From Sulfurimonas aquatica (lineage in GTDB: Bacteria; Campylobacterota; Campylobacteria; Campylobacterales; Sulfurimonadaceae): a stretch of 64,000 nt of DNA. A model generated the notes under the pieces. That model did no database searches and was not told the origin of the DNA. It worked only from the letters and a program-made list of their open reading frames with translations. The stretch spans positions 124,001 through 188,000 of the forward strand of contig NZ_CP046072.1 in NCBI RefSeq assembly GCF_017357825.1. The letters run 5' to 3'. Below are positions 1 through 64,000 of the stretch, one piece after another; the first letter of the stretch is position 1, and the number at the start of each line of letters is the position of its first letter. The position numbers and the translations under genes were made by a program.

Positions 1-746
1 CTTTTGTGGAGTTAGGTATGAAAACAGATGCCGATGCTACTCGCTTTTTATCTGCTCTTTATAGAGCAAAAGATAACCTTGCTATTGCAGAGGCGAACTT
101 TTTTAAGGCAAAAACGGTGCTCTCTTTATATATAGGTCAAGAGATAGACAAAAATGTCATACTTCAAAACACTCTAGGAAAAAGAAAAGTAGTTACTACA
201 AATGAGCAGAGCGTTTTAGAGGCATCACCTGCTCTTAAAAGTTTGCAAAATAGTCTCAAAAAAGATGAGCTCAACTACAAGGCGGCTAAGGCCTCTCATT
301 ATGGTTCTATTGACGCTATCGCTTCTTATACTCTCCAAAACACACTCAATGAGTATGACTCGAGCCTTATAGGTTTGACACTTAGAGTGCCTCTTTATAG
401 TGGTGGGAGAACTTCAGCCCAAGTTGAGCAGGGCATAATCAATAAGCAGAGCTCTCAGGCTAATGTAAACGCCAAGGAGTTAGCTCTTAAAGAGGAGTTT
501 GCAACTCTTATGATTGACCTAAAAAGATATGAGAAGAGCATAGAGTCTAAAGAGTTAGAGATAAAAGCATCTACTCAGACTCAAAGAGTTCTTGAGGCAA
601 GGTATAAAGAGGGTTTAGCGACTTACATAGAGATGTTAGATGTAAATACATTTACACTTGATGCAAAACTCTCACTCTTACAAAGCCTCTATGAGAGAAG
701 CTCAACCATTCATCGTTTAGAATATTTACAAGGAAAGTTAAAATGA
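1..746 (+). CDS. TolC-family outer membrane efflux protein, C-terminal part (cut by window edge)
   Basis: The reading frame is open to the left edge. About 246 residues are visible, whereas TolC proteins usually have 420-450, so the N-terminal half is missing. The visible part is rich in long amphipathic helices (Lys/Glu/Ala heptads near residues 75-115 and 145-215), with a short strand-like stretch (IASYTLQNTL, LIGLTLRVPLYSGGR) typical of the beta-barrel/coiled-coil repeat of TolC. It would form the outer membrane duct for the exporter encoded by the next three genes. Its TGA stop overlaps the ATG of the HlyD-like gene (ATGA), which supports one operon. The family call is fairly secure; the exported substrate is unknown. 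Confidence 0.8.
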   Translation, partial: FVELGMKTDADATRFLSALYRAKDNLAIAEANFFKAKTVLSLYIGQEIDKNVILQNTLGKRKVVTTNEQSVLEASPALKSLQNSLKKDELNYKAAKASHYGSIDAIASYTLQNTLNEYDSSLIGLTLRVPLYSGGRTSAQVEQGIINKQSSQANVNAKELALKEEFATLMIDLKRYEKSIESKELEIKASTQTQRVLEARYKEGLATYIEMLDVNTFTLDAKLSLLQSLYERSSTIHRLEYLQGKLK

Positions 747-1885
747 AAATATTTATAAAATATTTTATAATCGCCATAGTAGTAGGTGTTGGAGCAACTC
801 TTTTTTATAACAAAGTCTATGTGGTGAAAACTACTTACGAGACTATCTCTCCAACTAAGGGTGAGTTAGAGGTAAACATCCGCGGCATAGGTAATGTAAG
901 TGCTTTAAATATCTATCCAATTACTTCTCAGAGCGCTGGGAAAATCATCAAGATATTAGCTGATGATGGCGTTTGGGTTAAAAAAGGAGAGTTACTTTTA
1001 GAGATGGACAGTATAGACCTGCCTCAGCAACTTGAAGTAGCCCATGCAAATCTTTTAAAAGCAGAGTATGACTACATAGCTTCAAAGAGTGAACTAAAAA
1101 ACCTAAAAGTGCAACAGGCTCTTTTAGAGGTGACTTACAGTCGTTATAAAAAGCTCAAAGAGAGAGGTTTTGCCTCAGAGTCTGAGTACGATAAGGCTGA
1201 AGCAGAGTTCAAAAGTGCACAGGCAAACGTAGTTGTCTCAGCTTCTCGCATAGATTCTGCAAAGGCGGCTTTGATTGTTAGTAGAAAAAACATAGAAGCT
1301 ATAGAGGTTAAGATAGATAGACTAAAAGTCTACTCGCCTGTTGATGGATATGTCATAAGCAGAGACGCAGAAGTAGGACAGAATGTCCTTCCTTCTAGCC
1401 CGATATTAAGTATAGTTGATCCAAAAACTTTATGGGTACAGACAAAGATAGATGAGAGAATAAGCTCTCAAGTAAAAGTTATGCAAAAAGCGACTATTAG
1501 CTTGCGTTCACAACCTCAAAAGCTATATAAAGGTTTTGTAAAACGAGTAGACGCCATGAGTGATGCTGTAACATTAGAGCGAGAAGTAAACGTGGCGTTT
1601 GAAAGCATCCCTGAGCCTTTTTACATAAATGAGCAGGCTGAAGTGACTATCTCTATTAAAACTTTAGAGGATGTTTTAAAGTTACCACTATCAGTCATAG
1701 TACAACGCGAAGGTGAACTTGGTATCTGGTTAGCTAAAGAGGGACGTGCAAAGTTTTTAGCTATAGAAAAAATAGCTCAAAGCGAGAGTGAGATAGCTAT
1801 AAAAAACATCAGTAGCGAGAGTAAAATAATTGTTCCAAACAAGTCAAAAAAAACTCTTAAAGATGGAATGAAGATACGATCGTGA
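743..1885 (+). CDS. HlyD/MacA-family periplasmic adaptor subunit
   Basis: A 380-residue membrane fusion protein that should link an inner membrane ABC transporter to TolC. One N-terminal membrane anchor (about residues 4-22, IKYFIIAIVVGVGATLFY) is followed by a lipoyl/barrel-sandwich half (IYPITSQSAGKI...LLLEMDS), a long alpha-hairpin with coiled-coil character (about 95-195) and the second half of the barrel (VYSPVDGYVISRDAEVGQNV). It starts at ATG 743, overlapping the TolC stop, and its own stop overlaps the GTG of the permease gene. The order adaptor-permease-ATPase is that of DevBCA and MacAB systems. Confidence 0.85.
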   Translation: MKIFIKYFIIAIVVGVGATLFYNKVYVVKTTYETISPTKGELEVNIRGIGNVSALNIYPITSQSAGKIIKILADDGVWVKKGELLLEMDSIDLPQQLEVAHANLLKAEYDYIASKSELKNLKVQQALLEVTYSRYKKLKERGFASESEYDKAEAEFKSAQANVVVSASRIDSAKAALIVSRKNIEAIEVKIDRLKVYSPVDGYVISRDAEVGQNVLPSSPILSIVDPKTLWVQTKIDERISSQVKVMQKATISLRSQPQKLYKGFVKRVDAMSDAVTLEREVNVAFESIPEPFYINEQAEVTISIKTLEDVLKLPLSVIVQREGELGIWLAKEGRAKFLAIEKIAQSESEIAIKNISSESKIIVPNKSKKTLKDGMKIRS

Positions 1886-3027
1886 TACACTTAGCAAAAG
1901 AGGATATAAAACACACACTTGGTAAGTTTTTGGTTACGGGTATGGGTGTTGGAATGCTCCTTGGAATAGTCCTTATCATGATGGGCGTTTATAGAGGAAT
2001 GATAGCTGATGCTGAGATTCTCTTAGATGACTTGAGCGTTGACCTATGGGTAGTCCAAGACAATACTCTTGGACCCTTTGCTGAGGCTTCAAGAATCCAT
2101 GAAGATTTAAAGTACACACTCAAGTCTATCCAGGCTATAGATAAGAGTGAGGCGATAACTTTTCAAAACTTTCAACTCCCTCTAGCAGATAGAAAGCTTG
2201 CAGTACTAGCCATCGGTTATGACGTACATGGAGAGATGAATCCAATCAATCCTGAGAGACTCATAGCAGGAAAAGTTTTGCAAAATGAGAGATATGAGAT
2301 AGTAGTAACGGATAAAACAGGTTATAAACTCAATGATAAAGTTGAGCTAGGACGTAATAATTTTAGAGTGGTTGGGATAACACATGGAACGGTTGCCTCT
2401 GGCGGTGATCCAATCATATACATAAGTCTTAAAGACGCTCAAGAGTTACAGTTTACCTACACTAACAAACGCATCCAAACAGATAGAGCAAGAGGCATAA
2501 TAAATAAAGACTCGCATCTCGTAAACGCCATCATAGCAACAACAAAACCGGGTTATAGTGTAGATGAGAGTGCTGAGTATATAAGAAAGTGGATGCATAA
2601 AAGCGTTTACACTAGAGCGCAGCAAAAAGTGGTTCTTACAAGAAATGTAATAGAGAAGTCCTCAAAGCAGATAGGACTTTTTACCGTCATTCTCATTGGA
2701 GTTGCTACCATCATCATCGGGCTTATTATCTATACTATGACATTAGAAAAAATGCGTGAGATTTCTATCATGAAACTTATGGGTCTACCAAACTCTATGA
2801 TTATAAAGATGATAGTTGAAGAGACACTTATCTTGGGATTTTTGGCGTTTATATTTGGAAATATATTTGCACACCTTATCTATGAAAAGTTTCCAAAAAA
2901 CGTACTTCTAGAGCCATGGGATTCTTTTTTACTACTAGGGATTGTTCTTATGGCATCGATTTTAGCCTCATTTATAGGTGTGAAAAAAGTAGTAAACGCA
3001 GATCCAACTGCGGCAATAGGTGGGTGA
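1882..3027 (+). CDS. ABC transporter permease, FtsX/MacB (DevC-like) family
   Basis: A 381-residue inner membrane subunit. A first membrane helix (about 15-36) is followed by a periplasmic MacB core domain of about 220 residues and three C-terminal helices (about 262-285, 310-335 and 347-370), which is the type VII ABC exporter layout. The motif EKMREISIMKLMGLP in the FtsX domain is characteristic. It begins with GTG at 1882 inside the preceding stop (GTGA). The ATPase is encoded by a separate gene just downstream, so it resembles DevC more than the fused MacB. Such systems use mechanotransmission to push periplasmic substrates through TolC; the substrate cannot be read from the sequence. Confidence 0.85.
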   Translation: MIHLAKEDIKHTLGKFLVTGMGVGMLLGIVLIMMGVYRGMIADAEILLDDLSVDLWVVQDNTLGPFAEASRIHEDLKYTLKSIQAIDKSEAITFQNFQLPLADRKLAVLAIGYDVHGEMNPINPERLIAGKVLQNERYEIVVTDKTGYKLNDKVELGRNNFRVVGITHGTVASGGDPIIYISLKDAQELQFTYTNKRIQTDRARGIINKDSHLVNAIIATTKPGYSVDESAEYIRKWMHKSVYTRAQQKVVLTRNVIEKSSKQIGLFTVILIGVATIIIGLIIYTMTLEKMREISIMKLMGLPNSMIIKMIVEETLILGFLAFIFGNIFAHLIYEKFPKNVLLEPWDSFLLLGIVLMASILASFIGVKKVVNADPTAAIGG

Positions 3028-3028
3028 G

Positions 3029-3727
3029 ATGACAAAACAAGCAATACGAGTGGAAAAACTAAACAAACACTTTGGAAAGGGAGATACCTTTGTAGATGTT
3101 ATCCATGATGCATCTTTTGTGGTAAACAAAGGGGAGCTTGTAGCGCTTGTTGCTCCTAGTGGTGCTGGAAAGACTACTCTGCTAATGATGCTTGGCTGCG
3201 TTGATGAGCCAAACTCTGGTCAGATATGGCTAGGGGATGAAAAAGTTTATGATGATAAATGGCTTACAAAAGAGACAAGAAAAATAAGACGAGAGAAAAT
3301 AGGCTTTATCTTTCAAGCGCACTATCTCATTCCATTTTTAAACATTATAGACAATCTTACGCTTTTACCTCAAGCAAATGGAACCTCAGATGAAGACGCA
3401 AAGAAAAAAGCAAGAGAGTTGCTAAAGTATTTTGACATAGCGGACAAAGAGAAGTCTATGCCAACACAACTCTCAGGCGGACAAAATCAAAGAGTCGCAA
3501 TTGCAAGGGCCTTGGCAAATAATCCTCAAATTATCCTCGCTGATGAGCCAACAGCAGCACTGGACACTGAGCGCTCCATAGATGTTGTAAAGATGCTAAA
3601 AAAGATAGCGTTAGAGCAAGACGTAGCCATAGTTATGGTAACCCATGATGAGAGAATGTTGCAGTACTGCGATAAAGTATTAAAGATTGAAAATAGAGCA
3701 GTTGTGGTGGAAAAAGTAATAGTTTAA
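3029..3727 (+). CDS. ABC transporter ATP-binding protein (DevA/LolD/MacB-like)
   Basis: A cytoplasmic ATPase of about 232 residues that pairs with the FtsX-type permease. It has Walker A (APSGAGKTT), the signature LSGGQNQR, Walker B with catalytic Glu (IILADEPTAALD) and the H-loop (VMVTHD). I place the start at ATG 3029, one base after the permease stop and behind a GGTGGG stretch; a GTG at 3020 in the same frame would add three residues and overlap the permease gene. The ATPase subfamily that partners FtsX permeases has this length. It is the last gene of the exporter operon. Confidence 0.87.
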   Translation: MTKQAIRVEKLNKHFGKGDTFVDVIHDASFVVNKGELVALVAPSGAGKTTLLMMLGCVDEPNSGQIWLGDEKVYDDKWLTKETRKIRREKIGFIFQAHYLIPFLNIIDNLTLLPQANGTSDEDAKKKARELLKYFDIADKEKSMPTQLSGGQNQRVAIARALANNPQIILADEPTAALDTERSIDVVKMLKKIALEQDVAIVMVTHDERMLQYCDKVLKIENRAVVVEKVIV

Positions 3728-3804
3728 CCTTCATGTAATCAGTATGTAACTATAATATACTAAGATTATAAATGAAATTATGTGTTTTTTAATGGGCGGT
3801 ACTT

Positions 3805-3945
3805 ATGCGTGGTGTTATTTTTAATAGCTTATATGAATATATTGAATCAGAACAAGAGATATTGTTAGCATTTGGCGATTACTTTCTCGATAGAGGTTAT
3901 CCCTATGTTGCTCCACTGATAATAAGGAGGGATGAAAATGGATAA
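3805..3945 (+). pseudogene. 46-codon reading frame resembling an internally deleted H-NOX (heme NO-binding) gene
   Basis: A short frame from ATG 3805 to TGA 3945. Its first 17 residues (MRGVIFNSLYEYIESEQ) look like the start of H-NOX proteins, which commonly begin M-[KR]-G-I-I-F-N. The next stretch (EILLAFGDYFLDRGYPY) looks like the segment of the same family near residues 80-95 that contains AFG-[DE]-[YF]. The roughly 60 residues between them and the C-terminal half with the heme-ligating His are absent. It lies directly before a histidine kinase gene, a common place for H-NOX genes, and its end overlaps the kinase start. The resemblance is from memory of the family, so a chance match or a real small protein remains possible. 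Confidence 0.42.
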
Positions 3946-5281
3946 TGAACTATTACTTCAAAAACAACTCCAAAGAGAACGCCAAAGACGAGAGGAGGCG
4001 GAAAAGCTTTTAGAGATAAAGAGTTTGGAACTTTATGAGACAAACCGTCAGCTTCAGCTTACTCTTGATGAGAAGAGCTTAGATATACAAAGAATGAATA
4101 AAGAACTCTCCTCTTCACTGCAATACACTTCGGATGAACTTGTTGAAAATATTGGAATGCTTAATGAGTATAAAAAAGCAATCGACGCAAGCACCATCGT
4201 CTCTATGGCAGATATCAATGGTGATATCATCTATGTAAACGATGCTTTCGTTACTATTTCTGGTTATTCTCGAGAAGAGCTTATTGGGTCACCTCATAGT
4301 ATTATTCGTCATCCAGATAGTAGTCCTGAAGTCTTTAAAGAGATGTGGGCAACACTTCTTGCAAAAAAACCATGGCATGGAAGTTTAAAAAACCTCTCTA
4401 AAAATAAAGAGGTTTATTATGTAGATACTACTATAAATCCAGTACTCTCTAGTAAGGGGAAAATCAAAAAGTTTATAGCGATGCGACAAGATATTACTGA
4501 GTTGATACACCTAAACGAAACATTAGAAAATCGCATTTTCGATGAGCTAAAAAAGAATGCAGAGAAGTCTGAATACCTTCTTAGACAATCTAGACTTGCT
4601 CAGATGGGTGAGATGATTAGTATGATAGCCCATCAGTGGAGACAGCCTCTTACTTCCATATCTTCTATCTCAGCGACACTTAGTTTAGACATATTGTTAG
4701 ATGCATATAATAAAGAGTTTTTTCAAGAGCGAATTGAGTCCATAGCTGCCATAACGCAACACCTGTCATCAACCATTGATGATTTTCGAAACTTTTATAA
4801 AAGCAATAAAAAAGCAACAACAACTACAATTCAAGATATTGTTGAGGGGTGTTTAAAGATTATTGGCAAAACACTTGAGGGAAAAAGTATCTGTATAGAG
4901 CATCTTAACTTAGAAACACCCATAAAGATTACTACCTACGAGAATGAACTTAAGCAAGTGATTATAAATATTCTTAAGAACGCAGAGGACGTCTTTTCTG
5001 AGAAAAATCAACAAGATGCAAAAATATGGATCAGCTGTGAAAATAGAGGAGATCATGCTGTTTTAGGTATAGAAGATAATGCAGGTGGTATACCCGAGGA
5101 TATCTTACCAAAGATATTTGACCCTTATTTTAGTACAAAACATGAAAAAGATGGCACTGGACTAGGTCTTTATATGTCTAAAACGATTATAGAGGAGCAC
5201 TGTAAGGGAAAAATCTCTGTACATAATACAGATAGAGGGGCAAAATTTATAATTATATTGCCCTCTAGTTTGGAGGTGTAA
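3938..5281 (+). CDS. Soluble PAS-domain sensor histidine kinase
   Basis: About 447 residues with no membrane segment. The order is an N-terminal coiled coil (1-70), an Aer-like PAS domain (about 75-190, with DINGDIIYVNDAF and IIRHPD), a dimerisation helix with the phospho-acceptor His in MIAHQWRQPLTS (about residue 230), then HATPase boxes: N-box (QVIINILKNAEDVF), G1 (EDNAGGIPEDI) and G2 (GTGLGLYMSK). I chose ATG 3938 because AAGGAGG (3924-3930) sits 7 bases before it; the ATG at 3932 is too close. No response regulator is adjacent. The upstream H-NOX-like remnant and the convergent globin hint at a link to NO or O2 sensing, which is inference. Confidence 0.85.
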   Translation: MDNELLLQKQLQRERQRREEAEKLLEIKSLELYETNRQLQLTLDEKSLDIQRMNKELSSSLQYTSDELVENIGMLNEYKKAIDASTIVSMADINGDIIYVNDAFVTISGYSREELIGSPHSIIRHPDSSPEVFKEMWATLLAKKPWHGSLKNLSKNKEVYYVDTTINPVLSSKGKIKKFIAMRQDITELIHLNETLENRIFDELKKNAEKSEYLLRQSRLAQMGEMISMIAHQWRQPLTSISSISATLSLDILLDAYNKEFFQERIESIAAITQHLSSTIDDFRNFYKSNKKATTTTIQDIVEGCLKIIGKTLEGKSICIEHLNLETPIKITTYENELKQVIINILKNAEDVFSEKNQQDAKIWISCENRGDHAVLGIEDNAGGIPEDILPKIFDPYFSTKHEKDGTGLGLYMSKTIIEEHCKGKISVHNTDRGAKFIIILPSSLEV

Positions 5282-5296
5282 TTTTTAAAGTTACAC
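5276..5296. terminator. Possible hairpin between convergent kinase and globin genes
   Basis: GTGTAA (5276-5281) and TTACAC (5291-5296) can pair around a 9-base A/T loop exactly where the two convergent genes end. Neither strand has a clear T-run afterwards, so it may be a weak bidirectional terminator or only an RNA-stabilising hairpin. Confidence 0.3.
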
Positions 5297-5719
5297 TTGA
5301 GCGTAAAGCTCTTTTTCACGTGCAATTAAAATATCTGCTAAAAAGAAATAAGCCTCTTTCCAAGCCTCTATAACTTCATCAGTTGCCGCATCACCTAAAA
5401 CATCTTTTACTGCACCTAAGAGCGAAACACCAACAAGTGGATAGTGCTCAGGAAGTACTTTAACTCTTACATGTGTAGTAGCCATTTTCTCAACTGCTTT
5501 AGCTAAAACACCTAAGTTGTCAATGTTTGCTGCATATGCAGAGACTGCAGAAGCTAGTTTTTTGTGCTGATCAGAGTCTGCATTTTTAAATAACTCTTTG
5601 AGTTCTGGGTGCTCTGAAAATAAAATCTCATACATTCTTGTTGTGATTGCTTCAGAATTTTCTGCAACTGGCTTTGCCGTTGCTTTTACTATGTCGATTG
5701 TTTTTTGTGATAAACTCAT
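5291..5719 (-). CDS. Single-domain globin (Cgb/Vgb-like bacterial hemoglobin)
   Basis: A 142-residue heme protein related to the globin domain of flavohemoglobins, without a reductase domain. Aligning by eye to Vitreoscilla Hb gives B10 Tyr30 (RMYEIL), E7 Gln51 (SDQHKK), proximal F8 His83 (TTHVRV) and the tyrosine of HYPLVG (Tyr93) in the proximal hydrogen-bond network. In Campylobacter jejuni the homologous type (Cgb) detoxifies nitric oxide; the same role is likely here. The gene is monocistronic and convergent with the kinase. A perfect inverted repeat overlaps the predicted -10 box upstream, suggesting tight repression or induction. Confidence 0.92.
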   Translation of the reverse strand: MSLSQKTIDIVKATAKPVAENSEAITTRMYEILFSEHPELKELFKNADSDQHKKLASAVSAYAANIDNLGVLAKAVEKMATTHVRVKVLPEHYPLVGVSLLGAVKDVLGDAATDEVIEAWKEAYFFLADILIAREKELYAQV

Positions 5720-5764
5720 ACTATTTCCTTGTAATTATAATGTCGTAATTAAACACTTGAGGAC

Positions 5765-5788
5765 ATTATACTACATATAGGTAGTATA
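5765..5788 (-). promoter_or_regulatory. Promoter and palindromic operator candidate of the globin gene
   Basis: On the minus strand a TATAAT box (plus-strand ATTATA, 5765-5770) lies about 46 bases upstream of the globin start. It overlaps a perfect 8-base inverted repeat, TATACTAC (5767-5774), 6 bases, GTAGTATA (5781-5788). An operator covering the -10 box would suit a repressor. A further palindrome TTGATCAA lies upstream at 5802-5809. The motif does not match the NssR box known for C. jejuni cgb, so the regulator is unknown. Confidence 0.45.
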
Positions 5789-5842
5789 TAATATAAAGAC
5801 TTGATCAAAAAAGAAGCAGTTAATATTCTCAAAAGAATTTAA

Positions 5843-7534
5843 TTACTTCTTAGTTACTGTTTGTGCCTGTGCTCTGCGACCGATTGCTATTTCTATCTGC
5901 ATTATACTTGAGTAAAAAGATGAGTTCATGTAGTGAATATCATTAGCTGTTTTTTCTATTAAGACTGTTTTTTTCCACTCAAGTATGTTTGAGACGATAT
6001 CTTGCACTAGAGTAAGAAGGGCATCACCATTTTTAGTGATATCAGCATCTTGTAGGTTTTGAGCAAGAAGCATAAATGAGTAACTTAAATCTTTAAACTC
6101 AAAAAGAGGGTTGAGTGCACTTGTATAACCCTTTAAAAAGTGAATGAAGTGTTCATTTAAGTCTTCGTTGTAGTGTGTAGTGTAGATAAACTCGTTGATA
6201 TCATGCTCAAGCTCAAGTAGTTCTTCATAAACCTCATTATCAAGTTCTAAACCTTCAAAGAACTCACTTGCTGAGATAGTTTTAGTCTGTTTAGTATTTT
6301 TTATTGTCTCAGTGAAAGTATCTTCTTTTGGAGTCCCTTGCTTTTGAGTATGGCTCTCAGCACACTGATACTCATGTTTGAACTTAAAACATATGTCAAC
6401 AAGGTAACGCAAGGAGTCTTGAAGGTCTATAGTCGCAACATTAAATGCATATACATTCTCCTCTTGATTTGAAATATGCTTATTCCAAGAGCTTAAAGAT
6501 TCAAGTGCATAGAAAAATATATCTTTGAAGTCTTGATCATGTTTCGTGAGAATATAAGCGATATTTCCAGACTCAGCTAACATCTGAATAGTTGTTAAGT
6601 GTGACATTATCTCTTCTAGTTGATAAATATCTTTCATACATATCTCAAACTTTAAAACGGAGATACTAAAGAGGTGAATAGTATTGTCATCTGATGGGTT
6701 TTTCATCAGTTCGTTACTTTTGTTGTAGAGGTCAAAGTAGACAGCCTCTACCTCTTTACTTTTATCTTTTAGTCTACGAAAGAGGCTGTTCTCATTAAGT
6801 TTTGCCGCCCGCTCTATCTCAAGGTTGCTTTTTTGTAGTTTTGACTCGGCAATAGAGTCAATATCTTTTACCCCTATCTCAATTTCGAGCTCTTCAATCT
6901 CAAGAGATTTAAAGTGTATCTTTCCTATTTTATTAAAAAGGTAGTTTATCTTCTCTTTTTCACTACTTATGAGTTTGTAGTTTTCAAAACTCTGTTTACT
7001 TAACTCAACTATAAATGTTTTATGCAGATCCTTGCGTTTACTAGTGTTTAGTTGGTCTAAAAATATGATGTGATTATCGCCCATATCAAATGGAGAAGTT
7101 TTGTAAGAGTTTGTTGAGTGACTTGTAGTCTCTGTGTAAGATGGTTTAAACTCTTGTGAACCATAGAGTTTGTTATATATCTCTTCGAGTGTATCAGTAT
7201 TGAGATTTTTGTTTAACAGATAGAAGTCAAGTCTTTTGCTGTTAGAACCAAAACGACGACGACCAAGTATAGCAAAGAAGTAACCTCTTCTCATAAAGTC
7301 ATCTATACAGATATTTGCTATCTCAAGGTAGTAGAGACGGTCAACTTTTATATTTACCTGTCTTGTTTGGATATTTTTTTTACCCTCTACCTCTGTAGTC
7401 CAATACTGCATATACTGAACATAGTGCTTAATAGAATCCTCTTGAGTAATCGTGATGATGTTTTCTAATAGGCCATGTTCAGCTGATGTGTCAGGTGTTT
7501 GGAATTTAAATGTATGAGAGAGTGTTTGTATCAT
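5843..7534 (-). CDS. Uncharacterised 563-residue cytoplasmic protein
   Basis: I do not recognise a family. There is no signal peptide or membrane segment. The first 120 residues contain a compact region (VKVDRLYYLEIANICIDDFM, then FFAILGRRRFG) that could be a small folded domain. The rest is mostly helical, acidic and rich in Lys, Glu, Leu and Asn, with predicted coiled-coil stretches near residues 195-290 and 420-450. It follows a 165-residue unknown gene on the same strand after 66 bases that contain a perfect 9-base hairpin. The two may be co-transcribed with the ABC exporter gene upstream. Length and codon use are ordinary for the window, so it is very likely a real gene. Confidence 0.7.
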   Translation of the reverse strand: MIQTLSHTFKFQTPDTSAEHGLLENIITITQEDSIKHYVQYMQYWTTEVEGKKNIQTRQVNIKVDRLYYLEIANICIDDFMRRGYFFAILGRRRFGSNSKRLDFYLLNKNLNTDTLEEIYNKLYGSQEFKPSYTETTSHSTNSYKTSPFDMGDNHIIFLDQLNTSKRKDLHKTFIVELSKQSFENYKLISSEKEKINYLFNKIGKIHFKSLEIEELEIEIGVKDIDSIAESKLQKSNLEIERAAKLNENSLFRRLKDKSKEVEAVYFDLYNKSNELMKNPSDDNTIHLFSISVLKFEICMKDIYQLEEIMSHLTTIQMLAESGNIAYILTKHDQDFKDIFFYALESLSSWNKHISNQEENVYAFNVATIDLQDSLRYLVDICFKFKHEYQCAESHTQKQGTPKEDTFTETIKNTKQTKTISASEFFEGLELDNEVYEELLELEHDINEFIYTTHYNEDLNEHFIHFLKGYTSALNPLFEFKDLSYSFMLLAQNLQDADITKNGDALLTLVQDIVSNILEWKKTVLIEKTANDIHYMNSSFYSSIMQIEIAIGRRAQAQTVTKK

Positions 7535-7550
7535 TTTGTTGTCCGTTTAA

Positions 7551-7572
7551 AAGATTCTTATTAAAGAATCTT
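7551..7572. terminator. Perfect 9-base inverted repeat between two unknown genes
   Basis: AAGATTCTT (7551-7559) and AAGAATCTT (7564-7572) are exact reverse complements around a 4-base loop ATTA. It sits between the end of the 165-residue gene and the start of the 563-residue gene. It is AT-rich with no long T-run, so it could be an attenuating or processing hairpin, a weak terminator or a protein-binding palindrome. Confidence 0.35.
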
Positions 7573-7600
7573 ATAATAGCATAAAATGATTACACACTGA

Positions 7601-8098
7601 TTACAAGCTTTGAGAAATTCCCCATGAGAAGTATGGAATAGTCGCTTTTATAACACTAAAAATTTGTTGCATATTTGGGGCGTCTAAATTTACCACGGCT
7701 ATACTCTCCTCTGAAATGAAGTGAATAATAGTTCGTTTACTCTCTTTGAGATAAGAAAACTTCACCTCTTTGAGTAGCTCGTCTCCTTGTTTGTAGAGTT
7801 CTAAGTTTGTATCATCAGTACGAGAAGTTTGCTCATTTTTTACAAGTGTATCTTTACTTGGCTGAGGAGCATTGCTCTCTTGAGGAAGTGTACCTGCATA
7901 AAATTTATCCATGTATTCACTCAAGGTTGGGAGTAGTTTTAGACTAAAAGCCCTTGTAATCATAAAATCAACTCTATTGTTTATATCTTCATAGTTAATA
8001 GAGAGTCTTACCCTATCTTCAAGAACATCGTACTTTGGCGTAAAGTTTATAGCTTTTATTTCTCTCTTTGTCATTTTTCTCCACTTCTTAGCAATCAT
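7601..8098 (-). CDS. Uncharacterised 165-residue protein
   Basis: I do not recognise this protein. It starts with a basic stretch (MIAKKWRKMTKREIKAINF), then a strand-rich part (YDVLEDRVRLSINYEDINNRVDFMITRAF), a charged linker near residues 75-105 and a second strand-rich part (EVKFSYLKESKRTIIHFISEESIAVVNLDA). No signal peptide or membrane helix is visible. It lies 59 bases downstream of an ABC exporter gene and 66 bases upstream of the 563-residue unknown gene, all on the minus strand. A start nine residues in (MTKREIK) is also possible. Confidence 0.65.
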   Translation of the reverse strand: MIAKKWRKMTKREIKAINFTPKYDVLEDRVRLSINYEDINNRVDFMITRAFSLKLLPTLSEYMDKFYAGTLPQESNAPQPSKDTLVKNEQTSRTDDTNLELYKQGDELLKEVKFSYLKESKRTIIHFISEESIAVVNLDAPNMQQIFSVIKATIPYFSWGISQSL

Positions 8099-8157
8099 AT
8101 TTTTATAAGCAACACTCTACATCGAAGCATCTAAATTACTCATTAATAGGCTTAATA

Positions 8158-9927
8158 TTAAACCAACTGCCCCTTAACAAATTCGTTGTAGTGACCCTCT
8201 TCAGCTTCAAGCGCATCATGAGTTCCACTTTGAACAATTTTACCCTCTTCTAAAACGTAGATATAGTCCGCGTTTTTAACGGTTGAGAGCCTATGTGCGA
8301 TGGTGATGACTGTTTTATCTTTTAAAATTGGCTCAAGCATGATTTGAAGTTTTGCCTCCGTATGCACGTCAAGTGCTGAGGTAGACTCATCAAAGATGAC
8401 TACACTAGGATTTGCCACTATCATTCTAGCTATGCTTAAACGCTGTCTCTGTCCACCTGAGAGTCTAACACCATGATGACCGACTATGGTGTCTAGTTTG
8501 TCATCCATGCCCTCTACCATCTCTGTGAGTTGCGCAACTTCTAAGGCTCTTTCAATCGTCTCATCGCTAATGTTCTCTTTGCCCATAGTGATGTTAAAAC
8601 GCAGGCTAGAGTTAAAAAGGATGGGCATTTGAAGGACTAAAAATACCTTCTCTCTGAGTGAGCTTTTATCTAACTTCTCTATCTCCATGTCATTATACTT
8701 TATGCTTCCCGCACATTTTTCATAAAAACCGGAGATGATTTGAGCGAGTGTAGTTTTTCCACTTCCACTGGCACCAATGAGAGCGATTTTAGAGCCTGTA
8801 GCTATCTCTAGAGATATCTCTTGGAGGATGTTTTTCCCCTCTTTGTATGCAAAGTCCACGTTTTTGAGGGAGACGTTTATCTCATTTGAGTTAAGTATCT
8901 CTTCTCCACTCTCTTGCGTTTTAAGAATGAGTATCTTGTTTATTCTCTCTAACGCCGCCTTTGCTGCGGAATAGCTATACTGCATACTAAGCATGTCTTG
9001 AACGGGAGTCATGATAAACCAGATGTATCCAAACATGGCAAACATCATACCGATGCTCAACTCGCTATAGGCGACAAGCACTAGACCAGAAGCTCGAAGT
9101 ATCTCAAACATCACCAAAAAGATAGTGTATGAGAGTCTCTCATAAGCTACGTTTTTATAGCCATACTCGTTAGAGGTAGTTTGAATCTGTTTGGCTAACT
9201 TGTTAGCGCGTGAAAAAAAGTACTTCTCCTGATTACTCGCTTTTATCTGTCCAAAAAGCTCTAGCGTTTCGCCGATGTCCTCTTGAAAATTAGAGATAGA
9301 TTCATTCTCCTGTTTTTTGAGTTTTCCAACTATCGTAGACATTTTCTTACTCAGCAACATGATAAGCGGCTGTATGATGAGAATAAGAATACCAAGAATA
9401 GGATTGATGGCTATCATAACGCCACCGACTGCAACAAGCGTTAAAACGGAAGAGACTAACTTACTAACGCCAGTTATGATGAAAGTATCAAGAGTGTTTA
9501 CGTCTGTGACGAGATTTGAAGTGATGGCCCCACTTCCTAGGGTTTCATACTCATTCATCGCCGTAATTTGTAGATGGTTTATAAGACGCTTTCGAATCAT
9601 GTAGGTGACGTACTTTGCTATTTTTGTAAAGATTTTAGTCAAAACTACTGTTAAAAAGTAGTAGATAAAACGAAGAAAAATCACAGACAGAGTGACTATG
9701 AGTATGTAGTTAAACGCCGTAGTCCCACCAAGAAAATAGTTAATGGCATTTACAAATACTCCAGGCTTATCAAGAAGCACTTCATCAACCATAAATGGAA
9801 GCATTAGAGGGATGGGAACGCTTACAAGTATGGCTATAAGTGTAATAATCTGCCCATAAATGAGAGATGACTTTTTTTCTAAAACAAGATTTATAATGGT
9901 TTTGAGGTTTATTGTTTCATTGTTCAT
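8158..9927 (-). CDS. ABC exporter, fused membrane and ATPase domains (MsbA-like)
   Basis: A 589-residue half-transporter that should act as a homodimer in the inner membrane. Residues 1-310 hold six membrane helices of the type IV exporter fold (for example IALIVSVPIPLMLPFMV and FNYILIVTLSVIFLRFIYYF). Residues 340-589 hold the ATPase: Walker A GASGSGKTT, signature LSGGQRQR, Walker B VVIFDESTSALD and switch His in ITIAHRLST. The length equals MsbA and multidrug/lipid exporters. With no substrate gene alongside, lipid A flipping, peptide or drug export cannot be told apart. It is divergent from ppsA across 62 bases. Confidence 0.85.
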   Translation of the reverse strand: MNNETINLKTIINLVLEKKSSLIYGQIITLIAILVSVPIPLMLPFMVDEVLLDKPGVFVNAINYFLGGTTAFNYILIVTLSVIFLRFIYYFLTVVLTKIFTKIAKYVTYMIRKRLINHLQITAMNEYETLGSGAITSNLVTDVNTLDTFIITGVSKLVSSVLTLVAVGGVMIAINPILGILILIIQPLIMLLSKKMSTIVGKLKKQENESISNFQEDIGETLELFGQIKASNQEKYFFSRANKLAKQIQTTSNEYGYKNVAYERLSYTIFLVMFEILRASGLVLVAYSELSIGMMFAMFGYIWFIMTPVQDMLSMQYSYSAAKAALERINKILILKTQESGEEILNSNEINVSLKNVDFAYKEGKNILQEISLEIATGSKIALIGASGSGKTTLAQIISGFYEKCAGSIKYNDMEIEKLDKSSLREKVFLVLQMPILFNSSLRFNITMGKENISDETIERALEVAQLTEMVEGMDDKLDTIVGHHGVRLSGGQRQRLSIARMIVANPSVVIFDESTSALDVHTEAKLQIMLEPILKDKTVITIAHRLSTVKNADYIYVLEEGKIVQSGTHDALEAEEGHYNEFVKGQLV

Positions 9928-9989
9928 TTGGGAATTATAGCTTCATTTTATGTTACCATTAAGTAGAAAATTTAATCAGGAGAACTCCT

Positions 9990-12368
9990 ATGAGATACAT
10001 TCGCTTTTTTAATGAACTGAGTATAAAAGACGTGCCTATAGTTGGTGGGAAAAATGCTTCGCTTGGAGAGATGTACCAAAACCTTACCCCAAAAGGCGTG
10101 AAAGTTCCCAATGGATTTGCTACCACAAGTGAAGCTTACTGGTTACTCTTAGAAGAAAACTCCATCAAGGAGAAGATAAAAGAGATACTCTCCTCTTTAG
10201 ATATAGTTGACACTGATAATTTACAAAAAAGAGGAGGGGAGCTTAGAGAGCTAATCCTCTCTTGCAAACTCCCTCAAATTTTAGTTGATGAAATCTCAGA
10301 GGCTTATAAAAAACTCTCAGAGGAGTATGGTGTTAAGGACGTAGACGTGGCGGTTCGCTCATCTGGAACCGCCGAAGATTTACCTGATGCAAGTTTTGCA
10401 GGTCAGCAGGAGAGTTTCTTAAACGTAAGTAGCGAAGAGGAACTCCTCTCTTGCGTTAAGAGATGTTTTGCTTCTCTTTTTACCGATAGAGCCATTAGCT
10501 ATAGACAAAGCCGAGGGTACGATCATCTAAAGGTAGCACTCTCCGTTGGCGTTCAAAAGATGGTGCGAAGCGATAGCGCTTCGAGTGGCATAATGTTTAG
10601 CGTAGATACGGAGAGTGGCTCAGAAGAGCTTATCCTCATAAACTCTAGCTGGGGACTTGGCGAGAACGTAGTGAGTGGAAGAGTAAACGCCGATGAGTTC
10701 TTCGTCTTTAAACCTATGCTAAAAAAAGGCATGAAAAGTATCATAAAATGCTCCCTTGGAAGTAAAAAAGAGAGGATGATATATACCAATGATGGAAGCA
10801 GAACATTAAATATACCAACAACTGAAGAGGAGAGAAACTCCTATTCGCTCAGTGATGAAGAGATTACTCAACTAGCAGAGCACGCTCTAATAATAGAAGA
10901 GCATTACAAACTGCATATGGACATAGAGTGGGCAAAAGATGCCAAAGACGAGAAGCTCTACATAGTCCAAGCCCGTCCTGAAACGGTTCAAAGTAAGCTA
11001 AGTAAAGAGGTAAATGTTACAAAGTTTAGCATCAAAAAAAATGAGGATACGAAACTGCTTCTCTCTGGTAGAGCCGTGGGAGAGAAGATAGGCATTGGTC
11101 GTGTGAGCATCATTAAAAGTGTAGATGAGTTTCATAAGTTTACTAAGGGTGATATCTTAGTTGCAGATACTACCAACCCTGACTGGGAACCCATCATGAA
11201 AAAAGCCTCTGGGCTTATCACCAACAGAGGAAGTCGAACTTGTCATGCCGCCATTGTAGCAAGAGAGATAGGAGTCGCCGCCATTGTTGGATGTACAAAC
11301 GCGACTGAGGTCTTAAAAGATGCACAAGTTGTGAGTGTGAGTTGTGCGGAGGGAGATGAGGGATATGTTTATGAGGGTGCGGTTGATTATGAAGTGGAGA
11401 CAACAGATATCTCTTCACTCAAACCCACTAAAACAAAACTCTTTATGAACATAGCAAATCCTGCAGAAGCCTTTAAGTTCGCAAAAATTCCAAATGATGG
11501 CGTAGGGCTCGCACGTATGGAATTTATCATCAACGGCTCTATAAACGCTCATCCTATGGCGCTTGTAAATATGAGTAAGGGTAAAAAAGTAAAAGACAGT
11601 GAAGATATCATGGCGTTTATGTTGCCATTTAAAAATCCTAAAGCATTTTTTGTGCAAAAACTTAGCGAAGGCATAGCAAGCATAGCCGCGGCGTTTTATC
11701 CTAACCCCGTTATCATCAGAACGAGCGACTTTAAGAGTAGCGAGTATAGAAATATGCGAGGCGGCTTAGAATACGAGGCGCAAGAAGAGAACCCTATGAT
11801 AGGCTTTAGAGGGGCGAGCCGCTATAGCGACAAGAGCTATAGAGAAGCGTTTGAGTGGGAGTGTGAAGCGCTTAAAAACGTAAGAGACGAGATGGGACTA
11901 ACAAACATAAAAATAATGCTCCCCTTTGTAAGAACGCCGGCTGAGGGAAAGAGCGTCATCGAGATTATGAATGCAAAGGGTTTACTCCAAGGCGAAAATG
12001 ATTTAGAGATATACGCGATGTGTGAGATTCCCTCAAACGTCATCCTAGCAGATAAGTTTTTAGAGATCTTTGATGGCTACTCCATAGGTTCAAACGACCT
12101 AACGCAACTAACGCTTGGGGTTGACCGAGAAAGCGCAAAAATAGCGCATATATTTGATGAGAGAGACGAAGCGGTTAAGCGAATGTTGCAGATGGCTATT
12201 GTGGCATGTAAAAAGGCTGGTAAATACATAGGCATATGCGGACAAGCCCCATCGGATTATCCTGAGATTACAAAGTTTTTAGTCGAGCAAGGCATAGACT
12301 CCATCTCGCTAAATCCTGATTCCATCTACAAGATGCATAAATTGGTAAGTGAATTAGAACAAGAGTAG
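9990..12368 (+). CDS. ppsA: Phosphoenolpyruvate synthase
   Basis: A 792-residue enzyme, the usual PpsA length, converting pyruvate, ATP and water to PEP, AMP and phosphate. This feeds gluconeogenesis, as expected for an autotroph. The N-terminal ATP-grasp domain starts with VGGKNASLGEM and has VAVRSSGTAEDLP. The swivelling phosphohistidine domain has the catalytic His in SRTCHAAIVAREIG (about residue 417). The C-terminal PEP/pyruvate barrel has GSNDLTQLTLGVDR and CGQAPSD with the conserved Cys. The start ATG is preceded by AGGAGA. PPDK shares the fold but is longer, so PpsA is preferred. Confidence 0.95.
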   Translation: MRYIRFFNELSIKDVPIVGGKNASLGEMYQNLTPKGVKVPNGFATTSEAYWLLLEENSIKEKIKEILSSLDIVDTDNLQKRGGELRELILSCKLPQILVDEISEAYKKLSEEYGVKDVDVAVRSSGTAEDLPDASFAGQQESFLNVSSEEELLSCVKRCFASLFTDRAISYRQSRGYDHLKVALSVGVQKMVRSDSASSGIMFSVDTESGSEELILINSSWGLGENVVSGRVNADEFFVFKPMLKKGMKSIIKCSLGSKKERMIYTNDGSRTLNIPTTEEERNSYSLSDEEITQLAEHALIIEEHYKLHMDIEWAKDAKDEKLYIVQARPETVQSKLSKEVNVTKFSIKKNEDTKLLLSGRAVGEKIGIGRVSIIKSVDEFHKFTKGDILVADTTNPDWEPIMKKASGLITNRGSRTCHAAIVAREIGVAAIVGCTNATEVLKDAQVVSVSCAEGDEGYVYEGAVDYEVETTDISSLKPTKTKLFMNIANPAEAFKFAKIPNDGVGLARMEFIINGSINAHPMALVNMSKGKKVKDSEDIMAFMLPFKNPKAFFVQKLSEGIASIAAAFYPNPVIIRTSDFKSSEYRNMRGGLEYEAQEENPMIGFRGASRYSDKSYREAFEWECEALKNVRDEMGLTNIKIMLPFVRTPAEGKSVIEIMNAKGLLQGENDLEIYAMCEIPSNVILADKFLEIFDGYSIGSNDLTQLTLGVDRESAKIAHIFDERDEAVKRMLQMAIVACKKAGKYIGICGQAPSDYPEITKFLVEQGIDSISLNPDSIYKMHKLVSELEQE

Positions 12369-12401
12369 ATATAATTAGAGCAGATTAAAAGGAGTAATTA
12401 A

Positions 12402-12890
12402 ATGAATGAACATGAAGAGTTGCCAACAGAACACGAAGATCCGCTAATAGCATTTTTACATAAGAGCATTCGAATAGCTGTTAAAATTTTAGCTATTTTA
12501 ATGGTTTTTGTAATATTTTGGGGTGTTGGCGACGTTTTTTATGTTCTTTATAATAATTTAATGGCGCCACCATTTATGCTTTTAAGTATTACAGACATAT
12601 TTAAAACTTTTGCCGCATTTTTAGCAGTTCTTATTGCCATAGAGATTTATCAAAATATTGTGTTGTATTTAAGAACGGACATCATACCTATAAAACTGGT
12701 TGTGGCTACTGCTCTTATGGCAATAGCAAGAAAGGTTATAATCATAGATTTTGCGACTATTACTCCAGCATATATCTACTCAACTGCCGCTGTTGTATTG
12801 GCATTGGGTATTACCTACTATCTCGTAGGAAAACATCATAAAGAGAGACTTATTGAAGAGAGAGGCAAACCTAAAGATGATAAGAGTTAG
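12402..12890 (+). CDS. PsiE-like small membrane protein
   Basis: A 162-residue protein with four predicted membrane helices (about 25-50, 60-82, 88-108 and 118-140) and charged termini. The pattern RIAVKILAILMVFVIFWGV, then IAIEIYQNIVLYLRT and MAIARKVIIID, matches the phosphate-starvation-inducible PsiE family as I remember it. The biochemical function of that family is not known. It has a good ribosome site (AAGGAG before ATG 12402), follows ppsA by 33 bases and may share its transcript. It ends 3 bases from the convergent metallophosphoesterase gene. Confidence 0.65.
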   Translation: MNEHEELPTEHEDPLIAFLHKSIRIAVKILAILMVFVIFWGVGDVFYVLYNNLMAPPFMLLSITDIFKTFAAFLAVLIAIEIYQNIVLYLRTDIIPIKLVVATALMAIARKVIIIDFATITPAYIYSTAAVVLALGITYYLVGKHHKERLIEERGKPKDDKS

Positions 12891-12893
12891 CTC

Positions 12894-14039
12894 TTAACTC
12901 GGTAGAAGTCTTATCTCACTTATCTCTGCACTTGCTCCCAAACGCATAGGCGGTCCCCAAAAACCCGTTCCTTTGTTGACATAGATTTGTAGGTTTTCAT
13001 TATGCTGGTGTAGTCCACTGATGTAGGGCTGTACTACTTTTACTAAAAATCTAAAGGGATAGAGTTGCCCTCCATGGGTATGTCCACTAAGCATCAAGTC
13101 AACACCCTCTTGTACTTCGTCTATATACTTTGGTTGGTGAGCAAGCAGAACTGTAGGAGCATCTTTTTTACCCTTAAGTGCTGATTCTAAATCAGGTATG
13201 AAAGTGAGTGAGCGGTAACCAAATACGTCATAAACGCCAGCGAGATTAAAGCCTTCATTCTCTTTACCTATATATACATTTTCATTTTCTAGAACTCGTA
13301 TGCCTATGGATTTGACGCTCTGTATGATTTTTTCTATGTTATGAAAATACTCATGATTTCCCACGATAAAAAAAGTGCCATATTTTGAGTCGAGCTTTTT
13401 AAGCTCATCCATCGCTGCTTGTGCTTTAGATATCTCTATGTCAACTAAATCTCCAGTGATAACTACGAGATCTGGGTTTGTGGCGTTTACTCTTTTTACT
13501 AAGATGTTTATAAAGTTTTTATCTATAAGCCCACCTATATGTATGTCACTGAGTTGGATGATTTTATACTCTTTATTTAACTTCTTTATTTTTATCTCTA
13601 CTTTTTCTAGCTCTATAGTTCTCGCATTGTAAATCGCTTTTGCGCTTAGGCTAGAAGCCGCGAGTAGGGATGAAGCGTCTAGAGAGCGTTTGAAAAACTT
13701 TCTGCGTTTAGGAGAGAGTGGAGTATGATGCAGAAGTACTCTTGAGATGTCATAAATAACTGTAGTACAAAAGAGTAAAAACAAAACGCCAACAGGTAGA
13801 CTAAACAAAAAATAGAGCCAGTTTGGTATGTTTATGTAGTATCGACCAAGCACATAAAATAAAATCCCGATGAGGTTTAAAACTAAAAATATTCGTAAGT
13901 AGTGTTTATGCTTCAAAGTGATGTCAAGATGTGTAATAAGTCTTTTTGATATGTACATGTTTAGTAGTGAAAAGACACCAAGTAGGGCTAGAGTAAATAG
14001 TATTGGTTTCAATAATTTTCCTTTGTCTAATTTTATCAT
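12894..14039 (-). CDS. Membrane-anchored calcineurin-like metallophosphoesterase (YkuE/YaeI-like)
   Basis: 381 residues. Residues 1-105 contain three or four membrane helices, then a basic linker (SPKRRKFFKRS) and the phosphoesterase domain from about residue 150. All metal-binding motifs are present: DIH in IQLSDIHIGG, GD in VVITGDLVD, GNHE in FFIVGNHEYFH, H in LLAHQPKYID and GHTHGGQ in MLSGHTHGGQL. The layout resembles YkuE/YaeI-type enzymes acting on phosphodiesters at the membrane. The exact substrate is not evident. Confidence 0.82.
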   Translation of the reverse strand: MIKLDKGKLLKPILFTLALLGVFSLLNMYISKRLITHLDITLKHKHYLRIFLVLNLIGILFYVLGRYYINIPNWLYFLFSLPVGVLFLLFCTTVIYDISRVLLHHTPLSPKRRKFFKRSLDASSLLAASSLSAKAIYNARTIELEKVEIKIKKLNKEYKIIQLSDIHIGGLIDKNFINILVKRVNATNPDLVVITGDLVDIEISKAQAAMDELKKLDSKYGTFFIVGNHEYFHNIEKIIQSVKSIGIRVLENENVYIGKENEGFNLAGVYDVFGYRSLTFIPDLESALKGKKDAPTVLLAHQPKYIDEVQEGVDLMLSGHTHGGQLYPFRFLVKVVQPYISGLHQHNENLQIYVNKGTGFWGPPMRLGASAEISEIRLLPS

Positions 14040-14086
14040 TACAGAGATAATGGATTTGTTTTAAATGAGTTAAATCTTATATTAAT

Positions 14087-14092
14087 TATAAT
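14087..14092 (+). promoter_or_regulatory. TATAAT -10 box very close to a gene start
   Basis: TATAAT at 14087-14092 would place transcription start near 14099. That makes ATG 14108, not ATG 14093, the likely start of the next gene, with a leader of only about nine bases. Confidence 0.4.
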
Positions 14093-14107
14093 ATGATATT
14101 ATTCTGT

Positions 14108-14968
14108 ATGAAAAATATACTTTTAATTATACTAATAAATGCTCTACGTTTAAGTGCTATGGAGACTGAAACCCTACACTCTAGTGCCTCTGTTTATTAT
14201 GAAAATATTAACTTCTCTAATTCGCTTCAAAAAGAGAATGGTAATGTTTATGGAGTTGGTGCAGACTTGCATTATGGAGTCTCTGAGTTACAGGTAACTT
14301 ATGAAAGAGGAGAGACTAATACTATTCAGCCACCTCTATCTGATGACTTAAAAACAGATAAACTCTTTTTTAAATATGGCCACAAGATTAATGAAAAACT
14401 TGCTATAAATCTTCATTCCATCTCTATATTAAATGACAATATTGCCATTACAGATAAAGGACAAGGCTATGGAGTTGGGCTTGAGTATAGTTTTAGTGAT
14501 GCATTTTCTACATCTTTTACACAATACTATAGTGACTATTATGATTTTGACGTTTATCAAAGTGATATAAAGCTGGCCTATAAAGTAGAAATAGATAAAT
14601 TTCATATGAAGTTTAGTTCTATAACAAAGTACATAAATATAGATGAATCTAATGCAAATATATTTACAAAAAATGCTAAAGAAAACTATCTAACATCAGG
14701 GTTGAAATTTCACTCTCACTATCAGAGTTATCACTTTGGTTTTGGGGCTTATTTTGGAGAGAGGATTTTTGCCATCATGAATGATGGTTTGAAAGTACAA
14801 CACCACTCAATGCGGATAGATAGAACATATGTCTTAGGTATTGGTAAAAATATATCAGACTTTGTTTTAAGAGCTCAGTATATATTTCAACGAGCAGAAG
14901 AGTTGCCTCTAAAGAATAAAAATGTATATACCAAAAACACACGATTTATAGTTAGTCATAAATTTTAA
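14108..14968 (+). CDS. Putative outer membrane beta-barrel protein of unknown function
   Basis: About 286 residues with a signal peptide (MKNILLIILINALRLSAMETE). The rest is a series of amphipathic strands alternating with short turns (SASVYYENINF, LQVTYERGET, AINLHSISIL, GVGLEYSFSDAFSTSFTQYY, FVLRAQYIFQRAEE) and ends in an aromatic-terminated strand (NTRFIVSHKF), a typical C-terminal barrel signal. I do not recognise a named family. The start at 14108 is chosen because it gives a clean signal peptide and lies downstream of the predicted transcription start; an ATG at 14093 would add five residues. The next gene is a diguanylate cyclase on the same strand. Confidence 0.65.
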   Translation: MKNILLIILINALRLSAMETETLHSSASVYYENINFSNSLQKENGNVYGVGADLHYGVSELQVTYERGETNTIQPPLSDDLKTDKLFFKYGHKINEKLAINLHSISILNDNIAITDKGQGYGVGLEYSFSDAFSTSFTQYYSDYYDFDVYQSDIKLAYKVEIDKFHMKFSSITKYINIDESNANIFTKNAKENYLTSGLKFHSHYQSYHFGFGAYFGERIFAIMNDGLKVQHHSMRIDRTYVLGIGKNISDFVLRAQYIFQRAEELPLKNKNVYTKNTRFIVSHKF

Positions 14969-14989
14969 GATAAATTATTATTTTTAGTG

Positions 14990-14995
14990 TATAAT
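14990..14995 (+). promoter_or_regulatory. Putative -10 box of the diguanylate cyclase gene
   Basis: TATAAT lies 24 bases before ATG 15019, and AAGGGGT provides a ribosome site between them. No convincing -35 hexamer is seen, which is common in Campylobacterota promoters. Confidence 0.35.
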
Positions 14996-15018
14996 CTGAT
15001 ATCAAATAAGGGGTAGAA

Positions 15019-16446
15019 ATGAGTACAAAGTATCGTATCGTATCAAGCATCATTTTTTTACTCCTACTACTTAGTATTGGTTTATCGGTTTTAAATTACT
15101 ATATCATACTTCAGAGTACAAAAAAGCAGTTAGAATATTCAGATATTCCACTAAGCACAACAAACATATACAATGAAATCCAAAAAAACTTGATAGAACC
15201 AAATCTAGTCTCTTCGGTAATGGCACAAGATACATTTTTAAAAGAGTGGCTGATACATGAAGAGCATGATGTAGAGAGTATAACTGAGTATCTCAAATCA
15301 ATCAGAAAAAAGTATGGACTACTCACTGTTTTTTTAGCATCAGATAAGACAAATAAGTACTACACCTCCAAGGGCCTTGTTGAAGAGATGAGTAGAAAGA
15401 GGGAGCGAAATCTCTGGTATTATAAATTTAAAGATAATAATCTAGAGAATGAAATAAATATCGATTATAATAAATATGCTGACAATAATCTAATAATGTT
15501 TATAAACCACAAAATTTTTAATGCTAATCAGAAGATGATAGGGGCAGTCGGTGTAGGTATAAAAGTGTTTTATATAAACGAGATGCTAAAGCAAGCACGT
15601 AAAACATACAAGCTAAATGTCTACTTTATTAATGAAAAAGGCAGAGTAGTCCTTAAAGAAGAGGCATTTAATAGCTTTCATAGTACTAGGCACAATAGTG
15701 AACTAAATGATGCTTTGATAAATCCTACTGGTGGAACTCTAAAGCATAAATATAATTCACAAGAGTATATAACACACTCGAAGTATATTCCAGAGTTAGA
15801 TCTTTATCTCATAGTAGAGGCAAAGGTATCTGATTTTACATCTGATGTGATATCAACCTTTTATATAAACTTAATTATCTCATTGCTTATTACGACCTTA
15901 ATTCTTCTTGTTGTTCTTAGAATGGTTAGTCGCAATAATGAAAAACTAGAACACCTTGCTCAACATGACACTTTGACATCACTCATGAATAGAAGATCCT
16001 TTAACGATGCTCTGGAGCAGTTGATTTTAAGAAATCAAAGAAAAGAGCAAAAGAACTCCATCATCTTCTTAGATATTGATGATTTTAAAAGGGTCAATGA
16101 TACCAAAGGGCATCAGATTGGCGACAAGGTATTGGTCCGTGTCTCAAAAATACTCAAAGAGACACTAAGACAGACTGATTTAGTGGCTAGATGGGGAGGA
16201 GAGGAGTTTATAGTACTCTGTATAGATTCAGAAATCAGTGATGCAGAGTTAATAGCAGAGAACATAAGAGTCAAAATACAAAACGACAAGGAACTCCAAG
16301 AGCTTCTTACACATGAACTCACTGCTAGCTTTGGTGTTACAAAGATAGCTAAAGGTGAGAGCTCTTTAGAGCTTATTAAAAGAGTTGATAAGGCTCTTTA
16401 TAAAGCAAAAGAAGAGGGAAAAAATAGAATAGTTTTATCGGTGTAG
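15019..16446 (+). CDS. Membrane-bound diguanylate cyclase with periplasmic sensor domain
   Basis: 475 residues. A membrane helix at about 9-33 and another at about 276-300 enclose a periplasmic domain of roughly 240 residues that looks like a Cache-type ligand sensor (MIGAVGVGIKVFYINEML, then LDLYLIVEA). The C-terminal GGDEF domain has the active motif GGEEF (RWGGEEFIVL) and, five residues before it, RQTD, the RxxD inhibitory c-di-GMP site. It should therefore be an active, product-inhibited c-di-GMP synthase responding to an external signal that is not known. Confidence 0.88.
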   Translation: MSTKYRIVSSIIFLLLLLSIGLSVLNYYIILQSTKKQLEYSDIPLSTTNIYNEIQKNLIEPNLVSSVMAQDTFLKEWLIHEEHDVESITEYLKSIRKKYGLLTVFLASDKTNKYYTSKGLVEEMSRKRERNLWYYKFKDNNLENEINIDYNKYADNNLIMFINHKIFNANQKMIGAVGVGIKVFYINEMLKQARKTYKLNVYFINEKGRVVLKEEAFNSFHSTRHNSELNDALINPTGGTLKHKYNSQEYITHSKYIPELDLYLIVEAKVSDFTSDVISTFYINLIISLLITTLILLVVLRMVSRNNEKLEHLAQHDTLTSLMNRRSFNDALEQLILRNQRKEQKNSIIFLDIDDFKRVNDTKGHQIGDKVLVRVSKILKETLRQTDLVARWGGEEFIVLCIDSEISDAELIAENIRVKIQNDKELQELLTHELTASFGVTKIAKGESSLELIKRVDKALYKAKEEGKNRIVLSV

Positions 16447-16462
16447 ATGATAGAGGTTTGAA

Positions 16463-16486
16463 GCTCTTTAAAAGGGTTTCAAGAGC
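16463..16486. terminator. Possible bidirectional terminator hairpin
   Basis: GCTCTT (16463-16468) pairs with AAGAGC (16481-16486) around a 12-base loop. It fills the 40-base gap between the convergent diguanylate cyclase and gltX genes and abuts the gltX stop. No strong T-run follows on either strand. Confidence 0.35.
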
Positions 16487-17875
16487 CTAAGAGAGTGCAG
16501 TCATCGCGTTTGCAATGCGTAGCATCGTCTCCTCTTTACCTATGACAGACATTACTTCATCAAGTCCTGGACCGCTTAGTTTTCCAAGCAGCGCAACGCG
16601 AAGAGGCTGGCCAATCTTACCAAATCCTATCTCCATCTCCTCTACAACACTCTCCATAACTTTATGATAGTCTACTGGCAAATGAAGTTCGTCAGCACTA
16701 GATAGTTTAGCTCCAAACTTATTTAAGACCTCGATAGCATTGCCTTTAAAAGCTTTTTTTACTGCTTTTTCATCATAAGTGTGTGGCGTTGTAAGTACCT
16801 CATTTACAAGAAGTACTAGCTCTTGTAGGGTTTTAGCTCTCTCTTTAAGAGTGTCGAGTAATATTTCGCGTTTATCATGTGAAGTAAGAACCAGTCCATA
16901 CTCAGTAAGTAGTTGTGCTAGTGTATCATTTGAAGTGTTTTTAATGTAGTGAGCATTAAGCCAGTCGAGTTTTTCAGTGTTGTAGATAGAAGCTGATTTG
17001 TTTATATCTTCAGGGTTAAAAAGGTGAATCATCTCATCCATAGAGAAAATCTCTTGATCCCCATGACTCCATCCTAAACGCACAAGAAAGTTTAAAAGAG
17101 CGGCTGGTGTATAACCCATCTCTTTATAAGCCATCACGTCTGTTGCACCGTCGCGTTTAGAGAGTTTTTTCCCTGCAGAGTTATGTATCATTGGAACATG
17201 ATAAAACGCAGGTATATCAAAACCTAAAGCCTCATATACAACTATCTGTTTTGGAGTGTTTGAGAGGTGGTCGTCTCCACGGATAACTTCGTTTATTCCC
17301 ATGAGGTGGTCATCTATAGCCACGACAAAGTTATATGTTGGTGCGCCATCTGCGCGGGCGATTACAAAATCATCTAAGATATCTTCGGCTTGAAAACTTA
17401 CATCTCCTTTAACGCCATCTTTTACAATAATCTCTCCCGTTTTAGGTGCTTTTATACGGATAACAGGCTCAACGCCCTCTGGTGGAGTACCATGAAAGTC
17501 ACGGTATCTTCCATCATACATAGTACGTTCTTTATTTGCCATCTGAGTTTCGCGAAGCTCTGTAAGCTCCTCTTTACTCATGTAACATTTATAAGCCTTG
17601 CCCTCATCTAAAAGTTGCTTGATGTATTTTGCATATATCTCATCGCGTTGGCTCTGGTACGTTATCTCACCATCATGCTCAAGACCTAACCAATCAAAGG
17701 CTTTAAGAATAGCCTGAGTAGCTTCCTCAGAGTTTCTAGCCTTATCTGTATCTTCTATGCGAAGTACAAACTTACCACCGTTCTTTTTCGCCCACAGATA
17801 AGAGAAAAGTGCAGTACGAAGACCGCCAATGTGAAGATATCCAGTAGGACTTGGAGCAAAACGAGTTACAACCAT
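16487..17875 (-). CDS. gltX: Glutamyl-tRNA synthetase (GltX1 type)
   Basis: A 462-residue class I synthetase charging tRNA-Glu. It has the HIGH-type motif in PSPTGYLHIGGLRTA, the KMSKS-type motif in GKKLSKRDGA and the IEDTD signature. Campylobacterota usually carry two paralogues. The N-terminal YLHIGGLRTALF and overall length resemble H. pylori GltX1, which charges tRNA-Glu, rather than the shorter GltX2, which has DMHIGNLR and misacylates tRNA-Gln. The gene stands alone on the minus strand between two c-di-GMP genes. Confidence 0.95.
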   Translation of the reverse strand: MVVTRFAPSPTGYLHIGGLRTALFSYLWAKKNGGKFVLRIEDTDKARNSEEATQAILKAFDWLGLEHDGEITYQSQRDEIYAKYIKQLLDEGKAYKCYMSKEELTELRETQMANKERTMYDGRYRDFHGTPPEGVEPVIRIKAPKTGEIIVKDGVKGDVSFQAEDILDDFVIARADGAPTYNFVVAIDDHLMGINEVIRGDDHLSNTPKQIVVYEALGFDIPAFYHVPMIHNSAGKKLSKRDGATDVMAYKEMGYTPAALLNFLVRLGWSHGDQEIFSMDEMIHLFNPEDINKSASIYNTEKLDWLNAHYIKNTSNDTLAQLLTEYGLVLTSHDKREILLDTLKERAKTLQELVLLVNEVLTTPHTYDEKAVKKAFKGNAIEVLNKFGAKLSSADELHLPVDYHKVMESVVEEMEIGFGKIGQPLRVALLGKLSGPGLDEVMSVIGKEETMLRIANAMTALS

Positions 17876-17941
17876 GAGAGAGCCTTTTATTTAAGTAATC
17901 AAATTTTAGAGTATTGTTTGTTAAAGTGGGGTAAAAGTGAG

Positions 17942-19420
17942 TTAAGTGTTTTGTTTTTGTACAAGAGTTTTAAACTCTTGTATAGCTACTGGTTTAGAAC
18001 AGTAGTATCCTTGATAGCTCTCACATTTAAGTTGGCGTAATATCTGTAGTTGGCTCTCTTCTTCTACCCCTTCTGCAAGAACCTTTAGTCCAAGTGAGTG
18101 ACTCATGGCGATGATGGCCTTGGTAATCTCTACATCATTTTCATCTCGATCTATCTCATCGATAAATGATTTATCAATTTTTATCTTCTGGATAGGGAGT
18201 CTTTTAAGATAAGAAAGAGAGGAGTACCCCGTTCCAAAATCATCTATGGAGAGGGTTATTCCAAGATTACGTAGTGTATCTAAAACACTACAAGCATGTT
18301 CATACTCTTTCATAATCATGGTCTCAGTTACTTCAAACTCTAGATAAGATGGATTTAAAGAGGTAGAATTTAGTATATTTTGCACAGATTGGACAAAACC
18401 TTGATGACGAATCTGTTTTAAGGAGAGATTAACAGCGATATTATTAAGCACGTATCCTGAATCAAGCAGCATTTTCATATCTATACATGCCTGCTCTAAG
18501 ACCTGAACTCCAATCTCAACGATATAGCCCTTTTCTTCAGCTAATGGAATAAACTCAAAAGGCATAGTAAAACCATGTTCAGGATGAATCCATCTGACAA
18601 GAGCTTCAGCTCCTGTAATCTTACCTGTTGCTATATCTACTTGGGGTTGATATAAAACTATAAACTCTTTGTTGTCTATAGCTTTTATAAGAGACTCGTT
18701 GAGTTTTTGATCAGCAAGGATCTGCTTGCTAATGTCTGAGGTAAAAAATGAGTATGCATCTCTCCCTTTTTCTTTAGAGAGATACATTGCAATGTCAGCG
18801 TTTTTTAACATTTGTAGAGCTGTTTGACCATCTTCATAGACGTTTATACCTATACTAAACGATATTTTTATGATGTGCCCTTCGATGTCAAAAGGTTCAC
18901 TAAAAGCTTTTTGTATATTCTCTGCAATAATAGAACAGTCATCAATGTGTGCTAAATCATCTAAAAGAAGAACAAACTCATCGCCTCCCCATCTAGCAAG
19001 TGTATCGCAAGAGCGAATACGACTCTCTATGGTCCTACTAACGGTTATAAGTAGTTCATCGCCTATGTCATGACCTAGCGTGTCATTGATCGTTTTAAAA
19101 TGATCTACATCAAAAAAGAGAACCGCTATGTTGCGTTTGTTTCTCTGAATCTGTTTGAGTGTAAGTTCCAGCTCTTTTTCAAATAGTTTTCTATTTGTTA
19201 ATCCTGTAAGACTATCAAAAAAGGCCATATTTTGAAGTTGTGTGTTTGTCTCTGTAAGTTCTGCAGAATTTACTACAAGTGCATTCTCTAATAGAATACG
19301 CTCTTTATCTTTTTCTACATAATAATCACCGATAAGTGTAAAAAAGTTTTGAAGTTTTTCATCTTCGAGATACTCTTCTCCTAGCCCTTTTTTTATTTGG
19401 CGTTTGAGTAATCGGTGCAT
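17942..19420 (-). CDS. GGDEF-EAL bifunctional c-di-GMP protein
   Basis: 492 residues with no membrane helix. A short N-terminal helical region (1-75, coiled coil) precedes a GGDEF domain with intact RWGGDEFVLL and the RxxD site RSCD five residues upstream. The EAL domain has GAEALVRW, the helix ending in DDFGTGYSSLSYL and KIDKSFI, so the metal and catalytic residues look present. Both cyclase and phosphodiesterase activity are possible. It lies 10 bases downstream of a FIST-domain gene on the same strand, so FIST is likely its sensory partner. Confidence 0.9.
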   Translation of the reverse strand: MHRLLKRQIKKGLGEEYLEDEKLQNFFTLIGDYYVEKDKERILLENALVVNSAELTETNTQLQNMAFFDSLTGLTNRKLFEKELELTLKQIQRNKRNIAVLFFDVDHFKTINDTLGHDIGDELLITVSRTIESRIRSCDTLARWGGDEFVLLLDDLAHIDDCSIIAENIQKAFSEPFDIEGHIIKISFSIGINVYEDGQTALQMLKNADIAMYLSKEKGRDAYSFFTSDISKQILADQKLNESLIKAIDNKEFIVLYQPQVDIATGKITGAEALVRWIHPEHGFTMPFEFIPLAEEKGYIVEIGVQVLEQACIDMKMLLDSGYVLNNIAVNLSLKQIRHQGFVQSVQNILNSTSLNPSYLEFEVTETMIMKEYEHACSVLDTLRNLGITLSIDDFGTGYSSLSYLKRLPIQKIKIDKSFIDEIDRDENDVEITKAIIAMSHSLGLKVLAEGVEEESQLQILRQLKCESYQGYYCSKPVAIQEFKTLVQKQNT

Positions 19421-19430
19421 CTTTTACGAC

Positions 19431-20555
19431 CTAGTTTTCGTTTATGATTGTAAGTGTCATAGTTTGGTTGTGAAGAGCACACTCACTAAAACCAACAAGA
19501 GGAGCTAGCTCCCCATAAGAGTAAAATCCAGCGATAGTACTCTCTTTTCCAATGACTTCTTCAATGGCGTCAATCTCCTCTTCTACAAGCTGCGACAAGA
19601 TTATACGTCTACCAACACAACTAACAGCGATACACAAGCTGTTTTCCTTTGTTCTAGAATAAGCTTGCTCAGCAGCTAAGCCTGCATTGTCTATGAGTCT
19701 GTCCATGTTTGATTTCATAAGACGGCAGTGAAAACCCTCAGGAATATCGCCGGCAAATGTGAGACTTTGTGTCTCTTCATCAACAGCGAGAAGAGTACGA
19801 ATAAGAGGCTCCTGTGTTAAATCTTTTCTAATAGCAATTGGAAACTTTAGCCCACTTGCAGGAAGATCTTTTGTCTCATCTCCTAGGTAAGATTTATAGA
19901 GTTCAAGTGCAGGTTTTCCGTCAATTTCATAAAGGATATTGCCCTTTGACTTTGTGATAATTCTCTCTGCTCCAAACTCATCCCAGCCTGCAAAACAACC
20001 ACTCTTAATCTCTAATGAGTCACCATAAAAACCAAGGGCTGCAACTCTTTTACTTTTGGGTACATCATTAGCTACGACATAAGTTTGTGCAAAGTCCACT
20101 CCATCGCCCGCTAGTCCACCAGTAAGTAAAACTCCTTCTGGTAGGACTTCATTAAAACCATCTGCTATCTCGCTTCCATTGACATTGAGACCATCACTAA
20201 GGACAAAAACATGTTTTAAATCTTCGCTATTAAGTTCTTGAGCTAGTTTTTTAGCCGTAGGCATTGACTCTTCTGCTGTATCAAAGTCTGCAGATACGAT
20301 TTTGATACGGCCTTGATCAAATGAGACAAGAGTCGCAACTGTTATGTCATCAACCCTTTGTCCTATAATAGACCCAGCAGTAGAACAACCCAGAATATTA
20401 CTTTGAGGGTAGAGTTTTTTGAGGTCACCGTAGCTACTAGTTTTAAAATAATCACCATTACCAAAGAGTAAAATAAGTTGAGGATTTTTGACTTCATTTT
20501 TTGACGCGTTTTGCCATCCGTTTTCATTACTATATAAAAGTTGAGAAGTTGTCAT
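19431..20555 (-). CDS. FIST-domain sensory protein
   Basis: A 374-residue cytoplasmic protein with FIST_N (about 30-220, including NILGCSTAGSI and LTGGLAGDG) and FIST_C (about 225-355, including EESTIAGFYSYGELAPL recognisable around GFYSYGE). FIST proteins are thought to bind small ligands, possibly amino acids, and usually sit beside signalling output domains. Here the output would be the GGDEF-EAL protein 10 bases downstream. No enzymatic motif is seen. Confidence 0.87.
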   Translation of the reverse strand: MTTSQLLYSNENGWQNASKNEVKNPQLILLFGNGDYFKTSSYGDLKKLYPQSNILGCSTAGSIIGQRVDDITVATLVSFDQGRIKIVSADFDTAEESMPTAKKLAQELNSEDLKHVFVLSDGLNVNGSEIADGFNEVLPEGVLLTGGLAGDGVDFAQTYVVANDVPKSKRVAALGFYGDSLEIKSGCFAGWDEFGAERIITKSKGNILYEIDGKPALELYKSYLGDETKDLPASGLKFPIAIRKDLTQEPLIRTLLAVDEETQSLTFAGDIPEGFHCRLMKSNMDRLIDNAGLAAEQAYSRTKENSLCIAVSCVGRRIILSQLVEEEIDAIEEVIGKESTIAGFYSYGELAPLVGFSECALHNQTMTLTIINEN

Positions 20556-20673
20556 ACTAAACCTTTTTTAATGAAATTTTATTACAATGATTATAACATA
20601 ATAGTTTTTGACTTTATTAGCCTGTTTGTTAAAGCTTGGTAAAATACACTATTAATTTAACAAATGGATATAT

Positions 20674-21510
20674 ATGTATAAAATACTTTTAACTCTTTTT
20701 TTTGTAGGCCTATTAAACGCAGAGGTATATGATGGTATCGCTATAGTTGTAAAAGATGAGGCTATAACTCTTTTAGATATTAAAAATGAGATGAAAACTT
20801 CAAAAGTCGATGCAAAACAAGCTAGCGACCTACTTATTCGTCAAAAGCTAGAAAAGATAGAGATTGATGAGCGAAGAATATCTGTTTCAAGCACAGAAGT
20901 ATATGATGACATAAAGCAGATGGCTGCGAGAAATAACATGAGTATAAGCACTCTATATGATGCCATAAGAGACTCAAATGGACTCAATTCGACTGAGCTA
21001 AAAGAGAAGATAAAACAAAAGCTTTTAAGTCAAAAGCTATACTCGGCTATTGCATACTCATCAGTGGAAGAGCCAAGTCAAAGAGAGATAAAAGAGTACT
21101 TTGAAATGAACAAAGAGAAGTATAGTCACCCCTCTGAGTTTAGCGTTATCATCTATGAATCTAAAGATGGTGCCAGACTTCAAGAAAAAGTATCAAATCC
21201 AATGATTTATGCTCCCGATATTAGTATGAATGAGCAAGTATTAGCGTATGACAGAGTCTCTCCTGAACTTGCTAAACTACTTCAAAATACACCCCTTAAT
21301 AGCTTTACACAAGTAGTGCCAAATGGACAGGGCAGTTTTATGAGTTTTTATTTAAAAGAGATAAAATCAGCTGGCGAGGGAAGTATAGAGGGCTCTAAAA
21401 ATGAAATCATAAACGCCATCATGGCTGAAAAACGAGAGCAAGTGTTAGGCGATCATTTTGCAAGACTTCGCCATAACACTGAGATAAACATTATACGAGA
21501 GGTAGAGTAG
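20674..21510 (+). CDS. Periplasmic SurA-like peptidyl-prolyl isomerase/chaperone
   Basis: 278 residues with a signal peptide (MYKILLTLFFVGLLNAEVYDG), a SurA_N-type helical chaperone domain (about 17-130, starting VYDGIAIVVKDEAIT) and a shortened parvulin-like domain (about 140-250, with YSHPSEFSVIIYE). It should help fold outer membrane proteins in the periplasm. Its parvulin half is poor in the usual active-site residues, so isomerase activity is doubtful. It is followed after 4 bases by a dCMP deaminase gene. Confidence 0.78.
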   Translation: MYKILLTLFFVGLLNAEVYDGIAIVVKDEAITLLDIKNEMKTSKVDAKQASDLLIRQKLEKIEIDERRISVSSTEVYDDIKQMAARNNMSISTLYDAIRDSNGLNSTELKEKIKQKLLSQKLYSAIAYSSVEEPSQREIKEYFEMNKEKYSHPSEFSVIIYESKDGARLQEKVSNPMIYAPDISMNEQVLAYDRVSPELAKLLQNTPLNSFTQVVPNGQGSFMSFYLKEIKSAGEGSIEGSKNEIINAIMAEKREQVLGDHFARLRHNTEINIIREVE

Positions 21511-21514
21511 ACTT

Positions 21515-21952
21515 ATGCTTAGCGATGTAAACTTCATAAATATAGCACTCGAGTTGTCAACCGCTTCAAAGTGTGTCTCCAAGCAAGTAGGTGCAGTTAT
21601 AGTTAAAGATGGACGGATTTTAAGTACAGGCTATAATGGTACCCCGGCTGGTTTTACAAACTGTAGCGATCACTGGAAAGGCAAATATACTCGTGAACAT
21701 CATGAGTGGAGTAAGACTTATGAGATTCATGCTGAGATGAATGCCATCATATGGGCGGCGCGTGAGGGTATAAGTATAGAGGGTGCTACTATCTATGTAA
21801 CACTAGAGCCATGTAGTGAGTGTTCTAAAAATGTCATAGCGAGTGGGATAAAACGCATAGTCTATGCAAAACCATACGAGCATACTCACTCAGAGGTTAT
21901 CTCTAAGTTTATTAAAGATAACGGTGTGAGTATTGAGATGTTAAGCGTTTAA
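21515..21952 (+). CDS. dCMP deaminase family protein (ComEB-like)
   Basis: 145 residues with the cytidine/deoxycytidylate deaminase zinc site: HAEMNAI supplies His and catalytic Glu, and EPCSECS supplies the two Cys. The STGYNGTPAGFTNCSDH segment is typical of dCMP deaminases. It would convert dCMP to dUMP for thymidylate synthesis. It sits 4 bases after the SurA-like gene. Its 3' end overlaps the convergent ArsC-like gene by 12 bases. Confidence 0.9.
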   Translation: MLSDVNFINIALELSTASKCVSKQVGAVIVKDGRILSTGYNGTPAGFTNCSDHWKGKYTREHHEWSKTYEIHAEMNAIIWAAREGISIEGATIYVTLEPCSECSKNVIASGIKRIVYAKPYEHTHSEVISKFIKDNGVSIEMLSV

Positions 21953-22294
21953 AAACTCTGTAATAGCTGAGCTTGGTCTACCTATGATAGCTTTGCCATC
22001 TTTAAAAATAACTGGTCTTTGTATCAGCTTTGGATTCTCTAGCATTGCATCTATAAGTGCTTCTTCATCTTGAACATTTTTTAAATCTAACTCTTTGTAT
22101 ACTGCTTCAGTTGTGCGCATTAGCTCTCTTGCACTCATGCCTAACATCTTTAAAGCCTCTTTTAACTCATCTTTTGTTGGCAGTGAATCTAGATATTTTA
22201 CTACCTCTACGTCATTGCTACTCTCTTGCGCTATGGCTACACCTTCACGAGATTTTGTACATCTTGGGTTATGCCAAATGGTTACTTTGCTCAA
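21941..22294 (-). CDS. arsC: ArsC-family arsenate reductase (glutaredoxin type) or relative
   Basis: A 117-residue thioredoxin-fold protein. The catalytic Cys is in WHNPRCTKSR (Cys12), and RPVIFKDGKAIIGRP supplies the arginines that bind oxyanion. This is the ArsC/Spx/YffB superfamily. The single active Cys without CXXC, and the conserved arginines, favour glutaredoxin-coupled arsenate reductase. No arsenite exporter or ArsR is adjacent, so the in vivo role is not certain. It overlaps the dCMP deaminase gene tail to tail. Confidence 0.8.
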   Translation of the reverse strand: MSKVTIWHNPRCTKSREGVAIAQESSNDVEVVKYLDSLPTKDELKEALKMLGMSARELMRTTEAVYKELDLKNVQDEEALIDAMLENPKLIQRPVIFKDGKAIIGRPSSAITEFLNA

Positions 22295-22382
22295 TTTTCT
22301 TCCTTTTTTTTGTTAACATTTTACACTATAATGATGTCTAATAACTTAAGGGTGGTTTATGCCCTTTAGATGGAGTGTAATT

Positions 22383-22907
22383 ATGAAACATGCTGGTACC
22401 TATCATACTCTAGCAAACTTTGGAAGGGAGCTGTTAGAAAAAAGAACACTCGCTGAAGGCTTGCCTCTTATTGCTACTTATGCTAAAAATGTTATCAATG
22501 CAGATCGCTGTTCTATCTTTATGTATGATGCAGTAGAGAAGTACTTCTGGACAACTCTAGCTGATGGCGTTGAAAAGATTATAATTTCATCTGATAAGGG
22601 CATAGTAGGGTATACACTTAAAACAGAAAAACCAGTGGTTGCTAATGATGCTTATGCACATCCAAGTTTTCTTCCTGAAGTTGACAAAGAGACGGGATAC
22701 AAAACTGAGAATGTTATTACCGCTCCTATATTTAGCTCAAAAAGAGAGATTATAGGAATCCTTCAACTTTTAAATAAACCAACAGACTTTGATAGTGATG
22801 ATGTGAAGTTTATGGTCTTTTTTTCTCACTATGTTAGTGGATTCTTAGAACTTACAAACATATATCTTCAAGAAGATAGAAGATTACTAAAAGCGAATGA
22901 AAAATGA
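22383..22907 (+). CDS. Stand-alone GAF-domain protein (first of a tandem pair)
   Basis: About 174 residues comprising essentially one GAF domain (NADRCSIFMYD, DKGIVGYTL, NVITAPIFSSKREIIGILQLLNK). No output domain is attached, so it must signal by binding another protein. I prefer ATG 22383, with GGAG 7 bases upstream; ATG 22359 with AAGGGTGG upstream would add eight residues and cannot be excluded. Its stop overlaps the start of a paralogous GAF gene (ATGA). Confidence 0.83.
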   Translation: MKHAGTYHTLANFGRELLEKRTLAEGLPLIATYAKNVINADRCSIFMYDAVEKYFWTTLADGVEKIIISSDKGIVGYTLKTEKPVVANDAYAHPSFLPEVDKETGYKTENVITAPIFSSKREIIGILQLLNKPTDFDSDDVKFMVFFSHYVSGFLELTNIYLQEDRRLLKANEK

Positions 22908-23386
22908 ATAAGTTAAATCAAATAGGTGAATTTGGCAAAGAGTTGATGACATCTACAAATATAGATGAGACACTCGCTATCATAGCAACGGAAGCAAAAA
23001 GATTGGCAAATGCTGATAGATGCTCAATATTTATAGTAGATGAAGAGGATGATGTTCTATGGAGTATTTTAAGTGATGGAATAGGCAGAATAGTGGTAGC
23101 TCTTAATGCTGGTATTGTCGGGGATACTTACACAACACAAGAGGCACAAATAGTAAATAAGCCTTATGAAGAAGAGCGATTTTTACAAAACATAGATAAA
23201 AAGAGTGGCTATATTACAAAAAATATGATTACTGTGCCTATTTTTAACTCTAGGCAAGAAGTAATGGGAATCATCCAGCTTTTAAATAAAGCTGATGGGG
23301 ATTTTACAGAGTTTGACAAAGAAACATTTACGTTTTTTGCAAACTATGTGAGTGGGAGTTTAGAACTACTTTTGATGCAGGAGTAA
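22904..23386 (+). CDS. Stand-alone GAF-domain protein (second of a tandem pair)
   Basis: 160 residues, clearly paralogous to the preceding gene (NADRCSIFIVDEEDD, NAGIVGDTYTTQ, NMITVPIFNSRQEVMGIIQLLNKADG). Like its neighbour it has no output domain. The ATGA overlap implies coupled translation and perhaps a heterodimer. Its 3' end overlaps the convergent lytic transglycosylase gene by 21 bases. Confidence 0.83.
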   Translation: MNKLNQIGEFGKELMTSTNIDETLAIIATEAKRLANADRCSIFIVDEEDDVLWSILSDGIGRIVVALNAGIVGDTYTTQEAQIVNKPYEEERFLQNIDKKSGYITKNMITVPIFNSRQEVMGIIQLLNKADGDFTEFDKETFTFFANYVSGSLELLLMQE

Positions 23387-24340
23387 GTGTGCATCATAAG
23401 CGAGTCTCATCACACCAACCGCATAATTAGATGAGTTGTTATAACGCATAATCTTTTTTACGTACTCTTTCATGTATGCAAGCTCTGGTTTTCCTTTAGT
23501 GAAGCATTGGTAGATTTTTCCGCTTTTACTCGTTTCATACACAAATGAAGCATCTTTGTTTTTAAATTCATACTCATACCACTGACTCTCAACACCTGGA
23601 AGATAAGGGAGTTCATTCCAATCAAGTGGCTTGTTATATCCTGCTTTTTTATTTAAAAAAGTTGCCACGGAGACTATTGCGTCTTCCATCTTTGTTAGAT
23701 CTACAACCTTATCTATGTAAGACTCGGCATAGATAAAACTGTTGGGCATAAACTGCGGGATTCCAACTGCTCCTGCATATGAACTAGGAAGGTTACACTG
23801 CTCAGGAGTTACATCTTTAGCATAGCAGTGTTTGATGATAGAGATCATATTTGTTTTGCCAAGATTGATAAGCCACTTCTCCCTAGTTGAGTTTGGTTTA
23901 GCACGTGTGAGCATAGTGTTGAAAACTATAAACGCATCATGTGTGGGTTTAATCTCTCCTAGTTTTGTCTCTTTGAGTAAAATAGCTGCAATTATCTCTT
24001 TATTTACCCCATACTCTAGCTCAGCATAGTCATAAACATCTTTATACTTCTTGATGTTCTCTACCATTTTAGGTACTGATTTTACTAAAACATTGTTCGC
24101 TTTTTTCTCATTTTCTTGATGAGTTTTTAGTTTATTTGGCTGTAGATATTTCCAGCTTATCTCATCAAACTTTTTTGTTTTAAAGTAAGAAGTTAAAAAC
24201 TGGTTTGCATATTTTATGGAAACACCATCTTTTACTACTGCTTTACATATATCTTCATAATGTGGGGTTCTGAATTTACAGTTATCATACTTTGCAAAAG
24301 CAAGCACGCTTAAACTTATGAGTAGAAGTAACTTAATCAT
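23366..24340 (-). CDS. Lytic murein transglycosylase, MltB/SLT2 family
   Basis: 324 residues with a signal peptide (MIKLLLLISLSVLAFA). The SLT2 domain has the catalytic Glu in ILLKETKLGEI (about residue 121) and the substrate groove motif YAGAVGIPQFMPNSF. It cuts glycan strands to leave 1,6-anhydro-MurNAc ends, which is the substrate class used by the AnmK encoded upstream. It is the last gene of the salvage cluster; its ATG lies inside the end of murU (8-base overlap). The missing lipobox suggests a soluble periplasmic rather than lipoprotein form. Confidence 0.87.
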   Translation of the reverse strand: MIKLLLLISLSVLAFAKYDNCKFRTPHYEDICKAVVKDGVSIKYANQFLTSYFKTKKFDEISWKYLQPNKLKTHQENEKKANNVLVKSVPKMVENIKKYKDVYDYAELEYGVNKEIIAAILLKETKLGEIKPTHDAFIVFNTMLTRAKPNSTREKWLINLGKTNMISIIKHCYAKDVTPEQCNLPSSYAGAVGIPQFMPNSFIYAESYIDKVVDLTKMEDAIVSVATFLNKKAGYNKPLDWNELPYLPGVESQWYEYEFKNKDASFVYETSKSGKIYQCFTKGKPELAYMKEYVKKIMRYNNSSNYAVGVMRLAYDAHLLLHQK

Positions 24341-24986
24341 TTATATCCTTTAATCTTTTTGGCGTACCTATGTCATGCCACATTTTCTCAAACACTTCAC
24401 CACTTATTTGCTCTTTGTCTATAGAGTCTCTAAGAAGTGGTGCCAATGGGCTTTTTTCTATCTTCACATCTTTAAAAAAAAGAGGTGAATAGTACGCTAT
24501 TCCTGAGAATGTGTACATTTTTTTCGACTTGTTAATAACTAAAGCATCTTTAAGTCCAAAATCTCCTTTTTTGTTGTGTTCAGGATTAGAAACTAAAATG
24601 AGATGGGCTAATTTATCTTTTAAATCAAACGAAGCATCAAACTCGTACTCACAAAACACATCTCCATTTACAACCAAAAAAGGCTCATTTGCTAAAAGAT
24701 GAAGCGCGTTTTTAATGCCACCCCCGCTCTCTAGTGCTCCACTCTCTTGCTCATCCGAATAAGTAATGTTAACTCCCCATCTTGAGCCATCACCAAGTGC
24801 TTGGGGTATTTTAAACCCTAGATGGGCTATGTTTATGACTATGTCTTTAAAGCCATTGCGTTTAAGATTTTCTAAATGCCAGACTATAAGTGGTTTGCCT
24901 CTTACTTCAAGTAGGGGTTTTGGAAGAGAGTCGGTTAGTGGTCGCATCCTCTCCCCTCGACCGGCTGCTAGTATCATAGCCCTCAT
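24333..24986 (-). CDS. murU: N-acetylmuramate-1-phosphate uridylyltransferase (MurU-like)
   Basis: A 217-residue nucleotidyltransferase, near the length of Pseudomonas MurU. It opens with MILAAGRGERMRPLTDSLPK, has the sugar-nucleotide site LLEVRGKPLIVWHLENL, the stretch SGALESGGGIKNAL and the metal-binding FLVVNGDVF. It would join MurNAc-1-phosphate and UTP to make UDP-MurNAc. The pairing with an AmgK-like kinase directly upstream (TAATG junction) is what separates it from other sugar-1-phosphate nucleotidyltransferases such as HddC or mannose-type enzymes. Confidence 0.82.
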   Translation of the reverse strand: MRAMILAAGRGERMRPLTDSLPKPLLEVRGKPLIVWHLENLKRNGFKDIVINIAHLGFKIPQALGDGSRWGVNITYSDEQESGALESGGGIKNALHLLANEPFLVVNGDVFCEYEFDASFDLKDKLAHLILVSNPEHNKKGDFGLKDALVINKSKKMYTFSGIAYYSPLFFKDVKIEKSPLAPLLRDSIDKEQISGEVFEKMWHDIGTPKRLKDIND

Positions 24987-25924
24987 TAGGCATGCTCTTT
25001 TAAAAACTCTGAGAGATTTTTTGTCTCTTCGTATCTGCTCGCAGTTTCAACTACATACTTTAGAGTTAGCGGAATGTCTTTTAAGTAGCCATCCTTGCCA
25101 TCACGAAGGTGTAAACGCGAGAAAATTCCGAGTACTTTTATGTGTCGTTGTAGTCCCATAAAATCAAACCACTTTAAAAATTCACCATTACCTGTTTTTA
25201 GCCCTAGTTTATCTCTAAACGCAAGGACTAACTCTTCTATCTCTTCGCGTTTAAACTCTATATAGCAGTCTTTTAAGAGCGATACTAAATCATAGGTGAT
25301 AGCTCCACTCATAGCGTCTTGATAATCTATAACGCCTATCTGTTTGTTAGTCGTTAGCATAATGTTGCGAGAGTGATAATCACGATGTACAAAAACACCT
25401 TGAGGTTGAGAGAGAACGATCTCAGATATGCTATCAAGAGCCTTTTGCATCATCTCTTTTTGCTCTTGAGTAAGCTTGATTGAGAGTTTTTGTTTTAGAT
25501 ACCACTCACTCATTAAGTCCATTTCAAAATGTAAGAATTTTTTATCATAAAGAGGGAGGGAGCTAGCATCCGCTTTTTGCATATTTATTATTTCATCTAT
25601 GGCACTAGTGTAAAGCTCTCTAAAGTTTTTAGAATCTAAAATATTTAAAAGATGAGTGTCTCCAAAGTCTTCTATGATTAAGTAGCCATCTTCAAGATTT
25701 TTCTCATAGATAGTTGGCACTTTTACTCGAGCCGCTTCAAGTCTTGAAGTGACGTCTAAAAAAGGCGCTAAAGACTCTTTTTCAAGTGAAGAGTCCATAA
25801 GCAGATAAGTTTCACTCTCTTGCGTTAGTCTGTAGTATTTTCTAAAACTAGCGTCTGCCGAAGCTATGCTAAGTTTATAATTTTTATAAGGGGTTGTATT
25901 TAGCCACTCTTTTATTTTATCCAT
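24986..25924 (-). CDS. amgK: N-acetylmuramate/N-acetylglucosamine 1-kinase (AmgK-like)
   Basis: About 312 residues of the aminoglycoside-phosphotransferase (APH) fold. Visible motifs are the ATP-loop segment DASFRKYYRLT, the catalytic loop VHRDYHSRNIML and the metal site GVIDYQDAMSG, the last being typical of AmgK. It would phosphorylate MurNAc (and GlcNAc) at C1. I place the start at ATG 25924, where it overlaps the anmK stop by 8 bases and has GGAG 7 bases upstream; a longer start at 25978 would overlap anmK by 62 bases. Function is strengthened by murU directly downstream. Confidence 0.82.
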   Translation of the reverse strand: MDKIKEWLNTTPYKNYKLSIASADASFRKYYRLTQESETYLLMDSSLEKESLAPFLDVTSRLEAARVKVPTIYEKNLEDGYLIIEDFGDTHLLNILDSKNFRELYTSAIDEIINMQKADASSLPLYDKKFLHFEMDLMSEWYLKQKLSIKLTQEQKEMMQKALDSISEIVLSQPQGVFVHRDYHSRNIMLTTNKQIGVIDYQDAMSGAITYDLVSLLKDCYIEFKREEIEELVLAFRDKLGLKTGNGEFLKWFDFMGLQRHIKVLGIFSRLHLRDGKDGYLKDIPLTLKYVVETASRYEETKNLSEFLKEHA

Positions 25925-26999
25925 ATATTGCTCCAAGTTGTGAATCTTTTTTTGACCCTGTAACTGAGCTAAGCTCAACTACTTCATTATTTATGCGTTT
26001 ATATGCAAGCCAAGCAAACGCCATCGCTTCAAGAGCGTCGCTGCTAACGCCAAACTCTTCACTACGATTTATTTCACAAGAGCAAAGCTCACTTAGCCTT
26101 TTGACTAAAAAGCCATTTCTCGTGCCACCACCACAGAGGATAAGCTTTGTGGCGTCTGTTTTATTGAGATCGTTTGCCACTGTTTTAGCGGTGAGCTCAA
26201 GAAGCGTTCTCATGATGTCTCTATCTTTGTAAGCATTAAAAATAGGCAGAAACTTTGCAAACCAGCTCTCATTAAAATACTCACGACCCGTACTTTTTGG
26301 AGGCTCTTTTTTAAAGTACTCATCATTTAACATATCTTCTAAAAGTTCAGAAATAACTTTTCCACCCTGTGCGAACTCACCATTTTTATCATAACTCTTC
26401 TCTTGCGTTTTACTCATCCACATATCGAGCAGAACATTTCCACAACCAGTATCCCAACCTCTAAGAGTACTCCCAAGTAGCGTTATGTTAGCCATGCCGC
26501 CAATATTTAGAACTGCTATATTACCCTCGAGTTTTTCAAACAAAAACTTATGAAACGCGGGAGCAAAAGGAGCGCCTTCTCCGCCATTTGCTATGTCCAT
26601 CCTTCTAAAGTCGGCAACGGTTTTTATACCTGTTTTTGCCACAACTCTGTTGGCATCTCCAAGTTGCATGGAAAAAGGGTGTTTAGAGTGAGGTTCATGC
26701 CATAGTGTTTGACCATGTAGCCCAATGGCGTTTATATCTTTGGTGTTTAACTTTTGAGAGCGCAAAAACTGTGAGAGCGTCTCAGAGTAGAGTTCTCCAA
26801 GTTTAGCGTCAAGAGTGCCAAGCTCTTTGAGTGTTACAACACCGTTGATGATGGAGAGCACCTCTTCTTTAAGAGTTTTTGGAAATGGGTACTCTTCAAA
26901 CGCGAGGAGTTTACAACTGCTTTTGTCTATATCACACAGAGCGATATCAACTCCGTCAAGACTAGTCCCCGACATAACGCCAATATATAAGTTACTCAT
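25917..26999 (-). CDS. anmK: Anhydro-N-acetylmuramic acid kinase
   Basis: 360 residues, the usual AnmK length. It has GVMSGTSLDGVD at the N-terminus, TVADFRRMDIANGGEGAP, VLNIGGMANIT and GWDTGCGNVLLD, all hallmark motifs of the family. AnmK opens the 1,6-anhydro ring while phosphorylating, giving MurNAc-6-phosphate. It lies between an SSS-family symporter (8-base overlap) and amgK. A MurNAc-6-phosphate phosphatase (MupP) or etherase (MurQ) would be needed next; neither is in this window. Confidence 0.95.
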   Translation of the reverse strand: MSNLYIGVMSGTSLDGVDIALCDIDKSSCKLLAFEEYPFPKTLKEEVLSIINGVVTLKELGTLDAKLGELYSETLSQFLRSQKLNTKDINAIGLHGQTLWHEPHSKHPFSMQLGDANRVVAKTGIKTVADFRRMDIANGGEGAPFAPAFHKFLFEKLEGNIAVLNIGGMANITLLGSTLRGWDTGCGNVLLDMWMSKTQEKSYDKNGEFAQGGKVISELLEDMLNDEYFKKEPPKSTGREYFNESWFAKFLPIFNAYKDRDIMRTLLELTAKTVANDLNKTDATKLILCGGGTRNGFLVKRLSELCSCEINRSEEFGVSSDALEAMAFAWLAYKRINNEVVELSSVTGSKKDSQLGAIYG

Positions 27000-28464
27000 T
27001 GTTTCCCCCTAACTGCATTATAAAAAACGAAACTAAAGTCCCAATGACTATCTGCCAAGAAAAGCCCATAGTGATGCCAAAAGCATAAGGCTGTAGAGCT
27101 AAAACAGTTAAAAAGCCTCCAACAAGCGCAAATGGAACTGTTTTTTTATTTCCGCGTTTGGTAAAGATGGCTGAGAAGAAAACTCCAAGAAGTCCAGTAT
27201 ACGCAAACGCCATAACGCCAAGCGCGAAACCTATGAGAGAGAGTTCTGAGTACCTCTGCCAGAAGTAGCTCACTATCGCCATAAGTGAAAGTATAAACGC
27301 GAAGAAAAGAACGGCGTTTCTTGAGGCTTTTACAAAATGCTCTTCATCTATTTTGTTGTCGCGTTGGAGTTTCCATGGTTTATACAAATCTTCTATAGCC
27401 ACGGATGCCATAGCCCCCAGCACTGAGTTGGTACTTGAGAGTGCCGCTGCAATAGCTCCCACAGTTACAAAACCACGAACACCTTCTGGCATCTCGTTTA
27501 AAATGTAGTACATAAAGATAGTGATTTTCTCACCCTCAAAGTTTTGACTCACGTCTGCATTTTGATAGTAGAGAAAAAGAAGCGCACCAATAGTTAAAAA
27601 AAGTAGCACTATGGGGATAGTTATGAGAATGGAGAGGATGAGTGACTTAGAAGCTTCATCTTTGTTCTTGCAAGAGAGAACTCTTTGCGTCATGTCTTGG
27701 TCGAGTCCAAACGCCGCTATGTTTAGAAGTAGCCATCCTGTAAGAAGACCGATAAGTGAGAACTTTCCATCGAGCGAAGTATCTATGAGAGTGAGTTTGT
27801 CACTATCTTTAAGTGCTTGTAAAATATCAATGCCATCAAGGGAACTATATAAAAAGTAGACAACTACGACTCCCGCGCTCACATAAGTTATAGCTTGGAT
27901 GACGTCGCTAAGTATGACGGAGCGAACTCCTCCAAAGTAGGTATATAAAAGCGCTCCAAAAACTAAAATGAGGATAGAGATAAACATATGAAGAAAACTA
28001 ATATCTAAAAAAAGTATCATGGAAATGGCAAGCCCGCCTATGTAGAGTCTAGCACCACTGGCCATAATCCGACCAACCAAAAACATAATGCCAGCTTGTT
28101 TTTTAGCGCTTTCTCCGTAGCGTTTATCTAAGAGTTCATAAACCGTTATGGCATTGATCTCATAAAACTTTGGAACGAAATACTTTGCGATGAAGATTAC
28201 GGCGAGAAGGGCTGAGAAGTAAAAACCGATGAAAGTAAAGTTGTTTGAGTAGGAAAACTCAGGGGCTCCTAAAAAAGTTGCCGCTGATTGAGATGTGGCA
28301 ACTATGGAGAGTGCCACGGCAAACATTGGCATAGAGTTTGAACTTACGAAATAGTCTCTTGAAGAGCTGATTTTAACTCGTGAGAAGAGATAAGAACTCA
28401 GAGCTAAAACTAAAAAGTAGGCTAAAAATATAGCCCAATCTAAAGAGGTAAAACTGCTATTCAT
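26992..28464 (-). CDS. Sodium:solute symporter (SSS family), probable amino-sugar importer
   Basis: A 490-residue polytopic membrane protein with about 13 predicted helices and the SSS pattern near the N-terminus (VATSQSAATFLGAPEFSYS) and in the middle (GALLYTYFGGVRSVILSDVIQ). The family moves sugars, amino acids or other solutes with Na+. Here it is wedged between the secreted NagZ-amidase gene and anmK with 8-base overlaps on both sides, so a substrate made by the former and used by the latter, anhydro-MurNAc or a related sugar, is the natural guess. The family is secure; the substrate is inference. Confidence 0.85.
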   Translation of the reverse strand: MNSSFTSLDWAIFLAYFLVLALSSYLFSRVKISSSRDYFVSSNSMPMFAVALSIVATSQSAATFLGAPEFSYSNNFTFIGFYFSALLAVIFIAKYFVPKFYEINAITVYELLDKRYGESAKKQAGIMFLVGRIMASGARLYIGGLAISMILFLDISFLHMFISILILVFGALLYTYFGGVRSVILSDVIQAITYVSAGVVVVYFLYSSLDGIDILQALKDSDKLTLIDTSLDGKFSLIGLLTGWLLLNIAAFGLDQDMTQRVLSCKNKDEASKSLILSILITIPIVLLFLTIGALLFLYYQNADVSQNFEGEKITIFMYYILNEMPEGVRGFVTVGAIAAALSSTNSVLGAMASVAIEDLYKPWKLQRDNKIDEEHFVKASRNAVLFFAFILSLMAIVSYFWQRYSELSLIGFALGVMAFAYTGLLGVFFSAIFTKRGNKKTVPFALVGGFLTVLALQPYAFGITMGFSWQIVIGTLVSFFIMQLGGNNE

Positions 28465-30115
28465 TTATACCGGCTCGAACTTCACTCATAAACCTCTCTC
28501 CAGGATCAACTTTCTCGGTTCTGTATCCAGCATCTTTTTCAAGCCAAAGAGGCGTATCTTCTAGATTTCTGTACTCATGATGCCCTATGAGTTTTCGTAT
28601 GCTTGGATATTTTTGAGTGAGGTATTTCACAAGCTTGATATTTGCGTTTACTTGTGCTGGTGTGAGGTCGTCTTTCTCATTACCTTCTCCTCCAACATTT
28701 TCAACTCCTATGCTCGAGTAGTTAAGTCCGATGACATGACGAGCCATCCAGTTCTCAGGCATAAGTTGGTAGATACTCCCATCACGGTCTACTAAAAAGT
28801 GTGCCGAGACATTAAGTGCAGATGCCTTTGCTATGTCTGCTCTATCACTGTAGAGTAGTTCAGCGTTTAGTCTCTTAAATGACGCCTCAAAGTCCATCAC
28901 GGCAGTCCAGTGAAGAACGATAGTGATGGGCTTAATCGTAATATCATTAATAATAAGCCCATAGTGCTCTTTAACGTACTCTTTTGTAAGAGTCTCGCGT
29001 TTATCGCTAAAGAGTATTGGTTTTTGTATGATGGAGTATTTCGTGTGAAGGTTTTCTATCCTTCTGTTTGCTTCTTTGATTCTCTCTAAAGAGATAACAC
29101 CACTTTTTACTTGCTGATATACAGTTTCAATAATCTCTTTAACACTAACCCCTGCTAGTTGGTTTCCAAAAAGGAGTATATCAACGCCTGCGTTTATAGC
29201 TAAAGTTATAGCCTCTTTTGTAGAGTAATGTTTTGAGATAGCCTTCATTTGCATATCATCACTGATGACTACGCCACGGTATCCCATTTTGTCCCTGAGT
29301 ATATCTGTGTTTACTCTGTATGAGAGAGTGGCAGGATACTTTTTGTCTAAAAACTCGTTAAAAACATGCGCTGTCATTATCATATCTACTTCATTTTCAT
29401 CTATAAGCTTTTGATAAGGTTCTAGCTCTTTTGGGCTCCAAGTTCTGGAGATATTTACAAAGCCTTGATGAGAATCTCCAACAGAGGAACCGTGACCGGG
29501 AAAGTGCTTAAGAACTGAGATGACATTATGACTTCTTTGCTCTTGCAGCATTATCTTTGCAAACTTTACAACTTTTGAACTCTCTTTTGAGTAAGAGCGT
29601 TGGAGTCCAACTATTACTTTGTTTTTAGGATTTATCGCTAAGTCTACCACTGGTGCAAAGTTAGTATTTATCCCATTTTGTTTGAGCATATTTGATTGAA
29701 CTCTATATGTATGTCTTGCATCCTCTTCACTCATCCGTGAAACACTCATAGCCGATGGAGTCTCTTTAAAACCATACTTAGGCTTGAGTCGTGCCACTTT
29801 TCCACCCTCTTGATCAACACTGATGAGAAGTGGTTTATTGCTTAGCATATTAAGCTTTTTAGTGAGACGATGGAGCTGTTCATGACTTTGAATGTTTTTA
29901 GTTCTATTTCTATCATTAAAAAAGCTATCAAAAAGGATAACCCCACCTAAATCGTACTTCTGTATATCTTTTACTATTTGGGAGTTTTCATCTATCTCTG
30001 AGTCGTTAAAGCCAACTACAAGCATCCGGCCTATCATCTTTTTAAGAGTAGTTTCATCTATCTCGTTAGCGTTTAGAGCTGTTAGTAAAAGTAAAAAAAG
30101 TAAAAATATTCTCAA
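28457..30115 (-). CDS. Secreted fusion of beta-N-acetylglucosaminidase (NagZ, GH3) and N-acetylmuramyl-L-alanine amidase
   Basis: 552 residues starting at TTG 30115 with GAGGAA upstream. A signal peptide (1-15, ending TALNA) precedes a GH3 NagZ domain (about 20-360) with KHFPGHG (203-209), the Asp-His dyad D214/H216 and nucleophile Asp286 in ISDDMQM. A zinc amidase_2 domain (AmpD/AmiD type, about 393-545) follows with H402 (LHWTA), Glu472, H512 (IGHHEY) and Asp537 (VDPG) as likely ligands and catalyst. The protein should remove both GlcNAc and the peptide from muropeptides in the periplasm. E. coli NagZ and AmpD are separate and cytoplasmic. The stop overlaps the symporter start by 8 bases. 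Confidence 0.9.
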   Translation of the reverse strand: MRIFLLFLLLLTALNANEIDETTLKKMIGRMLVVGFNDSEIDENSQIVKDIQKYDLGGVILFDSFFNDRNRTKNIQSHEQLHRLTKKLNMLSNKPLLISVDQEGGKVARLKPKYGFKETPSAMSVSRMSEEDARHTYRVQSNMLKQNGINTNFAPVVDLAINPKNKVIVGLQRSYSKESSKVVKFAKIMLQEQRSHNVISVLKHFPGHGSSVGDSHQGFVNISRTWSPKELEPYQKLIDENEVDMIMTAHVFNEFLDKKYPATLSYRVNTDILRDKMGYRGVVISDDMQMKAISKHYSTKEAITLAINAGVDILLFGNQLAGVSVKEIIETVYQQVKSGVISLERIKEANRRIENLHTKYSIIQKPILFSDKRETLTKEYVKEHYGLIINDITIKPITIVLHWTAVMDFEASFKRLNAELLYSDRADIAKASALNVSAHFLVDRDGSIYQLMPENWMARHVIGLNYSSIGVENVGGEGNEKDDLTPAQVNANIKLVKYLTQKYPSIRKLIGHHEYRNLEDTPLWLEKDAGYRTEKVDPGERFMSEVRAGINE

Positions 30116-30118
30116 AAA

Positions 30119-30664
30119 TTATTCCTCAGTAAAAAGTATTCCGTTTATAACATCAATTTGATTAAAAATAAGTGCTTTTGTATCTTCTTTTGTGATACTT
30201 TCTGGTTCAAAATGGTCACTAACTATTTTTATAATATGAAAATTTTTAATGGCAGGAGAGTGTATAACGCTATCATAAAAGCCAAAGGACTCCATGTCGA
30301 CTATATCATACTTCGTATCACTTGCTTCTTCATCCAAGCAGACTATAGATCTCTTCTTATTATTAAATATATAAGAGGAGTTATCATAGGTAACTCTTCC
30401 TATTTGTATAAGGGTGCCTATTTCATATTTATCTGTCGCTCCGCAGATGCCAACATTTATATATATGTCATCATCAGTAATATCATACTGATTTATCAAA
30501 GACTGAGTTGCAAGTCGGGAGTTTGTTACTCCTATGCCACTTACTATAAGTCGGATTTGTTCATTTTCAAAAAGGGAAAAAGAGTTGAGTTTAGACTTTT
30601 TTAGCTTATATCTATCTACATATGCTTGAGCCTCAGATTTTAGCGCTATTACAAAATATAACAA
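30119..30664 (-). CDS. Nucleoside phosphorylase superfamily protein (short MTA/SAH nucleosidase-like)
   Basis: 181 residues from a TTG start at 30664 with AAAGGG upstream. The N-terminal VIALKSEAQAY, the segment VSGIGVTNSRLATQSL and the C-terminal IVDMESFGFYDSV (the MES-GF ribose site) followed by KIVSDH belong to the Pfs/PNP fold. At 181 residues it is shorter than Pfs (about 230). It leads the salvage cluster, with only 3 bases to the NagZ-amidase gene. Its substrate is unknown; adenine-nucleoside hydrolysis is the default guess. Confidence 0.7.
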   Translation of the reverse strand: MLYFVIALKSEAQAYVDRYKLKKSKLNSFSLFENEQIRLIVSGIGVTNSRLATQSLINQYDITDDDIYINVGICGATDKYEIGTLIQIGRVTYDNSSYIFNNKKRSIVCLDEEASDTKYDIVDMESFGFYDSVIHSPAIKNFHIIKIVSDHFEPESITKEDTKALIFNQIDVINGILFTEE

Positions 30665-30725
30665 TTATTTTCCCTTTAAAGAATATTTCGTTATTATAAT
30701 GAAAAATAATAAAGGAATTAAATAG

Positions 30726-31064
30726 ATGCCTATAACAAATCCAAATTATGATAAGTTAGATTATGAAAAGATGGCAGAAACTATTGGACTCAAAGCTAAG
30801 CACATTCCTGTATTGATGGGTAGCTTTCTTGAAGAGTCAGCTAAAATTCTTGCACGATTAGAGAGTGCTGTAGAGCCTTTAGACTTCGAGTCACTAAAGT
30901 TAGAGTCTCACTCAATGAAGGGGAGTGCCGGTAATTTACTTTTCAAAGAAATCTATGAAATGGCAAAAGAGATTGAGATAGCTGCAGAAGAAAGTGATGC
31001 TTCATTTCCTTATAAAGCATACCATGATGCTATAAAAGATGCCATTTCTACTATAAAACTATAA
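30726..31064 (+). CDS. Stand-alone HPt (histidine phosphotransfer) protein
   Basis: 112 residues, helical throughout, with the phosphorylatable His62 in LESHSMKGSAGNL. HPt proteins relay phosphate between hybrid kinases and response regulators. No kinase or regulator is adjacent, so its partners lie elsewhere. It is divergent from the salvage cluster across about 60 bases and precedes the SRP RNA gene. Confidence 0.87.
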   Translation: MPITNPNYDKLDYEKMAETIGLKAKHIPVLMGSFLEESAKILARLESAVEPLDFESLKLESHSMKGSAGNLLFKEIYEMAKEIEIAAEESDASFPYKAYHDAIKDAISTIKL

Positions 31065-31070
31065 TAATAT

Positions 31071-31099
31071 TTTACATTAAATAGATTTTTCGATATACT
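31071..31099 (+). promoter_or_regulatory. Sigma70-type promoter of the SRP RNA gene
   Basis: TTTACA (31071-31076), a 17-base spacer and TATACT (31094-31099) form an unusually good promoter for this AT-rich genome. It lies just after the HPt stop and 7 bases before the predicted RNA start. Confidence 0.65.
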
Positions 31100-31106
31100 T
31101 TCAATT

Positions 31107-31209
31107 CTCTTCTTTAGACCTGTGCAATGGTTGCTTGAGACAATGTGTCAGGGTAGGAATACAGCAGCACACCTTAAGTGATTATGTGCCGCAGGTATCT
31201 GGAGAAGAG
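31107..31209 (+). ncRNA. ffs: Signal recognition particle RNA (4.5S type)
   Basis: About 103 bases forming one long hairpin. CTCTTCT (31107-31113) pairs with AGAAGAG (31203-31209), and AGACCTG pairs with CAGG-TA-TCT inside it. The conserved loop region CTGTGCAATGGTTG and GTGTCAGGGTAGGAATACAG, followed by CAGCAC, corresponds to the SRP RNA domain IV that binds Ffh. T-rich sequence follows. The ends are judged from base pairing and may shift by a few bases. Confidence 0.88.
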
Positions 31210-31262
31210 TCTTTCTTTTAGAAAAACTTCAACATATAAATTTTAACTAATTTAAAAAATGT

Positions 31263-31337
31263 GCTCGATTAACTCAGTGGTAGAGTGTTTCCATGACATG
31301 GAAGTGGTCACTGGTTCAAATCCAGTATTGAGCACCA
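31263..31337 (+). tRNA. tRNA-Val (anticodon GAC)
   Basis: 75 bases with encoded CCA. Acceptor GCTCGAT pairs with ATTGAGC (one G-U), the D stem is ACTC/GAGT, the anticodon stem TTTCC/GGAAG encloses loop ATGACAT, so the anticodon is GAC (Val), and the T arm is ACTGG-TTCAAAT-CCAGT. The 31065-31411 stretch without a protein gene is accounted for by the SRP RNA, this tRNA and the following promoter. Confidence 0.93.
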
Positions 31338-31374
31338 TCATATTTTTTATTTCCAAAATGTAATCTTTTTTCAC

Positions 31375-31380
31375 TATAAT
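31375..31380 (+). promoter_or_regulatory. Putative -10 box of the type II secretion operon
   Basis: TATAAT, 32 bases before the gspG start codon at 31412 and downstream of the tRNA. A T-rich stretch lies before it, as is usual for Campylobacterota promoters, without a clear -35 hexamer. It could drive the whole 12-gene operon. Confidence 0.45.
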
Positions 31381-31411
31381 AATAAAATTAAATAATTCAA
31401 AGGCAAGATTA

Positions 31412-31825
31412 ATGCAAAAAAATGTGCAAAAAAGAAGTTTTAGAAAAGCTTTTTCACTTATAGAACTTATGATAGTTATCGTGATATTAGGGCTCTTAGC
31501 AGCTATGGTAATGCCGAGCTTAACAGGTAAAGGTGAAGGGGCTAAACGCGACTTGGTTTGCGTTCAGATGAAGAGCATTTACGATGGCGCTTTAGATATG
31601 TACAAGATTGATAATAGTATATACCCATCTACGGAAGAGGGACTAAAAGCGCTTACTGAGACGGATAAGTACTTCAAAGATGGAAAAATGCCAAAAGATT
31701 CATGGGGTCAAGAGTTCATTTACCTTAATAACGATGGATCTATTGAGTTGATCTCTTTAGCCGCTGATAAAAAAGAGGGTGGAAAAGACGAGTCAAAAGA
31801 TATAAAAATGAGTGAGTGTAAATAG
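31412..31825 (+). CDS. gspG: Type II secretion major pseudopilin GspG
   Basis: 137 residues. A short basic leader ends before FSLIELMIVIVILGLLAAMV, the type IV pilin-like membrane helix with Glu5. The rest fits GspG (STEEGLKALTE, KDSWGQEFIYLNNDGSIELIS, with the Trp-Gly motif and calcium loop region). It should polymerise into the pseudopilus that pushes substrates through the secretin. The cleavage site has Ala rather than Gly at -1. It is the first gene of the operon, and the next gene overlaps its end by 14 bases. Confidence 0.92.
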   Translation: MQKNVQKRSFRKAFSLIELMIVIVILGLLAAMVMPSLTGKGEGAKRDLVCVQMKSIYDGALDMYKIDNSIYPSTEEGLKALTETDKYFKDGKMPKDSWGQEFIYLNNDGSIELISLAADKKEGGKDESKDIKMSECK

Positions 31826-32351
31826 GCACTTGAAAAAAGCCTTCTCTCTCATAGAACTAATGATAGTCATCGTGATTATCGGAGTTGTATATACTTTAGC
31901 CATTACAAAACTCAAGAGCGTTTCTGAGCAGAAAATGTCTCCAAGTTTGTCAAACCTTAAAGAGTATCTTTTGAGTTACGTAAAAGACGACGTCTCTAAG
32001 GTTAGACTTTTATGTCTTGATGATTGCAGCGAGTGTCGCGTTTATGTAGATGATAAAAAAGTAGAAAGTTTGAAGAGTTTTTTTGATGAGAGCATAGAAG
32101 TTTATTATTATGACGCTCTTCAAGGCGCTACAGAGGTTAAACCGAGAGTTTTTTTTAACGAAGAAGACGTTCAAGAGAGCGTATGTTTCTCTTTTGACGT
32201 AGGTAAAAATTTAGTTGCGGATCAGCTTATAGTTGTGTATGAAGAAAAAGCCTATGACTACTCTAGTTATTTTCAAAAAACCATAGTCTATGATTCTATA
32301 GAGGAGTTAGTAAGTGCTAAAAGAGAATTTACATCGGAGATTATGCAGTGA
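31812..32351 (+). CDS. Type II secretion minor pseudopilin (GspH-like position)
   Basis: 179 residues beginning at GTG 31812 inside the end of gspG. The leader (MSVNRHLKKA) precedes FSLIELMIVIVIIGVVYTLA, a pilin-type helix with Glu5. The rest is not recognisable and is acidic, with two cysteine pairs (LLCLDDCSECRVY). Gene order suggests a GspH-type minor pseudopilin. A TTG at 31830 just before the leader lysines is an alternative start. Confidence 0.75.
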   Translation: MSVNRHLKKAFSLIELMIVIVIIGVVYTLAITKLKSVSEQKMSPSLSNLKEYLLSYVKDDVSKVRLLCLDDCSECRVYVDDKKVESLKSFFDESIEVYYYDALQGATEVKPRVFFNEEDVQESVCFSFDVGKNLVADQLIVVYEEKAYDYSSYFQKTIVYDSIEELVSAKREFTSEIMQ

Positions 32352-33562
32352 TATTTAAGTATAAGGGCATAAACGCCGAGGGTAAAAAAGTTAGTGACAG
32401 AATTGAGGCGCTATCACTCGAAGAAGCTAAGAGTAAACTAAAAGCTCAGAGCGTTATTTACCATACTTTAAACGAGGATGAACCTGCTTTTTATGAGAAG
32501 TTTGACTTTAGTTCTAAGTATAAGATTCCGCCTAAAGAACTCTCCTCACTCTCCCGTGAGTTATCCATGTACATTCGCTCGGGTATCTCCATAGTTTCTG
32601 CGCTAAAGATTGTGCAAACGCACTATGAGAAAAACAAAAAGATGAAACTGTTTCTCTCGACTGTAAGTACCCACCTTGATGAGGGACAAAACTTTTACGC
32701 CGCGTTAGACGCTCAAACGATAGTGGAGCTGCCAGCGTTTTTTAAAGAGTCCATCAAAGTAAGTGAGAGTGGCGGTATCTTAGATGAAGTTTTACTTGAG
32801 TTGTCGCGTTTTTTAAAAGAGCAAGATAGAATTCATAAGGAGATAAAGGGAGCGTTTGCCTACCCGTCTTTTATGATTATCATCTCATTGGTAATGATAG
32901 CGTTTATGCTTACTTTTGTAGTCCCACAGATTACTGGTATATTTGAAAACATGGACCAAGAACTTCCCGGTTCAACACAGTTTGTAATCGCCGCAGGTGA
33001 TTTTTTTAGCAATAACTTCCAGTTTGTTTTAGGAGCTATTTTTGCCTTTGTCGTTCTTTTTGTAACTTTGAGAAAAAAAGTGTACGCCTTCTCTTATGGC
33101 GTTGATAAACTGATGCTTACTCTACCTCTATTTGGGGAGATAGCGCTAAAAAGCGAACTCGCGCGTTTTTCTTACATCGCTTCGCTTCTTACGCGCTCAG
33201 GCGTTCCTTTTGTGCAAACTATAAATCTTAGTGCGAACATTTTGAATAACCTTGTTATAAAAGAGCTCTTTGTTAGGGCTAGTAAAAAGGTAGTTGAGGG
33301 AAAACTCCTCTCAAAAGCGCTCAATGAGTCCAAAACAAAAATAGATAACGCCTTTATCCAGTCTATAGCGCTTGGAGAAGAGACCTCACAACTTGAAAAT
33401 GTTTTAACAAACGTTTCAGAGCTTTATTTTGAAGAAAATCGCGAGAAAATATCTTTGCTACTTACTCTTTTAGAGCCTGCTCTTATGCTTTTTGTCGGTG
33501 GCAGTATTGGTTTTATCGTCTCGGCTATGCTCCTGCCAATCTTCTCTATGAGTATCAACTAG
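32348..33562 (+). CDS. gspF: Type II secretion inner membrane platform protein GspF
   Basis: 404 residues, the GspF/PilC length. It has two T2SSF cytoplasmic domains (about 60-185 and 265-385) and three membrane helices (about 172-195, 222-242 and 375-398). Motifs include ELSMYIRSGISIVSAL and FSYIASLLTRSGVPFVQT. It anchors the GspE ATPase and the pseudopilus base. The ATG overlaps the preceding stop (ATGA-type), and its own stop abuts gspK. Confidence 0.93.
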   Translation: MIFKYKGINAEGKKVSDRIEALSLEEAKSKLKAQSVIYHTLNEDEPAFYEKFDFSSKYKIPPKELSSLSRELSMYIRSGISIVSALKIVQTHYEKNKKMKLFLSTVSTHLDEGQNFYAALDAQTIVELPAFFKESIKVSESGGILDEVLLELSRFLKEQDRIHKEIKGAFAYPSFMIIISLVMIAFMLTFVVPQITGIFENMDQELPGSTQFVIAAGDFFSNNFQFVLGAIFAFVVLFVTLRKKVYAFSYGVDKLMLTLPLFGEIALKSELARFSYIASLLTRSGVPFVQTINLSANILNNLVIKELFVRASKKVVEGKLLSKALNESKTKIDNAFIQSIALGEETSQLENVLTNVSELYFEENREKISLLLTLLEPALMLFVGGSIGFIVSAMLLPIFSMSIN

Positions 33563-34458
33563 TGCAAAGCAAAAAAAACGCGATAGCTCTGCTAATAACT
33601 ATCATGTTTGTCATAGTCATTACTGTAGCCATTGGATTTAGCCTTAAGCAGATTAATAAGGCCTCAGATGAAATAAAAGATGAAAGTTTTATGTATCAAA
33701 GTAGTATGTTGCTCGAGGATATATTAGGTGTTTTACGTAACTCCCCAGAGCTTACAAGCGTAGCTGACGCAAACTCTTCAGAAGAATTTTTCATATTTTT
33801 ATCTCAAGCTGGATTTATTCCTCTTCAGAGTTCAGGAGTTGAACTTGTCATAAAGATAAAGAGCGCAAGGTCAAAGTTTAACCCTAAGAACTTTAACGCT
33901 CATAGAGCTGATATGATGAGACAGTATTGTAATAATTATATGATAAATAGTGATTACGTAGATATTTTAGTTGATAATATGAGCGGCATTAAAGCTGACA
34001 ATAGTTATAATAGCGCCATTTTTGATGAAAATCCCTATCTTTTTAGGGATTATATAGCTTCATCTAAACATTTACAAAAAATAAACGATTTTTACGAAAA
34101 AGAGTACAACGAGAACAGTTTAAAAAATATAAACTTAGACGCGCTGTTTTACTTTAGCGATGAGTCTAATACCTCGATAGACCTTAATTATGCAACGCCA
34201 GAGGTATGGGAGATGATGTTAGGGATTGATAGGGATAGATCTATACTTCTTAATGAGATGGGTGGAGCCTATTCTTCTGTGGATGATTTAGACCTTTCAC
34301 CTGATGAAAAACTACGTTTAGCAGAGTTTAAAACTAGTTTTTTTGAGCCAATAGTTTATGTTGAGCTAGAGATAAGAAAAGATACAAGTAGCTCTACCAT
34401 TGGGTTTGAGTATGATATAAAAACTAAAAAGGGATCCAACTTTGTTTATGACATTTAA
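33562..34458 (+). CDS. gspK: Type II secretion minor pseudopilin GspK-like
   Basis: 298 residues from a GTG at 33562. The N-terminal helix (IALLITIMFVIVITVAIGFSL) lacks Glu5, as GspK proteins do, and follows KKNA. The C-terminal part has the helix-hairpin-like segment SIDLNYATPEVWEMMLGID typical of the T2SSK family. GspK caps the pseudopilus tip. The order F-K differs from the classical E. coli/Klebsiella gsp order, where K follows J. Confidence 0.8.
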   Translation: MQSKKNAIALLITIMFVIVITVAIGFSLKQINKASDEIKDESFMYQSSMLLEDILGVLRNSPELTSVADANSSEEFFIFLSQAGFIPLQSSGVELVIKIKSARSKFNPKNFNAHRADMMRQYCNNYMINSDYVDILVDNMSGIKADNSYNSAIFDENPYLFRDYIASSKHLQKINDFYEKEYNENSLKNINLDALFYFSDESNTSIDLNYATPEVWEMMLGIDRDRSILLNEMGGAYSSVDDLDLSPDEKLRLAEFKTSFFEPIVYVELEIRKDTSSSTIGFEYDIKTKKGSNFVYDI

Positions 34459-35380
34459 ACGCAGTAGCATAACACTATTTTTAGACCCTTCATACAAGGA
34501 GAAAATAGAGTATGATAGAGATAAAAAAGTAGATATTATTCTCTCTCCGTCACTCTATTGGGTTAAAAAAGTAACACTGCCAGTTAAGTCGGTGAGAGAA
34601 GTAAAAAAACTGCTTCCTTCAATTTTCGAAGACTTACTTGTATCAGGTCACTACAGCTATAGCGCCTATAAGACTGAGGGTGGTTTTTTTATTTTTGCTT
34701 ATGAGGATAAAAAAGTTCTTGAACTACTGAGTCAAAATGAAATTAGTGCCGCAGATATAAAAAGCGTTCATTTTGCTCAAAGTGAGTTCAAAAATCTAGA
34801 ATCAGCTATAAAAATAAATGAAGAAAATAGCTTATACATTCAAGATGAAACAGTTGTTATGGCACCTACGGAATGGGTGAAAGAACCTCAGGATTTAGAT
34901 TTAAGTTCGTTAGAGCTTTCAAAACATACCATAAAATTACAGCAGTATGGGCATATAGTAAAAAATAGTAGTCTCTATAAAATAGCAGGAGTCTTTATAG
35001 CACTGATAGTTCTAGTAGGAATCGAAGGATTTATAACATCATATAAGATAGGTAAGGTTAATGATTCTAAGGAGGAACTCTTTAGTAAGTATAAACTTCA
35101 ATCAACTATGATGCAAAACAGATCAACCCTCGAGCGATATAAAAATATTTATAAGATGCAGAGTAGTGTTCGTGAATATATCTCTTACTTTTTAGGAATG
35201 AGGCTACAAGCAGATCAAAAAATAACTTCAATGGAGTATGCAAATAAGCTTCTAACTGTAAGTATTAGCGGTGTTTCTAAGAGTAATAAAAAAGCTATTT
35301 TGTCTGTTTTAGATTCTAAAAATGTAAAATACACTACATCATTAAATAAAGAGAGCCTTAAAGTGGAGATGAAGATATGA
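34448..35380 (+). CDS. Type II secretion GspL-like assembly protein
   Basis: About 310 residues. A cytoplasmic N-terminal region of roughly 180 residues is followed by a single membrane helix (about 182-203, IAGVFIALIVLVGIEGFI), a coiled-coil stretch and a C-terminal ferredoxin-like periplasmic domain, matching the GspL/PilM-N layout in a compact form (classical GspL is about 400). GspL links the GspE ATPase to GspM. I use ATG 34448, overlapping gspK by 11 bases. Sequence similarity is weak, so the call rests on layout and position. Confidence 0.62.
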   Translation: MTFKRSSITLFLDPSYKEKIEYDRDKKVDIILSPSLYWVKKVTLPVKSVREVKKLLPSIFEDLLVSGHYSYSAYKTEGGFFIFAYEDKKVLELLSQNEISAADIKSVHFAQSEFKNLESAIKINEENSLYIQDETVVMAPTEWVKEPQDLDLSSLELSKHTIKLQQYGHIVKNSSLYKIAGVFIALIVLVGIEGFITSYKIGKVNDSKEELFSKYKLQSTMMQNRSTLERYKNIYKMQSSVREYISYFLGMRLQADQKITSMEYANKLLTVSISGVSKSNKKAILSVLDSKNVKYTTSLNKESLKVEMKI

Positions 35381-35784
35381 ATCAAATTAGTCCACTTCAT
35401 ATAGGAGCCTTCTTAATAGCGCTGTTGGCGTTTACATTCTTTCAACTTAGTAACTTACAAGAAGAGTTAGTCGATGCGAGTGATAGCTATGCTGAGAGTG
35501 AAAAGTTAGCGGTTGAACTGAGCTCCCTTAAAGAGGTATATGCGTCAAAAAGTAAAACGAAAAAAGCAATAGATAGAGTTCTAAATCAGTCGACATTAAG
35601 ATCAACTGACTTAGATATCAAACGCACAAAGTCATCTATCTCAATAGCATCAAAAAGTATAGATGCAAAAGCACTAAACTCTTTGATGGGTAAAATTTTA
35701 AACGCTTCATATAACATCACAAGACTTAAGATTAAAAAACTGAGTGAAACAAAAGCAAGCTTAGATATGGAGATAAAATGGTAA
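35377..35784 (+). CDS. Type II secretion GspM/PilO-like protein
   Basis: 135 residues: an N-terminal membrane helix (about 7-24, LHIGAFLIALLAFTFFQL), a coiled coil (30-60) and a ferredoxin-like C-terminal part with alternating strands (SSISIASKSID, LKIKKLSETKASLDMEI). Small bitopic proteins after GspL are usually GspM, which forms a periplasmic complex with it. The ATG overlaps the previous stop (ATGA). Confidence 0.6.
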   Translation: MNQISPLHIGAFLIALLAFTFFQLSNLQEELVDASDSYAESEKLAVELSSLKEVYASKSKTKKAIDRVLNQSTLRSTDLDIKRTKSSISIASKSIDAKALNSLMGKILNASYNITRLKIKKLSETKASLDMEIKW

Positions 35785-36311
35785 AAAAGATAGCTAAATT
35801 TTTTGCGTATATGATTTTCTTTATTATGGCACTTATCGTTTTTACTCCTAAAAGTAATGCCTACTTTTTTTTAGAAAAGAATTTAAAGCAGTTTGAGGTA
35901 ATAGTCTCGCAAGAGAGAGTAGAGGATAAACTTTTTTCATTAAACATAAAAGATATGCATGTGAGTGTGAAGGGCATAGATAGTGCCCTTATAAAAGAGG
36001 CTGATATAACACTACTCCTTGCATACAACTCTATAGCGTTTAGCGACATAAAACTCTCATCTTTGGTTGACTCATTTGCTCCATCAAAGATAGATAGTGT
36101 GAAAATCACCCATACAGTTCTGAACCCACTCTATATTATCTGCGAGGGAGTAGGGGAGTTTGGAGAGGCTACTGCTACTCTAAGTATTTTAGATAGGAGT
36201 GTTGATGTGGTACTAACACCATCTAAGATGATGCTAAGTAAGTATCAAAAATCTCTGAGACAATTTAAAAAAGATGAAAACGGGGAGTATAGATATGCAA
36301 AAACTTTCTAA
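35778..36311 (+). CDS. Type II secretion GspN-like protein
   Basis: 177 residues with one N-terminal membrane helix or uncleaved signal (about 5-25, IAKFFAYMIFFIMALIVFTP). The rest is strand-rich (NIKDMHVSVKGID, ADITLLLAYNSI, IDSVKITHTVLNPLYI), resembling the AsmA-like GspN periplasmic domain. Its position between GspM-like and GspC genes supports this. Similarity is weak; it could instead be a lineage-specific accessory protein. Confidence 0.5.
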   Translation: MVKKIAKFFAYMIFFIMALIVFTPKSNAYFFLEKNLKQFEVIVSQERVEDKLFSLNIKDMHVSVKGIDSALIKEADITLLLAYNSIAFSDIKLSSLVDSFAPSKIDSVKITHTVLNPLYIICEGVGEFGEATATLSILDRSVDVVLTPSKMMLSKYQKSLRQFKKDENGEYRYAKTF

Positions 36312-37113
36312 TTCAAAACTACTCTCAATTTTTACAACACTCTTAACTCTACTACTTATTGCAAAGCTTATATCATTAGTTCTTTGGTGGTTTCTGCCAA
36401 GTGAGGGAGTTGAGTTAAATGCTGCAAATTCGTACCAAGCCAAGTATCAAAGAGTAGACTTTAAAAATATGCTCATCCCTGCAAAAGTAGTTGAACAAGC
36501 CAAGAGTAAAGAATCAGTGACCAGTAGTATATCTACAACAAGTATAAATAGCTTGATTCTAAAAGGCCTTTATGGGAAAGGGGATAATGGTTTTGCCATA
36601 GTTGCTAAAAAATCAGCTGCAAAAAAGACAACTATAGTTGCTGTAGGCGAAGGCTATGAAGGTTACAAACTTAAAGAGATACTCATAGATAGGGTTTTAT
36701 TTTCTAAGCTAGGTAAAGAGTATGTTCTTATGCTCAATGAAGAAGCGGCTAAAAATACAAAAAGCTCAATAAAAAGAGTAGAAGAGCCAGATGATTCCAC
36801 AAGACCGGTCAGCAAACAAGATATAAATTATTACTCAAAACATCCAGATCAAATCTGGAAAGATATAGCTATCTCCCCTGTTCAAAAGAGTGGTAAAATA
36901 GATGGCTTTATAGTAAATAGGATTAAGGCAGGCTCAAAAATGGCTGAACTAGGACTAATGAAGGGCGATGTAATCATTAAAGCAAATAATATTGTTTTAA
37001 AATCTTATAAAGACGCACTAGAACTTTATAAAAAAATCGATAAGATAGATGTGATAGAGCTAGTAGTTAGAAGAAACAATCAAGAGAAGGAACTAGTATA
37101 TGAAATTAATTAA
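36295..37113 (+). CDS. gspC: Type II secretion GspC-like protein with PDZ domain
   Basis: About 272 residues. A membrane helix (about 12-33, LLTLLLIAKLISLVLWWFL) is followed by a homology-region domain (about 75-140, LILKGLYGKGDNGFAIV) and a C-terminal PDZ domain (about 195-270, GFIVNRIKAGSKMAELGLMKGDVI). GspC connects the inner membrane platform with the secretin. I prefer ATG 36295, with GGGGAG 7 bases upstream, over ATG 36274. It overlaps both neighbours. Confidence 0.82.
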   Translation: MQKLSNSKLLSIFTTLLTLLLIAKLISLVLWWFLPSEGVELNAANSYQAKYQRVDFKNMLIPAKVVEQAKSKESVTSSISTTSINSLILKGLYGKGDNGFAIVAKKSAAKKTTIVAVGEGYEGYKLKEILIDRVLFSKLGKEYVLMLNEEAAKNTKSSIKRVEEPDDSTRPVSKQDINYYSKHPDQIWKDIAISPVQKSGKIDGFIVNRIKAGSKMAELGLMKGDVIIKANNIVLKSYKDALELYKKIDKIDVIELVVRRNNQEKELVYEIN

Positions 37114-38938
37114 GAGCATATTTTTAACAACGCTACTCATTGTAAGTTTAAACGCAAGAGAACAGGTAAATGTAAATTTTTCAGATCTACAAATAGATGA
37201 TTTTATTACATTGATATCAAAAATTACGAAGAAAAACATTCTTATAAATAATAAAATAAACGGGACGGTAAACTTTGTAAGTACTACACCTGTATATGAT
37301 GATGAACTTATCGGAATACTGGTTTCAGTTCTTGAGTCAAAAGGCTTCACCTTAGTAAGAAATGGTTCTATCTATGAGGTTGTGCGTTCAACTGAAGCTG
37401 CTAAAAACAATGTAGTAGTAGTAAACAAGGGCAAAAAAGTTTATGGTTCCATGATGGTGACTCAGGCTATCCCAGTAAAAGGTGAAAATGTAGATGTAGT
37501 GGCGGCAAAGATCCGTTACCTTATCTCAAAAACTGCAAAACTTATGACGATGAAAGAGAGTAATCTAATTCTTTTAACAGATTATCCAAAAAATATTGAG
37601 ACTATCAAAAGAGTTATAAAAGACATAGACACAAATAATTCGGCTATCGTAAAAATCATACAGATACAACATGCAAACGTTAAAAAACTACAAACAAAAC
37701 TTGTGGATATAGCTAAGTCTATATTTAATGAAAAAGTTACATCTGAGATTGTTAAAATAATACTCGATGACAATATAAATGGTCTTATTGTTGTCGGAAA
37801 TAGCGAAAATGTAGGTCGAGTGGAAAAACTCATATCAGAGCTTGATGTAGAGTCAACTATAAGTAATGGCGTTGAGATTTATGAACTGAAAAACTCAGAT
37901 GCTAAAACTGTTGCGGTTTCTCTAAACGATATCATCTCAAAACAGACTTTTGCAGACCCCCTTATGAAACCAAACGTATCGGCAAGTGAAGAGATAAACG
38001 CCATAATCGCCATAGGCGACCCAATGATAGTAAAAGGGATTAAGCTAATAATTGACGAGCTTGATAAAGAGAAGTATCAAGTTTATGTAAAAGCTAGAAT
38101 TATTGAAATAAATCAAAACAGTAGTGAGGATATCGGGATTAAATATGGTTTTGACGCAGGAGCGCTTACCGCTTCGGGACTTTACTCATTTTCAGCTAAT
38201 TTTGGTGGGGCTACAACTCCTGGAATCATCGGTACAGCTTTGGCTAGTTCAGTTGTAGGAAGTGGTGCTACACAAGGCTTTGCTTTAGGTGCGGCAATGG
38301 ACTTTTTAGAAGCAAATGGAGCTTCAAAGTCTATATCAAACCCATCTATACTTTGTGTTAATAATAAAGAATCATCAATTTATGTGGGTAAAACAATCTC
38401 TGTCTCAACGGGAACAGTTTCAAATACAACTGTTGGAGCGGGACTAACAAGTAGCTATAAACGCGAGGACGTTGGTTTGACTCTTAAAATAAAACCTCGC
38501 GTTTCATCAACGGACAAGGTAACACTTGACATTGAAGCAATACTTGAAAACATCTTGGATGATGGTAGCAATAACGCAACGGGACAACCAGTTACGTCAA
38601 AGCAAGAGGTAAAAACTCAGGCGATTCTTCGTCATGGAGAGAGCATTATAATCGGAGGGCTTGTTAAAACTTATGATAGAGACGCTGTAAGTAAGGTTCC
38701 TCTTTTGGGAGATATCCCATGGATTGGAGAGTATCTCTTTTCATCTACTAGTACAACAGAAGAGAAGGATAACCTCGTTGTTATTCTTACACCTTTTGTA
38801 ATAGATAAAAGTGAAAAACTTTCAAAACTCCAGCAAGAGTTAGGTGTACTTTCATCTCTTCAAGCAGAATATAACGATAAAGTTTTCAAAGAGATACAAG
38901 AGAAAGGCTTTAACTCAAATAAAGAGAAGATAGACTAG
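37100..38938 (+). CDS. gspD: Type II secretion outer membrane secretin GspD
   Basis: 612 residues with a signal peptide (MKLIKSIFLTTLLIVSLNA). An N0 domain starts at VNVNFSDLQIDDFITLIS, three N-type repeats follow (about 115-330), then the secretin barrel with VYVKARIIEINQNSSEDIG, SNPSILCVNNKESSIYVG and the C-terminal GESIIIGGLVKT and VPLLGDIPWIG motifs. It forms the exit pore. No pilotin gene is visible in the window. Start ATG 37100 has GAAGGAA upstream and lies within the gspC end. Confidence 0.95.
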   Translation: MKLIKSIFLTTLLIVSLNAREQVNVNFSDLQIDDFITLISKITKKNILINNKINGTVNFVSTTPVYDDELIGILVSVLESKGFTLVRNGSIYEVVRSTEAAKNNVVVVNKGKKVYGSMMVTQAIPVKGENVDVVAAKIRYLISKTAKLMTMKESNLILLTDYPKNIETIKRVIKDIDTNNSAIVKIIQIQHANVKKLQTKLVDIAKSIFNEKVTSEIVKIILDDNINGLIVVGNSENVGRVEKLISELDVESTISNGVEIYELKNSDAKTVAVSLNDIISKQTFADPLMKPNVSASEEINAIIAIGDPMIVKGIKLIIDELDKEKYQVYVKARIIEINQNSSEDIGIKYGFDAGALTASGLYSFSANFGGATTPGIIGTALASSVVGSGATQGFALGAAMDFLEANGASKSISNPSILCVNNKESSIYVGKTISVSTGTVSNTTVGAGLTSSYKREDVGLTLKIKPRVSSTDKVTLDIEAILENILDDGSNNATGQPVTSKQEVKTQAILRHGESIIIGGLVKTYDRDAVSKVPLLGDIPWIGEYLFSSTSTTEEKDNLVVILTPFVIDKSEKLSKLQQELGVLSSLQAEYNDKVFKEIQEKGFNSNKEKID

Positions 38939-40455
38939 TGTTAAATTTAGAACCCCTACACAACCTGAAACTAGAGGTTTATGAGCCTGAAGAGTTAGTT
39001 ACAGACATCAGCGTCAAAAACTACCTTCTTTTTAGCCAACTTGAGGATGACGTTTGCGCGTTTGTTTGTGAGAGATACTTTGTAGAAGCGAGTAACTACT
39101 ATACAAAGATAGAAAATAAATATTCTCTTTATATGCTTGATGAAGACTCATTTGATAGACTATATAACAAGTTTTTGGAGCTTCGTACAGATAAAGCGAT
39201 AGAGACGATGCAAGAAGACTCTGATAAAGAAGAAGATGAAGAGGATATCTCTCTAACGGATTTTTTAAGAACGTCAAGCGATATCTTAACAAGTGAAGAG
39301 TCAGCTCCAATTATTAAGTTTGTAAACGCTCTTTTTTATCAAGCCGTTAAAAAACGAGCTTCAGATATTCACATAGAAGTTCAAGAGAAAAAAGGCGAAG
39401 TACGATTTCGTGTAGATGGTATGCTTGCTAAAAATGCTGACCTAGATAAGAAGGTAGTTAGTTTAATAGTTAGTCGTATAAAAGTTATCTCAAATCTTGA
39501 CATATCTGAAAAACGGATTCCGCAAGATGGACGAACGCAGATTAAAATTGCGGGAGAGGTTTTAGATATTCGTGTATCTATTCTTCCTACGTTTTATGGC
39601 GAGCGGGTTGTTATGCGTTTACTTATGCAGAGTTCTCAAATACCACAGATTACAGAACTGGGTTTTAATGACTCACTAATTGGCGACGTAAGAAAACTAC
39701 TGCGTTCATCTCACGGTATCATCTTAGTTACTGGTCCAACTGGTTCGGGTAAAACGACATCGCTTCACTCATTTTTACGTGAAGTTGAAGAGCCTCATAA
39801 AAATCTTATAACGGTTGAAGACCCGGTTGAGTATAAGTCTGATCATATTGCACAGATTCAAGTAAATGAGAAAGTGGGGCTTACTTTTGCCGCGGCTCTG
39901 CGTTCTATTCTTCGTCAAGATCCAGATGTTATTATGATTGGGGAGATCCGTGATGAAGAGACAGCGGCAATAGCGGTTCGCGCAGCCCTTACCGGACACT
40001 TGGTTTTCTCAACGCTGCATACAAATTCAGCTGCAGCGACTATCTCGCGTTTAGCAGATATGAATGTCGAACCTTTTCTTATCTCTTCATCTCTACTAGG
40101 GATTTTAGCACAAAGACTTGTTCGTGTCTTATGTGAAGAGTGTAAAGAGGAAGATGATTTAGCAGAAAACTTTGCGGATGATTATGACCTTCCCAAAGAT
40201 GCGGTGATTTTTAAAGGCAATGGATGTAAGGCTTGTAACTACAGTGGTTTTTCAGGTCGACGCTCAATTGGCGAACTTTTAGTTATGAACGATAGGGTAA
40301 AAGACCTACTTAAAACTACAACGGATGAGCATACTATCAAAACAGAACTAGAAAAAGATGGCTTAAAAACCATATCTCGCCAACTCTCTCAAATGCTCCT
40401 TGATGGTGAAACGTCTCTTGATGAAGCGATACGTATCGGTTTAGGGCATGCATAA
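38938..40455 (+). CDS. gspE: Type II secretion ATPase GspE
   Basis: 505 residues from GTG 38938, which shares one base with the gspD stop. Walker A is GPTGSGKTTSLHS, the Walker B region is ILRQDPDVIMIGEIRDEETA and the His box FSTLHTNSA is present. The tetra-cysteine zinc module typical of GspE is also there (CEEC ... CKAC). It powers pseudopilus assembly from the cytoplasm. A PilB or PilT role is less likely because the gene is inside a gsp operon. Confidence 0.95.
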   Translation: MLNLEPLHNLKLEVYEPEELVTDISVKNYLLFSQLEDDVCAFVCERYFVEASNYYTKIENKYSLYMLDEDSFDRLYNKFLELRTDKAIETMQEDSDKEEDEEDISLTDFLRTSSDILTSEESAPIIKFVNALFYQAVKKRASDIHIEVQEKKGEVRFRVDGMLAKNADLDKKVVSLIVSRIKVISNLDISEKRIPQDGRTQIKIAGEVLDIRVSILPTFYGERVVMRLLMQSSQIPQITELGFNDSLIGDVRKLLRSSHGIILVTGPTGSGKTTSLHSFLREVEEPHKNLITVEDPVEYKSDHIAQIQVNEKVGLTFAAALRSILRQDPDVIMIGEIRDEETAAIAVRAALTGHLVFSTLHTNSAAATISRLADMNVEPFLISSSLLGILAQRLVRVLCEECKEEDDLAENFADDYDLPKDAVIFKGNGCKACNYSGFSGRRSIGELLVMNDRVKDLLKTTTDEHTIKTELEKDGLKTISRQLSQMLLDGETSLDEAIRIGLGHA

Positions 40456-40894
40456 CGCAAGTAAAGCATCACGTAATAGAAATGCTTTTACTCTTATGGA
40501 AGTGATGGTTTCGGTTATGATAGTCTCAGTTGTAATCGCTTCATTACTCCAGATGAGAGGAAATTCAAATCAGAAATTTTTCAGAATCAAAGAGATGGTA
40601 AACAGTACCCAGTATAACTCTTTTTTACTCTATCATGGTGATAAATATGGCTATGAAAAAAGCAACATTGATATGAAAACGTTAGTAGACAATTTTGACG
40701 TGGAAAGCGACTTGAGACGAAAACTGTCTTCTATGAAAGTAAAACTTGATTATGAAGAACTAAATACAATCGATACGAGTGAGTTTGACGATAGTGAGCA
40801 AAACGCGTCTACGGGAGTAGTCTTTGAGATAGGTAGAACGCTTCTAAAAACAGAAGAGTTTACTACATCTATTATGCGAGTAAGAATGCAATGA
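40448..40894 (+). CDS. Type II secretion minor pseudopilin (GspI-like position)
   Basis: 148 residues. The leader MHNASKASRNRNA precedes FTLMEVMVSVMIVSVVIASLL, a pilin-type helix with Glu5 in the -MEVMVS- form common in GspI. The C-terminal part has no recognisable features. The start overlaps the gspE end by 8 bases. It should be cleaved by a prepilin peptidase (GspO), which is not encoded in this window. Confidence 0.75.
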   Translation: MHNASKASRNRNAFTLMEVMVSVMIVSVVIASLLQMRGNSNQKFFRIKEMVNSTQYNSFLLYHGDKYGYEKSNIDMKTLVDNFDVESDLRRKLSSMKVKLDYEELNTIDTSEFDDSEQNASTGVVFEIGRTLLKTEEFTTSIMRVRMQ

Positions 40895-41403
40895 GAAGAG
40901 CTTTTACACTTGTTGAGCTTATGGTTTCAGTTGCCATACTCTCACTTATTATGATTTTTTTATATAAGAGTTATGCAGAGTTAAATATCTCAAATAAGAT
41001 ATATGAAAAAGAGGTTACAAAGATAGAAAAAATTGAACTTCTTAAAAAAACCATCTATCTAGATTTTTCGCTTTTAAAACCATCGAGTGTAAATATTATT
41101 AATGAGAGTAAAACTGAAGATGTCTTTTATGCACAAACTTCGCACTCCATTCATGATAGGATAAATCCATATATAGCGTATATAGTGAAAGAGAAAAAAC
41201 TTTATAGGCTAGAGTCGCTAAAGCAGTTTAAAGAGTATCCACTAGGAGTTGAGAGCGAATTTGAAGGGGATTATCTTGGTGACGTAGAGATATTTAGAGT
41301 TTATAAATCACAAGATCAAAAATCAAATGAGTATCTTGTGAATATAGAGTTTCAAATGAAAAACGAGATACTACTTAAGATAAAAGCACTAAACAGTAAA
41401 TAG
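40891..41403 (+). CDS. Type II secretion minor pseudopilin (GspJ-like position)
   Basis: 170 residues. The very short leader MRRA precedes FTLVELMVSVAILSLIMIFLY, a pilin helix with Glu5. The rest (strand-rich, DVEIFRVYKSQDQKSNEYL) fits a GspJ-type minor pseudopilin in position. It overlaps the previous gene by 4 bases and ends the operon. Confidence 0.75.
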   Translation: MRRAFTLVELMVSVAILSLIMIFLYKSYAELNISNKIYEKEVTKIEKIELLKKTIYLDFSLLKPSSVNIINESKTEDVFYAQTSHSIHDRINPYIAYIVKEKKLYRLESLKQFKEYPLGVESEFEGDYLGDVEIFRVYKSQDQKSNEYLVNIEFQMKNEILLKIKALNSK

Positions 41404-41422
41404 TGCTTTGCTTGGGATGATT

Positions 41423-41647
41423 TTACTCTCTATGCTTAGAGATGCCACAAGGTTGATTTGGCGTTGGCGGGTGCTCTTTTAAGTATGTTAAATCTTCAAG
41501 TGTTTGAGTAAGTACTTTTTTTTGCTGTAGTATTGGCAGCATTAAATTGTCTTTTTCATTTAGAGGAATGCCCCAATCTAAAAGTATCTTTTGGACTTCA
41601 TCATCAAGCTCTTTAAGTGCGTTTTCTATGTGTTTAATTGAATTCAT
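41423..41647 (-). CDS. Small conserved-looking protein, 74 residues, function unknown
   Basis: A soluble, helical, acidic protein (IKHIENALKELDDEVQKILLDWGIPL) with a proline-rich tail containing one Cys. I do not recognise the family. It is divergent from the rpmI leader and convergent with the end of the secretion operon. No other frame explains the stretch, and the sequence looks like an ordinary coding region. Confidence 0.55.
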   Translation of the reverse strand: MNSIKHIENALKELDDEVQKILLDWGIPLNEKDNLMLPILQQKKVLTQTLEDLTYLKEHPPTPNQPCGISKHRE

Positions 41648-41683
41648 AAGCGGAGTATAGCAAAAATTTAGAAAATTTTGGGT

Positions 41684-41827
41684 ATAATCCCAATCTCAAA
41701 AACACTAACATATTTTCTGCCTCTTTTAGAGGCTAGCTTTAGTGCCCGAGTGGCTAGCGATTTATTTGTGGACTTGTTCGCAAATAAAATTAAATTAGTG
41801 GATGAGAATTTTACAAAGGAGCCATCG
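41684..41827 (+). promoter_or_regulatory. Promoter and structured leader of rpmI-rplT
   Basis: TATAAT (41684-41689) would give a leader of about 130 bases. It contains the hairpin GCCTCT-TTT-AGAGGC (41719-41733), two GCTAGC copies (41732-41737 and 41753-41758) able to pair with each other and partly competing with that hairpin, and a 10-base stem at 41761-41788. This resembles the autogenous L20 control regions of other bacteria in concept. No sequence match to a known motif is claimed. The ribosome site AAAGGAG is at 41815-41821. Confidence 0.4.
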
Positions 41828-42019
41828 ATGCCAAAAATGAAATCGGTAAAAGGCGCTGTAAAGCGTTTTAAGGTTAAGAAAAACGGTACTGTTAAACGTG
41901 GAACTGCGTTTAGAAGCCATATTCTAACTAAACAAGATGCACAGACTCGTCGTGAGCAAAACAGCCCAAAAGTTGTTGCGCCAGCAGATGAAAAAAACAT
42001 TAAGGCTATGATTAACTAG
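41828..42019 (+). CDS. rpmI: 50S ribosomal protein L35
   Basis: 63 residues, very basic, with the L35 signature KMKSVKGAVKRFKV and the C-terminal KNIKAMIN. ATG 41828 follows AAAGGAG and matches the family start MPKMK. The reading frame is open further upstream but that part is leader, not protein. infC, often upstream of rpmI, is not here. Confidence 0.95.
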   Translation: MPKMKSVKGAVKRFKVKKNGTVKRGTAFRSHILTKQDAQTRREQNSPKVVAPADEKNIKAMIN

Positions 42020-42232
42020 TTTTTAGTTAATTTATAAATCTCCAACTTTAAAGAGTTGGGCAAGACCACCAAAGTAGTGGCACCCTGATCGTGTAGAGTA
42101 TGGCTCAGTGAATCTCTCATATTTATATGAGTAGCTTTAGGGGGTTGTAGGGATATAATGTCCATGCCTACAAAATGGACTCTATTCATTATGTAGTGAA
42201 ATATAGCGACAAGGTAAAGAAAAAGGAAAAAC
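42020..42232 (+). promoter_or_regulatory. Long structured intergenic stretch between rpmI and rplT
   Basis: 213 bases, long for this operon. It contains hairpins CCAACT/AGTTGG (42042-42059 area), CCAC/GTGG, CTCATA/TATGAG (near 42115-42131) and GTCCAT/ATGGAC (near 42160-42181), plus a TATAAT (42154-42159) that could start an rplT transcript. The ribosome site AAAAAGGA lies just before ATG 42233. It may hold a second control element for L20; no coding frame in it is convincing. Confidence 0.4.
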
Positions 42233-42592
42233 ATGCCAAGAGTAAAAACTGGTGTCGTTCGTAGAAAAAGACACAAAAGAATATTAAAATTAGCAAAAGG
42301 TTTCTATAGTGGTCGTCGTAAACACTTTAGAAAAGCTAAGGAACAATTAGAGCGTTCAATGATGTACGCATTCCGTGACCGTAAGCAGAAAAAACGTGAG
42401 TTCCGTAAACTATGGATCGTTCGTATTAACGCAGCGGCTCGTTTAAATGGAATGAATTATTCAACTTTCATGAACGGTGTTCACAAGTCTGGTATCGAGC
42501 TTGACCGTAAAATTCTTGCTGATATGGCGATGAATGATGCAGCAGCATTCACTGCAGTTGCAGAAGCTTCAAAAGCAGCACTAGCAAAATAG
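42233..42592 (+). CDS. rplT: 50S ribosomal protein L20
   Basis: 119 residues, highly basic, with the L20 signature ([20 protein letters not shown], then [16 protein letters not shown] and [13 protein letters not shown]). L20 binds 23S rRNA early in 50S assembly and often represses its own operon by binding mRNA leaders. A stem TCCCC-TTTT-GGGGA follows the stop. Confidence 0.97.
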
Positions 42593-42597
42593 TCTAC

Positions 42598-42611
42598 TCC
42601 CCTTTTGGGGA
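42598..42611 (+). terminator. Hairpin after rplT
   Basis: TCCCC (42598-42602), TTTT loop, GGGGA (42607-42611), six bases after the rplT stop. Only a weak T-rich stretch follows, so it may be a partial terminator. Confidence 0.4.
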
Positions 42612-42665
42612 CTAGCACCTCTTTAATCTCTTCATACTCACTTTATAAAGTAATAAGATGCTACT

Positions 42666-43217
42666 ATGGCACTTATGAAAATCATAAATAAACTATTTAA
42701 AATTACAACTTTACTTACATTATTATATACTTTGCAACTGAATGCGCAAGATAGAGATCTCGAAAGAGCAGGTGATATCGTAATGTTATTGCTTCCTGCG
42801 TCATCTTACGCTTACACCCATTATCAAGACGATAAAGATGGACGAATCGAGTACTATAAATCATTTGCGACAAATGCCGTCGTTACCTATGGACTCAAGT
42901 ACAGCGTAGACGCACAAAGACCAGACAGAAGTGATAATCACTCATTTCCTTCCGCACACACTTCTCTTTCGTTTCAAAGTGCTGCATTTTTACATAAACG
43001 CTACGGCTTAGAAAAAGCTATACTTTCTTATATTGGAGCTACATTTGTAGGATACACTAGAGTAGTGTCTGAGAAACACTACATAGGAGATGTTATAGCT
43101 GGGGCAGTTATAGGCTCACTCTCGTCATATTTTTTTACAAGTAAGTATGAAAATATTGAATATAGCCTAGATTTAACATCAAATAAGAGAAAAATGGTGA
43201 TTTCTTATGTCTGGTAA
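42666..43217 (+). CDS. PAP2-family phosphatase (periplasmic or membrane)
   Basis: 183 residues with a signal-like N-terminus (about 5-26, IINKLFKITTLLTLLYTLQLNA). All three PAP2 motifs are present: KYSVDAQRP (K-x6-RP), SFPSAHTS (PS-x-H) and TRVVSEKHYIGDV (R-x5-H-x3-D). The length and small number of helices suggest a periplasm-facing acid phosphatase-like enzyme or lipid phosphatase. LpxE/LpxF-type lipid A dephosphorylation is possible but unproven. ATG 42675 four codons in is an alternative start. Confidence 0.83.
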   Translation: MALMKIINKLFKITTLLTLLYTLQLNAQDRDLERAGDIVMLLLPASSYAYTHYQDDKDGRIEYYKSFATNAVVTYGLKYSVDAQRPDRSDNHSFPSAHTSLSFQSAAFLHKRYGLEKAILSYIGATFVGYTRVVSEKHYIGDVIAGAVIGSLSSYFFTSKYENIEYSLDLTSNKRKMVISYVW

Positions 43218-43278
43218 TGTTCATCTAAGTTTATTTACGGCAATATTATATTAGTAAATTAAAACAATGGAGTTATAA

Positions 43279-44379
43279 ATGAAATTAAGTAAAATTTTGC
43301 CTTTATCGGCAACATTAGCAGCGCTATTAATGGTGTCTGGTTGTAGTGATAACAATATCCCAACTGTAACAAGCAGCGGATCGGCATTTGATGGTGCTAT
43401 AGCAAATGCTACAGTATGTATTGACTTTAATGAAAATGAAGAGTGTGATGCAAATGAACCATCTGATACAACAGATGTATATGGTGATTTTAACATTGTA
43501 AATACAACTAATGAAACAGGTCCACTGTTCTTAACTGGTGGTATAGATATGGGTACAGGTAAGGCTTTTACTGGTTCTTTATCAGCTCCAGCTGGTTCAA
43601 CAGTGTGTAGCCCTGTTACTTCACTAGTACAAGCTCTTATTAAATCTGGAGATTCTGCAGAAGCTGCAGAAAAAAGTATTAAAACTGCACTTGGAATTCC
43701 AGATGGTGTAATCGTTACAAAGTTTAATCCTTTTAAATCAGCTGATACTGCTGATGGAAAAGCTGTTTTATCAGGTATGGGTCAAGCTCAAGCGATAATA
43801 CATACGATTTCTGTGACTGTTTCTGCTTCAAGTACAGGTGCAAAAACATCTACAGCACAAGCTATGAAAACTGCTGTTAAAGAAGTTGCTAAAACTTTAA
43901 AAACTAAAAAAGTAAACGAGATGACTAGTGCAGATGTATCAACTGCGATATCAGCTACGGCAAACACTGCTTTAGCAGGTGATGTAGCAGGAACATCTAA
44001 GGCTGCATCTCAAGCTGACTCTATAGGGACAGTAGCGGTGAACACGGCAGCAGCAATTAAGACAGCTGTTGAAGCAAATCCTAATGCTAGTGCTGCAGAT
44101 ACTTTAAACGCGTTTAATGGTGGTATCATAGTTGTAAATGATACTGTTGCAGCTGATATAAAAACTGCAGTAGACAATAATACAACTGCAGTTGATTCAA
44201 GTGCTTCAGTAGCTGCAGCAGCGACTACTGCTGCTAGTATTGCTAGTGATGCTGCAGCTGCAGAGCGAAAAGCTTGTGAAGATGCTGGTGGAACTTATAC
44301 ACCTGGTACACCTGGTACATGTGCAAATGCTACAGCTCCTATAAAACTACCAACAGGTGCTACGGGCCTTAATGGCTAA
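43279..44379 (+). CDS. Ala/Thr-rich lipoprotein of unknown function
   Basis: 366 residues. A lipoprotein signal ends in the lipobox VSGC (Cys22). Next comes DGAIANATVCIDFNENEECD, with an EF-hand-like acidic loop (D-x-N-x-N-x-x-C-D-x-N-E-P), a pattern common in secreted adhesin-like proteins. Residues from about 115 to 335 are extremely rich in Ala, Thr, Ser, Asp and Lys with helical periodicity, and the tail has a cysteine pair (CEDAGGTYTPGTPGTC). I do not recognise the family as a whole. It has its own terminator. Confidence 0.72.
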   Translation: MKLSKILPLSATLAALLMVSGCSDNNIPTVTSSGSAFDGAIANATVCIDFNENEECDANEPSDTTDVYGDFNIVNTTNETGPLFLTGGIDMGTGKAFTGSLSAPAGSTVCSPVTSLVQALIKSGDSAEAAEKSIKTALGIPDGVIVTKFNPFKSADTADGKAVLSGMGQAQAIIHTISVTVSASSTGAKTSTAQAMKTAVKEVAKTLKTKKVNEMTSADVSTAISATANTALAGDVAGTSKAASQADSIGTVAVNTAAAIKTAVEANPNASAADTLNAFNGGIIVVNDTVAADIKTAVDNNTTAVDSSASVAAAATTAASIASDAAAAERKACEDAGGTYTPGTPGTCANATAPIKLPTGATGLNG

Positions 44380-44400
44380 ATAGGAAACTTTTCTTTACTG

Positions 44401-44435
44401 AGAGAGAATCTTTTATGATTCCTCTCTTTCCTTCT
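44401..44435 (+). terminator. Terminator after the lipoprotein gene
   Basis: AGAGAGAATC (44401-44410), loop TTTTAT, GATTCCTCTCT (44417-44427) pairs with one bulged C, followed by TTCCTTCTTCC. Reasonable for a rho-independent terminator. Confidence 0.5.
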
Positions 44436-44500
44436 TCCTAAACAAACTATACTTTCAACCACTTTTTAGTAAAACAATCAATTGCATACAATCTTAACTG

Positions 44501-47290
44501 TTAACGAGTTTTTCTTTTACCCCGTCCATGTGTATAGTTTTTCTTAAAACAAGATTGACAAATAGCATACTTTGAGTTTAGCGGAAGTGGAGCAGAACAC
44601 ATTTTACACATTTGAGCGAGTTGAGCGATATGTAGCGTCTCTTCTATGTACTTGTTTAAAACACCTCTATATTGTCTGGCCTTAGCCTCATCTATAAAAT
44701 ACTCTCCAAACCTATAACTGAGCCAAAGATAAAGAGATATCTCTTTTACCATATCTTCAGCTCGAAGAAGCTCGTCCGCCGTTCTTGCATGATCTCCAAC
44801 TATTGATGGTGCTATGTAGCGCACAGGCTCTTCTTTTTCAAGAGAGTGAATATATCTCTCGTAAGATTCTATGATATAGGGAGACTTTAGCGTTAATGGT
44901 GCACAGGCTAAGTGATACTTTGTGGCTATATCTAAGTCGTAATGATCAACTATCTTTGAAGCTTCTAGCATATCGTCAAGACTAGAAGCATAAAAAGGGC
45001 CATTAAATTCCATATTTTTTACAAAAAAAGCTAGGATGGCTTCAAGTGACCTCTCTTCTAAAATATTTCCAACTAGTCGAATATGCTCTAGATTTGCCAT
45101 CACTTTAAAAGGGATAGTTATTGTTTTAGCCTCTTTATAAAAGTTCTTTTTGACTATCTTTAACGTGTCGCTGTTTAAAGCGCCCACAAACCCTTCTTCT
45201 TTAAGGCCAAAACGACCAGCACGTCCTGATATTTGATGGACTTCCGATGGTAGAAGATTTCTCTGAGATATCCCATCAAACTTTTCTGCTTTTGAAAAAA
45301 GTATGGTTTTTATAGGGAGGTTCATCCCCATAGCTATTGCATCGGTTGCTATTAGTATTTTTGTCTCACCAGAGCGAAAACGCCGCGCTTCTTCTCGTCT
45401 TACTTCAGGAGAGAGGTTCCCGTAGACTACGCTTACTTTAAATGATTTTGAAAAGTTTTGTTTGAGTCTGAGTACGTCTTTTCTACTAAACGCTATTACG
45501 GCTGTTCCCTCTTCCACGTCTTTTACGTCAGTAGGAGTCTCAAGCAGTGAGAGTGAGTTTTTACGCTCAAACTCTATTATCTCTAACTCTTCTCCAAGAT
45601 ACTCAGCTAAAGCGATAATGGCCTCTTTAGAGTTAGTAGAACCCGTCATGATAATCTCTTTGGCAGGCGCTCCTATGATGGCGTTTGCCCAGGCCCATCC
45701 ACGGTCCCTATCATCTATCATCTGCACTTCGTCTATAACGCAGACGTCTACGTCTACTTCAAAGTTTAACATCTCTATGGTAGAGCTTATATGCGTTGCG
45801 TTATCGTCTATTATCTGCTCTTCACCGGTTATGAGTGAGCTCTCTATATCTTTAGACTTAAGCCCTTCATATCCTTCAAGCGCTAGTAAACGCAGAGGCG
45901 CAAGGTAGTAGCCAGTATCAGCACTCTCAAGCTTCTTCATTGCCTGATATGTTTTTCCACTGTTGGTTGGTCCTATATGTAAGACTAGTTTTCTTCGCAT
46001 CTCGCGTGCGAGTGGAAAGAGGTTTTTAAAATCTCTTATGGTTCTAGCTAAGAGCTCTTGGCGTTGTTTTTTGATGAGTAGTTCAGATATGGAGTGAATG
46101 AAACGACGGATTACTTTTTTACTTATTTTTGGAGTTATGTTTAGACTATGCGGCATAAGATCAAGAAGAAACTCATAAACTTTGTTATGAAGTACTTCAT
46201 CACTTAGATGCAGTAGCGTTGCATATTTGGAACACTCATTGACCAGAGAGTTTAGAGCTGTTAAAAATTCATTCTCATACTCTTTTTTACTCTCTTCTTT
46301 GAGTGAGTCAAAGTTAAATCTGTTAGAGTTCCAGATATCTTCCAATAGGCCGTTAAGCTCAATATGCAATTCTAAATTATAAGCTAGCTGTAGTTCTGAG
46401 TAAGGAAGAGTGAGTTTTTCTTCCACTACTAAAAGTAGCTCTTGTTCATGAATGTCAATCTGCGACATATCTATTTTTTCGCTCACTATACACGCTATAG
46501 TTTTTTTAGGAATGAGTGGATAACTAAGAGCTGTTTTTGGCGGAGTAGAGCGAAGAGCATCTAGAATCTCTTTTTGGCTTAGGTAGGAGTGAGGATTTTT
46601 AAGAGACGCAATAAACTTATCTATACTCTCCTGTTTTACTTTTGTAATGGAGAGTTTATCATCCCCAATTTTTTGTACAATATCGTTAAGATCGCTCTCT
46701 TGAAGATATGCATACTCATAGGGTTTTGTATTAAGAGTGAGAATCTTATGAAACTCTTGATCATAGAGTTTATAGTGCAAAGACGCGTTAAACTCTAATG
46801 AGTCGTCAATGTCAAAAATGCCTTCTAATTCCTTTTGTAACTCTTCGCGTTTTTTCTCAAAACGGATATGAGCGAGTTTAGACTCTAGTTTAGCTATCGT
46901 TATTTTTTTACTTCTTATACTCTCAAAAGCCTCATAGAGCGCTGCATCTTCTTCTTTTGTTGTATCTAGCTCTTGAAGAAGGAGTTCTATCTTCTGATCT
47001 CTATCATAGTTTGGAATCTCTTTTGAGTCAGCCTTATAGATTTGAGCGTTATTTTCAAAAAAATTTAAAATATCCTCTTTCATCCCGCTATGGGCATCAC
47101 TCCAAATCATTCTAATTGTTTTGATAAGGAGTTTTTTATTGTGTGAAACATCATATATACCAAGGGCTGAGAAGAGCTCGCTTAAAGTCTCAGAACTAAC
47201 TCTTTCTATACCAACGTCAAAAGGAGCGTCGTCAAAATATGTTCTTATTTTTTGATTTATTTTACTGTTTTTTTTATTTTTTTTGGACAT
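44501..47290 (-). CDS. Suv3-like DExH RNA helicase
   Basis: 929 residues. An N-terminal region of about 430 residues is helical and charged without a recognised domain. The helicase core has motif I GPTNSGKTYQA, DEVQ-type motif II (CVIDEVQMIDD), TGSTNS, motif V region TDAIAMGMNLP and motif VI QISGRAGRFG, which is the mitochondrial Suv3/Ski2-like pattern rather than RecQ or DEAD. The C-terminus ends in a Cys4 zinc-finger-like tail (CKMC ... CQSC) and a basic run. Suv3 acts in RNA decay with an exoribonuclease in mitochondria; the bacterial role is less clear. Confidence 0.87.
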   Translation of the reverse strand: MSKKNKKNSKINQKIRTYFDDAPFDVGIERVSSETLSELFSALGIYDVSHNKKLLIKTIRMIWSDAHSGMKEDILNFFENNAQIYKADSKEIPNYDRDQKIELLLQELDTTKEEDAALYEAFESIRSKKITIAKLESKLAHIRFEKKREELQKELEGIFDIDDSLEFNASLHYKLYDQEFHKILTLNTKPYEYAYLQESDLNDIVQKIGDDKLSITKVKQESIDKFIASLKNPHSYLSQKEILDALRSTPPKTALSYPLIPKKTIACIVSEKIDMSQIDIHEQELLLVVEEKLTLPYSELQLAYNLELHIELNGLLEDIWNSNRFNFDSLKEESKKEYENEFLTALNSLVNECSKYATLLHLSDEVLHNKVYEFLLDLMPHSLNITPKISKKVIRRFIHSISELLIKKQRQELLARTIRDFKNLFPLAREMRRKLVLHIGPTNSGKTYQAMKKLESADTGYYLAPLRLLALEGYEGLKSKDIESSLITGEEQIIDDNATHISSTIEMLNFEVDVDVCVIDEVQMIDDRDRGWAWANAIIGAPAKEIIMTGSTNSKEAIIALAEYLGEELEIIEFERKNSLSLLETPTDVKDVEEGTAVIAFSRKDVLRLKQNFSKSFKVSVVYGNLSPEVRREEARRFRSGETKILIATDAIAMGMNLPIKTILFSKAEKFDGISQRNLLPSEVHQISGRAGRFGLKEEGFVGALNSDTLKIVKKNFYKEAKTITIPFKVMANLEHIRLVGNILEERSLEAILAFFVKNMEFNGPFYASSLDDMLEASKIVDHYDLDIATKYHLACAPLTLKSPYIIESYERYIHSLEKEEPVRYIAPSIVGDHARTADELLRAEDMVKEISLYLWLSYRFGEYFIDEAKARQYRGVLNKYIEETLHIAQLAQMCKMCSAPLPLNSKYAICQSCFKKNYTHGRGKRKTR

Positions 47291-47370
47291 AAGAGATTAT
47301 AGCAGTTTTTTGTTATGCTTAATTATACAGATAACTTAATAGATTCAATATATTTGTATCAAATAGTGTA

Positions 47371-47376
47371 TATAAT
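47371..47376 (+). promoter_or_regulatory. TATAAT -10 box directly before a start codon
   Basis: TATAAT ends 6 bases before ATG 47383, which places transcription start at or next to the start codon. No Shine-Dalgarno sequence precedes this ATG. The downstream gene may have a leaderless mRNA. Confidence 0.45.
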
Positions 47377-47382
47377 TGCTTT

Positions 47383-47709
47383 ATGAATTATCCAGATGAA
47401 TGGACTCAAAAAGAGTTCCTAGAAAACAGAGAGTTATTAAAAAAAGAGGGAGTAGATGTTATCTTGATAGATACCATACTCTCTCCTATTGAAAAAGCAG
47501 ACACAGTAAGATATAATCCACATGAATTTAAAAACTATCCTGATGGGAGTGTCTTTGTCTTTTACTGTGATAGTGGCAAAGCAACATTAGATAGACTCAA
47601 AGAGTACAAGAAGAAGTTCCCAAAACAGCACTGTATTTCACTCAAGGGTGGTAGAGGTTACTGGAGAAAAAATATGATGTTATTACCAGAGGCTAAAGAT
47701 GATAAATAA
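47383..47709 (+). CDS. Small rhodanese-like protein
   Basis: 108 residues. The fold pattern and FVFYCDSGKATLDRLK, with a Cys in the position of the rhodanese active-site loop, followed by HCISLKGGRGYW, resembles single-domain sulfurtransferases. The usual CxxGxR loop is modified (CDSGKA), so activity is uncertain. Its end overlaps the DUF309 gene by 11 bases. Confidence 0.6.
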   Translation: MNYPDEWTQKEFLENRELLKKEGVDVILIDTILSPIEKADTVRYNPHEFKNYPDGSVFVFYCDSGKATLDRLKEYKKKFPKQHCISLKGGRGYWRKNMMLLPEAKDDK

Positions 47710-48019
47710 AAAAATAGATGAATATATAGAGTGTATACAAGAGCATAGGTACTATGATGCACATGAAGCACTCGAAGAGGTTTGGTTTCCACGGCGTTTT
47801 GAAAAGTCTCATGAAGTAAAACTCATCAAAGGATTTATAAATGCATCTGTAAGTTTTGAACTTATCAAACTAGGGCGAATTCCACAAAGTAAGAAAGTTT
47901 GGGCAACATATCTCAAGCATAGACAACTGCTCTTTAAGGTAGAATCACCTTATCTCAACAGATACTACCAACTCTCTCGATATATAGAAGAGATAAATTT
48001 GAATAAAACTCACTCTTAA
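47699..48019 (+). CDS. DUF309-family protein
   Basis: 106 residues with the DUF309 hallmark RYYDAHEALEEVWFP and a following helix (LIKGFINASVSFELIKLGR). This fold family is helical and of unknown biochemical function, often encoded by small bacterial genes. The start codon is GTG/ATG within the end of the preceding gene; ATG 47699 is used here. It is translationally coupled to the rhodanese-like gene. Confidence 0.83.
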   Translation: MINKKIDEYIECIQEHRYYDAHEALEEVWFPRRFEKSHEVKLIKGFINASVSFELIKLGRIPQSKKVWATYLKHRQLLFKVESPYLNRYYQLSRYIEEINLNKTHS

Positions 48020-48068
48020 ATCATTATTGCATGTTACAATCCACTTATAAAAAATAAAGGAAGAGTAA

Positions 48069-48878
48069 ATGGAAATAGAAAAATATACTGACATGGCTGT
48101 TATGTACGCTTCAGAATATGGTTTAAAAGTTATTGCAGCAATTGCAATTTTTGTTATAGGAAAGTGGATAGTTAAAAAACTTACTGCTGTTGTTAAGAGT
48201 ATGCTCTTAAAAGCAAATGTTGATAAAACGCTTGTAGAGTTTTCTGAGAGCATAGTCTATTCAATCCTTCTACTTATGGTTGTACTGGCATCATTGAATG
48301 CATTAGGTATAAACACTACATCTTTCATGGCAATATTTGGTGCGGCAGCTCTTGCTATTGGTTTAGCGCTTCAGGGCTCATTTGCAAATATTGGTGCGGC
48401 AGTTTTAATTATAATCTTCCGTCCATTTAAAGTGGGTGATTTTGTTGATGCTGGTGGAGCAACGGGAACAGTAGAAGATATCAATCTTTTCTCTACTATC
48501 ATTTCTCCTGTAGATAACCGTACTATTATAGTACCAAACTCTAATATCATTGGTGGAAATATCACTAACTACTCTAGAAAGCCACTACGTCGTGTTGATC
48601 ATGTATTTGGTATAGGGTATGATGATGATCTTAAACTTGCAAAAGAGACTCTAATGGAACTTTTAGTTTCAGATGATAGAATACTTAAAGATCCTGCTCC
48701 ATTTGTAGCAGTAAGTGAACTTGGAGATAGTAGTGTTAACTTTACAACTCGTGCATGGGTTGATGGTGCTGATTACTGGGCTGTACACTTTGAACTTATT
48801 GAAAAAGTAAAACTTACATTTGATGAAAAAGGTATCTCTATCCCTTATCCACAAATGGATATACATACTGATAAATAA
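48069..48878 (+). CDS. mscS: Small-conductance mechanosensitive channel (MscS family)
   Basis: 269 residues, near E. coli MscS (286). Three membrane helices (about 16-35, 58-78 and 83-112) lead into the pore helix GAAALAIGLALQGSFANIGAAVLIIIF with its Gly/Ala packing. The beta domain (FKVGDFVDAGGATGTVEDINLFST) and C-terminal region (PYPQMDIH) follow. It opens under membrane tension to release solutes during osmotic downshock. GGAAGAG precedes ATG 48069. Confidence 0.92.
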   Translation: MEIEKYTDMAVMYASEYGLKVIAAIAIFVIGKWIVKKLTAVVKSMLLKANVDKTLVEFSESIVYSILLLMVVLASLNALGINTTSFMAIFGAAALAIGLALQGSFANIGAAVLIIIFRPFKVGDFVDAGGATGTVEDINLFSTIISPVDNRTIIVPNSNIIGGNITNYSRKPLRRVDHVFGIGYDDDLKLAKETLMELLVSDDRILKDPAPFVAVSELGDSSVNFTTRAWVDGADYWAVHFELIEKVKLTFDEKGISIPYPQMDIHTDK

Positions 48879-48900
48879 AACAAGTAAAAGGAAAATATGA

Positions 48901-49656
48901 ATGAAGAAAATACTACTAAGTACAATCCTAGCTAGCTCTTTAGTTGTTGTAGCACAGGCTGCAACAGAGGAGACTCCATTAGTGACTCATACTGAGTTAG
49001 GATATATTGAGACAAGCGGAAATACGCAAACACAAACTTTTAATCTAGATGCAAATGCAAAAAAATCTTGGGGTAAACATGTTGGTAACGCTATGCTTGA
49101 TGGTCAATATGCAACTAATAAGAATGCTACTAGCGGGGATGTTGAAAGAATTAAAAATAAATATGTTGCTGAATTAACATATGATTATGACTTTACTAAG
49201 AGATTCGCGTTTACATATCTAGCTGGTTATAAAGCAGATGAGTTCTCAAGCTTTGGTTATCAGTACTATACTGGTCCTGGTGCAAAGTACAAAGCGATAG
49301 TTGCTAAGAGTCATAATCTAACTGTAGAGGCTGGTGCACTTTATGCCGCTGATAAGTTTAATGATACACTTGCTATTACTAACAAAAAAGAAGATACTTA
49401 TGCTGCTTATAGACTAAAAGCTCTTTTTGATTGGAAAATAGTTGATAACTTGAAATTTAACCAAGAAGTAAGTATGAGGGGCTCATTCGAAGAGACTAAA
49501 AACTACTTTATCTACTCTAAGAGTGGTTTCACTAGTAAATTCTCAGACATGTTCTCTGCTGGTCTGAGTTATAAAGTTGACTATGTTGCTACTCCAGCAG
49601 CTGGTGTTCAAGATACTGATACAACTTTAACTCTGAATCTTATAGTAGACTACTAA
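48901..49656 (+). CDS. DUF481 outer membrane protein (salt-stress-induced YdiY-like)
   Basis: 251 residues with a signal peptide (MKKILLSTILASSLVVVAQA). The body is a chain of beta strands in DUF481 style (ELGYIETSGNTQTQTFNLDAN, FAFTYLAGYKADEFSSFGYQ, GPGAKYKAI) ending in LTLNLIVDY, with a terminal aromatic. It is 22 bases after mscS; both could be part of an osmotic response unit, which is inference from position. Confidence 0.87.
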   Translation: MKKILLSTILASSLVVVAQAATEETPLVTHTELGYIETSGNTQTQTFNLDANAKKSWGKHVGNAMLDGQYATNKNATSGDVERIKNKYVAELTYDYDFTKRFAFTYLAGYKADEFSSFGYQYYTGPGAKYKAIVAKSHNLTVEAGALYAADKFNDTLAITNKKEDTYAAYRLKALFDWKIVDNLKFNQEVSMRGSFEETKNYFIYSKSGFTSKFSDMFSAGLSYKVDYVATPAAGVQDTDTTLTLNLIVDY

Positions 49657-49664
49657 AAATGGAT

Positions 49665-50780
49665 CTAGGCTCTGCCTAGATTACTTCTCTGCTTCGTCCA
49701 AAAATACAAAAACAAAAATGCTCCAAATGCCAAGATAGATGAACTTACAAAAAGGTACCTTGGATATAAGTCATATATATACCCCGCTATTAGCGCCCCA
49801 CTAAGTCCACCAAAACCATATGTGATACCTGAGAAGAACTGTTGTGCCAAAGATTTGTGTTTGTAAATTGCAAAAAGATAAGAGATAGCCGCAGAGTGAA
49901 AAAGAGCAAAACTAAGTGCATGCAGACTTTGAGAGAAAAATAAAATGGCAATGTTTTGTGGATATGCAAATACTAGAAACCATCTAAAGGCAGTGATAAA
50001 TGTCGTAAATTGTAGTATATAAAGTAGGTTGCCACGAAGTAGTTTTCCTTGAAAATAGAGCATAGCAATCTCAACTAATACTCCAAAACTCCAAAGATAT
50101 ATAGTCATGTCAAGAGTGATTCCATTATCTGTGGCATAGATAGTAAAAAAGTTATAAAATGAACCAAAGCTCATCTGCATAAAGACAAGTCCACTCCATA
50201 GTTTCCAATCAGTCAATAGGTTAATATCATTCTTCTCTTTTACCTTGTCCAAGGGCTCTTTTTTTACACTTATTTTTGCAATGATGAAAGCTACTATAGC
50301 GGTGGTAAAAGTTAAAAAGATGAGAAAATATAGAGCCATAGTATATGAGTTAAGTAGTTTTACCAACACGAGTGCTACAAGAATAAATCCTACTGAGCCA
50401 AAGAGTCTTATCTTTCCGTACTTTTCTTTTCCCAAAGTTTGTAAAGATATCACTTCTATATAGGGGATTATAAGACTCATTCCTACACCTAAGAAGATAT
50501 TTGAGAGTAAAAGAGTGTAAAAGTTACTGATGGAGAGATAAAAAGCGATACTACTTAGGAACATTATAAGAAGTGCTAGGTTAAATATCTTGACATTTAG
50601 CTCTAGCCCACGGATAAAAAGAAAAGGGAGTATGAAACGCACAAGTGGCGCTGCTGCAAAGATTATACCTATCTGAGTAGGGTTATATGCCATCTCGGAG
50701 AGGACCTTAGGTATGAAAATGAGATAAACACCCACTATAGAAAAATAAAAAAAGTAAAAAGTAGATAGTAATATATTCAT
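49665..50780 (-). CDS. Major facilitator superfamily transporter (HcaT-like subgroup)
   Basis: 371 residues with about 11-12 hydrophobic helices. The first half has YNPTQIGIIFAAAPLVRFILP and the linked loop with KYGKIRLFGSVGF, typical of the MFS_1-like/3-phenylpropionate permease group. The central loop (about 185) is charged. The substrate is not evident; small aromatic acids or nucleosides are transported by relatives. Start ATG 50780 lies next to a long AT-rich gap. Confidence 0.75.
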   Translation of the reverse strand: MNILLSTFYFFYFSIVGVYLIFIPKVLSEMAYNPTQIGIIFAAAPLVRFILPFLFIRGLELNVKIFNLALLIMFLSSIAFYLSISNFYTLLLSNIFLGVGMSLIIPYIEVISLQTLGKEKYGKIRLFGSVGFILVALVLVKLLNSYTMALYFLIFLTFTTAIVAFIIAKISVKKEPLDKVKEKNDINLLTDWKLWSGLVFMQMSFGSFYNFFTIYATDNGITLDMTIYLWSFGVLVEIAMLYFQGKLLRGNLLYILQFTTFITAFRWFLVFAYPQNIAILFFSQSLHALSFALFHSAAISYLFAIYKHKSLAQQFFSGITYGFGGLSGALIAGYIYDLYPRYLFVSSSILAFGAFLFLYFWTKQRSNLGRA

Positions 50781-50911
50781 AAGGAATTATATCTAAGATT
50801 CATAAGTTGTAGTTACTATTTACTTACTATTTACTTATAATAAATATAATATCAAATCTCAATTATGTTTTACCCCCTTTCATGAATGAGAATAAATAAT
50901 ATTAACAATTT

Positions 50912-50963
50912 TTTAGCATACAAGGTTTTTCCCCCTTTTATTACCTTGTATGTTTATGCTAAA
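50912..50963 (+). promoter_or_regulatory. Strong hairpin in the leader of the radical SAM gene
   Basis: TTTAGCAT (50912-50919) pairs with ATGCTAAA (50956-50963), and ACAAGGT (50920-50926) pairs with ACCTTGT (50943-50949). The two helices are continuous on the left strand with a 6-base bulge on the right, enclosing a pyrimidine-rich 16-base loop. It ends 8 bases before ATG 50972 and could limit ribosome access. The rest of the 50781-50971 gap is AT-rich and I see nothing else in it. Confidence 0.5.
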
Positions 50964-50971
50964 CTTCCCCT

Positions 50972-52468
50972 ATGAAAATCATACTTACAACACTTAATTC
51001 AAGATACACACATAGTGCCATAGGATTAAGATATCTCTATGCAAATATGCAGGAATTGCAAAAAGAGACAGAGATTGTTGAGTTTAGTATAAATGATGCT
51101 CTCCAAAGTGTAGCTGAGAAGTTATTGCTCTCTTGTCCAGACATTATAGGAATCGGCGTTTATATATGGAATGCCTTAGAAACCTCAGAGCTTATTCACA
51201 TCCTTAAAAAGATATCTCCAAAAACTACCATTATTCTTGGTGGACCGGAAGTAACGTATAAACCCCTTCGTGTTAACCTTGATGATGCTGATTATATCAT
51301 TGAGGGAGAAGGAGATCTGGCTTTTTATAAACTCTGTAGCGAAATACAAAATGGCATAACGCAAGATAGAACTATCTCTATGACTCTGCCAAATTTAAAG
51401 GAGATAGAACTTCCTTACAAGTACTATAGTGATGAAGATATACAAAACCGTTACATATATGTAGAGGTTTCGCGTGGATGTCCTTTTGAGTGTGAGTTTT
51501 GCCTCTCTTCTATGGATGAGAAGGTAAGGGCATTTAAACTTGATGACGTATTAGAGGAGTTTGAAAAACTTTGGCAAAGAGGAGCGAGAAATTTTAAGTT
51601 TGTAGATAGAACTTTTAATCTTAATATACGCTCAGCCAATAGGATTCTTGATTTCTTTTTAGCAAAAGAGGGACCCTATTTTGCACACTTTGAAGTCATA
51701 CCAGACCACTTTCCAGAATCACTCAGAGAAAAAATAAAGCTTTTTCCCCATGGAGCACTTCAGTTAGAGATAGGAATCCAAACTCTTAACTTAGAAGTTG
51801 CAAACAGTATATCAAGACAACTGAAACTAGATAAGATAGAAGATAACATCAGCTTTTTAGAAAATGAAACAACTGCGCATATTCACCTTGATCTTATTGT
51901 AGGACTTCCTGGAGAGTCTTTAGGGAGCTTTGGAGCTAACTTAGACAAACTTGTAAGTATGAGTAGTTGCGAGATACAAATAGGTATCTTAAAAAAGCTC
52001 TCAGGCACTTATATTAAACGCCATGATGAAGAATTTGCAATGGTTTACAGCGATATTCCCCCATATGATATATTAAAAAACTCACTACTCTCGTTCAATG
52101 ACATTCAAGATATGAAACGTTTTGCTAGGTTTTGGGATCTGACTTTTAATAGTGGAAACTTTAAGAAAAGTATTCTTTTGCTATGGAAAGAGGAGAGTGT
52201 TTATAAAAACTTTTCAGACTTTAGTAAGTGGATATATTCACAAACGGATTCTACTTGGAAGATATCTCTACAGCGTTTAGGGGAGTTACTCTTTAGATAT
52301 CTATGCGAAATTAAAAAAATAGATGCTAAAGATGTAGGTCAAAAGATGATAGAAGATATGATGAAGCTAAAAGGAAGGGCACTCCCTGCATATTTAAAGC
52401 CTTATGCTGACTTAGTTGTGGCGAAGCAAGTGGAAGGCTCTTCAGGTTTTAATAAAAGACAGAAATAA
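50972..52468 (+). CDS. B12-binding-type radical SAM protein (DUF4080 group)
   Basis: 498 residues. A B12-binding-like domain (1-135, with GIGVYIWNALETSEL and ILGGPEVTYKP) is followed by the radical SAM core with VSRGCPFECEFCLSS, the CxxxCxxC iron-sulfur site, and a long C-terminal domain with LQLEIGIQTLN and LDLIVGLPGES. This matches the BchE-like group with a DUF4080 tail. The reaction is unknown: methylation or rearrangement via cobalamin. The B12-binding DxHxxG motif is not seen, so cobalamin use is uncertain. Confidence 0.82.
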   Translation: MKIILTTLNSRYTHSAIGLRYLYANMQELQKETEIVEFSINDALQSVAEKLLLSCPDIIGIGVYIWNALETSELIHILKKISPKTTIILGGPEVTYKPLRVNLDDADYIIEGEGDLAFYKLCSEIQNGITQDRTISMTLPNLKEIELPYKYYSDEDIQNRYIYVEVSRGCPFECEFCLSSMDEKVRAFKLDDVLEEFEKLWQRGARNFKFVDRTFNLNIRSANRILDFFLAKEGPYFAHFEVIPDHFPESLREKIKLFPHGALQLEIGIQTLNLEVANSISRQLKLDKIEDNISFLENETTAHIHLDLIVGLPGESLGSFGANLDKLVSMSSCEIQIGILKKLSGTYIKRHDEEFAMVYSDIPPYDILKNSLLSFNDIQDMKRFARFWDLTFNSGNFKKSILLLWKEESVYKNFSDFSKWIYSQTDSTWKISLQRLGELLFRYLCEIKKIDAKDVGQKMIEDMMKLKGRALPAYLKPYADLVVAKQVEGSSGFNKRQK

Positions 52469-52480
52469 GTTCTCTTTTTC

Positions 52481-52924
52481 TTATTTGCCTCTAGAGTTTA
52501 AGCCTTTGGTTACAAACTCATTTATCTCTTGTTTATATGTTGGGTTTCTACTCTCAAGACCTCTATCAAAACCTAAAACAATGTCCTTGTTTGTGTTTGG
52601 GTGTCTACATACCATTATAAGAAGATGTCCATAAACATCAAAGTTTGGACTAGGTCTAATTCCTATCTTTTTATCGATAGTTCCATGATGCTCAAGTACT
52701 AAGTCTAAAGCTTCTTTAAGTTCTGTAGAAGTAGTATTTTTATTTCGTACTATATTTAGTAAAGCATTGAGAGTTGGAGGAGCTAACTCAACTTTTTTCT
52801 CTTTTTTTACGATTTTTGTCTCTTTTTTCTTCTGCTGACTCGGTACATAAATAAATAAGAAGAGTAAAATAGCAAGTAGTAGTACTAGTGCTATAATGAT
52901 TTGTATTAAAAGTGTGATGCTCAT
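52481..52924 (-). CDS. Single-span membrane protein of unknown function
   Basis: 147 residues. An N-terminal membrane helix (about 4-28, LLIQIIIALVLLLAILLFLFIYV) precedes a basic linker (QQKKKETKIVKKEKK) and a soluble domain (about 55-147, TLNALLNIVRNKNTTSTELKE, then FDVYGHLLIMVCRHPNTNKD). I do not recognise it by name. It overlaps the response regulator gene upstream by 4 bases, implying co-expression. Confidence 0.7.
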   Translation of the reverse strand: MSITLLIQIIIALVLLLAILLFLFIYVPSQQKKKETKIVKKEKKVELAPPTLNALLNIVRNKNTTSTELKEALDLVLEHHGTIDKKIGIRPSPNFDVYGHLLIMVCRHPNTNKDIVLGFDRGLESRNPTYKQEINEFVTKGLNSRGK

Positions 52925-54204
52925 GCTTGTCCTATAGTGTGAATTATTACCTTGTTTCTGCCTGTGTTCTTTGCTTCATAAAGAGCATTGTCAGATACCT
53001 TTAACATCTCATATATATCGGAGCTTTTTCCGTAAGCAACACCAAGAGAGACCGTGTACTGAATTGTAATATCTTTGATTGTTATTATATTCGCTTCAAA
53101 AGTTGCACGAATTTTTTCGAAGAGTTTTTGTGCATCTTCAAAAGAGATATCTTCTAGAAGTATACAGTACTCTTCTCCACCAAACCTAGCTACGAGGTCT
53201 GTTCTTCTTAGTGTCTGTTTAAGTAGGCTTGCTATTTGTTTGATTGCCGCATCACCTACATCGTGGCCATAGGTGTCATTGATATTTTTAAACTTATCGA
53301 TATCAAGAGTAGCTACGACTATACTTTCATCTTTTCTCGCATTTTTGCCAACTATCGCTTCGCTTGCATCAAAAAAGTATCTTCTGTTGTATGAGCCTGT
53401 TAGGTAGTCTTTATTTGATAAATCTTTTGTTGTTTGAAAAAGATCTAAAACATCTAAGTTTGAGTTGATACGTACACTCAGTCCTTCAAAAGTATGTGGT
53501 TTAGCAAGAAAATCATTCGCTCCTGCTTTTATGAACTCCGAAAGAGCATGTTCGTCCTCTGATGCACTTAAGGCAATAATGGAGAGAGTATCTTTTTCAT
53601 AATCCTCCCTTAATCTCATTGTTAACTCTATGCCATCTACTTCTGGCATATAGTAATCAGTCAAAACTAAAGATATCTTTTCCTCAGTTTCATTGAGAAC
53701 ATCTAAGGCTTCTTGGCCATCACAGGCTTCTAATACATTAAGGTGTAGTTTCTCTAAATCTTCTCTTAATACAGTCCTATAAAGTTTTGAGTCATCAACA
53801 ATAAGTACGGTTGAACTGTAATTACGAATTATCTTTTTGATAAAGTTAACCGCACTTTTTATACTGCCTAGAGAATCTTTCAAAATATACTCTAGAACAT
53901 CTTTTTTTAGAAATAACTCTTTGAGGTTCTCATCAACGTCACTAGTTAATACTATGGTTGGTATTTTATGTGAAAGTGTGAGAGAGACTGCTTGACCCGG
54001 CTTACAATCAGCTAGATGTAAATCAACAACAGCCATAAAAATATCATCTCGATTTTTTCTTATTGTTGTACTTGCAAGAGTGAATGAGTCTACACAAATT
54101 ACTTCTATATCGTCAATATTGCTTGTTAATGTTAACTCTAGTGTTTCAAGTATAGTTTTATTATCATCTATAAGAAGTATTTTTTTCATTCTATGATTAT
54201 CCAA
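52921..54204 (-). CDS. Diguanylate cyclase with two receiver domains
   Basis: 427 residues. Receiver 1 (about 7-125) has the phospho-acceptor Asp in AVVDLHLAD, and receiver 2 (about 132-250) in LVLTDYYMPEVDG; both have the acidic pocket (LLIDDN, LIVDDS). The GGDEF domain (about 265-425) has GGEEY instead of GGEEF and a preceding RRTD, an RxxD inhibitory site. Aromatic substitution at the last position is usually tolerated. An ATG five codons in (MKKILLIDD) is an alternative start. No kinase is adjacent. Confidence 0.87.
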   Translation of the reverse strand: MDNHRMKKILLIDDNKTILETLELTLTSNIDDIEVICVDSFTLASTTIRKNRDDIFMAVVDLHLADCKPGQAVSLTLSHKIPTIVLTSDVDENLKELFLKKDVLEYILKDSLGSIKSAVNFIKKIIRNYSSTVLIVDDSKLYRTVLREDLEKLHLNVLEACDGQEALDVLNETEEKISLVLTDYYMPEVDGIELTMRLREDYEKDTLSIIALSASEDEHALSEFIKAGANDFLAKPHTFEGLSVRINSNLDVLDLFQTTKDLSNKDYLTGSYNRRYFFDASEAIVGKNARKDESIVVATLDIDKFKNINDTYGHDVGDAAIKQIASLLKQTLRRTDLVARFGGEEYCILLEDISFEDAQKLFEKIRATFEANIITIKDITIQYTVSLGVAYGKSSDIYEMLKVSDNALYEAKNTGRNKVIIHTIGQA

Positions 54205-54290
54205 GTAGTTGTGTGTCTTTAGTCTAACATATAAATTATTTAATTCTAATGAAGAAAATGAAATTTATAGTATTTAAAAATCTAATACTT

Positions 54291-56090
54291 CTAGAGTAAC
54301 TGTTTTTTAATCCATACAGAGAGAACATATAAGCCCCAGATATGATGTTTAAAACTTCCATTAGATGCACTCTGTATATATTCGTCTAGTTTATCACTTT
54401 TAAATAGTCCCGTTTGTTCATTTACATCTTTGATAAGTTCTATTTTTTTACTGTTTATAAGGTACTCCATATATGGATTTGAGAAACCTTTTTTCTTGCG
54501 TTTGAGTATAGAGTCAGTTAGTTTTGGTTTCATTATTTTTTTAAGAAGTGATTTTGTGATACCATCCTCATAACGCAGCTTTGGGTCTATGCTAAAAACT
54601 TTTTGCGCCAACTTATGGTCCAAAAAAGGTGTTCGTGACTCTATAGAGTGAGCCATACTAACACGATCAAGTTTTGTTAAAAAGTGCTCTGCTTGAAAGA
54701 TATTAAGATCAATGTAGCTATACCAAATGCTCTCATCACTATGAGCTGAAGCTTCAAATCTATCTCTATAGGGCTTTAAGTATTTAAGACTTTGATTGTC
54801 CTTTACATTTCTTCGCATAAGCATATTTTTTTGCAGGTCAGTAAACTTTTCGCCAGACGTTCTAAAAAGAAGAGTATCATCAAAGATGCGTTTGTACCAC
54901 TCCCATTCTCGGTTCATTGAAAAATTTGCACGAAAGTACTTTTTGAGCCAGTTCTTATGAGCTAAATTTGAAGCACCTTCTATGTCTAGATATTCAAAAT
55001 AGTGCTTATAACCTAAAAAGAGTTCATCGCTTCCCTCTCCACTCATAACTACCTTATATCCATCAGCTTTTATTTTTTCAAAAAGAAGATAAAGAGGAAT
55101 CGCCGCTGGGTCATTAATAGGCTCATCCATAGAGTCAAAAACTTTCTCGCTTGCATCTATGAAATCATTTTGGGATATCTCTACTTGAGTGTTTTTCAGA
55201 CCTAAAAACTCTGCACTCTCCTTAGCATTTTCTCTCTCATCATACTTAGCATACTCTTGGTATCCTAAGGTATAAGTAGGAAGACTCTGTCCATGCTTAA
55301 GAGCATAAGCATTTATCGTTGCACTATCAATGCCACCCGAGAGAAGAGAAGCAATTGGTACATCAGCATTTAAACGCAGCTCTATTGATTCACTTAGTAG
55401 TCTCTTCAAAGAGTCTATAGCTTCATCTCTATCTGTAATAATATTTGGCTTAACACTTAAAAGGTCAAAGTAGCGTTTGACTTGGCTAGAGCCATTTTCA
55501 TGGACAAGATACTCTCCTGCAGCTAACTTTTTTATGCCTTTAAAAAAAGTGAAGGGTGGAGTAGGGCTTAAGAAAGAGAGGTAACTCATAAGTGCATCTT
55601 CATCCATCTCATTTTTCTTTAAAAATGGCACTATCGCTTTGAGCTCTGATGCAAAGATAAATGAAGAGTCATTCATATAATAAAGAGGCTTTTTACCAAG
55701 TCTATCACGAAATAGGTAGAGTGTTTTGCCATCAAGCAGAGCTATGGCAAACATACCACGAAGGTGCTGTACAAAATCAACTCCCCATTTTAGATAAGCT
55801 GCAATAATGACTTCACTATCACTCTGCGTTTTAAAATCAAATGCTAACTCTTTTTTTAGTTCTTTAAAGTTGTAAATTTCACCATTAAAGGATAGTAGAA
55901 TATTTTGATGTTTTAGAGGTTGATGACTTCGTGAGTTAGAGTCTACTATGCTTAAACGCTGGTGTGCAAAAAAAAGTCTTTCATTTTGCACAATGCCACA
56001 GTAGTCTGGTCCACGATGAACTAAAAGCGAGAGAGCCTTTTTAGCCTTTGATTCATTATATTCGCCAATTATTCCAAATACTGCACACAT
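54291..56090 (-). CDS. asnB: Glutamine-hydrolysing asparagine synthetase
   Basis: 599 residues. The N-terminal Ntn glutaminase domain starts MCAVFGIIG with nucleophile Cys2 and has LVHRGPDYCG and LSFNGEIYN. The synthetase domain (from about 215) has the PP-loop SGGIDSATI and SGEGSDELFLGY. It makes asparagine from aspartate using glutamine as nitrogen donor. Related AsnB-like proteins also act in surface polysaccharide loci, but no such genes are nearby. It is 3 bases from the preceding secreted protein gene. Confidence 0.92.
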   Translation of the reverse strand: MCAVFGIIGEYNESKAKKALSLLVHRGPDYCGIVQNERLFFAHQRLSIVDSNSRSHQPLKHQNILLSFNGEIYNFKELKKELAFDFKTQSDSEVIIAAYLKWGVDFVQHLRGMFAIALLDGKTLYLFRDRLGKKPLYYMNDSSFIFASELKAIVPFLKKNEMDEDALMSYLSFLSPTPPFTFFKGIKKLAAGEYLVHENGSSQVKRYFDLLSVKPNIITDRDEAIDSLKRLLSESIELRLNADVPIASLLSGGIDSATINAYALKHGQSLPTYTLGYQEYAKYDERENAKESAEFLGLKNTQVEISQNDFIDASEKVFDSMDEPINDPAAIPLYLLFEKIKADGYKVVMSGEGSDELFLGYKHYFEYLDIEGASNLAHKNWLKKYFRANFSMNREWEWYKRIFDDTLLFRTSGEKFTDLQKNMLMRRNVKDNQSLKYLKPYRDRFEASAHSDESIWYSYIDLNIFQAEHFLTKLDRVSMAHSIESRTPFLDHKLAQKVFSIDPKLRYEDGITKSLLKKIMKPKLTDSILKRKKKGFSNPYMEYLINSKKIELIKDVNEQTGLFKSDKLDEYIQSASNGSFKHHIWGLYVLSVWIKKQLL

Positions 56091-56093
56091 TAT

Positions 56094-57131
56094 TTAGCGA
56101 AATATTTTATCTATATCTTTATGTATAGCTCCTGGTGTTGTAGCAATAGTCATGAACTGTGACATTTTAAGCATAGGATACATAATAGCAATATAATACT
56201 TTGGATCTAGAATCTTTACTTCACCACCCTCTATAAGAACTGGATATGGTAAGAGGCCTGCATTTTGATAACCAATTTTTTTGACAAACTTAGTTGTTCT
56301 ACTGCCAAGTTTAACCCCTATGATAGTTGAGTCAACTGAAAGAGCTTTTTCATAAACAACTTTGTTAGACTCTCTAGCTTTTTGTAAAAGAGTATGCATA
56401 TTCCCTTTTTTGATTGTGGTCATATCCATGTACTTTGGAAGTCCTTTCATGAACTGATAGCGTTTAAGTATACGAAATTTTAGCTGTTCATCGGAGTTTT
56501 TTAGATCTTTAAATGCATCCCTGAGTGTGCTAAGAGTTCTGAGTGCTAATTTTTTATCATAATCATCTTGCATAAAAGCGTTCATAAAAAATATTGGATT
56601 TGTGATACTAACTAGTCTATTTTTTTTGTCTATAGTTACTCTAAGTGTTGAAGCAAAACCTCTGTTTATCTTAGTAGATGCTTTGAGTATCTCATCATTT
56701 GTAAACACTATTGATGTTGCAAATCCTTTTTTATCTATAGGGAGTGAAGCAAGAATTTCAAATCCAGCTTTTTGAAGTATGTCTATGACTTTGTTTTGCT
56801 CCATATATGTTGTATGTAAAAATGCAGTAACTTTTCCATTGAAAATTTCACCAACCTTAGCTACCTTTGATGAGTCTTCTTTGTGCTCATAATATACAGG
56901 AGCTTTATGGTTGCTAAACTTTATACTTTTGTCTCTGTTTAACTCTTCAAGTATCTCTTTATTTGTTTTAGATGTGCTACCAGTTACTTTTAGTGTGATA
57001 GGTTCTGGAACTACTGCTTCAACTTTAGGAACATCAGGAAGTTTGATCTCATAAACATTACTAGCAAGAGTGGAAGTGATAGGTATTAAAAATATTGAGA
57101 GTACAATGAGAACTTTATGGTAGTTTTTCAT
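56094..57131 (-). CDS. Secreted protein of unknown function (possible DUF302-like region)
   Basis: 345 residues with a signal peptide (about 1-23, ending STLAS). A region from about 95 (GKVTAFLHTTYMEQNKVIDILQKAGFEILASLPI) resembles the alpha/beta pattern of DUF302-type domains, but I am not sure. The second half is helical and basic, ending with AIMYPMLKMSQFMTIATTPGAI. No metal site or catalytic motif is evident. The gene is followed after 3 bases by asnB, likely in one transcript. Confidence 0.6.
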   Translation of the reverse strand: MKNYHKVLIVLSIFLIPITSTLASNVYEIKLPDVPKVEAVVPEPITLKVTGSTSKTNKEILEELNRDKSIKFSNHKAPVYYEHKEDSSKVAKVGEIFNGKVTAFLHTTYMEQNKVIDILQKAGFEILASLPIDKKGFATSIVFTNDEILKASTKINRGFASTLRVTIDKKNRLVSITNPIFFMNAFMQDDYDKKLALRTLSTLRDAFKDLKNSDEQLKFRILKRYQFMKGLPKYMDMTTIKKGNMHTLLQKARESNKVVYEKALSVDSTIIGVKLGSRTTKFVKKIGYQNAGLLPYPVLIEGGEVKILDPKYYIAIMYPMLKMSQFMTIATTPGAIHKDIDKIFR

Positions 57132-57278
57132 ATAAAATCCTTTTCTTATAACTATTATAAAACTTTTAATTATATTAATACTTAAATCTATAACTTAAAG
57201 AAACTTTTATTATCTTTCGTAAGATTATTGTGTAATAATTGGACAAATATTTAGGCTGTGCCTATATGAGGAGATACT

Positions 57279-57806
57279 ATGAGTGAAAAAAGAGTTGTTT
57301 TAGGTGGTGGGTGTTTTTGGTGTACTGAAGCAGTATATCTCAATGTAAAAGGTATTTTGAGTGTTGTGAGTAGTTATGCAGGTGGAGCAAGAGCAAATCC
57401 TACATATGAAAATATTTGCACAGGAGCAACCGGACATGCTGAGGTTATAGATATGAAATACGATAGCGATATCATATCTTTAGATGAGATTTTAGATATA
57501 TTTTTTGTAGTACATAACCCAACAACTTTGAATGCTCAAGGAGCAGATAGAGGAACGCAGTATCGTTCCGTAGTTTATTATGCAGATGCGAATGAAAAAG
57601 AGGTGATTTTAAACTCTATAAAGAAACATCAAGCAAATTTTGAAGATAAAATAGTTACAGAGGTGAGTGAGTTGCCTGAGGTTTATCCGGGAGAGGATTA
57701 TCATCAAAATTATTATAATTTACATCAAACGCAGGGTTACTGCCAAGCTGTAATCGCTCCAAAACTTCAAAAGTTTATGATGACGTTTCCTCAAAAAGTG
57801 CAGTAG
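57279..57806 (+). CDS. msrA: Peptide methionine-S-sulfoxide reductase MsrA
   Basis: 175 residues with the MsrA active site GGGCFWCTEAVY (catalytic Cys in GCFWC) and the conserved TYENICTGATGHAEV, DYHQNYY and a resolving Cys near the C-terminus (QGYCQAV). It repairs oxidised methionine in cytoplasmic proteins. GAGGAGA precedes ATG 57279. No MsrB is fused or adjacent. Confidence 0.95.
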   Translation: MSEKRVVLGGGCFWCTEAVYLNVKGILSVVSSYAGGARANPTYENICTGATGHAEVIDMKYDSDIISLDEILDIFFVVHNPTTLNAQGADRGTQYRSVVYYADANEKEVILNSIKKHQANFEDKIVTEVSELPEVYPGEDYHQNYYNLHQTQGYCQAVIAPKLQKFMMTFPQKVQ

Positions 57807-57807
57807 A

Positions 57808-58158
57808 CTAGCTAATGATAGCTGGGTCTCGCTCACTTATCTCTCCATCTGGAGTTTGAAGAATCAACTCGACTTCGGCATGGAGATACTGTGACGTTGT
57901 TAAGACTTCACTATTAGGGTCTTCAAAAGCAGCTTTTTTAGCACAGAGTATGATGTTGTTGATGAGTGTGCTCTCATTATCTAGTGAGCTAGATGACCCC
58001 TTTAGTTCATTGTTAATATATAGATTAACTACTACGCTAACAGGCTGGGCTAGAAGTGGATGCAGAGTAATAAGCTCATTTTTGTCTATGGTATGTTGTG
58101 CTTCAAAGACTTCAGCAATTGAGTCGCGAGCAAGTTGAAGAAGTACTGAGCGACTCAT
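57808..58158 (-). CDS. AMMECR1-like small protein lacking the conserved GCIG motif
   Basis: 116 residues. LLQLARDSIAEVF at the start, VSVVVNLYINNELKGSSSS in the middle and NIILCAKKAAFEDPNS followed by LHAEVELILQTP align by eye with the AMMECR1 domain, which normally reads LRGCIG where this protein has LKGSSSS. It is also shorter than the usual 170-200 residues. The family match is plausible but needs a profile search. It overlaps the antiporter gene by 4 bases. Confidence 0.5.
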   Translation of the reverse strand: MSRSVLLQLARDSIAEVFEAQHTIDKNELITLHPLLAQPVSVVVNLYINNELKGSSSSLDNESTLINNIILCAKKAAFEDPNSEVLTTSQYLHAEVELILQTPDGEISERDPAIIS

Positions 58159-59312
58159 GCTATTACTACTTTATTTTTATATATATGTATCAACTTGATA
58201 ATAATCATCACCCCGATAACTTGAAAAAGAGCCGCTAAAATAAACGCATAGTAGTGAAGCTTATCTATGGAGTCGGCTGAAAATGCCAGTGTAGCCATCG
58301 CTATAAGAAGCGTAAGTGGCATAGAGTGAGAAAGTCCCATAAGAAGGGCGTCTACGTAACCCAACTCTTTTATAAACGCCAAAGAGGCAATGAGCCTCAT
58401 TATAATCATAACTACTGTAATGATAAGCGCCTTTTGAATCAGTCCATCCATCACTAAGGCGTCTAGGTTAAAAGAACTTCCAATATGTATGAAAAATATT
58501 GGAATCAAAAATCCAAACCCATAAGAAGCAAGTTTTTCCGGAAGCTCATGTTTGTGCTCAAAAAAAGTAGGAATAAATATGCCCGCTAAAAAAGCGCCAA
58601 ACGCAAGCTCAAGGTGAAGATAAAGCATAGCACCAACAAGGAGAAAAAAGATTCCCATAGAGAGTCTTATGTCTTGCTCTTTGTTGTCATCGTGTGGCAT
58701 AAGCGCAGTTGAGACAACTGGGTACCACCAAAAAAGAAGTTGCATCGCTCGAAAGAGTAAAAACATAAAAATTAAAAATGCTATAAGTGCGAGGATAGTT
58801 TGAAACAGGTCTAGTCCTATGCCTGACTCAAGTGCAGCTGAGGTAATTGTTAAGATTACGATACTTATGACCTCACCAATCCCTCCAACGGTCATAGATA
58901 ATGAGAGCCATTCCGTTTTACCATACTCTTTTGAGAGCGTCGCAACCAAGCCAACCGATATGAGTGGTAAGAGCACCATAAATATCTTTCCAAGTTCAAA
59001 CTGTATGGTAAAAAGTATGGAAAATGCATAGAGAAAAGTTAGATAAAGAAGCGCTTTTTTCATAATCAAAGAGGGGGTGTTGAGTACATTTTTTAGATTA
59101 ATTTCCGTACCGGCTATAAACATAAGATATAAAAAACCTATCTCTGCAACTATGTCAAAGAGGTGCTCGTCGTGGAGGAAACCTACATAACCAAGGATAG
59201 AACCTAAAATAATTTCTATTGGGGTAGTAGGGAGTTTTACAAACTTTGCGAGAAATGGAGAGAACATTATAATGAGTGAAAGCGTTATGATTAAAGTTAC
59301 GTTGTCACTCAT
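58155..59312 (-). CDS. Cation/proton antiporter (CPA2, Na+/H+ exchanger family)
   Basis: 385 residues with about 11-12 membrane helices and no regulatory NAD-binding tail. The CPA2 pattern is visible in LMFIAGTEINLKNVL, GGIGEVISIVILT, AFGAFLAGIFIP and LIPIFFIHIGSSFNLDALV. It should exchange Na+ or K+ for protons in the inner membrane. KefB-type channels have an additional TrkA-N domain that is absent. It follows bioB on the same strand. Confidence 0.85.
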   Translation of the reverse strand: MSDNVTLIITLSLIIMFSPFLAKFVKLPTTPIEIILGSILGYVGFLHDEHLFDIVAEIGFLYLMFIAGTEINLKNVLNTPSLIMKKALLYLTFLYAFSILFTIQFELGKIFMVLLPLISVGLVATLSKEYGKTEWLSLSMTVGGIGEVISIVILTITSAALESGIGLDLFQTILALIAFLIFMFLLFRAMQLLFWWYPVVSTALMPHDDNKEQDIRLSMGIFFLLVGAMLYLHLELAFGAFLAGIFIPTFFEHKHELPEKLASYGFGFLIPIFFIHIGSSFNLDALVMDGLIQKALIITVVMIIMRLIASLAFIKELGYVDALLMGLSHSMPLTLLIAMATLAFSADSIDKLHYYAFILAALFQVIGVMIIIKLIHIYKNKVVIA

Positions 59313-59339
59313 GCTCTTCCTTTAGCGTTTTGCTTATGG

Positions 59340-60185
59340 TTACTTTACTTTTTTGGCAACTTCCAAATTTAAAGATTTTAACATCTCTAAGTCTTTGCTC
59401 ATTATTCTACCAGAAGTTGTAAGATAATTACCAATTACTATGGAATTTGCTCCATGAGTAAATATCTCTTCTTGACGAGATCCAAACATAAGCTCACGTC
59501 CACCGGCAATCATAATACGTTCCGCCTTTGGAACAGACTCTCTTGCTAATTTTACAAGAGAGAGAGCTTCGTCTACAGTTAATGAGTTAGGCTCAAGTTC
59601 AAGCGCTTCGTTATGGTGATAAAAGTTTATAGGAACAGACGTTGGGTTGAGTGACGCTATTGAGTTAAGCATAGATATTCTATCCTCTTGTGTTTCACCA
59701 AGTCCAAAAATTCCACCAGTAATAAGAACTAATCCAGACTCATTGACATTTTGACAAGTTTCATAGCGTTCAGACCATGGATGAGTTGTACAGATTTTAG
59801 GGTAAAAAGCTTCACTTGTTTCGAGGTTGTGATTATACGCTTTAATCCCAGCCTCTTTTAAAACAAGAAGTTGCTCTAGAGACGCCGTTCCGTTACATGC
59901 TATCAAACGCAGCTCAGGAGCTACTTCAGTGACTGCTTTTGCCACGCTGCATACAAAGGCTAAGGTCTTATCATTAAGTCCCTTATCGGCAGTTACCAGA
60001 CAAAAACCAAGAGCGCCGTTATCTCTAGCGGTAATGGCCTCTTTTTGAATCTCTTCTAGAGGTTTTTGCTTATAGCGGTCTATATCAGCTTTATATCTAA
60101 CGCTCTGAGAACAAAATTTACAATCCTCTTTACAAGTTCCACTGTTTATATTACAGATAGAACATAAAAATATCTCTTGACTCAC
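59340..60185 (-). CDS. bioB: Biotin synthase
   Basis: 281 residues from GTG 60185, shorter than E. coli BioB (346) but normal for Campylobacterota. The radical SAM cluster is in NSGTCKEDCKFCSQS (CxxxCxxC). Conserved YNHNLETSEAFYPKICTTH, GGIFGLGETQEDR and AGGRELMFGSRQ follow. It inserts sulfur into dethiobiotin. It overlaps the phosphodiesterase gene by 4 bases in a topA-bioB operon, an arrangement also known from Campylobacter. Confidence 0.93.
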   Translation of the reverse strand: MSQEIFLCSICNINSGTCKEDCKFCSQSVRYKADIDRYKQKPLEEIQKEAITARDNGALGFCLVTADKGLNDKTLAFVCSVAKAVTEVAPELRLIACNGTASLEQLLVLKEAGIKAYNHNLETSEAFYPKICTTHPWSERYETCQNVNESGLVLITGGIFGLGETQEDRISMLNSIASLNPTSVPINFYHHNEALELEPNSLTVDEALSLVKLARESVPKAERIMIAGGRELMFGSRQEEIFTHGANSIVIGNYLTTSGRIMSKDLEMLKSLNLEVAKKVK

Positions 60186-60703
60186 TTTTTTTTCCTTTTA
60201 TATGAGAACTCTTTTGCTTTAAAAAAGTCATCCTTTTTCTTTTTTGAGTAGTAAGTTACAAAAAATTTATCAGCTGTAACCTCTAGTAGCGCACACTCTG
60301 AGACAGGCTTGTTTCTCGCACAACTCTCACCAGGATTTAAAAAAAGCGTGCCGTTATTAAATTCTGAATGAAACTTATGAGTATGTCCAAACACTACCAC
60401 TTCGGCATCAGGAGACATGTAGTAAGGGAGGTGCATTAGTTTAAATTTTGTATTTGCTAACTTAAAGTAGTTTGGTTCTTGGACTAGGTTGTATTTGTTA
60501 TGGAAAGAGACCAGGTGTGCATCGTTATTTCCATAGACTGCGACATATTTTTTACCACAGTTTTTTAGCAGTTCTAAGACCTCAGGCTCAACGATGTCTC
60601 CTGCATGAATGATAAACTCAGCCCCATTTTCTATAAGTATATCTAAAGTGGCTTTTGCTTTTTTTACTTTAGTGTGGGTGTCTGAGAGTATGCCTATCTT
60701 CAT
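60182..60703 (-). CDS. YfcE/MJ0936-type metallophosphoesterase
   Basis: 173 residues with the short calcineurin-like fold: ILSDTHTKV, IIHAGDIVEPE, VAVYGNNDAH and VVFGHTHKFH supply the two-metal site. Small soluble members of this group hydrolyse phosphodiesters such as cyclic nucleotides; the physiological substrate is unknown. It lies between topA (3-base gap) and bioB (overlap). Confidence 0.85.
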   Translation of the reverse strand: MKIGILSDTHTKVKKAKATLDILIENGAEFIIHAGDIVEPEVLELLKNCGKKYVAVYGNNDAHLVSFHNKYNLVQEPNYFKLANTKFKLMHLPYYMSPDAEVVVFGHTHKFHSEFNNGTLFLNPGESCARNKPVSECALLEVTADKFFVTYYSKKKKDDFFKAKEFSYKRKKK

Positions 60704-60706
60704 CTT

Positions 60707-62938
60707 TTATGCTTTTGTTTCTTCTTCTCTTGGCGTGCGTGCTTTACACTTTACACACTCGTAAACTTCTTTATTTCGGTAAGTACGAGGAGCTAAAACA
60801 CCCTTACAGCCTTTCTCTTTACATTTGATGGTCGTTGGTTCAAACTTAGAGATAAATTTACACTCAGGATAGTTGTTACATCCCCAAAATGGCCCACGAC
60901 GAGAGTTTTTAAGACTGATAGTTCCACCACAGTCGGGACATGGCGTTTCACTATTTTGTTCTGGGACATTAATGCTTTTAGTATTTTTACAATCAGGATA
61001 GTCGCTACATGCGAGAAACTGACCATTACGACCATTTTTAATAACCATCTCTTTACCACATTTATCACACTTCTCATCCGCAGTCTCTTCTTTTTTCTCT
61101 ACGGTATTTCCCTCTTCATCGCACTGTTCCGTGTATTTACATTTAGGAAAGCCACTACATGCTATGAAGTTTCCAAAACGCCCAGAACGCAGAAGTAGTT
61201 CAGACTCTCCACATTTAGGACAAGTTCTCCCAAGTGGCTTAGCAAGTTTAAGAGAGACAATGTTCTCTTTACCAGCGGCTACTTGATCCATAAATGGAAA
61301 GTAGAAGTCACTTAAAAGTTTCTGCCAGTCCACAGTACCTTCACTTACTTCATCGAGCTTTTCTTCCATGTTCGCTGTAAAAGAGATATCTACGATGTTA
61401 GCAAAGTGTTTTTCAAGTATATCGGTAACTGTAAATGCCATCTCTGTTGGAATAATCTGCTTTTTTTCTATAGTTACATAAGTACGAGTACTTAGCGTAG
61501 CGACTGTTGGAGCATATGTAGACGGACGACCAACGCCCTCAGCTTCAAGTTTTTTAATTAAAGACGCTTCTGAGTAACGCGGAGGTGGTTCTGTAAAGTG
61601 CTGCTCAGGTTTAATACTCTGTATCTCAGCACTATCTCCCTTTTTTAAAGTTGGAAGAAGTTTATCTTTGTCTTCCGCTCCAGTTACAGCGTAAAAACCA
61701 TCAAAGATTAGTTTTCTACCACTTGCTCTGAACTCATTCTCCTTACCAGTGAAGATAATACTTTGTTGCTCAAACTGAGCATCTTCCATCTGACAAGCCA
61801 TAAAACGCTCATAGATTAGACGGTAAAGTTTAATCTCATCTGCTTTTAAAAAGCTTTGTGCAACTTCAGGGGTAAACTGTAGCATTGTAGGGCGGATAGC
61901 CTCGTGAGCTTCTTGCGCTCCTTTTGCTTTTTTTGTGTAGACTTTAGGCTCTGCAGGAAGATATTTTTTACCATATCTACTCTCGATAATTCCACGAACC
62001 GCGCCAACGGCTTCTTGAGCTAAGTTAAGTGAATCCGTTCTCATGTAAGTGATAACACCAGAAGTTCCATCTGGTGTTTTTACACCTTCATAGAGTGCTT
62101 GAGCAACCATCATTGTCTTTTTAGGAGTAAATCCAAGTTTTGATGAAGCGGTTTGTTGCAACGTTGAAGTCATAAATGGTGGTGGTGTTGAGCTCTTTCT
62201 CTGCTTAGTTTCTATCTTAGTGATTTTATAACTGTCAGCTTTAGCGCTTGAAGTAATTGCTTCTGCCTGAGACTTATTTTCTATAGACATTTTAGAGAGT
62301 TTATCACCCTTATGTAAGATGAGATTTGCATCTATATCTTTTTTAAATGCTGTGTCTATAGTCCAAAATTCTACTGGAATAAAAGCTTTTATCTCACGCT
62401 CGCGTTCAACTACAAGCTTAAGCGTAGATGACTGTACACGACCGCCAGAGAGTCCTTTTTGAATCTTTGACGCAAGAAGTGGTGAGAGCTTATAACCCAC
62501 AACGCGGTCAAGCATACGACGAGCTTGCTGTGCGTTTACCATATCCATGTCTATCTTACGCGCTGACTCTAGGGCATGCTTAATAGCTGTTTTTGTAATC
62601 TCGTGAAATACAATACGAGGAAGTTCCTCTGGGTCTTTTTTGATAGCATGTGCAATATGCCATCCAATAGCTTCTCCCTCACGGTCCTCATCGGTCGCGA
62701 TATAGATAGTATCAGCTTTTTTTGCAAGAGCTTTTATCTCTTTAACAGTTGGAGCGTTCTCTTTTGCTACGGAGTAAGCAGGTACAAGATGATTTGTCTC
62801 TTCATCTATTGTAATTCCAAAGCGTGATTTAGGAAGATCACGGATATGTCCTTTAGAAGCTATAACTTCATAACCTTTGCCTAAAAAGTTTTTTATAGTT
62901 CTAGCTTTAGCCGGTGACTCGACGATTATTAAATCCAA
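60707..62938 (-). CDS. topA: DNA topoisomerase I
   Basis: 743 residues from TTG 62938 with AGGGA upstream. TOPRIM motifs VESPAKARTIKNFLG and TDEDREGEAIGWH, and the catalytic Tyr in GVITYMRTDS, are intact. Four C-terminal zinc-ribbon-like units follow (starting CPKCGE, CDKCGK, CPDCGG and CKEKGCKG); the last one is atypical. It relaxes negative supercoils. It heads the run topA, phosphodiesterase, bioB, antiporter, AMMECR1-like. Confidence 0.96.
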   Translation of the reverse strand: MDLIIVESPAKARTIKNFLGKGYEVIASKGHIRDLPKSRFGITIDEETNHLVPAYSVAKENAPTVKEIKALAKKADTIYIATDEDREGEAIGWHIAHAIKKDPEELPRIVFHEITKTAIKHALESARKIDMDMVNAQQARRMLDRVVGYKLSPLLASKIQKGLSGGRVQSSTLKLVVEREREIKAFIPVEFWTIDTAFKKDIDANLILHKGDKLSKMSIENKSQAEAITSSAKADSYKITKIETKQRKSSTPPPFMTSTLQQTASSKLGFTPKKTMMVAQALYEGVKTPDGTSGVITYMRTDSLNLAQEAVGAVRGIIESRYGKKYLPAEPKVYTKKAKGAQEAHEAIRPTMLQFTPEVAQSFLKADEIKLYRLIYERFMACQMEDAQFEQQSIIFTGKENEFRASGRKLIFDGFYAVTGAEDKDKLLPTLKKGDSAEIQSIKPEQHFTEPPPRYSEASLIKKLEAEGVGRPSTYAPTVATLSTRTYVTIEKKQIIPTEMAFTVTDILEKHFANIVDISFTANMEEKLDEVSEGTVDWQKLLSDFYFPFMDQVAAGKENIVSLKLAKPLGRTCPKCGESELLLRSGRFGNFIACSGFPKCKYTEQCDEEGNTVEKKEETADEKCDKCGKEMVIKNGRNGQFLACSDYPDCKNTKSINVPEQNSETPCPDCGGTISLKNSRRGPFWGCNNYPECKFISKFEPTTIKCKEKGCKGVLAPRTYRNKEVYECVKCKARTPREEETKA

Positions 62939-63035
62939 ATAGTATCCCTATATATATAGTATAGTTGTTTTTTAATTGCGCAAGTGTATCGAAAAAAGAT
63001 TAAATATTAAAATCTATAAAAATTTGCTAATTTCC

Positions 63036-63062
63036 TAAAGTTATTTTTGTGAGTGTCGATAA
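63036..63062 (+). promoter_or_regulatory. Sigma28 (FliA) promoter of the flagellin gene
   Basis: TAAA (63036-63039), exactly 15 bases, then GTCGATAA (63055-63062). This differs from the enterobacterial consensus TAAA-N15-GCCGATAA by one base. Transcription should start near 63069. Confidence 0.85.
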
Positions 63063-63074
63063 TATAAATATCAA

Positions 63075-63131
63075 GGCAAGGAAGCCAAGATTAATTAAAC
63101 AAAAGAGCGAAAGGCTCTTACCCAAAAAGGA
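63075..63131 (+). promoter_or_regulatory. Flagellin leader with two candidate CsrA sites
   Basis: GGC-AAGGAA-GCC (63075-63086) places an AAGGA in a small hairpin loop near the 5' end. A second AAAGGA (63126-63131) is the Shine-Dalgarno 6 bases before ATG 63138. Between them AAGAGC-GAAAG-GCTCTT (63103-63119) forms a stable hairpin. This two-site layout resembles flagellin leaders controlled by CsrA in other bacteria. Confidence 0.45.
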
Positions 63132-63137
63132 TTTATT

Positions 63138-63956
63138 ATGGGATTTAGAATAAATACAAATGTTGCGGCAATGAACGCACACAGAAATGCTACAAACAAC
63201 AATGTTGGACTTGATAAAAGTCTCTCTGCACTCTCTTCAGGTCTTAGAATTACTAAAGCTGCTGATGATTCATCAGGACTAGCAATAGCAAACAAACTTT
63301 CAGCTCAGTCAAATGGTTTAGGTCAAGCGATTCGTAATGCAAATGATGGAATTGGACTTATCCAAACTGCAGATGGAGCTTTAGAGGAATATGGAAATCT
63401 TTTAAATAGAGTCCGTACACTTGCAGTTCAAGGTGCCAATGATACTCAAGATAGTGATTCAAGAGCTTTTATCTCTAAAGAGATGTTAAGACTTCAGAGT
63501 GAAATGACACATATCGCTGCTGAGACAAAGTTTAATGGTAAACAACTTTTAAATGCAACAACTACATATACTTTTCAAGTAGGTGCTTTTAATGGTGATA
63601 CTACATCAACTCAAATCAGTGGTATGTTGCCTGCTGCTGTTATAGGAACTGCATTAGCAACTTTCTCAACTCAAGCAACCGCAGCGATAATTATATCTGC
63701 TATGGATGATGCTATTACTGTTGTTGATACACTAAGAGCAACACTGGGTGCTGCACAAAACCAACTTGAATCAACTGTTAGAAATATATCAGTAACACAA
63801 GTAAATGTTAAAGCAGCAGAATCACAAATTCGTGATGTTGACTTTGCAGCAGAATCTGCTACATTTGCTAAACATAATATACTTGCACAATCAGGTTCAT
63901 ATGCTATGAGTCAGGCTAATGCCGTTCAGCAAAATGTTCTTAGATTACTTCAATAA
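63138..63956 (+). CDS. Flagellin (short form)
   Basis: 272 residues. The N-terminal D0/D1 region (MGFRINTNVAAMNAHRNA, SSGLRITKAADDSSGLAIAN) and C-terminal D1/D0 region (AESQIRDVDFAAESATFAKHNIL, ending NVLRLLQ) are complete. The variable D2/D3 part is almost absent (about residues 140-185), against about 570 residues in Campylobacter FlaA. The DVDFAAE segment and the ending in LLQ are typical. Sigma28 control fits a late flagellar gene. The last 44 bases of the window hold nothing recognisable. Confidence 0.95.
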   Translation: MGFRINTNVAAMNAHRNATNNNVGLDKSLSALSSGLRITKAADDSSGLAIANKLSAQSNGLGQAIRNANDGIGLIQTADGALEEYGNLLNRVRTLAVQGANDTQDSDSRAFISKEMLRLQSEMTHIAAETKFNGKQLLNATTTYTFQVGAFNGDTTSTQISGMLPAAVIGTALATFSTQATAAIIISAMDDAITVVDTLRATLGAAQNQLESTVRNISVTQVNVKAAESQIRDVDFAAESATFAKHNILAQSGSYAMSQANAVQQNVLRLLQ

Positions 63957-64000
63957 CCTAAATAACTTTTAACAATCGGTACATTTTATCTAACTATTTA

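Follow-up and report, generated by a model that had tools for sequence, protein, structure and literature searches.

The stretch of Sulfurimonas aquatica DNA analysed here (64,000 nucleotides, the window) carries seven contiguous ORFs on its minus strand, from position 30664 to 23366. They are listed in their order within the operon with the evidence used for each name.

30119..30664, minus strand: small MTAN-fold (nucleosidase-like) protein of 181 aa lacking a hydrophobic N-terminus (ORF; AlphaFold model; PDB matches)
28457..30115, minus strand: predicted secreted NagZ (GH3)-amidase (Amidase_2) fusion of 552 aa (Pfam; hydrophobic N-terminus; motifs)
26992..28464, minus strand: SSS (SSF) sodium:solute symporter, candidate anhydro-MurNAc importer (PF00474; PDB match 5nv9; co-occurrence with AnmK)
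25917..26999, minus strand: anmK, anhydro-MurNAc kinase (PF03702, E 3e-128; NCBIfam 442.9 bits, cut-off 367)
24986..25924, minus strand: amgK-like MurNAc/GlcNAc kinase of the APH family (best NCBIfam match NF045759, 262.7 bits, cut-off 550)
24333..24986, minus strand: murU, MurNAc-1-phosphate uridylyltransferase (NF045761, 298.3 bits, cut-off 250)
23366..24340, minus strand: predicted secreted MltB-like lytic transglycosylase, SLT_2 (PF13406, E 8e-35; hydrophobic N-terminus)

The six junctions are, in the same order, a gap of 3 bases and overlaps of 8, 8, 8, 1 and 8 bases, which bears out the original prediction of a compact seven-gene arrangement. The in-frame ATG of amgK at position 25924 gives its 8-base overlap with anmK. 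Promoter-like sites (23 against 19.3 in shuffled sequences) and terminator-like sites (6 against 4.6) were not above chance in number, so it is from the gene spacing that we infer a single transcript. The gene order is conserved in relatives, and the SSS gene comes after nagZ in 24 of 25 Campylobacterota loci. In G139 the SSS gene overlaps a standalone amidase gene, with nagZ 77 kb away.

AnmK, AmgK and MurU are steps of the UDP-MurNAc recycling route of Pseudomonas. AnmK belongs to its family by the Pfam score (428 bits against a cut-off of 24) as well as by the NCBIfam model, and MurU also exceeds its NCBIfam threshold. The kinase (scanned without its first residue) and the SLT_2 protein (78.3 bits against a cut-off of 281.4) both score under the NCBIfam cut-offs, and the names AmgK and MltB are therefore used as best matches only. 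The three genes of the route proposed originally are thus present in the operon, AmgK by best match, but that proposal overlooked the step between AnmK and AmgK, which requires a MurNAc-6-phosphate phosphatase for which the operon has no gene. No convincing gene for this enzyme (MupP) was found; 24 of the HAD loci were compared. The candidate, a HAD protein whose gene adjoins hemH at about G000:C1:1581198-1581824, reaches 89 bits with the MupP model, whose cut-off is 359, and 125 bits with a phosphoglycolate phosphatase model (cut-off 225). It is found in all six Sulfurimonas genomes with AnmK and not among the strong HAD_2 matches of the two AnmK-negative ones; the AnmK-negative genome G010 also has it (56% identity), while the nearest protein of G139 is only 37% identical. 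The name of the best-scoring model does not exclude a MupP function, as a Caulobacter MupP orthologue is itself annotated as phosphoglycolate phosphatase (PMC13046382).

Both activities that would strip muropeptides are predicted to be exported with their catalytic residues kept. A hydrophobic N-terminal stretch is present in every NagZ protein whose start is intact (23 of 23, three truncated ones set aside), and the catalytic motifs of the GH3 and Amidase_2 domains, whose residue roles we take to be those known for these families, are invariant in 12 proteins. The best structure matches of the NagZ part of the fusion are those of B. subtilis YbbD/NagZ. In each of the seven genomes with AnmK the sole GH3 protein has a hydrophobic N-terminus, and no cytoplasmic NagZ was recognised in them. 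The proposed removal of peptides and GlcNAc outside the cytoplasm thus agrees with the export signals, the kept motifs and the lone exported GH3, from which the enzymatic activities themselves are predicted.

AnmK was found in 7 of 160 genomes of the class, with MurU above its cut-off in the same seven; these are six of the eight Sulfurimonas genomes and one other. The salvage set is patchy, the whole block being present or absent, and a general Campylobacterota trait was rejected on the basis of these 7 of 160 genomes. Each AnmK genome codes for one GH3 protein, one Amidase_2 protein and an SSS carrier of the operon type. This carrier, judged by score and place, is found in none of 13 AnmK-negative genomes. 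As six of the seven AnmK genomes belong to one genus, the co-occurrence does not amount to seven separate events; Fisher's test restricted to the genus gives 0.036.

The SSS protein is a PF00474 member whose best PDB match is the sialic acid symporter SiaT (5nv9, E 5e-36), so that its nearest solved relative carries another acidic N-acetyl sugar. It has invariant arginines at 132 and 139, and position 135 of SiaT, which we take to be an arginine there, aligns with an alanine of the window protein. The substrate residues named in the excerpted SiaT description are Gln82, Phe78, Phe243 and an arginine numbered 136. Of the claim that the symporter imports the anhydro-sugar, the association stands, since the SSS type tracks AnmK and not NagZ; anhydro-MurNAc is the candidate substrate to which this association points.

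The operon probably serves the stripping of anhydro-muropeptides in the periplasm, the import of anhydro-MurNAc by the SSS carrier and its conversion to UDP-MurNAc by the MurU route, the peptide perhaps passing to a DUF819/epimerase set. The MltB-like enzyme and other lytic transglycosylases would, judging from their family, release GlcNAc-anhydroMurNAc-peptides, from which the NagZ-amidase fusion, given its domains and export signals, would remove GlcNAc and peptide in the periplasm. The symporter would carry anhydro-MurNAc, perhaps also GlcNAc, into the cytoplasm with sodium. AnmK would form MurNAc-6-P, the candidate phosphatase encoded outside the operon would take off the phosphate, AmgK would give MurNAc-1-P and MurU UDP-MurNAc, as in the route known from Pseudomonas. 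By genomic association, the released peptide may go to a separate set formed by the DUF819 permease and an L-Ala-D/L-Glu epimerase-like enzyme. Several observations count against this reading: the operon has no MupP gene and the HAD candidate also occurs in AnmK-negative G010; the amidases of G126 and G160-G162 are placed with DUF819; L031 pairs nagZ with SSS in a genome where AnmK was not found; an alanine stands where SiaT would have its arginine; and the AnmK genomes come mostly from one genus.

It is unlikely that the SSS protein instead carries GlcNAc released by NagZ, with anhydro-MurNAc or the anhydro-muropeptide entering otherwise, for instance by an ABC peptide importer. GlcNAc would be freed in the same compartment, SSS carriers of neutral sugars exist (SGLT structures) and two loci, L031 and L032, have a nagZ-SSS pair without an adjoining anmK, AnmK not being found in the L031 genome. 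The L032 genome, however, has AnmK elsewhere, and this SSS follows AnmK rather than NagZ: 4 of the 13 AnmK-negative genomes have GH3 and none of these has the operon-type carrier. In G139, moreover, it is the amidase gene that the SSS gene overlaps, far from nagZ. Still less probable is a cluster that feeds on foreign peptidoglycan instead of recycling the cell's own wall. The export of the stripping enzymes and the patchy occurrence of the set would fit such a use, but a lytic transglycosylase is co-encoded, and what the route yields, UDP-MurNAc, is a precursor. Breakdown through the catabolic MurQ etherase was rejected, as MurQ was found above cut-off in 0 of 20 genomes; the sub-cut-off matches to its model present in all 20 have lengths that suggest GlmS, GmhA and other SIS proteins. 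Ordinary AmpG-type recycling with an overlooked importer and cytoplasmic stripping, to which AnmK, AmgK and MurU as the standard Pseudomonas set could point, is highly improbable and was rejected, since the AmpG family (TIGR00901) has no match in the 20 genomes, in agreement with the predicted import without AmpG, while the E. coli control was detected and the only GH3 is exported.

The fate of the peptide in the preferred reading, periplasmic stripping followed by SSS import of the sugar, is approached through the DUF819 permease. In four of the five genomes examined where NagZ is unfused, the gene of the secreted amidase overlaps that of DUF819, an arrangement that is new here, and an epimerase-like gene follows in two of these four. 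In G126 and G160-G162 the amidase sits with DUF819 and not with SSS. A DUF819-epimerase pair is encoded elsewhere in the window's genome. DUF819 occurs in all seven genomes with AnmK and in 4 of the other 153; G074 has a DUF819 match but no ORF there matched the DUF819 query. The association with the amidase and with the AnmK genomes suggests a separate peptide arm. We tentatively put forward, as a possibility somewhat short of even, that muropeptides are split outside the cytoplasm into two streams taken up by two secondary carriers, the SSS protein feeding anhydro-MurNAc to the MurU route and the DUF819 permease feeding murein peptide to the L-Ala-D/L-Glu epimerase. The single secreted amidase, encoded with either arm, would then be the branch point. 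No described function for DUF819 was found in open-licence literature among the matches listed; it would gain one, linked to murein peptide uptake, if the two-stream reading is true.

The amidase and NagZ trees are weakly supported and give no direction for a possible move of the amidase out of the DUF819 operon and into the NagZ fusion. The amidases encoded with DUF819 in G126 and G160-G162 cluster together (support 100) and the G139 amidase groups among the fused ones (support 81). Fused NagZ proteins do not form a single supported clade: of the 14 included, 12 group together with support 59, a group that the window's protein joins only through the rooting, and L010 falls with the unfused ones.

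In Pseudomonas, muropeptides are imported by AmpG and stripped in the cytoplasm. The set described here shares AnmK, the AmgK-like kinase and MurU with the Pseudomonas AnmK-MupP-AmgK-MurU route, MurQ not being found, and differs in its exported stripping enzymes, the AmpG family not found, a MupP step with only a candidate and genes in one cluster. Precedent for stripping outside the cytoplasm is given by B. subtilis and, as a prediction, by Rhodothermus marinus. The NagZ-AmiE-MurP rescue of B. subtilis (PMC5061867) likewise places a glucosaminidase and an amidase outside the cytoplasm, with the gene of a sugar importer in the same cluster, and its NagZ structures are the best matches of the NagZ part of the fusion. 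In B. subtilis NagZ and AmiE are separate proteins, the importer is of the PTS type and MurQ is used; in Sulfurimonas the two domains are fused, the carrier is an SSS protein, and an anhydro-sugar kinase is present together with the MurU route. RmNag3 of R. marinus is a signal-peptide NagZ with a second domain, in a bacterium with AnmK where AmpG was not found (PMC6987092). Its second domain is of beta-lactamase type instead of an amidase. The excerpted R. marinus account found no MurP or NagE orthologue, names no importer and gives no AmgK or MurU, both of which the Sulfurimonas operon has (AmgK by best match). The excerpted description of Tannerella forsythia Tf_MurT (PMC5790795), a sodium symporter superfamily carrier for MurNAc encoded in an operon with salvage genes, resembles the SSS carrier in superfamily, muramic acid sugar and operon setting; it works with MurNAc, MurK and MurQ, while the Sulfurimonas carrier would take the anhydro-sugar into the MurU route. 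In open-licence literature, no description of this combined layout and none joining at least two of AnmK, AmgK and MurU with Campylobacterota was found among the matches listed, nor was Sulfurimonas found together with peptidoglycan recycling. If true, the reading would supply an importer for Gram-negative bacteria without AmpG whose muropeptides are stripped in the periplasm; it would also offer a defined set of genes with which to test AmpG-less wall recycling.

The first gene (30119..30664) has no Pfam match at 1e-3. Its AlphaFold model (pLDDT 94.3, pTM 0.90) has MTAN as best PDB matches (VIA Z 19.6, rmsd 2.5 over 175), and E11, E125 and D150, which we matched by eye to what we take to be the catalytic Glu/Glu/Asp of E. 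coli MTAN, are invariant in all 14 sequences compared. The model thus points to an MTAN fold with the catalytic residues, and a nucleosidase activity is possible. The nucleosidase-like character proposed originally is upheld by this fold; its membership of the operon turns out to be optional, the gene being absent beside nagZ in L010, L028 and G126. Two further PNP_UDP_1 proteins are encoded in the genome.

Seven minus-strand ORFs span positions 30664 to 23366 of the window:

minus strand, first ORF, 181 aa, MTAN-fold gene
minus strand, GH3-Amidase_2 fusion, 552 aa, nagZ-amidase
minus strand, SSF symporter, 490 aa, SSS gene
minus strand, ORFs 4-7: AnmK, AmgK-like kinase, MurU and MltB-like SLT_2 protein

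The seven-gene layout put forward in the original prediction is real, lies where it was placed and is conserved, with the same order in relatives. The first junction is a 3-base gap and the five later ones are overlaps of 8, 8, 8, 1 and 8 bases, counted with the amgK start at the ATG at 25924. Because the spacing is tight and the gene order conserved, the seven genes likely form one operon. Promoter-like sites are not commoner than in shuffled sequence. A tandem pair of similar genes (22359-23386; GAF-like by eye) is convergent to the operon, and the second of them shares 21 bases with the 3-prime end of mltB; several relatives also carry such a pair downstream of their cluster.

Named genomes were scanned using the fusion protein as query, and the best 80 of 293 loci were examined; 25 of these carry Campylobacterota-type titles (L008-L032). 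Among these 25 of the best 80, the SSS gene follows nagZ in 24, Arcobacter locus L030 being the single exception; 19 have a nagZ-amidase fusion and 6 have separate genes, and anmK lies downstream of the SSS gene in 21. Two of the four remaining loci (L019 and L031) end at contig ends, and in L032 anmK is located elsewhere in the same genome; no AnmK turned up when the L030 and L031 genomes were searched. Extra genes are inserted between the same pathway genes in L011, L012, L021, L022, L023, L027 and L029; the order therefore persists despite interruptions. By eye, the inserts of these loci other than L023 are signalling and transport-like. Three relatives have a small similar ORF of ~118-131 aa between the SSS gene and anmK (L210:10155-10508, L211:9399-9752, L023:9902-10294). 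In the metagenome-derived genome of L012 the SSS gene appears as a pair of overlapping ORFs (L012:11607-13078), through a frame break or assembly error. No SSS or anmK ORF similar to the window's proteins was found in the DNA surrounding the 55 loci of other groups (L033-L087); in the Legionellaceae locus L052, amgK-murU lies ~3 kb from nagZ (L052:9914-15708).

The stripping enzymes carry export-like N-termini. A hydrophobic stretch is present in 23/23 NagZ proteins with an intact start (L008-L032 and the window, leaving out three truncated at contig ends; best 15-residue mean 1.45-2.69), in 15/15 MltB-like proteins (1.24-2.47) and, by eye, in the 7/7 standalone amidases read. The best solved match of the NagZ part is B. 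subtilis NagZ/YbbD (3bmx, E 3e-44), and 3tev and 6k5j come next at little distance; 3gs6 (5e-26) and 5g1m (1e-22), which we take to be cytoplasmic Gram-negative NagZ entries, score lower. All 12 orthologues compared keep the presumed catalytic motifs, namely KHFPGHG, D214-S215-H216 and S285-D286-D287 in NagZ and residues H402, H512 and D537 in the amidase. A cytoplasmic NagZ step in the AnmK genomes is unlikely, because they encode no second GH3 protein (of the glycosidases, the search covered the GH3 family).

AnmK is found in 7 of 160 Campylobacteria genomes, namely 6 of the 8 of the genus, the window's included, and G139 from another family. MurU scores above cut-off in exactly the same seven (one-sided Fisher 2e-12, kinship ignored; 0.036 within the genus alone). 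As six of the seven belong to one genus, this co-occurrence represents a few events, not seven. In a 20-genome subset comprising all seven and 13 genomes without AnmK, GH3 is present in one copy in each AnmK genome and in 4/13 of the others, and the operon-type SSS, called from low SSF score and genomic place, in 7/7 versus 0/13; neither the AmpG family nor MurQ above cut-off was found in any of the 20. Amidase_2, searched in the seven and in three AnmK-negative genomes, has one copy each in 7/7 and 0/3; two further AnmK-negative genomes, G145 and G060, possess an amidase. In G139 an amidase-SSS pair lies ~3.5 kb from anmK-amgK-murU (L201, G139:C9:286000-303000) and nagZ is 77 kb away. The G139 set may have been transferred or scattered.

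The reading of periplasmic stripping, SSS import and a MurU route to UDP-MurNAc is well supported, except for the substrate of the carrier and the phosphatase. In B. subtilis, NagZ and AmiE are known to work extracytoplasmically, and their cluster includes MurP (PMC5061867). For Rhodothermus marinus, a periplasmic NagZ is predicted together with AnmK and without AmpG, and a search for MurP or NagE orthologues found none (PMC6987092). A MurU route is in use in Caulobacter, with ampG in the gene table (PMC13046382), and Agrobacterium has an ABC importer in place of AmpG (PMC9790009). Among the papers listed in searches of open-licence literature, no account of the present layout was found.

Among solved structures, the SSS protein comes closest to 5nv9 (E 5e-36), a sialic acid symporter, which ranks above sugar and vitamin carriers; sialic acid and anhydro-MurNAc are both acidic N-acetyl sugars. 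T57, Q59, S60, T63, R132 and R139 are kept in 18 SSS orthologues. The residue argument for the substrate is only suggestive, because the substrate-site arginine of the sialic acid symporter aligns to a non-arginine residue. Gene context is stronger evidence: the SSS gene accompanies nagZ or the fusion, in G139 it overlaps the gene of a secreted amidase, and its occurrence follows that of AnmK. A carrier for MurNAc from the sodium symporter superfamily is on record in Tannerella (PMC5790795).

AnmK yields MurNAc-6-phosphate, which MupP must dephosphorylate before AmgK acts (PMC5371407). No MupP gene is present within the operon. The best HAD candidate of the window's genome adjoins hemH; it reaches 89 bits with the MupP model and 125 with a phosphoglycolate phosphatase model, both below cut-off. 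It is found in 6/6 AnmK Sulfurimonas and is missing from the strong hits in the two AnmK-negative ones, but is present in AnmK-negative G010 as well. It is a tentative candidate for MupP.

The first-gene protein has no Pfam match at 1e-3; at E up to 1, PNP_UDP_1 matches 5/14 orthologues (best 9e-7). Its predicted structure (pLDDT 94.3, pTM 0.90) matches MTAN structures (VIA Z 19.6, with 175 residues superposed at rmsd 2.5), and all 14 orthologues keep E11, E125 and D150. Two more proteins of the superfamily are encoded in the window's genome. Of the 25 Campylobacterota-type loci among the best 80 of 293, 16 carry the gene upstream of nagZ. It is not needed for the pathway, being absent from that place in L010, L028 and genome G126, where the flanking DNA was covered.

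A DUF819 link extends the pathway reading. Amidase context was examined in five genomes with unfused NagZ: the amidase gene overlaps the SSS gene in G139 and a DUF819 gene in G126, G160, G161 and G162. An epimerase-like gene overlaps next after DUF819 in G160 and G161; none was found near amidase-DUF819 in G126 and G162. Pfam was the basis for naming the three G160 genes and the permease of G126; the remaining genes were assigned from similarity. AnmK-negative G145 has the amidase-DUF819-epimerase trio and G060, also AnmK-negative, a looser version. In the window's genome the two overlapping genes lie far from the window (L226:7385-9549):

G000:C1:471384-472514, DUF819 permease
G000:C1:472514-473548, epimerase-like gene

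DUF819, a member of the CPA/AT transporter group (PMC8396727), is present in 7/7 AnmK genomes versus 4/153 others (Fisher 7e-10, kinship ignored), one of the four, G116, having weak fragments alone. Amidase_2 is single-copy in all 10 genomes in which the search for it gave a match: it is part of a fusion in 5, adjoins DUF819 in 4 and adjoins the SSS gene in 1. One amidase common to a putative sugar arm and a putative peptide arm would fit. An epimerase-like gene lies within four ORFs of DUF819 in 7/11 regions. Against NCBIfam, the epimerase-like protein of the window's genome scores highest with NF041118, the model for L-Ala-D/L-Glu epimerase, at 191 bits, which is below the cut-off of 500; N-acetyl-D-Glu racemase follows closely with 175 bits.
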